This document shows, piece by piece, positions 1-64,000 of a stretch of DNA of 64,000 nucleotides (position 1 is the first letter of the stretch; the number at the start of each line of letters is the position of its first letter). This DNA is from Diphasiastrum complanatum. Its lineage: Eukaryota; Streptophyta; Lycopodiopsida; Lycopodiales; Lycopodiaceae. The stretch is taken from the NCBI GenBank assembly GCA_029204225.1, contig CM055099.1, positions 56,567,512-56,631,511 of the forward strand, given 5' to 3'. The translations under genes were made by a program, and so were the position numbers. The notes beneath the pieces are model-generated. The model was not told the origin of the DNA, searched no databases, and saw only the letters and a list, made by a program, of their open reading frames with translations.

Positions 1-1190
1 CTTCTTTAATTTGCATACTTTGTCTTCCATGCCAATGTACCACAAAACCACTAGGTTGCTCCATGTACAATTTTCCTTCAAGCTTACCATTCAAAAAAGT
101 GGATTTTATGTCCATTTGTTGTACATTCCATCCAAATAACGCCACTAATGCAATTACCATGTGAAGCGTGTTCCATTTAGCCTCAGGAGCGAAGGTCTCT
201 TCGTAGTCAATGCCCTTACTTTTCACATAGTCCTTCACTATAGGAAAAATACTAAGAATTCTTCCTCAGAGAACACGATGAAAGTTTGCATAAATCAAAC
301 TTATATCAATGTCTTCAATTGTGTTATAAGGTAACCTATGTGACTTAGATAAAGCACATTGCTCACAAACATGATTCAAGCTTTTAAGAGATTTAGGAAG
401 ACCAATAACAAATTCCCTTTTGCCATCACCTCCAATGACTTGTAGTTGAGATGTTCAAACCTCTTGTGCCATACCTCTTGCATTGACATTTGCTCTTTTG
501 CCATGCATCCAACATGGTTAGCAACAACACAAGCATCAAGTTTGAACAATTTACCTTGCCTCTTCTCTTTTGCAATCAATTCATTCTCCTTCTTGATCAA
601 ACAAGCATAAAAGCATTTGACTCACACTAAGAAAATTCTTAGTGATAGATGGAATGAACAAAACATCCTTCAAATTGATATTTCTATTAGTAGAGAGGGA
701 AATAGGAATTGTGCCAATCCCTTTGATTGCACACTCACCATTATTGGCCGTGTAGATAACCTTCTTGTCACCTTCAAAAGCCATCAATAATGAATAATAC
801 TCCTCATGAAATTTCATATGTGATGTAGCTCCACTATCAATCCACCAAGGATCAATGTCTCCATGGCTAGCCAACAAGCATGATGATATAACAAAAGCAT
901 CATTTGACAATTGTTAATCAACACCATCTTCAACAATATTTAGTTTGGTTTGTTTTTCACCTTTATCTCTCTTCTTCTTGAAGCAATAATTTTCAAAATG
1001 CCCTTTGATTCTACAATAGAAGCATTTCAACTTTGACCTAGCTTTCTCCTTACCAACAAAAGTGGAAGACTCACCTTGATCTTGATCCTTTGACCATTTG
1101 CCTTTGCCCTTGCCCTTGAACTTGCCTTTGATGAACATAGCCTCCTCTCCATCAACTTGAGATTGTCGCGAAACTGTCGTGAACTGATTC
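1..1190 (-). pseudogene. Ty1/copia gag-protease-integrase-RT remnant
   Basis: Read on the minus strand from about 1190 down to 1. The Gag end has a CCHC zinc knuckle (CFYCRIKGHFENYC, about 1020). The aspartic protease core follows (WWIDSGATSH, about 850), then the pre-integrase HHCC region (WHKRFEHLNYKS near 470, CEQCALSKSHR near 345). Reverse transcriptase starts abruptly at about 250 with DYEETFAPEAKW and QQMDIKSTFLNG and runs off the window edge. The catalytic integrase core between HHCC and RT is missing, and the reading frame changes between Gag, protease and integrase, so this is a dead, internally deleted copy. The motif order is diagnostic of Ty1/copia. No LTR is visible at the right end; similarity fades at about 1190. 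Confidence 0.88.
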
Positions 1191-1770
1191 TTTTCGCAAA
1201 TCCTATTATGTTCGCGTTCATTTGATTTTCTTTTGCGGAAGCTCTTCAGGATCCTAGGCAAACGACTACAGATCATAGAAAACATGAAGGATTCAAGCAA
1301 TCAAAACGATGAGGACATGGAGACAGAGAAGAGAGCAATTGTATTATCAGTTTTAGAGTTTAGAGTGAGTTGGTCAGTGTCTCGTTCATTGGTAACCTGA
1401 CGCTCAGCTCGTTCGCTGTGTTCTGCTCGTTGGCAGACTTTCATGCACAACTATTCTCTCTATCTTCTTCCGTGTGTTTCGTGTTGATATAGAATGTATA
1501 TTTATCTTCACATTGTGGAGTTTACAAGAGGGTTAAAACAGAGAATTACAAGACAAGTCTACTCTAATCAACTAGTTAGTTATTTTCTGTTATTGCTAAC
1601 TCCTTTAGCTGAGCATGGAGCTCAATACGCCACGCTCGTCGAGCTGTCAGGTGGCAGCTCGAATTGTTTTGTTCGTGTCACGTCGCTTCATTTCGTGCTT
1701 TAGGGTTTCTGAGGTTTGTTGTTTTCTCGATCATTCGGCATGTATTGCCATCGAATAAAACTCAAATTTC
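1191..1770. other. Non-coding spacer between two copia remnants
   Basis: About 580 bases with no supported gene, LTR end or repeat array. The short open frames here match nothing recognised. Confidence 0.5.
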
Positions 1771-1774
1771 AAGA

Positions 1775-2260
1775 TCTGCCATCTTGGAGATTGATAGCAG
1801 GTCTCTTCTTAGTGAAGGTACATAGAGTGCTACTGGCAGCTCTGCTTGACCTGACAGTGTTCGTAGCTGTAGAGTCCCGATGCCCTTGACATCGTGTCGG
1901 CTTCCATCGTCTAGAATCACTGCTATGTTGTTTTCGAGTTATTTGAAGTCAATCAAGATTCTTTTGTTGTGGGTGATGTGTGAGGTTGCTCCTGAATCAA
2001 TGACTACATCGTAGTCTTGTTCAGCGTAGCTTGTTGAAGCTTCATCGAATATTGTGGAAGCTTCATCACCTTTGTTTGCATCCTTGGACGACTTTGCAAC
2101 ATTCGCTTTGTCAACTTTGTTCTTTCTTTTCGGGTTGAATCTGTAATCATATGCAGAGTGCCCCTTCTTCTTACAGTGCATGCAAGGTATCGTTAGATTG
2201 AACCAGCACTTATTGGCTATGTGTCTTGGTTTGTGACAGTGATCACAGGAAGAAGATTGT
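1775..2260 (-). pseudogene. Copia gag (double zinc knuckle) and protease fragment
   Basis: On the minus strand a first CCHC knuckle (CDHCHKPRHIANKC, about 2240-2200) is followed by a second in which the last Cys is Tyr (CMHCKKKGHSAYDY, about 2180-2140). A charged linker leads to the protease core VIDSGATSHIT (about 2000). After one in-frame stop near 1937 the protease resumes with DDGSRHDVKGIGT and ends in the family signature LYVPSLRRDLLSISK near 1780. The paired knuckle and different linker mark a copia lineage distinct from the remnant at 1-1190. Nothing of integrase or RT is present, so this is a truncated relic. Confidence 0.85.
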
Positions 2261-2289
2261 TGCCCATGATGGTAGATGTCTCCCCATTG

Positions 2290-3204
2290 ATGCCAATGTC
2301 CAAAACTGGCCCCCTGCTATAATGCCATCATGTACTCCCAAATGAGCACACCATGAAGTCCTCACCATCAATGTCCCCTCTAGTAGATCGCTAGCAAAAC
2401 ATTCGCCACTGTTTGCCCTCTGATCACACCTCGTGCGATCTCCATCAGCTCTCCAACCTAGAGCTGGTTCTCAAAGTTTCACGCTTTTCCCATTTGTGTT
2501 TGTAGTATTTTGATTCCATTATGAATCCCACCTATAAGTCCTGTCCAATGACTCAAGTCCAATATGAGATAGCTGCCCCCTGATGATCATCCCATGTTCT
2601 CCTGTAGTGCTATCCCTATCAGGTATTCCAATGCCATCCCTGATCACAAAGATCTGAGCATATACCCTGCAGTGCCCACCTATATTCCCACAAGCTAGCT
2701 CCAAGCTGCTCCTATGAATGATTAGAAACCACTCCTCGAGAATACACTGAGATGTGAACTCCAAAGCCACCATCAAGTCCCTCACATGGCTGTGCATGCC
2801 AATATCCCTCCGTGTGAACCTGTGAGATCTTCCATGGCCCAAACCAAATGATCTGCACTCTTTCATCACTAGAATTTGCATCCTCGATGCTAACCTTGAT
2901 ATGGCAAATTGACCTGACTTATCCAGAATAGGCAGTTGAATTGTATCCCCCGATGACAAACCTGATGCACTGCTTCACAGCTAAAATGGCTTGATAAAAA
3001 ATTACGTACCGACTGCAAAACTGCAAAATCATCACACTCACCACTCTCCAAGAGTCTCCAAAGTGTGATTACTGACCTGATCTTCATCCTCTGCATGTCC
3101 CACACACATTTCGTCCAATGCAAGTCCGCTATCTTGCCTAATGGCTTCCAACTGGCACCACTTCGCACTTCCATCACCTGTGACCGCCAAAATGTGTGTA
3201 CCTC
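2290..3204. other. Unassigned region with minus-strand open frames
   Basis: No recognised domain. Two overlapping minus-strand open frames (about 146 codons at 2519-2959 and 136 codons at 2890-3300) cover most of it. They carry Trp- and Arg-rich stretches but no motif I can name. Composition is slightly more GC-rich than the flanks. It could be an eroded gene or part of an element; I assign no function. Confidence 0.4.
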
Positions 3205-3947
3205 TGTTGGAGGGTTTGCAGATCCCAAGACAACCCTAACCCTAGTTAATAAGTGAGAGGGATTTGGCACTTGCGTGTATAAGTCCAACCCGATGATCAC
3301 ATAGTTATTTGATTAGTTACAAGTCAATAAAAGGACTTTAGGCCTTTTTGCGAGCCTTTTAATGTCGTAGGGCTTAAATGTCAAGTTAGTGAATAAAGTT
3401 GGGTTTCCCTCCAATTTGGATGGTCCCACTCTTTTTTAAATTTGAAGAATTAGGGAGGTAGAAATGGACCAATAGGATTCAGAGGCCAGGGTCCTCCTCT
3501 CTATTTTAAAAAGAGACCAACTTGAGTTGCTCCTCATGTTCATTTCCTCATTTCAATAAAGCAAATTGGTTCTCTTCATAAATGGATTGATGAATGTTCT
3601 TGCTCTCTATTACTTTTCCTCCATCTCTCATGCTTTCTTTGGTTTTTATTACTGGATCTGATTATTATTGAGATTGTATGTTATTATACTTTTTATGAGA
3701 AAGAAATGGAGAGAGAAAGAGTGAGCTATCTTTGTTGTGGATGCGTAGTGTTAATGGATCATAGTGTTAATGTTTAGGGTTAATGGATGTTAGAGTTAGA
3801 TGTGGATCTTCCATTCATGCTGAAATCTGAACTATACTATCGCTCTCATGAAAATGAATCTATGCGTGACAACTAACTTCATCTCTTTGATGCTAGATTG
3901 ATTAGATCTTAGATTCAGGTTAGGCAAAAAAAGAAAAAACCACTACA
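3205..3947 (+). repeat. 5' LTR of gypsy element
   Basis: Starts TGTTGGAGGGTTTGC and ends CCACTACA, so it has canonical TG...CA ends. It contains a TATA-like stretch (ctattttaaaaagagacc, about 3500) and an AATAAA poly(A) signal (about 3555). Related LTRs lie at 13756-14261, 50605-51039, 53949-54708 and, inverted, 55921-56674. Confidence 0.85.
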
Positions 3948-3951
3948 ATTT

Positions 3952-3969
3952 TGGCGCCATTGCTGGGGA
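3952..3969 (+). promoter_or_regulatory. Primer-binding site, tRNA-Asp type
   Basis: TGGCGCCATTGCTGGGGA sits 4 bases after the LTR end. It matches the complement of the plant tRNA-Asp 3' end (TGGCGCCGTTGCCGGGGA) with two mismatches. The same site follows the other LTRs of this family at 14266, 51044 and (minus) 55916. Confidence 0.8.
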
Positions 3970-5189
3970 GCTACGCCAATTTTTCAGTTTGCAACATGTT
4001 TGTTGGATGGTTAGCTTGCATTAGGCATCTTGTCGTTGCATGAATAATGTTAGATCTGCATTTAGGGCTAGTTTGGGAGTGATTTTGCTTGATTTGAGTG
4101 GATTTGCTTGTTTGAAATCTAATTTGATTGTAGAACAGGAAAATCTGTTCAATCACCAATCTTGAAATCCATTTGATGATCTGAGATATTAGGAAAAACA
4201 ACAAAAATCGATCAAATCCGCCAATTTTGGTCAAAAAAGAGACAAAAATCGTCATCAAAGCTGATAACTTTTTGCCCTCTTTTAGAAAACCTTTGTCGAG
4301 TTGTAGATACCTTCAGTTTTGATCACAGAACCTTCAGTTTGAAGGTCAAAGATTAATTCCCAGCAGATTTTCAGAAACATCAGAAAAACCATCAAAAAAC
4401 ACCAAAAAAATCACCAAAATCCTAAATATACAAAAAAAAGAACCTTCGTCCGATTCACTGTGCATAGGTGTGATTCAGATCTATCTACTGCCAGGTCGGC
4501 AAAGAATAATACTAAAAATAGAAGGGTTTTCAGAAGATCAAGTGTCATATTGCCATATTTCTGTCAAAAAAGTCACTTTTTTGCAAAAATACTAGTATTA
4601 CCTCTTGATCCTTCGCCAAAACCTTCGTCGAGTTTTCAGACTCATTCTATTTATGGTAAAATACTATTTTTGAGTTCGGCAAAAATTCTTCTTGTCCAAA
4701 TCATAAAAAATCTTGATTTTTACCCTTGGCAAACTACAGACTATATTTTCTTGTGTCAGAAATCTTCACCAGATTTTCCTAGTTTTATCAATGTTAGATC
4801 TTGCATCTGAGAGGTCGGCGAAAGTTATTTTCTTAGAAATTGTCAGAAAAGTTGATTAGAGTGTTTTTTTTTTCCTAGAATAACACTGTTGAACTATCGT
4901 CGAGCCAATCTTCACAAAGGGAACCTTCGCCAATACTATTTTTGGAATCTGATTTTCCAGATCAAGTCTCTGTCAAAATCTAAGTCAAATCTGATATATT
5001 CTGATTTGGATTCTGAGAAATTTATCATTTTTGAGAATGATTGATTGATTGAATTTCAAAATCTTTTTTACGATATAGAAATCAGATTCTTGAAAAGTGG
5101 AATAGATCTAGCAGATTTGATCTGAGATATTTTTGATTAAAAAATCTAGATCCAATCTCATTGTTTGCTTGATCTGAAACTATAAAGAT
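3970..5189 (+). other. Gypsy 5' leader with recurrent CCTTCG motifs
   Basis: Untranslated leader before gag. It is AT-rich and carries several copies of a short motif of the form AACCTTCGYCGAG (for example near 4441, 4618 and 4920). The same motif, in both orientations, recurs downstream of integrase at 7000-7330. The first ~105 bases are shared with the chimeric elements at 14284 and 51062. No supported gene. Confidence 0.6.
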
Positions 5190-6024
5190 CGCTGCCCCTG
5201 GAGCTGCTCTTGGAGGTGCTCCTCAAGAAGTCAATCCTATTATTGTTAGAAGAGCACCCCGTTTAAATCTACCCAAATACAATGGATTAACATATCCAGT
5301 TAGATTTCTTTAGATCTATGTTGAATCCTGTGAAGTCTATGACGAAATTTTCCCTCAAGATAAACTTAAGCTGTTTCCTATGGCCTTAACAGGCGCAACA
5401 CAAGATTGGTACTATAATCAAGATGAAACTAAGCGTACAGATTGGGAGGTTGTTAAAAGAGCCCTTATCACGCGGTTCGAACCGCGTAAGTTTATGGAAG
5501 ACCCTTTCCTACTTTGAAGTAAAATTAAAATGGAAAAGCGGAAAATGGTTTGAGATTACATTGAACAGGTGAAACGCCTCAGATCTGAGTGCAAACTTGA
5601 GCTGATTAACGAAAATGCCACGATTATATGGTTTTTGTCAGGTTTACCTAAACGGATCAGACGTGAGTTGAAACGTCATAATGAGTATGCACTCTTGCAA
5701 AATGCTATGGACGATGCAATTCGGGAGGAGGATGAAGATTCAGATGATGAGCTGAATATCAGTATGTTGCCTTATACAGCAGGGCAGACTACTACGACAT
5801 CCACGAATGTCAATGCTACCGTAGAAATGATGCTCAATGAGTTCGCAAAACTCGGGAAGAACCAACAGAAATAGATGGAAAAATTGCAATCGCAATTTGA
5901 TGAGAAAATCAAAGCATTGGAAGATTTCCAAGGAAAAGTGAACAAGGAATCTGAGAAGTTTGCGAAGACTTTTCCTACTAGGGAAATGTCTGGGGTTCTA
6001 TTTGTACAGGAAATCACACAGTAA
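5190..6024 (+). pseudogene. Gypsy gag (retrotransposon gag capsid domain)
   Basis: A Pro/Ala-rich start leads into the capsid signature: LNLPKYNGLTYP, then FPMALTGATQDWYY, W-x2-V-x3-LITRFEP, IKMEKRK, DYIEQVKRL and WFLSGLPKRIRREL (about 5260-5680). This is the usual Ty3/gypsy gag order. At least three in-frame stops (near 5312, 5516 and 5552) break the frame; the longest open part is 5569-5874, which ends in an acidic stretch. It continues in other frames to about 6120, with CHLCNFPDHETAFC near 6065 resembling a CCHC knuckle. Capsid/nucleocapsid role inferred from family only; the copy is dead. Confidence 0.8.
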
Positions 6025-6220
6025 ATGAGTGTCCTCAATTAAAAAAACGAATGGAAATCAGTGTATGCCATTTGTGTAATTTTCCTGACCATGAGACTGC
6101 TTTTTGCAACTTCAATCCTCAGATGATTTAGCAACGGTATGCCCAAATGGGATATCGAGAACCACAGTATGGAGGAGATTAAACAGCTAGACCTCGACAA
6201 TCTACTCTTGGATACCCGGA

Positions 6221-6784
6221 ATGGTTAGCCTTATCTGCCCCACCAAAGCACTCTGCTCCTCTTGCCATCGATCTGATTGGGAACATAAACTGTATGCAGC
6301 ATTGTGGGCATTCAGAACTGCTTACAAAAATAGTACAAATCAAATGCCCTTTCAACTAGTTTATGGTCAAGATGTTGTCATGCCTATTGAATTTTTAATC
6401 CCATCTTTACGCATAGAGGCAACAAAACGGTTAAATGATGATAAGTCTTCACAACTACGTCATGAAGCATTGCACAAATTATGTGAAACACGATTGATGG
6501 CATTTCATGCGTTAGCAGCAGAGAAAGCCCATCGCAAGGCATGGCACGATCGTCGATTGCACAAAAAGAATCTGAAAGCAGGAGATCTTGCACTGATGTA
6601 CAAAACCAAGCTGATCAAGGGTATATTGAAGTTTATTGGTGAAGGCCCGTATAAAGTAAAGGAAATTTTGAACTATGACGCAATAATTCTTGAACACTTG
6701 GACGGAAAACAATTTGTTAATCCTGTGAATGGTAGCCGATTACGCAAGTTTTGGCAGCCTGCTCCACCAGATCAGCAAGCATGA
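6221..6784 (+). pseudogene. Gypsy integrase C-terminal half
   Basis: A 187-codon open frame reading WEHKLYAALWAFRTAYK, MPFQLVYGQDVVMPIEFLIP, then a helical stretch with KAWHDRR, LKAGDLALMYK and FIGEGPYKVKEIL, ending GSRLRKFWQPAPP. These are the end of the integrase core and the C-terminal domain of Tat-type gypsy polyproteins. The DDE residues and HHCC finger are absent because everything upstream back to gag is deleted. It is the most intact coding stretch of this element. Its last ~50 bases and the following 3' sequence are repeated at 52632-53050 in the chimeric element. Confidence 0.87.
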
Positions 6785-7559
6785 TCCAAATGATTTTTCA
6801 CTTTTATTTGTTTTCAATTTTTTGTTTTCAATATTTAATTGTTCAGTTTCTGTTTGAAAAAAATAGTAAAAAAGAAATGAGAAAAGACTGATGAGCAAAT
6901 GTCAGAAAAGCCATCAGCATGAAAAAAGGAAGGACAATATTTTTGATAAAAAAATGACTTATAAAATTATTGTTATGGACATATGTGACCTATACAATAT
7001 CAGAAACCTTCGCTGAGCTTTCAGACTAGACATCCACTTCAAATATATCTATATTGAGCTGGGCGAAGGTTCTTTTCCGGAAAAAATCCATTTTTTGAGT
7101 TAGGCAATGTTTGGAACCTTCTCCGACCACCTTACTCTCCTTATGAACCTTCGCTGACATGCTAGATGGTCTTAAAATGTCAAAATTAGGTTGGTCGTAG
7201 CTTCAGATCTTGAAAAACTGCATTTATGACAGTACTTGGGCGAAGGACCCTCTTGGGCGAAGGTTCATCCTTTGCCAACCCTGGAAAACGTTTGCTGGAT
7301 AGGTTCAGAGCCTCAAAAACCTTCGCCGAGATTTTTATAGCCTATTTTCACAGTATTGTACATGCTTGCAAATTTTTGTTCAGAACTGATCAGCCAAACT
7401 ATTATTCAATGTAATGGACCCTCCAAATTCACCTATAAGTTGTTTGATTCATTCATCACTTGTGCTAGCGAAGCTCTTGCCAATTTTTCCAGCGACCAAA
7501 GCTTTCCAAACTTTCTAAACTATTTTCTGTTAGCATCTTACTTTTCATTTCTGATCATC
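6785..7559 (+). other. Gypsy region between integrase and extra ORF
   Basis: AT-rich, non-coding. It carries several AACCTTCGCYGAG / GGCGAAGGTTC motifs in both orientations (near 7003, 7060, 7144, 7228, 7255 and 7318), able to pair with one another. The first ~350 bases are shared with 52680-53050. Confidence 0.6.
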
Positions 7560-8969
7560 ATGTCTTCCAAAGATACATTCCAGTCTCTTTGTTATACTAT
7601 CCATCGTGATGTCCCATCTGCAACGGATATCATGATACTTCCTAGCACAAGCATGGTAACTCAGTGGATGACCATTGTGGAGCCTCTGCTTACTACAATG
7701 GGTATTCATGAGAGAGCCTTCTACAGGAGAGTTAATATGGATCTTATCACTCTTGCCTTCAGTACGTGGAATAGAAATCCAAGTTTTACATCACCTTCCA
7801 GGGAGCCACACACAAGGTGCGCGTAACTGAGGCCGCCCTTGCTGCCATAGGCATAGCGTCTGGTACCCAAGCCTCACCCAACCATAGGTAGGTCAAACAG
7901 GCTATTAAGCCTTACATTGACCCTACAAATGATTTGTATTGGACCAATGACGACTACCTCCTCGATGCCATTACTGAGCCTACCATACACTGCTGCCCAG
8001 CTCCTGAATAATTTTCTGATGGTTGGCAACCTCACGAAAGACCGTATTACTTCTCAGATCTTACATAGGATAGTTGAGTCATATGTCAAGATAGCCAATG
8101 CCCCTCTCAAACCATATAACTGGTTCAAGACTATTTCTGGTGAGCTCAAACGAGTTATTAAGAGCAATACCAAGCAACAGTTCGCTATTGGCTCCTTGTT
8201 ATCTCTTCTAGCGGCCTCACACCTTGAGAACAAAATCCACGGATTTCGTCTGGATTCTACGCTTTCGCTTTATGAAGAAGCACCGGCCGAGTCATCTCAC
8301 CAGGCCTCCAATTCACATAGTCGATGTCGTCCACATAGCGAGATCATCATTCCTGACTCGCCTTTTGCGTCACGACATCGTACTAGGCGTACATCGTCAG
8401 CTGCGCTTCCACCCCCTGCTGCTATTTGCATTGAACTTCCTATTCCCCCCGCCTCTAATGCTTCCCTAGCCTCTGCTTTCACTAAAGGACAGTTTGTGAC
8501 CATTGGGGCTACCATTCCCATCACAGCTGCCCAGGCCACCTCACCCCCACACAAAGAAGCTATTTTCCCAAACACTCAATATTTCATGAATATGTTCGTT
8601 GATTTTGACCTCCTTGGGGCCTCTGAAGATTTTGAAATGTTCCAAAGCCCTGCGCCCTTTGAACTCCAATCGCCTGGAAGAGGATTCAAACACTTCCATG
8701 ATACTACTGTTGATGTTGAAGATTCATGCCAGTTACCCCAGCAACCTCAAGTTGAAGCCGCACCAGCCACACTTCGGGCTGAGCAAGCTGTGAAATCACC
8801 AAAGCAATTCGACACCACAGTGCCTGAGGGCTATGAAGAGGAGGACCTTTTTGAAGAAGAAAAAATTCCGGCACCTCTTCCAAGCCAACCAAGGACAGTA
8901 CCATTAGGTCCTTCTGCTGCTACCACCTCCATGACAATAGATTCTGGTGATGCTCTCATTCCGGTTTAA
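7560..8969 (+). pseudogene. Extra ORF downstream of gypsy integrase, function unknown
   Basis: The frame opens at ATG 7560 (MSSKDTFQSLCYTIHRD), shifts near 7775 (FQGATHKVRVTEAALAAIG) and again near 7985. From there 320 codons stay open to the stop at 8967-8969. The middle part (WFKTISGELKRVIKS, about 8120-8160) looks globular. The C-terminal 200 residues are Pro/Ser/Ala-rich with an acidic patch near the end. It stands where Athila/Tat elements carry an env-like or additional ORF, in the same orientation as pol. No transmembrane segment is obvious, so I do not call it env. The long open 3' part, in an element whose gag is full of stops, is notable. Confidence 0.55.
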
Positions 8970-9250
8970 GAATCTCTTGCAACAGATGGCTGCTGTCGGA
9001 ACAGTGGCATAGATGATCAAGACACAATTATGACATTGCTTTCAAGCTTGCCCTCTACATATGAGAATTGGGTGATGATCATCACAACACACTCAAATTT
9101 AACTCTTACCAAAGTTATCACTATGTTGTTGCAAGAAGATAATCGAATAAGTCAAGACACTCTGTCTACCTCTTCGTCTCATGCTCTATATGTCAACAAG
9201 GGCTTAAAACGACAGAAGCACAAAAGCTCCAAGCAGTCTGCATCTAGTTA
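8966..9250 (+). pseudogene. Copia gag (UBN2-type) C-terminal part
   Basis: LLQQMAAVGTV, one frameshift, then DDQDTIMTLLSSLPSTYENWV and LTKVITMLLQEDNRI. These are the usual gag motifs ahead of the knuckle in copia elements. The N-terminal two thirds are missing at the junction with the gypsy ORF. It stops at 9249 and resumes in the next entry. Confidence 0.8.
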
Positions 9251-9293
9251 GAAATCGATTCAAAGTCAAGAACAATCATCAAATCCACATTCG

Positions 9294-9830
9294 TTGAAAA
9301 AGAAGTTGTTTTGTAGGTATTGCAAACGCAATAACCATGAGATCCAAGATTGTCGAATTCTCAAAGTGAAGAATGCAGCCAAGCAACATGATCAACAAGC
9401 AAATACAGTTACAGCATCTCCTGAAGTGGAAATGGATGAAGGCGCTTTTATGGTCAAAGACAAATATGCGAACTCGAATGATTCGTGGTTTCTGGATTCC
9501 GGAGCTACTCAACATATTACCAATCATCGTGAGATTTTCCATTCCTATATGTCTTACAGCACAAAGAAATATGCTCATCTTGGTGATGATAGCACTCACA
9601 CTATCGAAGGTGAAGGTACTGTAAGATTAAGGTCCCAACATAATCAATTCAGACTACTGTCAGAAGTCTTGTATGTTTCTAAACTCTATACAAATCTATT
9701 ATCAATAAGTAGAATTAGAGATTTAGGTCATAAGATGGAGTTTGAGTCCGATCAATGTAGAATTATCGATAAGATCCTTGTACTTGGAAAGAGGCATGGA
9801 TACTTATATATTGGCACATTGTTAATCTGA
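9294..9830 (+). pseudogene. Copia zinc knuckle and aspartic protease
   Basis: An open 178-codon stretch with an intact CCHC knuckle (CRYCKRNNHEIQDC, about 9312-9353) and the protease core WFLDSGATQHIT (about 9487-9522). The family tail LYVSKLYTNLLSISRIRDLGH follows near 9670-9730. The catalytic DSG is intact. The reading frame closes at 9828 just before the pre-integrase domain, where the complete polyprotein would continue. Confidence 0.87.
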
Positions 9831-10790
9831 TTCTAGTCAAGCCTTGAAAACCTCTATTCTTGTCAATAAACCATTACTATGGCATCATCACTTAGGACAC
9901 TTGAATTATGCATCTGTTTCAAACATGTCTAGACAATTCTAGCACTTGATCTCGACTATCCTTCTGGCAAAGTCGATCTCCCTGTCTACCATAGTTGCAT
10001 CCTTGGAAAGCATACTAGGATTCCTTTTAAATCGAGTCATAGGCATGCAACAAAAGGTCTGTTAGGTACAAACTCCATCATTACTAGATGAAAAGTAATT
10101 CATTACCTTTGCTGATGAATTCTCTAGAAGAACAGTTGTTTACTTCATTAAGCAGACATCAGAGGCTTTCATCAAATTCAGAAAATTCAAAGAGCATGCA
10201 AAAAATCAAACTGGCAAATGAATCAAAGCACTGAGGTCCGACAATGGGGGAGAATATATCTCCACAGAATTCAAGGAGTACTGCCTTAACAACGACATTG
10301 AGCAACAATAAATTACCTCTTATTTGCCTTAGTCAAATGGTCTTGTTGAGAGAAAGAACAGAACTTTAGTCGAATTGGCAAAGTGCATGTTATCACATGT
10401 GACACTTCTAAAGTCCTTCTGTTTCAACAACAGATGTCCTACTAAAGGTCTCTCAGAAAAAACACCATTCGAAGTTTAGAAAGGTACCAAACCTTCTTTA
10501 TCAAACTTACGAGTTTTTGGATGTGCTGCTTATGCACAAATTCCTCATGATCTTAGAAAGAAGCTTGACTTCTAGAGTATCAAATGTATTTTCATCAACT
10601 ACTTCAGATCAAGCTTACAAGCTGTGCGATCCTATCGAGTCGAAGATATTCGCTAGTCGAGATGTCATCTTCATCAAAGATCAGTTTATCGACCTCAAGG
10701 GAAAAGACAAAGCCCATATAGCCGACTTGTTTGACTCAACCGACATATTGAACTTCGAGGTTCCTCGATTGACTATTTCCATTTGAAAGT
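9831..10790 (+). pseudogene. Copia integrase, broken
   Basis: After the stop, WHHHLGHLNYASVSNMS (about 9880) marks the pre-integrase HHCC region. The core follows with IKALRSDNGGEYIS (about 10227-10260), SNGLVERKNRTLVELAK (about 10335-10385) and SNLRVFGCAAYAQIP (about 10502). Stops interrupt it near 9942, 10220, 10310, 10330 and 10478, so no integrase can be made. DDE Asp and Glu are visible in the last two blocks. Confidence 0.83.
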
Positions 10791-11118
10791 CCAAGCTCAT
10801 CTACTTTTGACGAACAACATATCAATAGCAAATCTGAACATGATGATGTTGCAATTCAGCAACTACAACATGATGAAAATGATCAACTTCGCTATCTTTT
10901 GAATTCGACATGTCCGATCTGGGCAAAGCGTAGTTTTGCCTTGGTATTCAAATCCACAGAGACTGAAATCAAAAGTTGATTTACATTACTCAACAGAGGT
11001 ACATCTACAATATGTTAGTCAGATATAATCTGGTTAATTGCAAGTTAACTCTCTCACCAATAGAACCAGATCTCAAATTGTCAAAGGACCAGTGTCCTCA
11101 ATTCAAGAGAAGAAGTAG

Positions 11119-11823
11119 ATGCTTGAGTATCCTTATCATTCGATAATAGGATCTCTTATGTACACAATAATCTATACTGGGCTAGACGTAGCTTTTGCAG
11201 TCAGCTTCCTAAGTCAGTTTATGACTAACCTTGGTATAACACATTGGAAGGCTCTTATCAGAGTCATGAGATATCTTCAAGCTACTATGGACTTTTGCAT
11301 TTGTTATGGAGCAATCAACAACGACAAATTCAATTTACTCAATGGTTACAAAGATGCAAGTTGGGCAGGAGATGTAAACACCCGTTAATCTACTTCTGGA
11401 TTTACATTCTTCCTCAACAATGGTTCCATTTCCTGGAACAGTCACAAGCAATCTTCGATAGCTCTATCCTCTACAGAATCAGAGTATATCGCAGCCTCAC
11501 AAGCCACAAAGGAAGCAATTTGGTTGAGAGACTTACTTTCAGATATCAGTCTGAATCAATATGCCCCAACAGTACTTTTTCGTAATAATCAAAGTGTTAT
11601 TGCCTTGTCAGCCAACCCTAGATTTCATTCTAGGAGTAAGCACATTGAACTCAAGTATCACTATGTCAGAAGCAAAGTTCTTGACAAAGAGGTCAAATTG
11701 CAGTACTGTCGAACACAAGATATGACAACAGATATTTTTACCAAAGCATTAAGCTTGGATACACATAGAAAGTTCTGTGCAGAACTAAGTTTAAAGGTCA
11801 AGGCATTCATGGATTCAAATTAA
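11119..11823 (+). pseudogene. Copia RT end and RNase H
   Basis: YPYHSIIGSLMYTIIYTGLDVAFAV (split: RT thumb), then YKDASWAGD near 11350, a stop at 11386, STSGFTFFLNNGSISW and SSTESEYIAAS in a continuing frame, and FRNNQSVIALSANPRFHSR-type residues near 11575-11640. The C-terminus TTDIFTKALSLDTH lies at 11725. RNase H acidic residues (D of the first block, E of TESEY, N in place of D in FRNNQ) are mostly retained. The RT palm with YVDD is missing, deleted between about 10950 and 10970. Confidence 0.84.
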
Positions 11824-11830
11824 GAGGGAG

Positions 11831-12834
11831 TGTTAGATTATTCTCCTACTGGTCGACTAATCGACTAATCGATATTTTAATCTGCGTCCAACTTTTATCC
11901 AGACCTGTAGATTTTTTTGTGTTTTTACACAGTCTGCATAACTACTCAGAGACGGCTCACAGTGTCTGCATTTTTGGAATTTTCGTCTTTTGGGATTTTC
12001 TCTCATTTTGGCTTTTTCGCAAAATGCCAGATGCCTCAAATGTTAAGGAAATGATGTTGGCGAAGACCTTCGCATTTTTCACATGACAATTTACGTTCAT
12101 TTCTGCAGAGTTACAGTTTACGTTCAAATCTGTAGACAGACTGTTTACGACCAAAGCCACTGACTTGCGTTAATTCATCGAGCAAGTAATTTCTGAGAAG
12201 TCCTAATTGGATGGATGCCATCACATCACAGCCAACTGGATGTCACATTTGACGACCTAATTGCTTAGTATAAAATAGCTGTTTAGATTTGTACATTTCA
12301 AGATTGAAGCATGAAGATCAATCATCAATTGAATAGTTAGCATTCCCTCTCAAGCCTACGAGCTTGGACATTCTTGAGCATTCTAGCTCATTTCTTTAGA
12401 GTTGATTGGAGATTGCTATTGCGCTTACTGCTTATCAGTAGTTGCGCTTAATTCAGACTTATATTTTGTCGCTCAAAGATAGCTTAGAGTATGCCGCCTT
12501 GATCCACAACTTGTTGTACTCATTTTCATCTATTTTGTTCAATACTATCTTTTTATTGCGTTCAAGTTCGTCTCAAAATGTATGCATTTCTGTAGTTCTT
12601 CACGAAAAATGAAATGAGTCTACATTTGTATATATAGAAGATTGGCTTGAATTGAAGCTGTACACTTGTCATATCTTCAACGGGTAGGTGGTGTCACAGT
12701 ACGGTGACCAATAATATACGTACACGTGGGGTTCAAACACACGCACATTTAATAGTAATCATCACAAAAGTTGGCACGAGATTCCATAATTTATGAGCGC
12801 AAATTTCAAGACACTCACCAGATGACACCTAACA
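11831..12834 (+). repeat. 3' LTR of copia element (right end tentative)
   Basis: Starts TGTTAGATTATTCTCC straight after the purine tract. A TATA box (agtataaaatagc) lies at about 12267. The right end is placed at 12834, where CCTAACA gives a perfect inverted match to TGTTAG. An end nearer 12600 is possible, because the U5 would otherwise be unusually long. Confidence 0.55.
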
Positions 12835-13069
12835 GTTATTATTCTAATATGCAATTATAAAAATATTTATGAATTTCTGCCATATCAGAAAATTTATGCA
12901 TGCCGAATTTGAGGCTGGCATGATCTGAAACATACCCAATCATGCTTACAAATTTTAATGAAGGGCATTAATGATTGTCTACACATCCCATCTCCCAAAT
13001 CTTATATAAACACTCATTTCAAACGAAAAAAAAATTATGACCTCCTCATTCGCTCGCTTGCTCACTCCT

Positions 13070-13325
13070 AATATAGATTCAGTGCGCATTCAACTATCTC
13101 CATCACTCTCATCATCTACTCTGCATGCTCAATCGATACTCCACCCTCAATCAACCAATCTCTCATTTTGATATCGATTCAACGCGCACACTTACCTCTC
13201 CCACACTATCATAAGTCTATTGGCACGTTCAATCGATACTCCATGGATCACTCACTTTCGATATCGATTCACTTGCTTCCTCCTTTGTTGTAAAGCATTC
13301 TTGCGTGTTCAATCGATACATGGCA
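13070..13325 (+). repeat. Degenerate tandem repeat around TTCAATCGATACTCC
   Basis: The block TTCAATCGATACTCC recurs at 13129, 13229 and 13309, and GATATCGATTCA at 13170 and 13260. That gives 3-4 eroded units of about 80-100 bases. A TATA-like sequence (cttatataaacac, about 13008) lies just upstream. Confidence 0.6.
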
Positions 13326-13404
13326 TGAATAAAGTAGACTGCAAGATTCAACTCAAGTGGAGTTCCTTTACACGCTGCTGCTGGATGAGAACCACTACCA
13401 CCAC

Positions 13405-13755
13405 TTGCACCTCCTCCACCACCACCATCGGGTCCTCCACCTTCATCTCATAGACAACAAGCAGCACCAAGGAGAGTGGGTCGGCCTAGAGACCTAGCAT
13501 ATCAGGAGGCTTCAGAAAACGATGAACCTCCTAATCCCAAAGGCTCACATGCAAAGATGTATTAAGCAGGTGACCAGGGAGATTTCAGCAAATGTGAGGT
13601 GGGTTGTGACTGTAGTTGAAGCACTGCACAATGCTTATGAGGATTTTCAAATAAAATTCTTTTCGGATTGTGTGGTTGTTGCTATACATGCAAGAAGGGT
13701 AACAATAATGCCCAAAGATTTTGTGTTGTTTCATAGGTTGGATCAACATCATCAG
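13405..13755 (+). pseudogene. Histone H3 / CENH3-like fragment
   Basis: The frame at 13522-13761 reads LLIPKAHMQR, TREISANVRW, EALHNAYEDFQIKFFSDC, then AIHARRVTIMPKDFVLFHRL. This matches the histone H3 fold from the N helix through helix 3; AIHARRVTIMPKD is essentially the H3 consensus. RW before helix 2 and the divergent helix 2 look more like centromeric H3 than canonical H3. Upstream, in another frame from about 13405, a Pro-rich stretch and RRVGRPRD resemble a basic H3 tail but end in a stop. A 5-residue insertion (CIKQV) sits in the N helix region. The C-terminus is cut where LTR sequence starts at 13756. A frameshifted, truncated pseudogene or gene fragment; the CENH3 assignment is less certain than H3. 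Confidence 0.78.
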
Positions 13756-14261
13756 TGTTAGATCCTAGATTGAGATAGCAAGCAATAGGATTCAGAGGCC
13801 AGGGTCCTCCTCTCTACTATAAAAAGGGACCAACTCAAGTTTCCTACACATGTACATATCTTCATTTCAATAAAGCAGATTGGTTCTCTTGTGAAATGGA
13901 TTTATGAATGTCCTTGCTCTCTATCACTTTTCCTCCATTTTTCATGCTTTCTTTGGATTTATCAATTATTGGATCTGATTGTTATTGGGATTGCATGTTC
14001 TTATACTTTTTATGAGAGAGAAAGGGAGAGAGAAAAAGAGTAAGCTATCTTTATTGTGGATCTTAGTGTTAATGGAGTAGTGCTAATGCTTAGGGTAAAT
14101 GGATATTAGAATTAGATCTGGATCTTCCAATCATGCTGAAATCTGAAATATGCTATCGCTCTCATGGGAATGAACCTACGCGTGACAACTAACTTCATCT
14201 CCTTGATGCTAGATTGATTCAATATTGGGTTGAGGATAGGCAAGGAAAGAAACCCACTACA
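13756..14261 (+). repeat. Gypsy-family LTR of chimera copy 1
   Basis: TGTTAGATCC...CCACTACA. The first ~30 bases differ from the full LTR at 3205 and ~250 bases of U3 are missing; from GGATTCAGAGGCC on they are homologous. It has a TATA box (ctactataaaaagg, about 13817) and AATAAA (about 13871). The 27 bases before it (TTTCATAGGTTGGATCAAC onward) also precede copy 2. Confidence 0.78.
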
Positions 14262-14265
14262 ATTT

Positions 14266-14283
14266 TGGCACCGTTGCCAGGGA
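14266..14283 (+). promoter_or_regulatory. Primer-binding site, tRNA-Asp type (chimera copy 1)
   Basis: TGGCACCGTTGCCAGGGA, 4 bases after the LTR, matches the plant tRNA-Asp complement with two mismatches. Confidence 0.78.
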
Positions 14284-14950
14284 GCTACGCCAATTTTTCA
14301 GTTTGCAGCATGTTTGTTGGATGGTTAGCTTGCATTATGCATCTTGTCATGGCATTAATAATGTTAATGTCGCGAACGATCTTGTGCTTGCTCCAAGCAT
14401 TGATTTCTAAGTGAGTTTTGGAGGTGATTTCATAGATGAGGCTTTCTAGCATTCAAGGAGAGGGAAGATCAGAGATTTGGGGACTCTTCAAGGCTGTTCG
14501 AAGGTGTAGAGGACACCTCCTAAAGTGATTTAGGTTCAGTCCTTGATTTATGCATCAAATTAGACCAAATTTTCATCAATTTTGATCAATTTTTGCTTGT
14601 GATTGGATAGTAGATTGTGTTGCATCCTCATTAAGTTCCATTTAGATCTTTTGCAAGTGGTTTTGGAAGGATATTAGGTTGGTGAAATTCACTCTTGATC
14701 AGATCATTTGGAAGCTTTTATGTCCTTTATAGAAAGAGGGGCAATTCTACTAGTATTGTCTACTTCAGTCAAGCAAGTGCATTGTTTCTAGTATTCTATG
14801 ATTTGATTTTGTTAAAGATCATTCTTAGATTTTTATAGGAAGTCTATTACTGATCTTTTCAGGTCCCTAAGAAGTGGGATAAGGTAGATCTTCAATCAAA
14901 TCGATAGAAGTAATCTTCATTCGTGTCAAGTCCTTGATTAGGAGAATAGA

Positions 14951-15261
14951 TGGCATCTTTAAATGCTTATCTTTTGGATACCCATGAGAGGCTCAACAAA
15001 ACTAACGATTCCATATGGAAAGTTAGAATGGAATCCATCATGATCATGCAAGATCTAATGGAGATTGTAACTGGTAAGGAGGATGAACCTATTCATGCTT
15101 AAAAAAAAGCCAAATACAACAAGAGGTGCAATATTGCACTACATTGTATAAAAATGAATGTTGCAAATGAACTCTTAAGAGAGGTAGGAGATTGCACTTC
15201 GGCTCAAGATGCTTGGGAGACTTTGCAAAAGTTCTATGAATCCAAGAACCAAACTAGGATA

Positions 15262-15262
<1 letters not shown>
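14951..15262 (+). pseudogene. Copia gag N-terminus in chimera copy 1
   Basis: MASLNAYLLDTHERLN, then SIWKVRMESIMIMQDLMEIV, a stop in place of Gln near 15101, KYNKRCNIALHCIKMNVANELL and SAQDAWETLQKFYESKNQ. This is the UBN2/DUF4219-type Gag N-terminus of Ty1/copia. The frame ends at about 15262, where unrelated sequence begins. The same protein, less damaged, is at 51716. Confidence 0.85.
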
Positions 15263-17702
<2,440 letters not shown>

Positions 17703-17820
17703 GCACACACACACACACACAAACACAAACACACGCACACGTGCACAAACACAGCATGCACACAAACACACACACCACAGTGCGCACACTCACAAACAAA
17801 CGTAGACACACACACACACA
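17703..17820 (+). repeat. Imperfect (CA)n / ACACAA microsatellite
   Basis: CA dinucleotides with interspersed CAAACA, CGCACA and GTGCAC variants. Confidence 0.85.
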
Positions 17821-19195
17821 TTCCGTCCAAAAAGACAGTCTTATTGCTATTACTCCATGTTTTCTGCTTATACAAAAACTAACTAAGAAATATATTGGGT
17901 GGTGTGTCTCTTACTTTGAAAGTAACTTTGTGATGCAGGAATCAGACAAATGTGCTCATCTTTTGGTTAGAAAGTGGCTTGATCTCTACTAACTGGGAAT
18001 GTCATGGTTTGCTATAGAAATGTGCCTTTGCAATCAACGATTGACTAACAACAGAAGTGCGATTAATTGCCCATTGGAAATGCGATTGAATTTTCCAAAA
18101 ATCTCCTTCAGATATCGGTGAGTATCTGCCACACTGAGGTGTGAGCTAACAATGTCTGGTGGCGGTTGAGTGGGCTGTTGGGAGATAATAACAGTGTTAC
18201 TGCAAGCTTTGTTGACTATTGCTACCATGGCTTTCTTCCTCATCTTCCCAATTTTGTAGCTTTTGTACAAAGTTCCTCAAGTGTGTGGTAGAAGAATGCA
18301 TCATGTAAGTCAATCTGGGGAGATAAAGGCAACATATTTGGATATTTTTTATAGCAGGCTACTGCCGAATATGGTAGTCATGCATGGCATTTCTTGAAAC
18401 ATTTCCAATTCGGTCAAATAATCAAACTAAATTTTGCAAACCCAAAAAGTCGTCTAATATTGTGGAAAATTCAAACTATCTAAGACGCCAATGGCTTTGT
18501 CATTGGTGTTTCATATTTGCGTATGTTCGACATGATCAATCATAAAAGTGTGAGGTCAAGAGCTTACTGTTTTTTTGTACACAACCTGTGTTTTCATAAC
18601 TCTCAATTGCAGCTTCACAATCCTTTGATGCACATTTGAAGGTGTTTTACAATATATAGTGTATATCATGTCATTATTTCAATTGAAAACGAGGCAGAAA
18701 TTTGAAACCCTGAACGATGTACTAATTGGTTACTCACCTAATTTTATAGAAGTTTTACATACTTCCAAGCTTTTGATATGACGTTGAGAGTGTAAGTTAT
18801 AGCTCCTGGGGAGACCGTATACAATCTTTGGTTTGTGTCCCAGACAACACCACTCCAGTATTGCACAGAACTATTCCACAAAGATAGTATCTCATTGCCA
18901 CCCCGCATGGTGAGAGAAAAATGAACACTTCTTGGATTATTCGTAGATCGTCAGAATTACATTCACCACAAGCAATCCTTGCTGGACTACGATTATGTGA
19001 TAGCACTTATGTTTGAAAACATCTGCTAAAAACATATGCTTTAACTTATTCTGTCATATTGAATGGTATGCTCAACCTTTAGACTTTTGAAATGAATGCT
19101 ATTTACGGCCATCTGATGGCCATTTCATGGCACTTCCAACCATTTGAGACCGGACCGCCCGTCACCCAGATTGCCACAACGGGCATATCCAAAGG
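17821..19195. other. Non-coding, two unassigned minus-strand open frames
   Basis: Minus-strand frames of 78 codons (18034-18270) and 69 codons (18797-19006) have non-repetitive composition but no motif I recognise. Nothing else is supported. Confidence 0.4.
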
Positions 19196-19318
19196 ACGAA
19201 CTCGAATTTTTGACTCGAATTTTGGGACAAACTCAAATTTTTCGACAAACTCAAAATTTTCACTTGACTCAAATTTTTTGAGGCTCAAATTTTTTGGAAC
19301 GGCTCGAATTTTTGGACC
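19196..19318 (+). repeat. 17-18 bp minisatellite, array 1 (ACTCGAATTTTT)
   Basis: About seven units of the form GACTCGAATTTTTTGGA, with C/A variation at the CpG. The same unit forms a second array 280 bases downstream. Confidence 0.8.
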
Positions 19319-19594
19319 ATGCCATTTAGCTCTAGGTTATCACCCCTCCCTCACATTGTATCGCCCACTCTCTTGCTCACGATTCGGCTTGATTAGGCTA
19401 TGAACAATTATGCTATTAAATAGATTAGTTTATGAATGATTAGGTTGTTAGACTCTATTAGATCATGCTCAATTAGGCTTTTAATTCAATAAGGGTTTTA
19501 ACAAAAGAAACACAAACAACATCGTGGTAACATCATCTAAAGATTTGAAGTAATTGTAATTCGCACACCCTGTATTTCGGCCGACCGCTGGCGC

Positions 19595-19745
19595 CAACTC
19601 GAATTTTTTCGAAGACTCGAATGTTTCAAAAGCCTCAAATTTTTTGAAAGACTCAATTTTTTATGAGACTCGAATTTTCCAAAGACTCGAATTTTTCCAA
19701 GGCTCAAATTTTTCCAAGAATTCGAATTTTTTCAAAGACTCGAGA
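19595..19745 (+). repeat. 17-18 bp minisatellite, array 2 (ACTCGAATTTTT)
   Basis: About nine units, several reading AGACTCGAATTTTTCCAA. Related to array 1 but with CCAA/TCAA ends rather than GGA. Confidence 0.8.
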
Positions 19746-20049
19746 TCAGCCATCATCCAGATCATCGACCGTCACCTAGATCGGCCTCCATTGCCCGTCA
19801 ACGACGGGCACTCTTTACTAGAGTATATATATATATATATATACCTATGCTCTCTACAAACTTTGACAACGCTAGTGACTCGTCATCATCCCAAGGACCA
19901 GTCAGAGGCGGTGCCATGGGACTGTTGGCAGCAGGAGCATGTTGTCCGATTTTGGGATTGACATAGAATATTCTAGAATATGGCTTCTATAATAAGTCCA
20001 AACACTACATATTAACTAGAGTAGAGAGTCAAAAGTATTAGAAACAGGC

Positions 20050-20560
<511 letters not shown>

Positions 20561-23038
20561 TCTTTCACTGTTCACCTCCCTTGAGAAGGTTATGAAGCAC
20601 TTTAAAACTTTCATAAAGTGCTCAAGGTAAAACATTCATCTTGTGTGCACAAGTCCAACAATGAATACCTCTTCAACCAAATGCACAAGAAGATGAACTT
20701 GCATATCCAAAAAAGAAGTTCAAAAATCTCTTTTCAACAAATATACACAGATTTCGATTACCTAGTTGCGATAGGTTTTTTGATGCCCGTGACAATTGAT
20801 TTTTTTTTTTAATGTGCAATTTCGCATCAAAAATTATGGCAAATGTTGTAGCAAGGGTATAGACACCATTTTTGAGTTTCATGGATTTACATCTCTATAA
20901 TCATGAACATACATATATCATCATTAGATGAAAGATGAAATTTTCTCAATATAAGGTGTAAATGACTTGCCTTATTATCATTTTGGAGACTAGTCAGGTG
21001 ATCAGAAGAACCATCACATGCTAATGATTGTTAAAACCATTTAGTTCCACTATAGAAAAATTAGACCTGAGGGCCATTTTGGAGAAAAAATGATTACAAA
21101 GTTCGATTATGCCTAGCTTTTGCAAATATATTGTCGTTTTTAATTAAGGCTACAATTATTATTTTATGAAGTAAACTTTTTACAAGAATTCTAAAAGACA
21201 TTTTCCTATTTATTTATTCAACATATGGAATGCTATTTGGCAGCATACTACAATTAACAACAAACGGGTATTCGTCTTATGCAACACTCTTTATTGATGG
21301 ATCTCAAGAACAACTCTATTGTTGTCATTAATGCATTCAAGTTCAGGGAGGAATTAGTCATTTAACAAAATGGAGCGATGAAGGAAGTTGAAGCATAAGA
21401 TCTTGTATTCTAACATCATGGCAAGAGCATTGGAAGTATGATCCAAGCAAGGGAAATGATGATAAAGGTGGCAAACAATTATATTAACGTGTTGAGTCCT
21501 TCCAACTATTTATAGACTTAATTACTCTTTTTAACGATATTGTGCAACATCAATGTCTTCATGGACATTTTTCAAAAGTCCTTTGAAGCAAGCTCAAGAG
21601 TCACAATTACTAGATGACAATGTTTTATAATTTTGGATCCACAATTACATCTTGTTTAAGAGTACTAATATACTATCTTAAGAATCAAGCAAGTGAAGTG
21701 CAATGGTTATCAAACATGTTTCCTCACTTTTAAGAAAATCTTCCCACATGTGATGGGTTGGTATGTTGTGCAAGAGCTAGGCTTGCCCACCTAGGTTCGA
21801 TTCTTTGTGATCCCACAAGTTGATACTACCAAGCAGCATTTTTGAGGGAAAAATATTCAAGTAGTGTTTTTGGGACCTTTTACAACATTTAGGCTATAAA
21901 AGTCATTGCAAAGAACTTTGGCTCATTAGATATATGAATATTATTGAGAACTCCTACTATTCTTATTAGCTGGAGATGGCTTCTTGTTGCCTTATCCAAA
22001 TGAGAGCTTATAAATTTGGCATTGGCGTGTATTGAAGCTCCATTTAATCTAAAGAAAGCTGATTGGTTTTGTACTCTTTGTGGAGCTTTTGAGTCCTCAA
22101 CATGAATGCTTATGTACTTCCTATTTTTAAAATGTTTTACTCGGGAATTTGCTTTGAATTTGGTACACCTAAATAATGCCTATCGCTACCAAGGTAATAG
22201 GTGTCCTTGAAATGTAAGTAAAAGTAACTCATAGCATAACTTGCTTGCGAGACGGATTGAGAAAAACTACACTTTGATGCATATCCTCTAACTTTGACCA
22301 ACCTCAAAAACTCCCACAGACACAAAGGTTTGTGTTTGCAAGGGAAAGCCAAAAGCTCTATGGAAGAATCTTTTCATGCTCAAATATCTATTGCTAGGTA
22401 GAGTTTATTCCCTTTTTTGGTAGATTCCAAAACACAATATCATGGAACAAAGTCATCATTGCCCTAATCATCTCCTCAAATTGTCTAGCATTGTCCCAAG
22501 CACCTCTTGGAGTGGGACCCATAGTGTCCCATTACCTCATGGACTAATCTAGGTACCTCTTAAGCCACCTTACATTACGTCATAACATGTCATGGCTTGA
22601 AGGGGCTCCACCTTAAGAAGCCTAGGTTGAGGGTAGCATGAAGTAGGATGCAAGCCAATCTATGTAGTGCCAAGCCCCTCTCGAACTATCCCAAGCACAA
22701 CCCAAGCCACTTGACATCAATCACATCAAGGAACGCCTTGGCTCTTCGAAGCTTCCACCTCACATGTGACTTTGGGCTCCTATCCTCGATCTAGGCCTTC
22801 CGAGACATGATCGCGTCGAGTTATGAACATCCCCTTGAATATAAGCATCCTTTCCATCAACGTCACAGGCAACCACCATCCGTCGAAACGGTGTGTACAA
22901 AGGTTGGTAGGTGTTTGAGAGATGGTAGTAAATGCAGCATTTACTACCCAAAAAGCAGAACAAGAATATGCTCCCTTTTTTTTAAAAGCGAATATTGTAG
23001 AGCTTCTTCAATTCTAGTGTCGCCTCAACTTCAAAGAC

Positions 23039-23040
<2 letters not shown>
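20561..23040. other. Long non-coding stretch
   Basis: About 2.5 kb upstream of the host gene with no supported coding sequence. A possible tRNA-derived SINE head lies near 21685-21830 (B-box-like AGGTTCGATTC at about 21800); the A box is poor, so this is weak. Nothing else is recognised. Confidence 0.45.
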
Positions 23041-23079
<39 letters not shown>

Positions 23080-23084
23080 CCCCC

Positions 23085-23132
<48 letters not shown>
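23041..23132 (+). repeat. (CT)n-(C)n-(CT)n microsatellite upstream of host gene
   Basis: CT tract, a run of about 16 C, then CT again. It lies about 440 bases before the gene's ATG, in the likely promoter or 5' UTR. Pyrimidine tracts of this kind are common near plant transcription starts. Confidence 0.92.
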
Positions 23133-23135
<3 letters not shown>

Positions 23136-23189
23136 CTTTCTTTCTTTTCTTCTTTCTATTCATGATGGCTGATGCGACCTTCCGTTCTA

Positions 23190-23400
23190 AATTCCTGCTT
23201 GGATGTGAGTGGAATTTTACTTGATATTTTGTGCATTTGAGCATGGAGGTGCACGGAGTTTTGTGATGATGTACTATTGTGTGTATTCCTGCTTGGATGT
23301 GTGCCGATTTTTGTGATGTCTGCCTGTTCGTGCTTGGATGTTGTACGGATTAATATTGATAATACGCCCCGAAGGTATGTGCTTGGATGTGTACAGAAGT
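23190..23400 (+). repeat. ~47-bp degenerate repeat (GCTTGGATGTG) in 5' region of gene
   Basis: TGCTTGGATGTG or close variants at about 23196, 23290, 23331 and 23380, with a weaker copy near 23240, each followed by GTGC/TACGGA-like bases. Probably within the 5' UTR or a 5' UTR intron (a 3' splice-like tttttgcag ends at 23560). Confidence 0.6.
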
Positions 23401-23575
23401 CTGATGCATAACATGCTTAGAGCTCGAGTTGCAGAATTTGTTTGCTTGATTTGTCTAAATTTTCGTACATTGCATTCCGATTGAGGCGTTTGGCAGAATC
23501 TGCTCTGAAATCCTGTGAAGAATTTTAGAAGAAAGTAGAGTTTGGTAGGTGTTTTTGCAGATTCGTGGGGCCAAT

Positions 23576-25371
23576 ATGGGGAAGAAAAGGAAGGTAGAGG
23601 ATAGAGGGCTTGATGAGGCTGACATTAGACTCTATCAATCTTTCTGTACGGCAGCCAATTTTATCTCGCAATTATATACGCAGGCACAGAGCCAGCAAGA
23701 CCTTGCGTTTCAACAAGGGGAACAACATTGTGCGGTGAGAGAGAATGATGACTTCGTTTGGATATTTTGCTCTCTAGCATGTGTTCGTGCATTTTATGTT
23801 TGAGCATTATTAGGACTTCCTTTCCTCTCCACAAGATTAGGGGTTGGACTCCAATTTGCCACATAAATAATGAGGACATACTAGAGAGATCAATAGGAAT
23901 TTGTAAACTACTAATAAATAAAATTCAAACAATAAACCATCCATATTAGATATGATCCGATCAACTGCAGTTAGCAGTTTGATATCCACACAAATGAGGA
24001 CATACAAGAGAAATCAATAGGATTTTGTATACCACTACAAAATAAAATTATATAATTTTCAATAAATGATTAAATATATAGATAAGTTTATGTATGTCTT
24101 AGTTACATTGGAATGTGCTCTCCAGGACTCTAGCTTTTCAGATTGCTCCTTATGAAACTTGAGCATTCCGAAATGCAAAACCAAGTATGCAATTGTATCG
24201 ATTCTTTGCCTATGGATCTAGGTATCAACAAGTACTAAGGGCCCCGGTTTCAAAGAAGTTGTTATGTCTCTATTAGATCTATCAAGATAATAAGATATTC
24301 ACATAAATTATCATAGAAAAGAGTTCAAGATTTTTATTATATTGATAAAGTTTAGGTTTTATAATTTTACTTGGATTACGATCCCTACTCCAAGTTTTGA
24401 AATTTAAGCTAATCTATCTAAATCTACTATGTACATACTACATAGATGCTATAAAATTTTAATATAGAATTCATGGATATATTATTCGATATACAATCAT
24501 ACAAATATGATTATCAGCCACAACAAGAGTTTTTGAAGCAGTTTATAGACATAAAACAAATTCTATCAGTTTGTTTTCAAGACTTCAAAAATAATAATAA
24601 TGTAGGAACAATCCAACGATGTAATTATGGTTCTAAAGGTTGTTACTTTGCAACTCAATCTTGTTGTTACAATGCAGTCAACTTTACAAATTACCACTAG
24701 AAGCCTAAGTCCCACCTTATTGACATCTTTTTCTAATTTTTTCTGCAAGTGTTTGACATACGTTTAAGATGTCTCTCTTTTTAAATGGTGATCAAGCTCG
24801 TTTACCTGAGATATCTCGTTACCATAGTTGTCTCCCTCATATTTGCTTTGGATAGGGAGAGCCGTATATTCTAGTTTGTGTGGAGTATTTGTGGTTGCAC
24901 CAGTAAATGAACTTAAAATTGTCTTTGCACCACTCTTACTTTTTTTAATGGTTTATTTCATCCCAAGTCCTCGACAAAGTATGAAAAAAATAGTTTCTTG
25001 TCAAAATGTCCCATTACAATTCCAAAAGCTTATCCGCAACTGGTGTTACCCTAGGGTGCTCCCTTGCTTGTGGACCCTGATTGATGGTCTATGGTAGATC
25101 CCCTGTCCATAAAGCGTACCCTACCATGGTAAGTAACACACCTGCAATCTCTTTGGCTTCTTGGAAAGCCTTACGACGATCTTCCACTTGTATATATGTC
25201 ATCATCATCCATGCATTCCCTTGCTCAACACAAGATTTAAGATCTTCTGTCTCAGGTAGGCAGCAATATAGCAGTATCTGAGTGATGGATCGGGTGGGCA
25301 ACTACAGGTTTGACCAGTAGCAAAAACCCTGGTGAAACAACATCAAGCAGTGATTATTTTTGGCCTTTTGC

Positions 25372-25420
<49 letters not shown>

Positions 25421-27741
25421 TTCATTAATGTCCATTGGATACCCATCATGATCCAGCATCACTTCGTGCTGCTACTATCTGGTACCTTCAGTTTGTACGA
25501 TTGGCGTGAAGTTTTATAGGGAATATGTGACGGCTACTACTACGTACAAGTGACACTCATTGTCTGTAAGGTTGGATGAGATTTCATTATATGTAGCTGT
25601 GTCCTTGCCGTGTGCCCTGCTTCTCTTGTTCTCTTTCATGCCTCTATGTGGAATTCCTGGGCTATCCTTGACTGACAAACGGATGGTATTTGTTCATGCT
25701 TCTAGTTTTCCAGCTACTACTTCGTCACATTCATTTTGCAGCTTTTATGATATATATAGTCATTATGTTCTTATTTTGAAATTTGGGCATCTTGTTTGGG
25801 AATGGGCATATATATTTATCTCTTCCGGCATCTTCTAAGTGTATGCAGTTTTCAGCAATGTAATGTTTGGCATCAAGACTTTCTTTATACCGAAAGTGAG
25901 GACATTGTTTTTTAAGTAGGGGGAGTTATAGGCCACTTATGGACAATGCATCCGGCCATGGGCCCAATTCATTATTTTTATTATTTCTCAGTACACTGTG
26001 TAGGCACATTGGGACAGCATTTGGAAGAAGTAACTTAGCCATGGCTTGGCATTTGGATAAGTTTTTTTGGTCTTTATCGGGATCCTAGCCCTAACTTGCT
26101 GAACCTTACACTCAAGTGTCACTAGGCGATGATGCCTGATCATTATTTAGGTGGAGGGTTGGAAAACTTAATCTTACTTCAGCTTTGTTCAGTTATCATG
26201 TAGATTAACTATACATTCAATTCAGATTGCTATTATCTACTTTTGATTCAGTTATATATTTGCAGTATTTTCTATGCTCGTGTTTGTGTGTTGTTTTACA
26301 TGTAAATTCCAAACCTATAGCATTTGAGACTAGGTTCAAGTTGGAATCAAGTTACGAAGTTTGGAAAGCATTGTTATACTCAAAATACGGACATATGGTT
26401 TGGTCTTGAAGAACTTTACTTTTTGAATACATGCATCTTCTTGGCTGCAACTTCTTGTGTGTTTTTACATTTTGAAAGGTTAAGATTTCTGATTAAAAGC
26501 TTCATAAAAGGTTGACTTTCCAAAGACAGCTCCAATGCACTAGAGCTTTTGTGCTATATTTTGAGTCTGAAGATTATGGAAATATATGTATGTTTAGAGA
26601 CAGTTCTATCTTAATTATATGAGTTGTTAGTAACTGAATAAATACAGGTTTCTAAAGGACTAACCTCATTCTTTAATTTTCTACTAAATCACTTCTATTT
26701 TGTCAGGGAAGGCTTTACCAGTGGTTGAGTAGTCAACAAAGCGAGTCAGTTCCCATCGAGGAAATTAGACGATTTCTTCAGGTGGTTGTTTATAAGCATG
26801 TTTTTGGCAATCACAAGGAAAATTGAAATTCAGAGCCTTTTCAAGTTTAACAGGAATCACTGAATAGTCCTTTTCGCTTATTTTGTCCTCTTTCCTTGAC
26901 CTCCATAAGGTTAGAGCCAAAAGCTCAAGTATTGTTGATATGCCGGAGAGTATTGTTGTTGATAGTTGCTCTTTGTCTTCTGTGACTTCCATGTTAGGGT
27001 GAGCTGGATGCTAGCAGTGGAGACCAGGGGCGAATGTCCTCCCAGCCCATCAACTCACCTGCTGCTCAGCAGCAACCACAGTCATTGCCCTCAGTCAATC
27101 AGATCCCATCCGAGGGCTTTGAACCATCTGGGCTTGGCCTTGAATCAAGACCATTGCTTTCAGACGAAAATAGACTTGCTTTTTTCCCCAGCAACTTTCC
27201 AAGTCTGGATGGAAGTACAATTCCATCGTTTGGATTGACCCAACTTCAAGATGGGCATGCTTCTGTCCAATACAGTTTGGGAAACTCGGGATGGCAAGCT
27301 GAAACCACATTATTAGAGCAGCATCAGGAGACTTTGCCTAATCAGATGGCTTCCGAGGTGTTTGAACCTTCCGGACTTGGCCTTGAATCAAGAGCAGAGC
27401 TTTCAGATCAAATCCTCAGCAACTTCTCAAGTCCGAATCAAGGAATGATTCCACCTTTTGGACTGTCCCAACTTCAAGGTGGGCATGCTTCTATGCAATA
27501 CGGTTTGGGAAACTTGGGATGGCGAGCTGAACCCACACTAGAGCAGCATCAGGGAACTCCTTCTGATGGCACCTATGACTCTGTTTTCGAACATTATAAC
27601 TCCAGCACCATAATATCGCACCAAGGTGCCACTTTGTCAACATACAGTCCCAGGGTGACTCATTCTAGATCTGACCATTCCTATGGGGAGCATGACACAA
27701 GCATGGAGATGCATATGGATGGTGATTTTGATACTCACTAA
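23576..27741 (+). CDS. Conserved plant protein of unknown function, 3 exons, 325 aa
   Basis: Exon 1 is 23576-23734, exon 2 26707-26781, exon 3 26998-27741 (stop). Both introns are phase 0 with GT...AG ends (GCG|gtgaga, tcag|GGA, CAG|gtggtt, gttag|GGT). The spliced product begins MGKKRKVEDRGLDEADIRLY, has QSFCTAANFISQLYTQAQ near residues 21-38 and GEQHCAGRLYQWL across the exon 1/2 join. The basic N-terminus could be a nuclear signal. From memory this N-terminal block (SFC-AAN-LYTQA-GERHxLEKLYQW) is a plant-specific family of unknown function; I know no demonstrated role. The C-terminal two thirds are Gln/Ser/Gly-rich, probably disordered, with an ~80-residue internal duplication, and end MEMHMDGDFDTH. 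Intron 1 is 2,972 bp, intron 2 216 bp. The only intact-looking host gene here. Exon 1 start chosen at the ATG giving MGKK; the upstream in-frame ATG at 23549 lies before a possible splice acceptor. Confidence 0.78.
23735..26706 (+). other. Intron 1 of the host gene
   Basis: 2,972 bp, AT-rich, with a (GA)n tract at 25373-25417. A minus-strand open frame at 25089-25301 (PETEDLKSCVEQGNAW, EDRRKAFQEAKEIAG) looks protein-like but is unidentified. No LTR element is seen inside. Confidence 0.65.
25373..25417 (+). repeat. (GA)n microsatellite in intron 1
   Basis: 45 bases of AG dinucleotides, in the opposite sense to the three CT arrays. Confidence 0.95.
27100..27575 (+). repeat. In-frame ~235-bp tandem duplication inside exon 3
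   Basis: Unit 1 (about 27109-27345) and unit 2 (about 27355-27575) both encode FEPSGLGLESR, then FGL(T/S)QLQ(D/G)GHAS, QY(S/G)LGN(S/L)GW and LEQHQ. Unit 2 has short in-frame deletions. The duplication keeps the reading frame. Confidence 0.85.
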
Positions 27742-29985
27742 GAGGACGGTGTTGCTTTAAGTGGCACATCTTGGACTTAAACTACAGCATTTTCATCCCC
27801 TTTACATCGGCTGAGTGCCAATTTAGCCTGATTTTGGCTGCTTCATACAGCTTACACCCGTGCAAGGGCTTATCTTCTTTTCATGTTGTACTCCAAGAAC
27901 ATGGATTATGGAGATATTCGTTGAATTGAATGAATGCCTTTGTTAGTTTTTCCTTGTTGATATTTCCTCTATTGTACTTGATGCCCCCCAGCTTCTGTGG
28001 AGAAGCCTGTCAAATGTTAGAAGTTTATATTTGTAGGAGGGGAACATATCTCCTTCTGAATGGTGCATTCACTGAAGCACTCAAAATGATTTACGGGCTG
28101 TTTTTATGCATGCTCAGTAAGAGTTTTGCTCTTGGGGACTGAAGTTATATTGGTATTCCAGTACATTGGACTAACCTGAGCTTATTATAAGCCAAAATCA
28201 TAGCTTTTCAAGTGTAAGACAAGTCTATGAAGCAAGCCTTGATGAACTACAACACCATCGACCCTATTGGGCAGTCTGTCTTTTTTATCTCTTTTGCATC
28301 TATGATAGGCACTTGTTTCAAGCCAAAGTTTTGGTCTCTAGTGTAGTTTCCAAACTTGCATTCACTACCAATATCATCAGATTTCAAAACTTGTGCTTTA
28401 CCCCCTTGGTACAAGATTTGATTCCCATCATATGGTGGTAATCAACAGAGGTGCACATTTTTGTCTCGTTTTGTTATGTCGGGTGTTATCCTAGACATAA
28501 CATCAATAGATAAAAATCAGTTGAGTGTTTAGGCTTGTGCTAGTGGCCTTGTACATAAACACTTTACGATGCGACTATTGCAAATGTGACAACACAACTA
28601 GTGCAAATGTAAGAATAAACACTTTATGATGTAAATATCCACGGTGACCCCCTTTTAAGATCACAAAGTCAGTAACTTGGCCTCACTTGTATCAAAAGAT
28701 AAATCTCAAAAGAAGCACATTAGAGCACTTTTTAAGACTTAGCATCTAGAATTTGAGCTTGAAACAATTAGGTTATGTGGAGATTCAGATGCAAGGAAAA
28801 TGGAGAACATTATAGCGTAAGGTTTGATTGGGTTTAAATCCTAAAAATTGAGATTTACAAGTCAGAAAAGTTGACATAGAATATCATTAGAAAAAATTTG
28901 CATTGATGTTGAGGTTCCAATGTAGATGTTGCTCCGCGTTCAAGGTTATAATATTTGCTCCATCTCCAAAAAAAGAATGTTAAAGCAAGTATAGTAAGCA
29001 TTGAAACGTTGGGGATTCCTTGTTGCTAGCTCCTCCACAAGCCGTCTCTCCAAAACTAGTTAGCATAGAGAATGAGGCAAAGCCTCTCCACAATTTGATT
29101 ATAAGTGTGATGTCTTATCTTCTAAATTTTCATTCACAATAATAAGACCTGTAGATTTGTTTCAATGTAGGAGTTGCATTGTGGACAATTTAAATTAATC
29201 AAAAGCATTGTGGACTCGATTGATTTCAATGCGCTATTCAGATTTCTTCCACCGATGTTGTAGGTCAAATCCCATGATCCATTTGACATCATCAAATAGG
29301 TTGAAAGTGATATTGTGTTTTACAAAATATAAGTCTTGTTGGTCAGCTTCTATTGATTATATTGGCCTTACTATACCCGTACGTCACTTATAAGTTGGGC
29401 ATTTCATACGACTCTTTACTAAGGAAAATTTATTTTTGAATGTTCTCTCCATGGAGGCATTATTTTCTCTAAATTTGTTAAACAATCATGCCATATTGAT
29501 GAATTGGAGCATGTCACTTATTGGATAGATGTGTTATTTATGAGAAGTGATTTAAAGGCTAGTACATTGTTGATGAAATGGCTATTAAAAAAAAAAACAA
29601 TCAAAAGATGAAAAAGAAGCCATACAAAACTTTTTTGGGCTAAATTTCATTTGAATTATATATTGGTCTATGTCACTCTTTTCCTTTAGCCAACACTTCT
29701 TGTAACTAAAACTTGGCTAGTAGATCAAGCTAAACATAGTATTGAAAAATGAAGTTTTGTATTTTTTGATTTTTTGAACACCATTTTTCAAATTTTTTGA
29801 ACTTTGGAGGTGTTCTTAGTCAATTGTTTGATACAAATTTTTTTCAATTTGTTTTTCATGTAGATAGTTATTTCAACAGAATGGAAATCAAAAGCTTTAT
29901 AATTTCACACATTATATGATTCAAGAACCATAGTTCAATGAGATTTCATACACATTGATTCATCTTTTCTTCAACATAAGAGTAC
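27742..29985. other. 3' UTR and intergenic DNA
   Basis: The first ~400 bases are probably the gene's 3' UTR, though no clear AATAAA was found. The remainder is AT-rich without a recognised gene, LTR or tandem array. Confidence 0.5.
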
Positions 29986-30099
29986 ATTGACTCATTCAAT
30001 ATTGGCATCATGTGCTTATAAAATTAAAGTAATCATGAGTTGTCACCATTGTTGGGATTGTAGATACAATTTTTTTGGTACAATTTTTAAGCACGTAGT

Positions 30100-30905
30100 G
30101 TCATCTTTTGACATTAGACTCATTGAGAGATTTAATGGGGATGACTTTCACACGTGGAAGTATTGTATGAAGAAGATATTATTGGAGAAAGATTTATGGG
30201 ATGTGGTTGACGAAACTTCACTCCTCCCACAACAAGCACATGATCTTATTTCCAAATAGAAATTAAGTGATGGTTAAAGTGGTTTGCATTAATGTCAAAT
30301 ATCACATATTAGTAGCTACCAAACATCTTAACAAGCTTGGGAAGCACTTGTCAATACTTTTGAAATCCAAGATCCCACTATTCATTTGCTCTTAAGGAAG
30401 AATTTTTTCTCATGTGAGATGTTAGAGACAACTTCCATTTGTGAGCATGTTAATCATGTTAGATCGCTTCTTGATCAACTTGTTGGTGTAGGTTTCACCT
30501 ATTGCTAACAATGATGATGTCATGACTCTCCTATTCTATTCCAAGAAGCATCATGAGTTTAAATCTAAAAAGAATGTCAATCATTTTATTTTCTTCTAAT
30601 CAAGATACACATCATTCAAATCACCATGATAAGTCAAAGCATCTACGTGCTAACTAAACTCTTCCGTAAGTACTGCACAAGGAAGGAATATAGTATTAAA
30701 AATTGCAAGATTCTTGCAAGAAAAACCAATGGGTTCATGTTATAGTCATTGATTTTTTAAAAGACTAATCTGATCAGATGTTATTTATTGTAAGATAATA
30801 ACTCAAAACTACTTGTCGAAGGCTATAGAGATGGTGATCTCTATTCATTAAGCCATGAGTGTGCACTCTCATTAGAAGAGAGAACTGAGTCTATACATTC
30901 TATGG
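30100..30905 (+). pseudogene. Copia gag remnant, plus strand
   Basis: FDIRLIERFNGDDFHTWKYCM and KILLEKDLWDVVDE (30105-30215) are the copia Gag N-terminus. After stops, QAWEALVNTFE (about 30330), EHVNHVRSLLDQLVGVG (about 30445) and a decayed knuckle KYCTRKEYSIKNC (about 30665, first Cys and the His lost) follow. Ends with a possible pre-integrase scrap (LLVEGYRDGDLYSL, about 30810). It meets a minus-strand copia at about 30910. Confidence 0.78.
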
Positions 30906-30909
30906 AAAA

Positions 30910-31622
30910 GAATAGCCTATTCCATTATCACTTCTAAAGATCTTTATGCTTTGATTATGATGCTTCTCAACAACAGTTTTGAGAATAGCCTATTTCTCCT
31001 CTCGGTCACCCCATTTTTTTAAGGTGTGTAGGGACAAGATAGCTCCTCCCTCTTTCTCACAGAGATCTTTAAAATTATTGGAGATGTACTCTCCTCCATT
31101 ATCACTTCTTAAGATCTTATGCATCTTGAAAAGTCATCTATGAAAGTTACAAATATTGAAGCTCCACCATTTGACTTAGCTCAAGAGGATGAGATGTTTT
31201 GGAGATAGAACTTGAATATTCCTTCTTACGTGCCTTGGATAGCTAAGGACCTTGGAAGTCCTAAGGCAAGCTCCTCCTTGCACATAGCCTCCATTGATGT
31301 GTCCAAGCCTTTTGTGCCAAAGATCAAAACTTGAAAACTTGTCCCCCTCGGCTAGCATCACAACATTGGTGTCAACAAAAGCATCTAACTTGTAAAGCTT
31401 TCCAAGTCTAGTGCTTCTTTATGTAACAGTCATTTGAAGTGAATTCCACACAAAAGCCATTATCAACCATTTGCCCAACACTAAGTAGATTCTTAGTGAT
31501 GCTAGGAATGTACAAAACCCCATCAACATTGACCCTTTTTGAGGATCCTAAGCACAAGGGGATGGAACCTACTCCTTCTATCTTACAAACATTATCGTTT
31601 GTAAAAATAGACTTGATAGCCC
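30910..31622 (-). pseudogene. Copia protease end and integrase fragments
   Basis: The protease tail (LYIPSITKNLLSVGQMVDNG, about 31515-31455) is followed by the pre-integrase LWHKRLGHINGG (about 31330) and integrase pieces GEYISNNFKDLCEKEGG (about 31095-31045) and IKIFRSDNG (about 30940). Part of the core appears twice in broken order, so a local rearrangement has occurred. Confidence 0.75.
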
Positions 31623-32171
31623 TTAATAAGACAAAAGAGCTGAAAAATACTCCCTCTTGCTTGTCATGTGGGAACTTGCCCCACTATCTATCCACCATGT
31701 ATGTACACAAAAGCCATTCAAGATTAGCTGTACAAGATCTTCCTCCTTTATGGATTCTCCAATAAAGGAGAGCTCTTTGTTTAACTCTTTGACCCTTAGA
31801 ACATATGAATAAGCACTCTCTCCCTTCTTTTGGTAGCTTTGAAAATTTTGATGTTTCAAAGCAAGTAATCTTGTAGTGTTCTTTGTCTCATACACCTTTC
31901 GAAGGGATTCTCAAGCCTCTTGGGCTAAGGAACACTCTCCTACTTCCTTTAGGAGTTTATTGGCTACATTCATTTTGATACAATGGAAGGCTAGTTTGCA
32001 CCTCTTCTTGTATCTAGTGGATTCTTGAGGGTGGATGGGCTCCTCACCACTCACTATGTCCATCAAATCTTGCATTACAAGGATTGATTTCATTCTTAAT
32101 TTTCATATGGAATAGTTTGATTTGTTCAATCTATCACTAGAATCCAAAAGGCAAACATTCATTGATGTCAT
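31623..32171 (-). pseudogene. Copia gag fused by deletion to protease
   Basis: Starts MTSMNVCLLDSSDRLNKSNY, with Trp changed to stop in SIWKLR (near 32110). ILVMQDLMDIVSGEE, CKLAFHCIKMNVANKLLKEV, YETKNTTRLLALKHQNF and YVLRVKELNKELSFIGE follow. At about 31690, LVQLILNGFCVH passes straight into TWWIDSGASSHMTSKREY, so the Gag C-terminus and zinc knuckle are deleted. It is closely related to the gag of the chimeric elements (14951, 51716) although this element uses a Met-type PBS. Confidence 0.85.
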
Positions 32172-32948
32172 TTTCCTCTAAACAAGAGAATGAATCTATG
32201 AGCCTGAATGGATACACAATAGAAAGGATGCACTGAGAATGATCAACAAGTGAATTCTCAACAAGATACTATTGGATCTTGAGCTTAACCAATTCTATTG
32301 AAAAATGAAAAATGAAACTAGCTTGCTTGATGTAGAAAAATGTTAAAAAAAGTGACTCTCCCTTGATCTAAACTTCACAAGGCTTATAAAGATCCAATCA
32401 ACTCGAGAAAAGAAGATCTAATTGCACGTAAATGCCACTCTAAATCACTATTATAAGATTAGGTTTATACTTTATATAAAAATCAAAACAATCTACCTTC
32501 CAAGCACAAGCTACCAAGATCACAATTTTGACAAAAAAAAATGATCTTAATGATGAGTAAATGCAAAATGCTTTGAGTTGAACCTAAATCGCTCTTAGGA
32601 GGTCTCTCACACACCTGAGAAGAATCTAAATCAACTCCAAAAGCTTCAATCCTTCTATCTCTCCAATGCTTGAATGCTACTCTTTGAGATTGACTCCAAA
32701 ACTCGCCTTGAATCAAGTATGAGAAAGCAAGTAAAACTTGCTAATTTGATCTTGTAGATAAGAAATGATTAGAAGCTTGTTTTAGAAGCCTCAAAACCTT
32801 CAAATCAAATCCTACAAGAACTCAATTTAGTCAATAATGGAGACACTAATCATAGATAATCATAAAGGATCAATCAATGCCTTGAATTGATCAAAATCTA
32901 TGATGCTAGTGAATCAAATTGCAAGAATATAGCTCATTTCATGACAAG

Positions 32949-32960
32949 GCTCTGATACCA
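32949..32960 (-). promoter_or_regulatory. Primer-binding site, initiator tRNA-Met type
   Basis: TGGTATCAGAGC on the minus strand, directly after an LTR end reading TTTTCAACA. Confidence 0.85.
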
Positions 32961-33260
32961 TGTTGAAAATGCAGCAAATAAACTCTACTAGACCTTTGAA
33001 ATGAGGGAGGAAGCACCTTGAATGGACAATTGAGATCCTATAGCTAAAACATCAACCAATTTAGTGTTTCCTAGCTTCACCTTGGCTTGAACTCCACTGA
33101 AGGCTCAAATTCATGCAATTCCCTTCACATGTGTAACATTGGTAGATTGAAAACCAATTTTTTGCTTATGAATGGATGGAGAAACCATCACATATTTATA
33201 CATTAGTAGCTCGGATTTGAGCATTTAGGGCTTCTCCGTAATTTTCATAAGCTAACCCTA
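32961..33260 (-). repeat. Copia LTR, 3' part (upstream end not resolved)
   Basis: Runs right from 32961 (minus-strand end TTTTCAACA). A TATAAATA box on the minus strand lies near 33200. The upstream boundary could not be fixed and may lie well beyond 33260. Confidence 0.5.
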
Positions 33261-33819
33261 ACATCCAACCTAATTGATCATTGGATCCACCCTAATTAGG
33301 GTCCTTGATCTCGAGATTCCAAAAACAATAAAAAACATACTATTTTTTGCTCCTATTTTATCTCTACCCTATCTAAGCACTCTCTGGCCTTATTTCAAAG
33401 GTGCCTTTACAGTGTAGGATGTAGAATAAGACTTTGGAAAAGCATCGTATGCTATTTGGCATGTGTGGCATCTATTTACATGGCCATTTTGCCAATTATA
33501 ATGCTTGTGACCAAAATTGGTCCAAACTAGCTTGCAAATTTTAACAATATATTCACTCGCACATGTAGATCACACATTACAACTAGCCCCACACACATTG
33601 AAGCACTTGAAACATAATCACAAATATTGTAATCTAATATTACTACCTGAACAATGCCAATTAATGTGCTCGCTGTCACATGTAGTTCACACGTTACAAC
33701 TAGCCTCATACACATCAAAGTACCTGAAACACAATTAGGAATCTTGCAACTTGATATTACTATCCAAAAGGGTATGTTTTTTTCATATTTAGGGTGAGTT
33801 TTTCGAGCATCTATTCGGG

Positions 33820-34283
33820 AGCTTTTTGGCTAGTTTTTGGACATAACTTTGTCAATCCATATCTCGATTGCAATTCATTCATTCTACAAGGGATTCATAC
33901 CTAAAAATTTATTTTGAGATTGTTGGCTAGCCAAAACAGATGGCTCCCGAATCTAACCTCATTTGCTCAAAATGAAGCGTGTCACAGCAACACAAACTAG
34001 CCCTAATTGTAGTCTTCTTTATCTACTTGGTGTTTTTGAACAGAATATGATAGAATCACACAACAATTGATTATACTGGCATGTAACGAGAATGGAAACC
34101 TATGACCATCGTCGGACCGAGGTGTGCTCTCTCTCATGGCTGCACAATCATTTCGCACCCATTTTCCCTATTTTAGTTTTTGGACCTAACTTTGTCGACC
34201 CATATCTCGGCTGCAACTCGTCCATTATGCACAAGATTAGTACCTATAGATTTATTTCAAGTTTGTCTAGTAGTCAAAACAAA
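33820..34283. repeat. Diverged repeat blocks flanking the nested copia
   Basis: A ~120-bp block (AGTTTTTGGACATAACTTTG onward) occurs at 33826-33948 and 34160-34281. Between them is a second block (AGAATCACACAACAATT, 34052 on) that recurs on the far side of the nested copia at 46268 and again at 46397. These are pieces of one older repeat split by the copia insertion. Confidence 0.6.
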
Positions 34284-34591
34284 TGAGACTTTTGCACTCT
34301 ACACTTTTGTGAGGTTTCTAGTCATTTGTCTTGTGATTTTTATGTATGATTGCTATCTAGTATCATTGTACTTGTTGGCAGGCCGTACTGTGGACAGTAC
34401 TCCACACGTGTGAAGCCTTCTTCACTAAAAAGTGATGTGTTGATCCATTGCTCTTGCTTAAATCCAACTGTAGTTAATCTAGATCAAGATCTAATGTGTA
34501 GAAGTTGATAGATTCATTGATTAAGCAACAAATAACTCTCTATGATTGTAAAGTACAATCATTATTGTACTAAAAACTGTAAAATTTATCA
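34284..34591 (+). repeat. 5' LTR of older copia, first ~530 bp lost
   Basis: Homologous to 35255-35569, ends TTTATCA directly before the PBS at 34592. Confidence 0.8.
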
Positions 34592-34603
34592 TGGTATCAG
34601 AGC
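34592..34603 (+). promoter_or_regulatory. Primer-binding site, initiator tRNA-Met (older copia)
   Basis: TGGTATCAGAGC immediately after the LTR end. Confidence 0.88.
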
Positions 34604-34727
34604 TAAGTAAGAGAGTGATCATTGAATCATAAATCTTGTATAGATCATTGGCAAAATTTGTTTTTGGCCAATACTGGTGAGGGCGAGTTCTTCTAGAGTG
34701 ATAGCTTGTAATCATTTGGATCAAAAC

Positions 34728-35569
34728 TGTTGAAAATTGTCACTTCTCACTTGACATTGGTTCATGTAAATATTGATCAAACATTAGAATATGTTGATGA
34801 TCTAATTTCACACGTGTGGAGCTTGTTCCCACGTCTGAAAGGATGTATTTTTCATGTTTGTATATATCCAAATTGATTTTGTATCATTCTAGTTAGTGTG
34901 AACATGAAATGACTAGTTTTTAGTCAAGTTGACTAGTCACCTACAAATTAGCTTTTCCTTGCATGTGCATGAGTAAATGCTCCCACATGGCAAGTGGATG
35001 TTCACACGTGTGTATAGAGTACTAGAAGATAAGAGTTGACCATTTTCCTTAGATCCTATTTTGTAGGGAATAAGCTTTTTGGATTTTAGTCATATTCTAG
35101 AAGGTCAACTACTGGATAAGGATCAAGGATGGATCAAATGGATAGATCTGAGTGATGTGGCACTCTTCACACGTGTGAAAGCCTGCTGGACTGTACCAGA
35201 CTCATGGATGTACTTGATCCATAAAAGGATCATCATTTTGCTAAGAAGATTAATGAGACTTTTGCACTCTACACTTTTATGAGATTTCTAGTCATTTGTC
35301 TTGTGATTTTTATGTATGATTGCTATCTAGTATCATTGTACTTGTTGTTTTAGGTGCAGGCCGTACAGTGGACAGTACTCCACACGTGTGAGGCCGCTCT
35401 CACTAAAAAATGATGTCTTGATCCGTTGCTCTTGCTTAAATCCAAGTGTAGTGAATCTAGATCAAGATCTAATGTGTAGAACTTGATAGATTCATTGATT
35501 AAGCAACCAATAACTCTCTATGATTGTAAAGTAAAATCATTATTGTCCTAAAAACCGTAAAATTTATCA
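34728..35569 (+). repeat. 5' LTR of younger copia (842 bp)
   Basis: TGTTGAAAATTGTC...AATTTATCA. It holds four perfect copies of the palindrome CACACGTGTG (34809, 35003, 35168, 35381). Confidence 0.9.
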
Positions 35570-35581
35570 TGGTATCAGAGC
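35570..35581 (+). promoter_or_regulatory. Primer-binding site, initiator tRNA-Met (younger copia)
   Basis: TGGTATCAGAGC immediately after the LTR CA end. Confidence 0.9.
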
Positions 35582-36164
35582 TAAGTAAGAGAGTGATCAT
35601 TGAATCATAAATCTTGTAAAGATCATTGGCAAAATTTGTTTTTGGCCAATACTAGTGAGGGCGAGTTCTTCTAGAGTGATAGCTTGTAATCATTTGGATC
35701 AAAACGACTTGGAGGCTGTGTATGTACTTTTAACACGTGTGAAATCATACAGCAATTTTCAATTCAAGCTACTTTGTGTTTGTTGGTCCCAAAATCACAA
35801 TACTAGTTCATTTTTGGTGCTTTTTGAAGCATAGTATTGATTGAGATTCATTCTAGCTAATGCCTATGACCAAATAGTGTTTTGGATCATTGAAGCATTT
35901 CTTTTTAGAGTCTAAGATCAGATCTTAGAGGCTGATTGGTTGAGATCCTTAGTTGAAGTGAAATTTCTAAGAAAATTTGTAAAGCAATTTTTTTTGTGAG
36001 AGTGAAAGCTAGGAATTTTTGGTAAGATCTTTGAGTATCATTCAAGCTTGTGTGCTAGTTTGATAGAGACAAGCCTATAGGCATTCTACTAAGCTTTAGG
36101 CCTTTTCATAGATCTTTTAAAATTCAAAAATCATTGTGATTTTTAAAAGAGCATTCATTCTAAA

Positions 36165-36938
36165 ATGTCATCCATGGGTGGATATTTGATGGAATCAAGT
36201 GAGAGACTCACTTCCACAAATTATTCCATTTGGAAAGTGAGAATGGAATCACTCCTAGTGATCCATGATCTATATGACATAGTTCAAGGAGTAGAGGAAG
36301 AGCCTCAAACTCCCCAAGAACAAGCCAAATACAAGAAGAGAGCAAGATTAGCTCTACATTGCATAAAGTTAAATGTATGCAATGACCTCTTGAAAGAGGT
36401 GTCTTCTTGTACCTCATCCAAAGAGGCTTGGGATTCATTAAAGAGCATTTATGAATCCAACAATACTTCAAGAATCCTCATGCTAAGAAATCAAGTTTTC
36501 CAAAGCATGAAAGGAAGTGGAGAGAGTGGACAAGAGTATGTCCTTAGGATCAAATCTCTTAACAAGGAGTTAAGTGCAATAGGAGAGAAGATCCAAGATC
36601 AAGAACTAGTACAAATCATCTTGAATGGTCTAGGTGATGAGTTCACCAACTTAGTCCAATCATTTGCCATTCCAGACTCTCTTCCATCCATTGAAAAGTT
36701 GCACAATGTTCTTGTGGCCGAGGAGAGTAGGCTTCTACACCTCAAGACAAGAATGGATAGCATGTCACTTAATGGAGGAGAGGAGAAAGCTAACTTTACA
36801 TCTAAAGGCAAGAAGAAGCAAAATTCATTCAAGAAAAATCAAGGCAAGGAGGCCGAGATGAAGAATGGAGGATCTACCTCCAAAGGCAAAGTGAAGAACA
36901 AGGCAAAACTAAAGTGTTTCTTTTGTGGAAAGAAATGA
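36165..36938 (+). CDS. Copia Gag, 257 codons, closed by UGA inside the zinc knuckle
   Basis: MSSMGGYLMESSERLTSTNY, SIWKVRMESLLVIHDLYDIV and the UBN2-type helical region (ALHCIKLNVCNDLLKEV, LVQIILNGLGDEFTNLVQSF) run uninterrupted into a Lys-rich linker. The knuckle reads CFFCGKK, then UGA (36936-36938) where Gly is expected, then HFASEC in the same frame. Capsid/nucleocapsid role inferred from family. The same UGA is in the older copy at 41879-41881. It may be an inherited nonsense mutation or a read-through site that limits Pol; the sequence cannot tell. The start matches the homologous gag in the older copy. Confidence 0.85.
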   Translation: MSSMGGYLMESSERLTSTNYSIWKVRMESLLVIHDLYDIVQGVEEEPQTPQEQAKYKKRARLALHCIKLNVCNDLLKEVSSCTSSKEAWDSLKSIYESNNTSRILMLRNQVFQSMKGSGESGQEYVLRIKSLNKELSAIGEKIQDQELVQIILNGLGDEFTNLVQSFAIPDSLPSIEKLHNVLVAEESRLLHLKTRMDSMSLNGGEEKANFTSKGKKKQNSFKKNQGKEAEMKNGGSTSKGKVKNKAKLKCFFCGKK

Positions 36939-39671
36939 CACTTTGCCTCAGAATGCTACTTGAAGAAGAATCAACAAGTCAAAGGAGATCAAGGGAACAT
37001 TGCTCAAGAGGAAGAAGATGAGGATGCATTCAACACATCCTTAATGGTTGCATCTACACCAACTTCAAGTCAAGACACATGGTGGATAGATAGTGGGGCT
37101 AGTTCTCACGTGTCCTTTAACAAGCATTATTTTTCTACTCTTCTATCTTGTAATGACTCTAAGAAGTCAATATACACTGCTAGTGATCAAGCATGCAAGA
37201 TAGATGGCATAGGATCTATACCTCTTTGCTTAGGCACATCTAAAAGGATAGATCTAGATAATGTTTTGTATGTTCCTACCATTTCAAGAAACTTGCTTAT
37301 TGTAGGACAATTAATGGACAATGGACTAGATGTACATTTCAAGAATGGAGTTTGTTCCATCTTGAAAAATGATAAGTGCATAGCTAGTGGCATTAAGCAA
37401 GGTAGACTTTTCAAGTTGGATGCTAATGTTGCAAGTGAAAGTGTGAACTTGGCTAGGGAGGAGCTAAGTCAAGTGGAGCTTTGGCATAAGAGATTAGGCC
37501 ATCCTAATCTTCAATCTATGGAGTCAATGGCAAGCAAGGAACTAGCTCTCGGCGTACCAAGAGGTTTCAAGAAGTGTGGAAAGATGTGTGAGGCATGTGG
37601 CCTTGCAAAGTCACACAAGTCTTCTTACAAGAGATCTTCAACAAGATCTCTCTCTCCCTTGGATCTCATACATTCTGATGTACATAGTTATTCACATGCA
37701 AGTAATGGAGGTGCCTTGATGTATGTAACTTTTATAGATGATTGTACTAAATTCACATGGATTGAGTTACTATCAAAGAAAAGTCTTGTTTATGAAGCTT
37801 TCATTAAGTTCAAGTCTCTAGTAGAGAAACAACTTAGTACTTCTATCAAAGCACTAAGATGTGATAATGGAGGAGAGTACACCTCCAATAAAATGAAAGA
37901 CTTTTGTGAGATCAATGGTATTAAGTTACAATACACTTGTTCCTACACCCCTCAACAAAATGGGGTGGCCGAGAGAAAAAATAGGAGTCTATGTGAGTGT
38001 GCAAAGTCCTTGAGGCTTGATGCATCACTTTCCATCTCATTTTGGGGAGAAGCCATAACATGTGCTAATAAGGCCAAGCCCTCAAGGCTTACCTATGTGG
38101 ACAAGGGAAAGCAAAAGGAAGGCTCTACATCTTCTACCTCTTACTCTTTTTTAGCTACATTGCTTGAAGAACCATCATCTTTTGAAGAAGCATATAAATC
38201 TAAAGTTTGGAGAGATGCAATGCAAGTAGAGTATGATGCATTAGAAGAGGATCATACTTGGAATCTTGTAAATCTTCCAAGAGGAAAGAAACCACTTGCA
38301 TGTAAGTGGATTTATATAATTAAGTACAATCAAGATGGATCTATTAGTAAGTACAAAGCTAGGCTTGTTGCTAAGGGATTTCTTCAAATAAAAGGATTGG
38401 ATTATGAAGAAACATTTGCACCTGTAGCTAAGCTTGTAACTATTAGATTAATCATTTCCATTGCTACTTTGTTCAAATGGGATCTCTACCAAATGGATGT
38501 GACAAATGCCTTCTTGAATGGCTTCTTAGAAGAGGAAATCTAAATGATGCAACGCGAGGGCTTCATCAAGGTTGGTGAGGAGCAAAAGGTGTGCTACTTA
38601 AGGAAGAGCCTATATGGCTTGAAGCAAGCACCTAGAGCTTGGTACTCTAGGTTGCATGATTTTCTCTATTCCCTTGGCTTTGTACTAAGTGCTTATGAAC
38701 CTTCTTTATATTTCAAATGTAATGAAGGAAAGATCATCATTTTGGTTCTTTATGTTGATGACATCATTATGACAGGAAATGATGATGATGGCATAGGCAA
38801 AGTAAAAGTTGATTTATCTAGTGAGTTCAAGATGGTAGATCTAGGCTTCCTAAAGTTTATACTTGGGATAGAAGTGTCTAGAAGTAGCAATTGTACTTTC
38901 ATAAGTCAATCTAAGTATTCTACTTCCATTCTTGAAAGATTTGGTATGAAAGATTGTAAGGGGATTGACACCCCTATGGAGCATGTTGTGAAAGCAACTA
39001 ATGAAGGTGATGAAACATCCTTTGAGGACATCACCCTCTTTAGGAAGCTTATAGGCTCTCTGATCTATTTAACCATCACTAGACCTGACTTAAGTTTTTG
39101 TGTAAGCAAGTTGAGTCAAAGTATGCAAGCTCCTTTAGTTCATCATTGGAAAAGTGCCAAGAGAGTACTTAGATATGTTTCTAGTACTAGATTTTTTGGC
39201 ATACTTTATGAAGGATGTAACTTGCACTTGAGAGCCTACTCGGATTCAGATTTTGCAGGTGACAAGATGGATAGGAAGTCCATTAGTGCATTTGCAACAT
39301 TTCTTTGTGGAGGAGTGATATCTTGGCTTTCCAAAAAGCAAGATACAATCTCACTATCTTCTTGTGAAGCCGAGTACAAGGCATTGACTTCAACAAACAA
39401 AGAGCTCCTATGGCTAAGAAGACTCTTGATGGAACTACATGTGCTAGAGGCCGAGGAGATCCCTTACATATTTTGTGACAATCAAGCTTCTCAACAAATT
39501 GCTTCAAATCCTATCTTCCATGCTAGAACAAAGCATATTGAGATAGCTCACCACTTTGTGAGTGAGAAGGTACAATCCAAGGAAGTGCAACTACATCATG
39601 TACCATCATCCGAATGCATAGCTGATATCTTAACCAAATCATTTGTTCAAATATCCATTTTTTTAAGTTAA
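36939..39671 (+). pseudogene. Copia Pol: protease, integrase, RT, RNase H
   Basis: Same frame as Gag. Protease WWIDSGASSHVSF (about 37081-37119). Integrase HHCC at LWHKRLGHPN (about 37480) and CEACGLAKSH (about 37590). Core acidic residues in IHSDVHSY, RCDNGGEYT and NGVAERKNR (about 37670-37980). The integrase C-terminus is deleted: GEAITCANK (38068) jumps to AKPSRLTY. RT has YEETFAPVAKL, QMDVTNAFLNG, a TAA at 38541-38543 where the older copy has Tyr (TAC), SLYGLKQAPRAWY and an intact YVDD (about 38752). RNase H has SDSDFAGD, SSCEAEYKAL and FCDNQAS. The C-terminus is frameshifted (TKSFVQISIFLS). Not able to make a full Pol. Confidence 0.9.
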
Positions 39672-39734
39672 GATATGCTCTTGGAATTGTACATAGATGT
39701 ACACTAGATTTGCCAAGTTAGAAGTGAGGAGGAG

Positions 39735-40647
39735 TGTTGAAAATTGTCACTTCTCACTTGACATTGGTTCATGTAAATATTGATCAAACATTAGAATATG
39801 TTGATGATCTGATTTCATACGTGTGGAGCCTGTTCCCACGTGTGAAAGGATGTACTTTTCATGTTTGTATATATCCAAATTGATTTTGTATCATTCTAGT
39901 TAGTGTGAACATGAAATGACTAGTTTTTAGTCAAGTTGACTAGTCACCTACAAATTAGCTTTTCCTTGCATGTGCATGAGTAAATGCTCCCACATGGCAA
40001 GTGGATGTTCACAAGTGTGTATAGAGTACTAGAAGATAAGAGTTGACCATTTTCCTTAGATCCTATTTTGTAGGGAATATTCCTATATTCTAGGAGACTA
40101 GCTTTTTGGATTTTGGTCATATTCTAGAAGGTCAACTATTGGATAAGGATCAAGGATGGATCAAATGGATAGATCTGAGTGATGTGGCACTCTTCACATG
40201 TGTGAAGGCCTGCTGGACTGTACCAGACTCATGGATGTACTTGATCCATAAAAGGATCATCATTTTGCTAAGAAGATTGATGAGACTTTTGCACTCTACA
40301 CTTTTGTGAGATTTCTAGTCATTTGTCTTGTGATTTTTATATATGATTGCTATCTAGTATTATTGTACTTGTTGTTTTAGGTGCAGGCCGTACAGTGGAC
40401 AGTACTCCACACGTGTGAGGCCGCTCTCACTAAAAAATGATGTCTTGATCCGTTGCTCTTGCTTAAATCCAAGTGTAGTGAATCTAGGTCAAGATCTAAT
40501 GTGTAAAACTTGATAGATTCATTGATTAAGCAACCAATAACTCTCTATGATTGTAAACTTGAAGATTCAGACTGTATCCTATTCGATAAGCAAGATCCAA
40601 TCACTTTGGAACAATCATTATTGTCCTAAAAACTGTAAAATTTATCA
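39735..40647 (+). repeat. 3' LTR of younger copia (913 bp)
   Basis: TGTTGAAAATTGTC...TTTATCA. Compared with 34728-35569 it has a ~57-bp insert near 40560-40612 and ~21 bases that the 5' LTR lacks (near 40080). Three of the four CACACGTGTG palindromes are mutated here. Confidence 0.88.
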
Positions 40648-41107
40648 AAAATGACTTGGAGGCTGTGTATGTATGGTTTCACACGTGTGAACCGTACAAC
40701 AACTTTCACTTCAAGTTACTTTGTGTTTGTTGGTCCCAAAATCACAATACTTGTTCATTTTTTGTGCTTTTTGAAGCATAGTATTGGTCTTGATTCATTC
40801 TAGCTAATGCCTATGACCAAATAGTGTGTTGGATCATTGAAGCATTTGTTTTTAGAGTCTAAGATCAGATCTTGGAGGCTGATTTGTTTAGATCCTTAGT
40901 TGAAGTGAAATCTCTAAGAAAAGTATAAAGCAATTTTTTTTATGAGAGTGAAGGCTAGGAATTTTTGGCAAGATCTTTGTGTATCATTCAAGCTTGTGTG
41001 CTAGTTTGATAGAGACAAGCCTATAGGCATTCTACTAAGCTTTAGGCCTTTCATAGATCTTTTAAAATTCAAAAATCTTTGTGATTTTAAAAAGCATTCA
41101 TTCTAAA

Positions 41108-41881
41108 ATGTCATCCATGGGTGGATATTTGATGGAATCAAGTGAGAGACTCGCTTCTAAAAATTATTCCATTTGGAAAGTGAGAATGGAATCACTCTTA
41201 GTGATCCATGATCTATATGACATAGTTCAAGGAGTAGAGGAAGAGCCTCAAACTCCCCAAGAACAAGCCAAATACAAGAAGAGAGCAAGATTAGCTCTAC
41301 ATTGCGTAAAGTTAAATGTATGCAATGACCTCTTGAAAGATGTGTCTTCTTGTACCTCATCCAAAGAGGCTTGGGATTTATTAAAGAGCATTTATGAATC
41401 CAACAATACTTCAAGAATCCTCATGCTAAGAAATCAAGTTTTCCAAAGCATGAAAGGAAGTGGAGAGAGTGGACAAGAGTATGTCCTTAGGATCAAATCT
41501 CTTAACAAGGAGTTAAGTGCAATAGGAGAGAAGATCCAAGATCAAGAGCTAGTACTAATCATCTTGAATGGTCTAGGTGATGAGTTCACCAACTTAGTCC
41601 AATCATTTGCCATTCAAGACACTCTTACATCCAGTGAAAAGTTACATAATGTTCTTGGGTCCGAGGAGAGTAGGCTTCTACACCTGAAGACAAGAATGGA
41701 TAGCATGTCACTTAATGGAGGAGAGGAGAAAGCTAACTTTACATCTAAAGGCAAGAAGAAGAAACTTCCATTCAAGAAAAATCAAGGCAAGGAGGCCAAT
41801 ATGAAGAATGGAGGATCTACCTCCAAAGGCAAGGTGAAGAACAAGGCAAAACTAAAGTGTTTCTTTTGTGGAAAGAAGTGA
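41108..41881 (+). CDS. Copia Gag of older copy, closed by UGA at the same knuckle codon
   Basis: MSSMGGYLMESSERLAS at 41108 matches the younger copy's start; an in-frame ATG at 41081 also exists. It differs from the younger Gag by scattered substitutions only. The knuckle reads CFFCGKK, UGA (41879-41881), HFPSEC. The codon before the stop is AAG here and AAA in the younger copy; the following codon is CAC in both. Confidence 0.83.
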   Translation: MSSMGGYLMESSERLASKNYSIWKVRMESLLVIHDLYDIVQGVEEEPQTPQEQAKYKKRARLALHCVKLNVCNDLLKDVSSCTSSKEAWDLLKSIYESNNTSRILMLRNQVFQSMKGSGESGQEYVLRIKSLNKELSAIGEKIQDQELVLIILNGLGDEFTNLVQSFAIQDTLTSSEKLHNVLGSEESRLLHLKTRMDSMSLNGGEEKANFTSKGKKKKLPFKKNQGKEANMKNGGSTSKGKVKNKAKLKCFFCGKK

Positions 41882-42754
41882 CACTTTCCCTCGGAATGCT
41901 ACTTGCAGAAGAATCAACAAGCCAAAGGAGATCAAGGGAACATTACCCAAGAGGAAGAAGAAGAGGATGGATTCAACACATCCTTAATGGTTGCATCTAC
42001 ACCAACTTCAAGTCAAGACACATGGTGGATAGATAGTGGGGCTAGTTCCCACGTGTCCTTTAACAAGCATTATTTTTCTACTCTTCTATCTTGTAATGAC
42101 TCTAAGAAGTCAATATACACTGCTAGTGATCAAGCATGCAAGATAGATGGCATAGGATCTATACCTCTTTGCTTAGGCACATCTAAAAGGATAGATCTAG
42201 ATAATGTTTTGTATGTTCCTAACATTTCAAGAAACTTGCTTAGTGTAGGACAATTAATGGACAATGCACTAGATATACATTTGAAGAATGGAGTTTGTTC
42301 CATCTTGAAAAATGATAAGTGTATAGCTAGTGGCATTAAGCAAGATAGACTTTCCAAGTTGGATGCTAATGTTGCAAGTGAAAGTGTGAACTTGGCTAGG
42401 GAGGAGCTAAATCAAGTGGAGCTTTGGCATAAGATTGATGCATCACTTCCCATCTCATTTTGGGGAGAAGCTATAACATGTGCTAATTATTTGTGTAATA
42501 GACTTCCTAGTAGTGCTATAGATGGGATCTCACCTTATCAAGCCTTATTTGATAAGAAACCCAATGTAAAAGATTTTAAGATCTTTGGATGTATTTGTTA
42601 TATTCACATCCCTTTGGAGACTATAAGGAAAGCAGACGCTACCTCCTTCAAAAGGATCTTTGTTGGCTATGGAGAAAATAACAAGGGATATAGGATATAT
42701 GATCCTATATCCAAGAAAGTAAAGGTAAGCAAGGATGTACTTTTTGTTGAATTT

Positions 42755-43545
42755 CACACGTGTGGACTGTCCACAACATGTACTTGTGATCTCCTGAGGT
42801 GTGTAGATGCACCAAGATCAGGACTAGATTGAGATTCAAGATCTATCTTTGATTCTATGGCAAAAACACACTACTACATGCATTCAATCACTTCCAACTC
42901 TCACTCACACGTGTGAGAAGTGTTCCAAAAGTATTCTAAGTAAAAACAAGTTGCTCTCCTCGGGTACAGAGAGAAAAACCATCATGAGCTCTCGGGTAGA
43001 GAGAGAGAAAGCTAGAAATTCAATGACACTCAAAATCCACTCAATCTCAAAATCAATTAGATCCAAATGAGGAGTACAATGATACTAGTAGATCCACGAG
43101 CCACCACTATGTTTAACTATGATTGGATCACACTTTTTCACCTCTTAATTCTATTGGACCATTGATCCATGCACCTCTTAATTCTATTGGACTATATTTA
43201 AGTACACCTCAAATTCCTATTGGACCACACATGGTTCCACCTCTAAGTCCTATTGGAACTCTTAAACTTCATCAAACAAAAGCATTACACTTGTCTACAC
43301 TCTAATTGGCACAAGTTTGGCCTCCTACTCTATTTTGGCTCAATAGTGGCATTACAAGTGGAAATGGATAATTTGCCATCTATGCCAAATTTGACCCTAT
43401 CAACATCCTACACCTAGATGCTTGACTATGAAATTCTATGATACCCCTATATCAAACATTTTGATTTACTTTACAATTCTCCACACGTGGCAACATCCTC
43501 CACACATGTGAGATTCACTTACAAACTTCTATCATAAAAAATATC
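42755..43545 (-). repeat. LTR-like insertion inside the older copia Pol
   Basis: Non-coding insert with resemblance to the LTR at 47708-48413 (same orientation): a CACGTGTG start, GAGGTGT, then CTCGGGTAGAGAGAG and CAAAATC blocks in the same order. It contains a 33-bp tandem repeat at 43139-43270. The exact ends are unclear. Confidence 0.55.
43139..43270 (+). repeat. 33-bp tandem repeat, 4 copies
   Basis: CACCTCTTAATTCTATTGGAC and variants at 43139, 43172, 43205 and 43237. The period is a multiple of three and one frame reads PLNSIGP / PQIPIGP / PLSPIGT, so it may be a relic of a coding repeat. Confidence 0.75.
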
Positions 43546-45407
43546 AAGTTGGATTTTTGCCAATTTCTCACACTTTTTGATGAGTCACAATTTGCTAAGA
43601 GCTTTTCAAATGGATCTAACCCATTGTGCATTGAAGATCTTGACAAATCCAAAGAGGATCTTGACAAACCCGAGGAGGATCATGACAAACCTGAGGATGG
43701 AGATATGGATCTGAGTCAAAAGGGGTCGAGAAGATCATCAAGGAACAAGGCCGAGCCCTCAAGGCTCACCTATGTGGACAAGGGAAAGCAAAAGGAAGAC
43801 TCTACACCTTCTACCTCTTACTCCTTCTTAGCTACATTGCTTGAAGAACCATCATCTTTTGAAGAATCATATAAATCTAAAGTTTGGAGAGATGCAATGC
43901 AAGTAGAGTATGATGCATTAGAAGAAAATCATACCTGGAATCTTGTAAATCTTCCAAGAGAGAAGAAACTACTTGCATGTAAGTGGATTTATAGAATAAA
44001 GTACAATCAAGATGGATCTATTAGTAAGTACAAAGCTAGGCTTGTTGCTAAGGGATTTCTTCAAATAAAAGCATTGGATTATGAAGAAACATTTGCAACT
44101 GTAGCTAAGCTTGTAACTATTAGATTAATCATTTGCATTGCTACTTTGTTCAAGTGGGATCTCTACCAAATGGATGTGACAAATGCCTTCTTGAATGGCT
44201 TCTCAGAAGAGGAAATCTACATGATGCAACCCGAGGGCTTCATCAAGGTTGGTGAGGAGCAAAAGGTGTGCTACTTAAGGAAGAGCCTATATGGCTTGAA
44301 GCAAGCACCTAGAGCTTGGTACTCTAGGTTGCATGATTTTCTCTATTCCCTTGGCTTTGTACTAAGTGCTATGAACCTTCTTTATATTTCAAATGTAATG
44401 AAGGAAAGATCATCATTTTGGTTCTTTATGTTGATGGCATCATTATGATAGGAAATGATGATGATGGCATAGGCAAAGTAAAAGTTGATTTATCTAGTGA
44501 GTTCAAGATGGTAGATCTAGGCTTCCTAAAGTTTATACTTGGGATAGAAGTGTCTAGAAGTAGCAATTGTACTTTCATAAGTCAATCTAAGTATGCTACT
44601 TCCATTCTTGAAAGATTTGGTATGAAAGATTGTAAGGGGATTGACACCCCTATGGAGCATGTTGTGAAAGCAACTAATGAAGGTGATGAAGCATCCTTTG
44701 AGGACATCACCCTCTTTAGGAAGCTTATAGGCTCTCTAATCTATTTGACCATAACTAGACCTGACTTAAGTTTTTGTGTAAGCAAATTGAGTCAAAGTAT
44801 GCAAGCTCCTTTAGTTCATCATTGGAAAAGTGCCAAGAGAGTACTTAGATATGTTTCTAGTACTAGATTTTTTAGCATACTTTATGAAGGATCTAACTTG
44901 CACTTGAGAGCCTACTTGGATTCAGATTTTGCAGGTGACAAGATGGATAGGAAGTCCATTAGTGCATTTGCAACATTTCTTTGTGGAGGAGTGATATCTT
45001 GGCTTTCCAAAAAGCAAGATGCAATCTCACTATCTTCTTGTGAAGCCGAGTACAAGGCATTGACTTCAACAACCAAAGAGTTCTTATGGCTAAGAAGACT
45101 CTTGATGGAACTACATGTGCTAGAGGCCGAGGAGATCCCTTACATATTTTGTGACAATCAAGCTTCTCAACAAATTGCTTCAAATCCTATCTTCCATGTT
45201 AGAACAAAGCATATTGAGATAGCTCACCACTTTGTGAGGGAGAAGGTACAATCCAAGGAGGTGCAACTACATCATGTACCATCATCTGAATGCATAGCTG
45301 ATATCTTAACCAAGCCATTGTCCAAAGATCCATTTTTAAGTTAAGATATGCTCTTGGAATTGTAGATAGATGTACAATAGATTTGCCAAGTTAGAAGTGA
45401 GGAGGAG

Positions 45408-46253
45408 TGTTGAAATTGTCATTTCTCACTTGACATTGGTTTGTGTAAATATTGATCAAACATTAGAATAATGTGATGATCTGATTTCACACGTGTGGAG
45501 TCTATTCCCATGTGTGAAAGGATGTATCTTTCATGTTTGTATATATCCAAATTGATTTTGTATCATTCTAGTTAGTGTGAACATGATATGACTAGTTTTT
45601 AGTCAAGTTGACTAATCACCTACAAATTAGCTTTTCCTTGCATGTGCATGAGTAAATGCTCCCACATGGCAAGTGGATGTTCACACGTGTGTATAGAGTA
45701 CTAGAATATAAGAGTTGACCATTTTCCTTAGATCCTATTTTGTAGGAAATATTCCTATATTCTAGGAGACTAGCTTTTTGGATTTTAGTCATATTCTAGA
45801 AGGTCAACTATTGGAAAAGGAATGGATAGATCTGAGTGATGTGGCACTCTTCACACGTGTGAAGACCTGCTGGACTGTACCAGACTCATGGCTGTACTTG
45901 ATCCATAAAAGGATCATCATTTTGCTAAGAAGATTGATGGGACTTTTTCACTCTACACTTTTATGAGGTTTCTAGTCATTTGTCTTGTGATTTTTATGTA
46001 TGATTGCTATCTAGTATCATTGTACTTGTTGTTTCAGGTGCAGGCCATAATGTGGACAGTACTCCACACGTGTGAATCCTCCTCCACTAAAAAAGGATCT
46101 GTTGATCCATTGCTCTTGCTTAAATCCAAGTGTAGTGAATCTAGATCAAGATCTAATGTGTAGAACTTGATAGATTCATTGATTAGGCAAACAATAACTC
46201 TCTATGATTGTAAAGTACAATCATTATTGTCCTAAAAATTGTAAAATTTATCA
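45408..46253 (+). repeat. 3' LTR of older copia (846 bp)
   Basis: TGTTGAAATTGTC...TTTATCA, after the purine tract GAAGTGAGGAGGAG. Four perfect CACACGTGTG palindromes (near 45489, 45682, 45855 and 46066). Confidence 0.88.
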
Positions 46254-47184
46254 TTGAACGGAATAGGCCAGAATCACACAACAATTAGTCCTACTGGTGT
46301 GTAACATGAATAAGAACCTATGACCAATGTCGCAGACCCAAGTGCTAGAATCTCATGGGATTGCACAATCCTTTTGTACCCACTTTTTCTATTGAGAATC
46401 ACACAACAATTAGTCCTAATGGTGTGTAAAGTGAATGAGAACTATGACCTATGTTGGACCCAAGTGCTAGGATCTCTTGGGATATAGGAGCCATTTTTGG
46501 TAATTTCTACATTGTTGAGGGATCTCCAAGATTCCAACCCTAACTTAATAGGGATGAAAGATCCAACAAAATTAGCATTAGGGATATGTTTAGGGCTGCT
46601 CATACCTACTCAAACTCGTGATGGATCATGTATATATAGGTGATGATCTCTCACTAGAATCAATCAAGCAAACTCATGATTTTCCTCTTATATTGGTGCA
46701 ATTGCTCTCTATGTTCATAATTCTTTGGGTTTTTGTGATTTCTAATCATTATAGGATTGAATGCAGTTTGGTGTACAGTGCTCAGACTGTGGGAGGTCGT
46801 ACATTCAATGTCCATAGGATTGATTTGACAATGAAAAATCAGCATGCACCAGTAGAAAATAAGGATCTCTAAAACACATTGTTGAGAATAATGATTGTGA
46901 GTGCACTAGCAATGAATCGCCTACTCACAATCTTGAGATCATGATGGACAAAAATGTGCCCATTATCTTCTACTTCATCTTATTATAATATCTCCTAAAA
47001 CATGTTGCCTTGGTTTAAAAAAATTTGTACTTGTGAGAGCTACCTAATAAAGAACAATAAATCAGTGCTTTTAGGCTATATTTTCCATGGTAGAATTAAA
47101 AAAAATCATGAACCTGTTAGATCAAATGTCAAATTGAGATGATAAATTGTTGATAAAGCTAGCTCACATTATGGACCTGAGTCC
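46254..47184. other. Older repeat and non-coding DNA right of the nested copia
   Basis: Two direct copies of the AGAATCACACAACAATTAG block (46270 and 46395), also found left of the copia at 34052. The remainder is AT-rich with no supported gene. Confidence 0.5.
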
Positions 47185-47328
47185 TGTTAGAAATCCATAA
47201 ATCATAACATGAATAGACAGACTAGGATTCGAACCCAGGACCTCTTTCGTACTTGATGGGATGCTCTACCACTGAGCTATATGCCCTGTTTGATAGTTCT
47301 CTCTAGAGTGTGGGTTGATATTCCAACA
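47185..47328 (-). repeat. TRIM LTR, 3' copy
   Basis: 144 bp, preceded on its strand by the purine tract TTGAGGGGGGG. About 90% identical to the 5' copy, differing mostly in the tRNA-like part. Confidence 0.85.
47215..47286 (-). tRNA. tRNA-like sequence inside TRIM LTR (3' copy)
   Basis: 72 nt, same position in the other LTR. D arm GCTC-AGTGGTA-GAGC, A box TAGCTCAGTGG and B box GGTTCGAATCC are intact. The acceptor stem (GGGCATA) no longer pairs well and the anticodon loop (TCAAGTA) differs from the other copy, so only the promoter-like parts look conserved. Confidence 0.55.
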
Positions 47329-47432
47329 CCCCCCCTCAAGCCACACTTGGTTGGGGTCCTAGATGTCACCTGTCCCACAACTTGGGCCACCTAACCATGG
47401 CTTTGACACCATGAACTGTTAGGTCTAACTTG

Positions 47433-47444
47433 GCTCTGATACCA
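47433..47444 (-). promoter_or_regulatory. Primer-binding site, initiator tRNA-Met (TRIM)
   Basis: TGGTATCAGAGC on the minus strand immediately after the LTR end TCTAACA; continues CAAGTTAGACC. Confidence 0.85.
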
Positions 47445-47588
47445 TGTTAGAAATCCATAAATCATAATATGGATGGACAGACTAGGATTTGAACCCAAGA
47501 CCTCCCTCATACCGAATGGGATGCTCTGCCACTGAGCTATCCACCCTGTTTGATAGTTCTCTCTAGAGTGTGGGTTGATATTCCAACA
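47445..47588 (-). repeat. TRIM LTR, 5' copy
   Basis: 144 bp, flanked on both sides by TRIM internal domains: PBS on its 3' side, and the purine tract of the next unit on its 5' side. Confidence 0.85.
47475..47546 (-). tRNA. tRNA-like sequence inside TRIM LTR (5' copy)
   Basis: 72 nt. The acceptor arms GGGTGGA / TCTGTCC can pair at all 7 positions with G-U pairs. D arm GCTC-AGTGGCA-GAGC is perfect; T arm TTGGG-TTCAAAT-CCTAG pairs with wobbles. A box TAGCTCAGTGG and B box GGTTCAAATCC fit the Pol III consensus fully. The anticodon stem (TCCCA/TGAGG) has one mismatch; the loop TTCGGTA would give CGG (Pro), but I would not treat it as a working tRNA. Confidence 0.65.
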
Positions 47589-47707
47589 CCCCCCCTCAAG
47601 CTACACTTGGTTGGGGTCCTAGCTGTCACCTGCTGCCTCAAAACTTGGGCCACCTAACCATGGCTTTGACACCATGAACTGTTAGGTCTAACTTGGCTCT
47701 GATACCA
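47589..47707 (-). repeat. Second TRIM internal domain, joined to a copia LTR
   Basis: 119 bp, near-identical to 47329-47444, with PBS at 47707-47696 and G7 tract at 47595-47589. Upstream on its strand is not a TRIM LTR but the end (CTTCACA) of the 706-bp copia LTR at 47708-48413. Confidence 0.8.
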
Positions 47708-48413
47708 TGTGAAGTTTTTATCACGTGTGAACTTCACCACACACCTTACAAGATCTTTATGAGGTGTTGTGATTGCACAATAAAATCCAAGACAAGAACA
47801 CAATGGCATACAACAGACTGAAAAAACTAACTCCTTACTATGAGAGATAGCTATCAGCAAATATTCTAAGTGCTCATTATGGGAAAAACAACCTGCTCTT
47901 GGGTAGAGAGAGAAAATCAACACATAAAACTCGGGTAGAGAGAGAATGAGCCCAAAACACCAAAATCTCACTATTCACAATATGGCAAGACAAGCCAAAA
48001 TTTCCCTACATCAATGAGGCTCGAGTTCCTATAGTGGAGTTGCATGGAAAGTCCACTTCATTCAATTAACTCAACTATCATAGATCCACATGTAAAACTA
48101 CATGCATGGATATTGCATGTACTACATGTCAACTTTCAAAATTACCTAGACATGTGTAGATCATGTAAACTACTTTGTGTGTTGCATGCACTGATTGCAT
48201 GTTGCTTGCATGCACTCCAAATGACTTTGCATGTAATCTAAACTTTTGCATGACATCAAGATTGAACCTACCTAACTTAAACTCGTCGACCTATTCTAGA
48301 AAGTTATGTGCTCAATTCACATACCTTTATGTACAATAAAATATACAATGGAAATAAGATAGGCATGGCCCCCAAACTCGAGATAGGAAGATATAATTTT
48401 ACTAATCTTCACA
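47708..48413 (-). repeat. 3' LTR of minus-strand copia (706 bp)
   Basis: Minus-strand ends TGTGAAGATTAG...AAACTTCACA, a 7-base terminal inverted repeat TGTGAAG/CTTCACA. It is immediately followed by the PBS of a TRIM internal domain, an unusual junction for a 3' LTR. Confidence 0.83.
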
Positions 48414-48764
48414 CTCCTCCTTAAAATATATGTTTCTATCCAACGTAGACTTTGAAAATAGGCCAAGGTTAGACCTCATCTTGATAAAAACATTCTTGAG
48501 CAATGGCTTGGTGAGAAGATCTACAACACAATTTGAAGATCCAACATGCTCCAATGAGATCTCTCTCTCAATAACTTTTTCTTTTACAAAATGATGAGCT
48601 ACCTCAATGTGTTTGCTCCTTGCATGGAACACAGGATTGTTTGCAAGAGCCTGAGCCGAGATGTTATCATTCTTGATAATTAGAAGGTCTTCATCTCCAT
48701 AACACTTTAGCTCCAAGACTAGCCTTTTGATCCATAAAACTTCCTTTAATAGCACTAGGATCAT
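48402..48764 (-). pseudogene. Copia RNase H C-terminal part
   Basis: KEVLWIKRLVLELKCYGDED, then KNDNISAQALANNPVFHARSK (His-Ala-Arg block), HIEVAHHFVKEKV, and the end VVDLLTKPLLKN. This is the C-terminal RNase H and tail of copia Pol. It is out of frame with integrase at the deletion point near 48740; the RNase H N-terminus is lost with RT. Confidence 0.86.
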
Positions 48765-50250
48765 CCTTCTTCCTAGTCTCTAAAGGTACATGCACATAGC
48801 ATAAATAGCCAAAGATCCTAAGATGATCTACCTTAGGCTTTTTCTTATACAACATCTCAAATGGTGTTCTTCCTTCTATTGCAAGATTAGGAAGTCTATT
48901 ACAAAGATAATTTGCACATGCAATTGCTTCTCCCCAAAAACTTTTAGGTAGAGATGCTTCTAGCCTAAGGGCTTTTGCACATTCACACAAAGTTCTATTT
49001 TTTCTTTTAGCAACTCCATTTTGCTGAGGAGTATAAGAACAAGAAAATTCTCTTTGCATTTTTTCTTTCTCACAAAAGTCTTTAAACTTCTTAGAGGTAT
49101 ATTCACCTCCACTATCACTTCTCAAAGCTTTCAACTTGAAAGAAAATTGTTTTTCTACATAAGCTTTGAAAGTAAGGAAAACATCATAAACCATGGCTTT
49201 AGAAAATAGCATGTAGATCCAAGAATATCTTGTATAATCATCTACAAAAGAAACAAAGCAATTTGCTCCTCCTTTGCTTTTGGTTGAAGAGAAATGAACG
49301 TCAGAGTGCACGAGTTCAAATGGATGTTGTGTTTTGATGCTTGATCTTGGAAAAAGTCTTCTATGTGATTTTGCCACAACACAAGCTTCACAAGGTTGAA
49401 GCCCCTTTGACAGTGTCTTTGGTAGTCCAACAGCTTTTCCTTCCTTGACCATAGATTGCATGGCTTTGAAATTGGGATGTCCCAATCTTTTATGCCACAA
49501 ATCCTCCTGATGAACCTTGGTCTCATAAGCATTATCTGAAATGTTAGCGCTCTCCCTTGAATCTAGTTTGTACAACTTTCCAATCCTAGATCCTCTAGCA
49601 ACCACTTCATTTTCTCTTGAGATTATACATTTGTCAACACTAAATTTGACATCCAATCCACTATCAAACAATTGTCCTACACTAATGAGATTCTTGGTTA
49701 GTCTAGGTACATAAAGTACATCATGCAAACAAAAAGATTTTGATGATGATGCATGCAGTGGAATACTTCCTATTCCTTCAGTTCTACACTCTACGTCATT
49801 AGTGGTATAGATTGATCTTTTTTCACCTAGATATGGCATGAGACTTGTGAAAGAGTTTCTAGAACTAGACATATGGGAACTAGCCCCACTATCTATCCAC
49901 CAGATTTTTTCATTCTTGAAAGGAAAAGATGAAAAACTAGACATCATTAAAGAATCAACTCTTTCACTACCCTCACACTCTTCCTCATTAGTAAGGTTAG
50001 CTTGCTTGGATTCGTTCTTCTTCTTGAAACAGTTTGATGCATAGTGGCCCTTCTTGCCACAAAAGAAACATTTGATCTTTGACAGTTTCTTCTTGCCACT
50101 GGATGTTTCAATTTGTGAGGATTGATCCTCACCACTCTCTTTGGCATTGTCATACTCTTCTCTAAGTCCATTAAGGACTACTTGAACAAGTTCAGTGTTC
50201 CTAAGAGCATCAGCAATACCAGCTAATTCTTGATGAAGATCATTTACTCT
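48730..50250 (-). pseudogene. Copia Gag end, protease and integrase
   Basis: Gag end with LVQVVLNGLREEYD and an intact knuckle CFFCGKKGHYASNC (about 50075-50030; Gly codon GGC where the nested family has UGA). From 49947 a 418-codon open frame covers protease WWIDSGASSHMSS (about 49900), LYVPRLTKNLISVGQLFDSG, pre-integrase LWHKRLGHPNF (about 49495), CEACVVAKSH, then the core with VHSDVHFS, RSDSGGEYT (Asn to Ser) and NGVAKRKNR, where the catalytic Glu is Lys. Integrase ends at YVHVPLETRKKDDPSAIK and runs into the deletion. Inactive by the lost Glu and lost RT. Confidence 0.88.
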
Positions 50251-50604
50251 CTATTACAAAATTATCTTACACGCAGGCGGATTCGTATTCTGTATTTTTT
50301 GTCTTCTGACGTCTTGTCTTGCTTACTAGCATTAGACTTACTGTAATGTGCATCAATTAGAAAGTATATAGTTCGCGAACAATTTCATGTCGCATTCTTG
50401 TAACTTACAAATTAGAAAGAGTAAGCATCTACAACTAATTCGCAAATTACAAGAGTGGCATATTAGCCACGATCTAGAATACTTCTGATGATACATAAGA
50501 TGAAGCACTCTCATCTACTCTTTGATAACTTAGAAAAATTTGATTTCTAAGTGTAAGCAATCTAAAAGTGTTGCTAGATTTCATAGGTTGGATCAACATC
50601 ATCA
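50251..50604. other. Spacer before chimera copy 2
   Basis: No gene seen. The last ~27 bases (TTTCATAGGTTGGATCAAC onward, 50578-50604) are also found before chimera copy 1, where they overlap the end of the histone-like fragment. Confidence 0.5.
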
Positions 50605-51039
50605 TTGTTAGATCCGAGATTGAAATAGCAAGCAATAGGATTCAGAGGCCAAGGTCCTCCTCTCTACTATAAAAAGGGACCAACTCAAGTTTCCTTCTCT
50701 ATCACTTTTCCTCCATCTTTCATGCTTTCTTTGGATTTATCAATTATCAGATCTTATTGTTACTGGGATTGCATGTTCTTATACTTTTTATGAGAGAGAA
50801 AGGGAGAGAGAAAAAGAGTAAGCTATCTTTATTGTGGATCTTAGTGTTAATGGAGTAGTGTTAATGCTTAGGGTAAATGGATATTAGAATTAGATCTGGA
50901 TCTTTCAATCATGTTGAAATCTGAAATATGCTATCGCTCTCATGGGAACGAACCTACGCGTGACAACTAACTTCATCTCCTTGATGCTAGATTGATTCAA
51001 TCTTGGGTTGAGGATAGGCAAGGACAGAAACCCACTACA
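50605..51039 (+). repeat. 5' LTR of chimera copy 2 (435 bp, shortened)
   Basis: TGTTAGATCC...CCACTACA. Lacks ~70 bases with the AATAAA region that copy 1 has. TATA box ctactataaaaagg at about 50665. Confidence 0.78.
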
Positions 51040-51043
51040 ATTT

Positions 51044-51061
51044 TGGTGCCATTGCCGGGGA
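51044..51061 (+). promoter_or_regulatory. Primer-binding site, tRNA-Asp type (chimera copy 2)
   Basis: TGGTGCCATTGCCGGGGA, 4 bases after the LTR, two mismatches to the plant tRNA-Asp complement. Confidence 0.78.
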
Positions 51062-51715
51062 GCTACGCCAATTTTTCAGTTTGCAGCATGTTTGTTGGAT
51101 GGTTAGCTTGCATTATGCATCTTGTCGTGGCATTAATAGTGTTAATGTCGCGAACGATCTTGTGCTTGCTCCAAGCATTGATTTCTAAGCGAGTTTTGGA
51201 GGTGATTTCATAGAGGAGGCTTCTAACATTCAAAGAGAGGGAAAATCAGAGATTTGGAGACACTTCAAGGCTGTTCGAAGGTGTAGAGAACACCTCCTAA
51301 AGTGATTTAGATTCAGTCCTTGATTTATGCATCAAATTAGATCAAATTTTCATCAATTTTGATCAATTTTTGCTTGTGATTGGATAGTAGATTGTGTTGC
51401 ATCCTCATTAAGTTCCATTTAGATCTTTTGCAAGTGGTTTTGGAAGGATATTAGGTTGTTAAAATTCACTCTTGATCAGATCATTTGGAAGCTTTTATGT
51501 TCTTTATAGAAAGAGGGGCAATTCTACTAGTATTGTCTACTTCAGTCAAGCAAGTGCATTGTTTCTAGAATTCTATGATTTGATTTTGTTAAAGATCATT
51601 CTTAGATTTTTATAGGAAGCCTTTTCAGGTCCCTAAGAAGTGGGATAAGGTAGATCGTCAATCAAAGCAATAGAAGTAATCTTCATTTGTGTCAAGTCCT
51701 TGATTAGGAGAATAG

Positions 51716-52390
51716 ATGGCATCTTTAAATGCATATCTTTTGGATACCAATGAGAGGCTCAACAAAACTAACTATTCCATATGGAAAGTTAGAATGGAAT
51801 CCATCATGATCATGCAAGATCTAATGGAGATTGTAAATGGTAAGGAGGATGAACCTATTCAAGCTCAAGAAAAAGCCAAATACAACAAGAGGTGCAATAT
51901 TGCACTACATTGTATAAAAATGAATGTTGCAAATGAACTCTTAAGAGAGGTAGGAGATTGCACTTCGGCTCAAGATGCTTGGGAGACTTTGCAAAGTTCT
52001 ATGAATCCAAGAACCAAACTAGGATGTTAGCTTTGAAGAATCAAATCTATAGAAGCTATCAAAAAGAAAGGAGAATTGCACATACTTTTGTCTTAAGAGT
52101 GAAGGAATTGAACAAAGAGCTAGCCTTCATATGTGATCCTATCAAGGATGAAGAGCTTGTTCAACTCATATTGAATGGACTAAGCTTTGAATTTGACAAT
52201 CTGGTTCAGGGATATGCAATTATGGACAAGCTACCCATACTTGAAGAGCTCCAAGGCACACTCATGGCCGAGGAGTCAAGATGGAGCCAAATGCAAGAGA
52301 GGATGGATAGACTTTCCATCCAAGGTGGAGATGACCAAGCTCTCTTCACCAAAGGCAAAGGGAAGTCCAAATGCAAAGGATCAACATTCA
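51716..52390 (+). pseudogene. Copia Gag in chimera copy 2
   Basis: MASLNAYLLDTNERLNKTNY, SIWKVRMESIMIMQDLMEIV, ALHCIKMNVANELLREV, SAQDAWETLQ, then a 1-base deletion (near 51997) and continuation YESKNQTRMLALKNQIYRSY, FVLRVKELNKELAFI, LVQLILNGLSFEFDNLVQGY. Typical UBN2-type copia Gag. It ends in a Lys-rich linker (KGKGKSKCKG) where the zinc knuckle should follow; knuckle and protease are deleted. Confidence 0.86.
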
Positions 52391-52631
52391 ACAAGATGGA
52401 GGCTATGATCAAGGAGGAGTATGCTTTAGGCCTACCAAGGTCTATTGGGAAGGAAGACAAGGTTTGTGAAGCTTGTGCTTTATCCAAGGCACATAAGAAG
52501 GTGTTTCCTAACTCCATCACAAAATCATCTCATCCTCTTGAACTCATACACTCGGATGTGCACATTGCTAGCACCAAATCTAATGGAGGTTCTTTTTAAC
52601 CTTCATTGATGACTACTCAAGATATTGTTGG
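52391..52631 (+). pseudogene. Copia integrase N-terminal fragment
   Basis: MEAMIKEEYALGLPRSIGKED, CEACALSKAHKKVFP, HPLELIHSDVHIAS, then a frameshift and FLTFIDDYSRYCW. That is the second half of the HHCC finger and the start of the integrase core with the first catalytic Asp. Fused in frame to Gag on its left and cut at 52632 by gypsy sequence. Confidence 0.85.
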
Positions 52632-53059
52632 GCAGCCGATTACGCAAGTTTTGGCAGCCTGCTCCGCTAGTTTAGCAAGTATGATCCAAATGATTTTTTA
52701 TTTTTATTTGTTTTCAATTTATTGTTTTCACTACTTAATTGTTAATTTCTTTCGGAAAAGACAGTATGAAAAAAAAATGAATGGAAATATTGATAAGCAA
52801 AAGTCATAAATGTCATCAGATCATAAAGTAGTCAGATCTTTATGGGAGAATGACTTGGAAAATTACTTTTCTGGTCACTTTTTGCACAAATTGTGTTAGA
52901 ATTGTTCGTCGAGTTTTCTGAAGCAAGATCCACCTCAGATATACCCATACTGAGGTGGGCAAACGTTCTTTTCACCAGTTGGTACCTGTTTTGGAGTTAG
53001 GCGAATGATCAGCAATATGCCATTTTGAGAAGCTTCGATGAGCACTTTACTCTCCTCAG
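52632..53059 (+). other. Gypsy integrase tail and 3' non-coding sequence
   Basis: GCCGATTACGCAAGTTTTGG and the following ~400 bases match 6733-7150 of the first gypsy element, including the end of integrase (RLRKFWQPA in that element) and AT-rich 3' sequence. Confidence 0.78.
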
Positions 53060-53940
53060 AAACCTTCCGGAAAGCTTTTGTCACGATAGACGATTCCGAG
53101 CTGTATATTCGGTTTACCAACTGTAAAATGGGCAACCGAGAACTAGACGGTTATGTCCAAAAGTTCCTGGACTCTTTGGCCAAGGTGCCACTTTTTGATC
53201 ATAAGTTAGCATAGTGGCAATTTATTGTCGGACTGCCCGCTGACCATCAAAATGAATGCAAACGAAATATCCTTAACTCACTAAAGTATGCAATCCGTGT
53301 GGCGAAAGCCTATGATAGTACAGTTGTTGCTTCACGGAAAAGCGTGCACGGCCAAACGGCCTCGAAACCTAGGCAAGAAAAATCTAACAAGCGTAAGAAG
53401 CAGTTTTTTGACGAGTTGGAAGCAGAAGCGTACCAACAGTCAAAGAAGAAGAAGAATAAGAAAAAATTGGTGGTAAAAGACAAAGCACCATTGGCGGTGC
53501 TTAAACAGGAATCTGTGTTTTCTCTGCAATAAACCCGGGCACCGTGCCAAACAGTGCCAGAAACGGAAAGCAAAGTCGTCAAGTTTCATGACTATGGATT
53601 TACAGGCAGGTAAATTGGAAGCCAATTTGTTAAATAATTGTGATTGTACTTGTAACTTTAGTGCAATCTCTTTTAAGCCTAATGAATTGTTTCGTGTGAG
53701 AGGCAATATTTTAGGGAAAGACGTGAATGTGCTATTTGATTCAGGTAGTACTTACAATTTTTTGAATGCTCAACTTGTGCAGAAGCTCTGAGTACCCACC
53801 ATGGCCAGTGATCACCGTTACGTGGTTTGTCTTGCCTCAAGGTCAGACACTGAGATTTGGGATGTCAAAGTCTCGAACTTAGAGCTTCGGATGCAGGATA
53901 AATCTTGCGAGGTGTCGTGGGACCACCACCAGTTTTGGTG
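53060..53940 (+). pseudogene. Gypsy gag end, zinc knuckle and protease
   Basis: Gag with YVQKFLDSLAKVPLFDHKLA, a stop, QFIVGLPADHQNECKRNIL and a Lys-rich stretch (53299-53520); a frameshift leads into the knuckle CFLCNKPGHRAKQC (about 53529-53570). The protease follows: FRVRGNILGKDVNVLFDSGST, NFLNAQLVQKL (about 53690-53790), with the DSG triad, then a stop. It belongs to a different gypsy lineage from the gag at 5190 (pepsin-like protease with DSGSTYNF). It sits between integrase-derived sequence and the 3' LTR, which is not a normal position for gag-protease, so it arrived by recombination. Confidence 0.82.
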
Positions 53941-53948
53941 GGGGATAC

Positions 53949-54708
53949 TGTTGGAGGGTTTGCAGATCCCAAGACAACCCTAACCCTAGCTAATAAGTGA
54001 GAGGGATTTGGCACCCTACGTGTGTAAGTCCAACCCGATGATCACATAGTTATTTGATTACGTAGAAAGTCAATAAAAGGACTTTAGGCCTTTTTGTGAG
54101 ACTTTTAATGTCGCAGGGCCTAAATGTCAAGTTAGTGAATATAATAGGGGTTCCCACCAAATTTCAATGTCAAATTGGGTCCTCTAATCAATGCAAAAGT
54201 TTTCCACTCTTTTTAGATTTGAATGGGCCAATAGGATTTTGAGGCCAAGGCCTCCTCTCCACTATAAAGAGGGGCCAACTCGAGTTTGTAAATCATGTCT
54301 TCATCTTCATTTCAATACAAGCAGATTGGTTCTCTTATGGAATGGACTTGTGAATGTCCTTGCTCTCTAACTCTATTTCTCCTCCTCTCATGCTTTTGTT
54401 GTATTTGTTAATTGTTAGATCTAAATTTTATTGGGATTGTATGTGAGAGACAAAGGGGGAGAGAGGAAGCAAGTAACTATCTTATTGTGGATCGTAGTGT
54501 TAATTGATTTAGTGTTAATGGACGTTAGTGTTAATTTGTAGTGTTAACAGATGTTAGAGTTAATTTCGGATCATCTATGAATGATGGATTTGTTTTATGC
54601 TATCGCTCTCACGGGATCGAACCTCTGCGTGACGACTAACTTCATCTCCTTGATGCTTGTGTGCTTGGATCTTGAGTTGAGGATAGGACAAGAAATAAAG
54701 CCAATACA
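53949..54708 (+). repeat. 3' LTR of chimera copy 2 (760 bp)
   Basis: TGTTGGAGGGTTTGC...GCCAATACA. Full-length, close to 3205-3947, with TATA (cactataaagagg, about 54259) and a CAATACAAGC-type signal. Confidence 0.83.
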
Positions 54709-55640
54709 TAGGATGTTGGCAAGGGGAAAGGGTAATATAGTAGGAATTTTCAATGTTGTATTTGGAAAATAGGTAGGTGTGGTGATAGGAAAATTGGATG
54801 GAGAAATTAGTGCAAATCTTGAAAAAGCATTGGAAGATGAAGGCATATTCATATGATGGGTGGGTACATTAAATTGTGGAATGGAGAATATAGGAGAAGT
54901 AGGAAGCATAGAAGAGGTGAGAATAGATGAAGAGGAAGATATGGTAGTACCAAAAGTAGTCAAAACTGGATCCATGTCCCTGAACATATGTCAACCTTTT
55001 CATTAAAATACTTCATTTCAATATGCTTTGCCTCCTTATAATCTAAATTTTCTCTGCCTATGATCTAAAATACTAGTAACCCATTGTTTTTTTTTTTGAA
55101 AAATAAAGTGGACTCTTCTAATTCACAACATAGAAATAAAGCATAATAGTAACAACACTCACAACAACAATAATTTACTTATAACTTCCATGTTTCTATG
55201 CTTCAACATTAAATATCATAATGATTCTAATACAAGTAGGTAAGCCATATAGATCTTCTCAACAATCTTCTCATTAGGAAAGAACTCTCAAGAATAGTCT
55301 CAATAGAGATGGGCAAATAGATATCTCTCAAAATAGGAATTCCATAATGATAAGGTACTCATGAAATTTGCCATTCTCAACCACATATGATCTTGAACAT
55401 TCTTACTACAACATTTTTGTTCTCATGCACAATTACATTCTTAGAGTCATAATTTTGTTCTTTTTCTTTTGCATTATCTCTTGCATTGTTTATAGAAATG
55501 TGCAAATGACATATGTTTACCTTGCATGGCATAATAATCGATAATAGTGTGTTCCCTACATGTCAAGTGGAAGGTGGTTTTTCTGTTGCCCATAGTTTCT
55601 ACCTTTGCAATACATACAATTATCACTTTGATCATAATAT
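54709..55640 (-). other. Probable 5' internal region of minus-strand gypsy, with a Ser/Pro-rich ORF start
   Basis: Lies downstream, on the minus strand, of the LTR/PBS at 55899-56674. A minus-strand frame from 54987 begins MFRDMDPVLTTFGTTISSSS and stays open with Ser/Pro/Thr-rich composition to the LTR edge at 54709. This could be a gag N-terminus, but no family motif is visible. 55000-55640 is AT-rich and non-coding. Confidence 0.45.
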
Positions 55641-55866
55641 ACCTAAATTTAAAAAACAACACCTAAATCTAAAATACATCACCTATATTCAGAATGCAAC
55701 ACCTAAATCTAAATGCAACACTTAAATCTAGAATGATAATCTAAATCCAAAATGCAACACCTAAATCTAGCATGTAGCACCTAAATCTAGAATGATCACC
55801 TGAATCTAGAATGAAACACCTAAATCTAGAATGATCACCTATGCAGCACCTAAATCTAGAATGTCC
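55641..55866 (-). repeat. 20-bp minisatellite in gypsy leader, ~12 copies
   Basis: On the plus strand, repeats of ACCTAAATCTAGAATGCAAC with 19-20 bp spacing and one 11-bp partial unit. It lies ~35 bp inside the element from its PBS. Confidence 0.85.
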
Positions 55867-55898
55867 AAACATGCTACAATCTGAGAAATTGACGTAGC

Positions 55899-55916
55899 TC
55901 CCCGGAAAGGGTGCCA
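55899..55916 (-). promoter_or_regulatory. Primer-binding site, tRNA-Asp type (minus strand)
   Basis: TGGCACCCTTTCCGGGGA on the minus strand, 4 bases after the LTR end; three mismatches to the tRNA-Asp complement. Confidence 0.75.
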
Positions 55917-55920
55917 AAAT

Positions 55921-56674
55921 TATAGCGGTTTTATTTCCTATCCTATCCTCAACCCAAGATCCAAGCACACAAGCATCAAGGAGATGAAGTTAGTCATCAC
56001 ACAGAGGTTTGATCCGTGAGAGCAATAGCATAAAACAAATCCAACATTCATAGATGGTCCAAAATTACCTCTAACATTCGTTAACACTGCAAATTAACAC
56101 TAGCATCCATTAACACTAAATCAATTAACACTACAATCCACAATAAAATAGTTACTTGCTTCCTCTCTCTCTCTCCCTTTCTCTCTCACATACAATCCCA
56201 ATAACATTCAGATCTAACAATTAACAAATACAACATAAGCATGAGAGCAGGAGGAATAGAGTTAGAGAGCAAGGACATTCACAAATCCATTCCATAAGAC
56301 TAATCTGCTTGTATTGAAATAAAGATGAAAACATGATTTACAAACTTGAGTTGGCCCCTCTTTATAGTGGAGAGGATGGCCTTGGCCTCAAAATCCTATT
56401 GGCCCATTCGAATTTAAAAAGAGTGGGAAACCCTTGCATTAATTAGAGTACCCAATTTGAAATTGAAATTTGGCCCTATTTTATTCACTAACTTGACATC
56501 TAGGCCCTGCAACATTAAAAGTCTCGCAAAAAGGCCTAAAGTCCTTTTCTTGACTTTCTAATTAATCAAATAACTATGTGAACATCGGGTTGGACTTACA
56601 CGTGCAAGGTGCCAAATCCCTCTCACTTATTAGCAAGGGTTAGGGTTGCCTTGGGATTTGCAAACCCTCCAACA
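55921..56674 (-). repeat. Gypsy LTR, minus strand (754 bp)
   Basis: Starts TGTTGGAGGGTTTG at 56674, ends GCTATA at 55921 (final CA mutated to TA). Homologous over its length to 53949-54708 in inverted orientation, 1.2 kb away. Confidence 0.85.
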
Positions 56675-57987
56675 TCCTACTGTTTCCTTTATTCTTGAGA
56701 AGACTCATCTCATCAAAGTCTTGGAATTCCAAGAACCCAAATTAATGAGATTAGCAAAAAAATATTGGAAATAACTATTCACTAATATTAAGTTTGATGA
56801 TGGTGGGTTTCCATATGAAAATACTCACCATAATGGAAAGATTTGACAGAGTGGTCATGAAGACCATATTATGTATTGGCCAAAGAATCAATTTATATTC
56901 ACATTAGCAAGGAGACATAGAAAAGTTACAAAGAAAATGTGGTCTCCACTTTTAATGGAAAGATAACAACTACATCTAGATTGAAAGTATTACTCATGCC
57001 CCTCTCAAAGCTTTATGTTATCTTATCCACGATAAACTACTATGTATTCATGCTTCATTTGGTTTACTGCATATCCACTAGTATTGATGTTTGGTTCTGT
57101 ACAAAAGCACTTGCATTCCTCAAAGAATGGAGTATTGTAATCTCCAATGTTATAAGGAATGGATTCTTGGAAATAAAGAAAAACAATGAATTCCAAATGT
57201 GCACTACACCCTACCCACTTGTTGCTATGAATCAAGCCTTAACTTTTAACCTACAATTTGTTCAAGAAAAAAGAACTTAAGAAGAAAGGAATAATAATGT
57301 AAGAAAAACAAAAAAAAAAACAAAAACAAAAAAAAAATAATAAAAAAAAAAAAAACGACCAAAGAAAAGGAAAAGGAAAAAGAGAATAAAAGATATGTAT
57401 ATTTGTCAGAGAGTGAAGAAGAAGATGATGATGAGGTGAAAACAGCTCCATGATCTAAATGAAGGAACCCTCTCCAGCTCCATCATCTCAAGAAAGAAAA
57501 TTAAAAGAATCAAGAATACAACATCAGCCACTTAAGAAAGTGTCACCTCCTTTGTTGAAAAACATGCCAAGTAAATCTATCCCAAGAGATTATTGAAAAA
57601 GTAAAAGAGAAAAATGAAAAAATAAAGTTGATAGATATTCCAAAAATCCATGATGTAAACAAGATTTAGGAAAATCTTGTCAAGTAGATCAAAGAGATTA
57701 AAGATGAGAGAACAAAGCCAAAGAAAATGATATTCATCAATTATATCATCTAAAGATGCTGCAAATTCTCAACTCAAACAGAATTTGGAGTATAAACAAC
57801 AACTGGTAAAAAGATATAGTGTACATCTCACTCTTCTATCTCCCACCTCTTCTCCACATACTATACATGAGAAACATGTGACTTTACCTATTGCTGATGT
57901 ATTTGCATCGGGGCCTATTCCTCTTAATGATGTTGCTACTTCTATTGGTCCTATTACTACCATTGAGACTTCTACAGATCTTGTTAT
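56675..57987 (+). other. Unassigned region with degraded open frames and an A-rich tract
   Basis: A 113-codon plus-strand frame (56939-57280) and shorter ones (LSESEEEDDDEVKTAP near 57400; HEKHVTLPIADVFASGP near 57870) look like pieces of a broken coding sequence, but no domain is recognised. An A-rich tract at 57292-57355 separates them. Confidence 0.4.
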
Positions 57988-58685
57988 TGTCAAAGTACAG
58001 TACTTTGGACCCTACTTGAGCCTATTAGTGACTCATAAGAGGGATTGATTGACTGATTATCAAATGAATGCAAACTAGACAACAAAAATTGAGATCTATA
58101 TTGGCAATTCTACACACATCAAGCAAGAGCAATCTCAAATCATTAATCAAAGTGAAGATCCAGTCCCCACACGTGTGGTACGACCTTCAGTACGTCCTGT
58201 AGGCAGTAAATGAAGTTTAGAACACTTAGAACATCCAAATGGAAACAAAGCACATAGTGTAGAGAGTCGAGTTTGCCAATGAGCTCTCAAAAATAATCCA
58301 AGGCATTACCATGGAGAGATAATGATACATAGAAGACCTTTTTCCCACCTCAACTTAGGTGAAGATCCAGCATGTAATAAGGAAGATGAGTGAGGCTTTT
58401 TTCCCTAATTTGCCATTCTAGTCCTAATTTGCCATTCTAGCCTAACCTTTGATTTTTGCCATGTTGGTGCTAGATTGATCAACCTACTCCATAAATCTAG
58501 GAATTTGGTCCTATAATGTAGAAATCATTACCAAAAAAACTTGACCAACTCTATGAAACATGATCTAACCTAATCTAGTGTAGATTCACACGTGTCACCA
58601 TAGCCTCACATGTGTGGGACCCACCTATATACATATTTACATGGTTTAATTTAGCTAGATTTGCCAATTTTGACATTTTTTCACA
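57988..58685 (-). repeat. 3' LTR of minus-strand copia (698 bp)
   Basis: Minus-strand ends TGTGAAAAAATG...CTGTACTTTGACA. Homologous to the LTR at 62007-62696. It carries a CACACGTGTG palindrome near 58168. Confidence 0.78.
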
Positions 58686-58709
58686 CTCCTCCTCAAATCT
58701 AGCTTTGGA

Positions 58710-59600
58710 AACTATGATACACTTATCAATTACTCCAAGCAAAGATCTTAGCTTAACAAATGAATCCTTGGGGAAGGATTTAGTGAACAAATCGGCTAAG
58801 CAACTCGATGAAGACACATGTTGGAGTTTGATTTATTTGGCTTGCACCTTCTCCCTCACAAAATGATGAGCAATCTTGATATGCTTGCTCCTTGCATGGA
58901 ATGTAGGACTGGTTGCAAGTGATTGGGCTGACTAGCTATCACAATAGATCATAGGTACCTCCTCGGCCTCCGTAACATGAAGCTCCACCAATAGCCTTTT
59001 GAGCCATAAGACCTCCTTGCATGTTGATGTCAAGGCCTTATACTCGGATTTCGTTGAAGACGATGAAATAGTATCTTGCTTATTTGAAAGCCATGACATT
59101 ACTCCATCACAAAGAAATGCAGCAAATGCACTAGTAGGTTTTTGATCCACTTTGTCACCTGCAAAATCCGAGTCACTATAGGCTCTTAAGCCAAGAATGG
59201 TCCCTTTGTAGAGTATGCCAAAATTCCTAGTTGATGAGATATATCTTAGGACTCTTTTGGCCATCTTCCAATGTGACACAAGAGGACATGGCATATATTG
59301 GCTTAACTTTCCAACACTATAACTAAATCAAGTCTAGTTATAGTCAAACAAGGTAAGGAGCCTATCAGCCTTCTATAGAGAGTGATGTCCTCAAGGGAAG
59401 CTTCATCACCACTTACAGCTGCTTTACATTTTGCTCCATTGGAGTCTTAATGCCTTTAAAATTCTTCATTCCAAATCTATCTAGGATGGATGTTGCACAT
59501 TTAGATTGACATATGAAGCTAAAATCCAATCCTCTTATGACTTCTATTCCAAGAATGAAGTCCAATAGGCCGAGATCAACCCTCCTAAACTCTTTAGATA
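58710..59600 (-). pseudogene. Copia RT end and RNase H
   Basis: From the right: SKEFRRVDLGLLDFILGIEV, SILDRFGMKNFKGIKTPMEQ (RT thumb), frameshifts near 59400, then RRLIGSLPCLTITRLDL-type residues. An open 120-codon RNase H stretch (58932-59294) follows with SDSDFAGDKVDQK, SSTKSEYKAL (Glu to Lys next to the catalytic E) and IYCDS. Stop, then the tail SSSSCLADLFTKSFPKD at 58800. YVDD lies beyond the truncation. A dead 3' half of Pol, closest in this window to the nested family at 38544-39671. Confidence 0.85.
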
Positions 59601-60945
59601 GAACGAGATGGGGTACGGGACGTCAAAACATTTCGTGGGAGTCCACTGCACCTCTCCACCACATTCGTTCAAGGCCAGAGAGTGACTGGCTAGAAACAGG
59701 GCTTCCCCGCAGGGCAATAGAAGTGCTTGACTATTTTGCCTACTTGGACACAATACGAAAGGGCACTATTGTGCTTGTATGAAAATGTCACATTGGAAGT
59801 ATGTACATAGGTCTTCGCATAGTGACAGACGGCTCGTCCATCGGAGGTCTATAACTAATTTTTGAATCCTTCTTTTCGGCACCAAAATTCATGCCCTGTT
59901 AGGGCACCAAAAACTGAGTGTTGGGCCCAAACTTATCGCAAGCGGCCAAGATTGGGGGTACGGGACGTCGGAACAGTTCATGGGAGTCCACTACACCTCT
60001 CCACCACGTCCGTTCAGGACCAGAGAGTGATTGGCTAAAAGCATGGGTCACATTTGGTGTTTGACACTATCATCTCTAAAACGGTTTAACTTCCATGAGT
60101 CGTATGGACAATTGTTTCTAGTAGTGTAGAGTGATGCCATAGGCAAATATTCATCACCGTAGTTCTCTACTTGTATTGACAAACGACACTTGATTCAGAC
60201 TCTTGGGCGATCCGATATGTTCTCCATTGCAAAATGTCTAACTATGTCTACTCCATTTGTTGCTTTTGTAAAAAGTAATGCCATATGTGTGATTTCTTGA
60301 GAAGGAAGCCAAATGGGGTTGGCAAACCTACAAAGTGATTTGAAAACTAGGATATGAACTTGTCAAAGCTCGTTGCCCAACATTCTTGTCAGTGCACGTG
60401 CAAACCCTGGGATTGGTGCCAATGTTCTGCAAGCCACAGGTCACCTTCTGCAAAATATTTTATATGATTTCATATTAATGAATGGGTAAAGACTTTGCAA
60501 TGTGTTTGTGGACACCTCATCATGTCACCCTATGAAATAGCAATTTAATAGCTCTGAAATATTCACAACCTCTTAACTACAAATATAATTGTGTAACACC
60601 AAACACTACTAACTTGTCCAGAGTTAGTTCAAAATTTTAGCTAATTAAAAAATGATGTCAACAATTCTCTTTGTTCAATTGAAGCCGAATAGAAATCTAC
60701 TTAGAACAAAATCGGGTGCATGATAGGGAATTAGATTTATGCTCACAAAATTTGGTACAAGTTGTGAGCCTTGTGTGATGAAAGACTAGACACACTTATG
60801 TTGTAAGTCAATGCATTTTTTGACCTGGTTTGGAAATTTTGTCATTTTGCTATTGTGGGTGTCAAAATCATCGCTTGCAATTTTTAACTTGTGGCATTCA
60901 GCTCATCCATCTGTTATGTTTTAGCATGATCTAAATGAAAGAAGT
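59601..60945. other. Non-coding region with a ~90-bp direct repeat
   Basis: GTACGGGACGTC...GAGAGTGACTGGCTA occurs at 59613-59701 and again at 59958-60046 (~85% alike, 345 bp apart). The second follows TGTTAGGGCACCAAAAACTG and may be LTR-derived. No gene is supported. Confidence 0.5.
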
Positions 60946-62006
60946 TTACATGTGTACTTTGTTGGGGAACACTACAAAAAAATAGACTCCCAAACTAATT
61001 TGTATATAGGTCTTGCTAAATCCGCAAAGAACAAAATAAATATTTGATAGTAATTTGCATGACCGATAGACACATAGACTCCTCGAATTGTTCTTGGCAG
61101 TGATAACTCCACAATGACTTTGATTTTGGAATAATCCGTAGCAATGCCATGTCTTGATATCACATGTCCAAGGACAACTCCATGAGTGAGCCAAATTTGA
61201 CATTTTTTCTAGATTTAAGGAGATTTGGTATTTGTGACAACGTTCAAATACTTTTTCCAAACAATCCAAATGGTCTGTATCGGCACTATGGACTCCAAGA
61301 TCATCTGAGTAGATTTCCAGGAATTTATGCAAGTAGCCTTTGAAGGCAAATTGCATGACAGTTTGAAATGAACTAGGTGCATTGCAAAGTCCAAACGACA
61401 TAACTTTATAAGCATAAGTTTTCCATTCTATTACAAAAGTTGTTTCATGGCGATCCACAGGTGCGATATTAACTTGGTTGTAACCACTAAATCCATCCAA
61501 AAAACTGTAAGCTTTCGCCATAAAGGTAACGAAAATTGATCATTTCTCATCACTTTGTTCAAAGCTTTGAGATTCACGCAAATTCTCATATTTCCATTCT
61601 TCTTAGGAACGACGACAATTGGCGAAATCCATTCCGTATGTTCGATTTCATAAATAAAGTCAGATTCAAGTAGTCTTTGTAGCTCTTTTTTTTATGAGAT
61701 CTGTAACGTTTGGATTACAGCGATAAAATTTTGTGACCTTTGGAACTACATCAGGCATTAAGGGTATCATATGCTCAGTAACCGAGGTAGGAATTCCTTT
61801 GAGATCCTTGTACGTCCAAGCAAAACAATCTTGGTACTTGATCATTAACTTTCTTAATGCTTGAAATTGTTCGGGGGTAAGTTGCGCTCAAACTTGAACA
61901 ATTTTCTCTGGCCCTCCTGGTTCAACAAGATTCTTGGTCCATCATAAATCTCCTTTGTTTCTGATACTTGCACTTCTGGTTCACGATGAGCCTTGGGTAA
62001 CATAAT
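60946..62006 (-). pseudogene. Ty3/gypsy reverse transcriptase fragment
   Basis: On the minus strand: TPEQFQALRKLMIKYQDCF, AWTYKDLKGIPTSVTEH, a frameshift in a T/A run (near 61685), ESDFIYEIEHTEWISPIVVV, PKKNGNMRICVNLKALNK, another shift, then from 61521 YSFLDGFSGYNQVNIAP, TYAYKVMSFGLCNAPSSFQ and the catalytic block EIYSDDLGVHS (YxDD intact). It ends with IGHANYYQIF and FFADLARPIYKL near 61000. These are successive RT motifs and the RNase H connection of gypsy Pol. Its upstream continuation is cut at 62006 by the copia LTR. Confidence 0.87.
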
Positions 62007-62696
62007 TGTGAAAGTACTGTACTTGTGGATCTACAAAAGATGCACAAGAGTGATTGGATGTCTGCTTAACAATCTATCAAAAAACTAGACACAAAAAAGT
62101 TGATCTAGATTGGCAATTTGACAAACAACAAGCATTAACAATCAAAAGCATTGATAAACATTGAAATCCGAGCCCACACGTGTGTACTACAGGCTGCAGT
62201 ACGGCCTTCAACCTGAGAAACAAGTAGAAATTGATTTGGTTTCATTTGGATCACAAAAACTCAATGTACATAGTGAACTAGCTTGAGATTGCCAATGAGC
62301 TCCAAAAATTTTCTATCTTCTCACTATGGAGAGAGGGAATACATAGCAAATTCGACTTCCTTCTTGAAGTTAGGTGGATTTCCAGCATGTAATAAGGAAG
62401 TTAACTCACTCTCCTTGACCTCAAATGAAACCCTAGTCTATTTCTTAGAGTTATGCTTGGTAGGTAGCTAGTTGGTCAAATTTTCACCTTAAACTTAGGT
62501 GTAGGTCCTATAAAGTAGGGATGACCACCAAATAGACATGACCAACTCTCTTGACTTGACCTAACCTACATCAGGATGGGTTTCCCATGTGGCATCATGG
62601 CCTCACATGTGTGGGACCCACTTGTGTACACAATTTACACTATTCTACATGGTTTTTTATCAAGCTAGATTTGCCAATTTTTGGCAATTCTTCACA
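62007..62696 (-). repeat. 3' LTR of minus-strand copia (690 bp)
   Basis: Minus-strand ends TGTGAAGAATTGCC...AGTACTTTCACA, i.e. TGTGAA/TTCACA inverted ends. Homologous to 57988-58685. CACACGTGTG at about 62175. Confidence 0.8.
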
Positions 62697-62906
62697 CTCC
62701 TCCTCAAATTTAGCTTGATCTATTTACAACTCTCTTGATAGATCAATGAAAGCTTTTAGAAGTGTCTAAAAAATCCAGCTACAAAGAAGGAACTTTTGAG
62801 ACTCCAATAGAGAATGATGTCCATGAAGGATCTTTCACCACCTCTTAGAGGATCCCTTACAAGATGTTCCATAAATGTGTCTATATACATGTAGCACACT
62901 TCAAAA

Positions 62907-63983
62907 CTAGACATCATGCCAAGCCATGGATTCCAAGGCATTTTGTGCACTTGAAGATACATCAATTAAAATATTAAGTGCATAAATAATGTTGCCAAAG
63001 ACAACTTGTCTTGCTTGGTCCATATGATTGAGCCTAGATGGCTCCATCTTGATACTCAAGGTTCTTCTTGGAGTCCTCGAGTCTTGAGCTTGCTCCTCCA
63101 CTTGACTTGACTCCAAACCATCAATGAATTGAATAAGGTGTTGATCCAAAGGTGCTTCTTCAGGTTTACAAATCTTCCACTCTTGAAAGATCACATTTCC
63201 ACCATTGACAAATTCTTTGGCTGAAAACAGGTAGATTCTACAATCTCTACTTGAAGAGCAAAACACTACCATTATTCCTATCATTGAAATAGGATAATCT
63301 TTGGTCCTTACATTGGAATGATCATTCTCAAAGCATGTGGACCCAAATATTTCCAATACAATTGATGTTTCATCTTTTATGACACTATTCAAACTATTAC
63401 AAAAATAGTTATCCAATGAAATTGCTTTATCAACAACAAATGTAGATTTTAAAGCATCCCATTTCATTGTCTTGTCATACAAAGCAATAAACACCATGAA
63501 TCTTAAAGGTAAGAAACAAGTCACCTCATGTCTACTAATACTTTCCAAAAAGTATTCAAAGATAGTAGACTCTCCAATGCTCACCACCCTTGCAAGATGC
63601 ACACTTGAATGGACAATTTGCAAGCAATTTGATGACTCGGCCATTGTCATTGAGGACTCCCTTGGAACTCTCATGCTTTGAGGCTGATCGTCAATATCTT
63701 CCTCCTTTTGATGCTCCTCCTCAATGCAAGCAAGATCACACTTTGCCAAGATCTCCTTTTGAGTGATCTCCTCATTTGCCAAGCTCATTCTTTCAAAAGC
63801 AACACTAGCTTCCAACTTAAGCAATCTTCCATGCTTAAATCCCTTTGCAATGCAAACATCATTCTTCAAGATGAAACAAACACCATGCTTAAAGTGGACA
63901 TCCAAACCACTTTCTAAGAGTAAACCAACACTAAGCATATTCTTGGTGATTGATGGTACATAAAGGACATTTTCTAGATCCAT
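62907..63983 (-). pseudogene. Copia protease end, integrase remnants and linker, 358-codon open frame
   Basis: Begins DLENVLYVPSITKNMLSVGL (protease tail, 63980-63920), then HFKHGVCFILKNDVC and GRLLKLEASVAFE. The pre-integrase and integrase core are largely replaced by divergent sequence; only AISLDNYFCNSLNSVIKDE, EIFGSTCFENDH and KEFVNGGNVIFQEW near 63430-63180 recall the integrase C-terminal region. The linker MEPSRLNHMDQARQVVFG (about 63050) matches the PSRLTYVDKGKQ linker of the nested family. The frame ends ESMAWHDV at the RT start. An open frame this long through deleted, shuffled domains is unusual, but no catalytic core remains. Confidence 0.72.
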
Positions 63984-64000
63984 GCATTTTGAGGATTCTA

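Follow-up and report, generated by a model that had tools for sequence, protein, structure and literature searches.

A probable Helenus-type TRIM with a tRNA-like segment in its LTRs, joined to a Copia LTR in Diphasiastrum complanatum

Analysis of a 64-kb stretch of Diphasiastrum complanatum DNA (the window) revealed a miniature LTR element next to a larger Copia element, both on the minus strand. In minus-strand order, the locus consists of the Copia 3' LTR (706 bp, 48413-47708), an internal part of the miniature element (119 bp, 47707-47589), its 5' LTR (144 bp, 47588-47445), a second stretch of internal sequence (116 bp, 47444-47329) and its 3' LTR (144 bp, 47328-47185). The two 144-bp LTRs start with TGTTGG and end with AACA. 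The 116-bp internal part between them begins with TGGTATCAGAGCC, which contains the primer binding site (PBS) TGGTATCAGAGC immediately 3' of the LTR (47433..47444), and ends with a G7 polypurine tract (PPT) immediately 5' of the 3' LTR (47329..47335); we take the PBS to correspond to a Met-type tRNA primer. With 144 + 116 + 144 bp, this unit of two LTRs stays below 1000 bp. The Copia LTR starts with TGTGAAGATTAG, ends with ACTTCACA and is preceded by a purine-rich tract, and a partial Copia coding frame of 519 codons, stop to stop, lies upstream of it (48691..50250, minus strand).

Each of the 144-bp LTRs contains a tRNA-like segment. The segment in the 5' LTR (47474..47546, minus strand) matched Rfam RF00005 with 43.0 bits and was modeled by ARAGORN as tRNA-Thr(ggt), while the segment in the 3' LTR (47214..47286, minus strand) reached 41.1 bits and was not called by ARAGORN. 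This pair represented the sole Rfam matches at gathering threshold across the 64 kb; a 5S rRNA sequence, the feature of Cassandra elements, was not found at gathering score in the window. By eye, the acceptor stem pairs at 7/7 positions, with wobbles, in the 5' segment and at 6/7 positions in the 3' segment. The original prediction, made from this DNA alone, had described the two repeats, the PBS, the G7 tract, the 116-bp internal part and, in each LTR, a tRNA-like sequence with Pol III boxes, fully paired in the acceptor stem of one copy, and all of this was confirmed. Its anatomy was nevertheless incomplete, as the other internal part (47589..47707), which abuts the Copia 3' LTR, and the copies elsewhere in the genome had been overlooked. 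A short imperfect tandem repeat with a period of about 39 bp and half units of 19-20 was also observed in the window (55655-55830).

The D. complanatum assembly (1.74 Gb) was searched with the 523-bp stretch covering the TRIM sequence (47185-47707), and 84 matches were obtained among 40 scored of 1242 candidates. A pattern for the PPT-LTR junction of this family, hereafter family A (29 letters, at most 3 mismatches), gave 472 + 477 = 949 matches and its reversed control none, so the family is not a product of chance. We annotated 79 loci, of which 39 were taken from the tandem query, a sample that favours arrays, and 40 from around 46 listed places of the junction pattern, a sample without array bias. 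All 46 listed places were one mismatch away from the pattern, so the LTR start is well kept in that sample. The 40 junction-sampled loci comprised 25 two-ended copies and 15 truncated, chimeric or odd ones. A plain LTR-internal-LTR structure was present in 22 of the 25 two-ended copies, and their 5-bp target site duplications (TSDs) were exact in 14, with one mismatch in eight, two in one and three in two; by our arithmetic, about 0.02 exact duplications would be expected by chance in 25 copies. The LTRs of 21 plain elements diverged by a median of 3.5%. Among the tandem-query loci, arrays carried 3-6 LTRs. In the window and the annotated loci alike, TGGTATCAGAGCC follows the LTR and G7 precedes it at the internal borders.

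Some of the annotated loci are not independent. Common flanks identify L062/L080/L081, L086/L087 and L095-L097 as segmental duplicates. Locus L047 (G000 C8:68806000-68808900), 12 Mb away on the window's contig, contains a 100% identical 523-bp copy, including the 119-bp internal part, and the sequence flanking it upstream is also the same, which indicates either a recent segmental duplication or sequence duplicated in the assembly. In L086 (about 790-1240) and L087 a head-to-head TRIM was observed, in which an antisense LTR, an internal part and a sense LTR lie between inverted foreign PBS sequences; this arrangement resembles a fold-back reverse-transcription product. Three further loci (L124, L125 and L126) contain short fragments similar to the RuBisCO large subunit, which may represent plastid insertions into nuclear contigs.

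The end of the Copia 3' LTR abuts the TRIM PBS exactly (47708/47707). The 119-bp internal part turns the window copy into PBS-internal-LTR-internal-LTR, and since it is joined at its PBS to the Copia LTR, the copy in the window is a composite of Copia and TRIM rather than a plain element. Most of the Copia frame is 90-93% identical to two other copies, and the final 600 bases of the Copia LTR recur very often across the genome (3959 first-look candidates). Joins were also found elsewhere: a similar one in L035/L036, where the TRIM is joined to a related sequence (83% identical), and others in L010/L017 and L014-L016, where different sequences ending in CA precede the TRIM PBS. These composites fit strand transfer or recombination at the shared PBS between RNAs that would have been packaged together; in the window, a first TRIM unit and the Copia 3' LTR may have been reverse transcribed jointly or recombined at the PBS. 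A TSD followed by TG was not detected for the composite within bases 1-1400 of L047, the duplicate locus, nor by the same test on L010, L014, L016, L017, L035 and L036. The heptamer CAAGTCC at window position 51693 was rejected as a composite TSD, as about 0.5 chance occurrences are expected per 9 kb and the Copia LTR starts differently. Elsewhere in the window (34592-45344), Copia-like frames occupy two neighbouring stretches that are related to each other, 36147-39671 and 41066-45344, together with Met-type PBS sequences at 34592 and 35570.

A second tRNA-bearing TRIM family (B) was observed in L019 (1330-1680, minus strand), where by eye a family-A element sits within one LTR of the family-B TRIM, and copies were present in L119-L123. 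The family-B search gave 43 matches among 40 scored of 681 candidates. One copy read end to end has an LTR of 153 bp, an internal part of 73 bp and a PBS identical to that of family A. At five loci besides L118, a 5-bp match between the flanks was found in four, representing three distinct insertions (L119, L120 = L121 and L123), and was absent in L122. When the LTRs of both families were aligned, the sole match with a low E-value covered positions 18-115 of A at 78% identity, with U5 outside. The best conserved part is the tRNA-like core, which is 85% identical and begins 42 nt from the LTR start in A and 53 nt in B. Common to both internal parts are the 14 nt of the PBS, 15 nt close to the PPT (87%) and 19 nt resembling a PBS (A 34-52, 89%), with hardly anything besides; given these common stretches, the two families may simply be close relatives. 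The PBS-like stretch of A, TGGTGTCAAAGCCATGGTT (window 47411-47393, minus strand), is degenerate and matches the start of the family-B internal part (E 4e-4, pairwise test), looking as though an older PBS may once have been there.

The tRNA-like core was analyzed in 146 LTR rows, made up of 145 distinct copies and the reference from the window, which is likewise included in the 90 internal rows. The A box TAGCTCAGTGG was exact in 112 of the 146 rows and contains the TRGCY and YGG by which Helenus elements are recognized; the B box GGTTCRAATCC, with the GGTTC used for the same purpose, was found in 104. Twelve family loci scanned with RF00005 gave 31 matches. For comparison with host tRNA genes, 32 of the 63 places on the RF00005 list of the genome were fetched, 30 of which had ARAGORN tRNA models (24 distinct sequences). 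Two places on the list turned out to be family-B LTRs and not host tRNA genes. The best alignment of the cores to the 30 tRNA places scored 22.5 for A (best of 200 shuffles, 9.5) and 19.0 for B (shuffles, 7.5), with identities to the sampled genes of at most 74% and 70%, respectively. The seven top scores for A, to Arg, Thr and Cys tRNAs, lay within 1.5 points of each other, and the top score for B was to Thr-GGT. At 9 of the 60 columns in which A and B agree, their letter occurs in at most 10% of the 24 distinct tRNA sequences sampled, which suggests a single origin of the tRNA-like module.

Both families contain short motifs upstream of the core. Among the 145 distinct family-A LTRs, CAA was present within -10 to -1 of the tRNA start in 139 and ATAT or TATA within -41 to -24 in 142, and in the single family-B LTR inspected, CACAAAT and CTATAG occupy the corresponding stretches. 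In flowering-plant tRNA genes, a CAA at most 10 nt upstream is usually the start site, as shown in Arabidopsis; according to the same report, 36-45% of genes have such a CAA and 22-32% a TATA motif within 50 nt upstream (PMC11700998). Seen against these figures, the presence of the motifs in family A is suggestive only, and with two related families they could have arisen by chance. TTTT was rare on the sense strand (8 of the 146 LTR rows and 2 of the 90 internal ones), which would allow Pol III to read through; at such length this rarity is not striking.

Conservation within family A was assessed in the 145 distinct LTRs by a permutation test stratified into four site classes (CpG, CHG, other C/G and A/T); the search pattern biases variability at LTR positions 1-22. 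Variability in the boxes was not clearly lower than in the remainder of the tRNA-like part (P = 0.39) or of LTR positions 30-144 (P = 0.24). Comparing the whole tRNA-like part with the flanking LTR gave P = 0.07 when stratified, while raw variability was higher in the tRNA-like part (0.035 vs 0.020); positions 30-42 against the remaining LTR gave P = 0.13. Stem pairing did not exceed that of column shuffles, of which 172/500 reached the observed value for the acceptor, 109/500 for the anticodon, and 500/500 for both the D and the T stem. The original prediction had asked whether boxes and acceptor pairing are conserved above the rest of the LTR; no such excess was observed within the family, but the test has low power, as the copies are young and probably accumulated neutral mutations after insertion. 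The comparison between A and B is better evidence of constraint, with the reservation that the two may be close relatives. Among the 79 annotated loci we found no LTR in which the tRNA-like part was missing and target duplications surrounded the gap, as the original prediction had envisaged for a SINE captured by one LTR. In L065 and L076, U3 joins U5 and the core is entirely or mostly gone, in one LTR of each element only; these look like later deletions, and SINE capture, for which no LTR in the 79 loci showed a clean empty site, was rejected.

Could tRNA genes or tRNA-derived sequences account for the element in another way? That tandem tRNA genes or SINEs mimic an LTR element is suggested by the tRNA calls of both ARAGORN and Rfam, but whole elements are flanked by the exact TSDs described above (14/25), the PBS and G tract lie exactly at the borders, and the LTR segments scored 30.5-53.1 bits (12 loci) against 51.4-75.2 bits for the 30 tRNA places, making this explanation extremely improbable. 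Hardly more probable is a working tRNA, by which the element would spread tRNA genes. From 107 sequences, some of them overlapping in part, ARAGORN returned 200 models, all within family A- or B-like LTRs, and 134 of these models are Thr(ggt); the other 66, however, are Pro, Ile, unresolved or have further anticodons, the anticodon stem of family A contains an A-A pair and shows no constraint on pairing, and nearly all Rfam scores lie below those of host tRNA genes.

A more serious alternative is an ordinary Pol II TRIM whose LTR holds an old tRNA-derived passenger, e.g., a SINE insertion, without a role as promoter. The lack of excess conservation of boxes and stems within family A agrees with this, as does a survey of plant TRIMs that reports 5S sequence in Cassandra alone (PMC4717578); other plant TRIM families spread without that module, so a Pol III-type module is dispensable. 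A passenger should, however, decay no more slowly than the sequence around it, and the core is kept between A and B while U5 is unmatched and the internal parts match in stretches of 14-19 nt only. The CAA and TATA-like motifs ahead of the core in both families and the conservation of the boxes reported across Helenus families (Kojima, 2024; PMC10886601) also argue against a passenger, which we consider rather unlikely.

We favor a tRNA-like core that acts as promoter. LTR elements are propagated by transcription from the LTR, tRNA priming at the PBS, strand transfers, PPT priming and integrase. In the TRIM, Pol III would bind the A and B boxes of the 5' LTR, recruited with the help of the TATA-like and CAA motifs in U3, and transcription would start near LTR position 37-43 and read through the element, mostly without a T4 stop. 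Larger retrotransposons probably supply the machinery that copies the element, and the chimeras, the PBS and the TSD length point to Copia as the mobilizing partner: Copia particles would package the RNA, a Met tRNA would prime it at the PBS, and Copia enzymes would reverse transcribe and integrate it. As U3 is rebuilt ahead of the tRNA-like part in each cycle, each new copy would possess both the upstream motifs and the boxes. Tentatively, the LTR might thus be viewed as a portable and complete plant tRNA-gene promoter, with start motifs in U3 and boxes in the core, rebuilt by reverse transcription, the core persisting as a module as U5 and most internal sequence are replaced and ends are exchanged with Copia at the shared Met PBS.

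The LTR-PBS-internal-PPT-LTR structure, the 5-bp TSDs, the many dispersed copies, the short arrays and the tRNA-like LTR core make family A very probably a non-autonomous LTR retrotransposon, a TRIM, of the Helenus kind, for which we infer the Pol III and Copia steps. Helenus comprises TRIMs with tRNA-derived sequence in the LTR and has been described from fungi, animals and a single plant, Selaginella moellendorffii; transcription by Pol III (TRIMp3) is unproven for the published members too (Kojima, 2024; PMC10886601). In the literature searched, we found no further paper on Helenus or related TRIMp3 elements. A TRIM with a tRNA segment in its LTR and its parallel to Cassandra had been correctly recognized in the original prediction; the novelty claimed for it falls, since the same kind was published in 2024, and family A is an additional plant Helenus. 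At least two tRNA-bearing TRIM families are hereby added to plant Helenus, represented by one species in the description of 2024 (PMC10886601). The copy number, the short arrays and the Copia composite joined at the PBS provide a usable case for questions on Pol III and the Copia partner, and TRIM LTRs can inflate the number of tRNA genes counted in genomes of this sort.

As described by Kojima (2024; PMC10886601), Helenus resembles family A in a size below 1 kb, a tRNA-derived segment in both LTRs, a PBS and PPT, 5-bp TSDs (in plant and fungal members) and tandem arrays (cf. LTR-11_DR). Helenus-1_SMo, compared here by its published dimensions, has an LTR of 120 and an internal part of 85, close to the size of family A. 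Cassandra shares a Pol III-type internal promoter module in the LTR, the PBS TGGTATCAGAGC and tandem arrays in its published description (PMC7215508), but its LTR contains 5S rRNA sequence and that of family A a tRNA-like one. Wukong and other tandem TRIMs are likewise small and form arrays of at least three LTRs, with a 5-bp TSD in Wukong (PMC4528315, PMC4717578); however, no tRNA segment appears in the description of Wukong (PMC4528315), and for the other tandem TRIMs the word tRNA is absent from the main text of PMC4717578. tRNA-headed SINEs have tRNA-derived A and B boxes as well, but, following Kojima (2024; PMC10886601), they lack LTRs, a PBS and an integrase-type TSD and are moved by non-LTR machinery.
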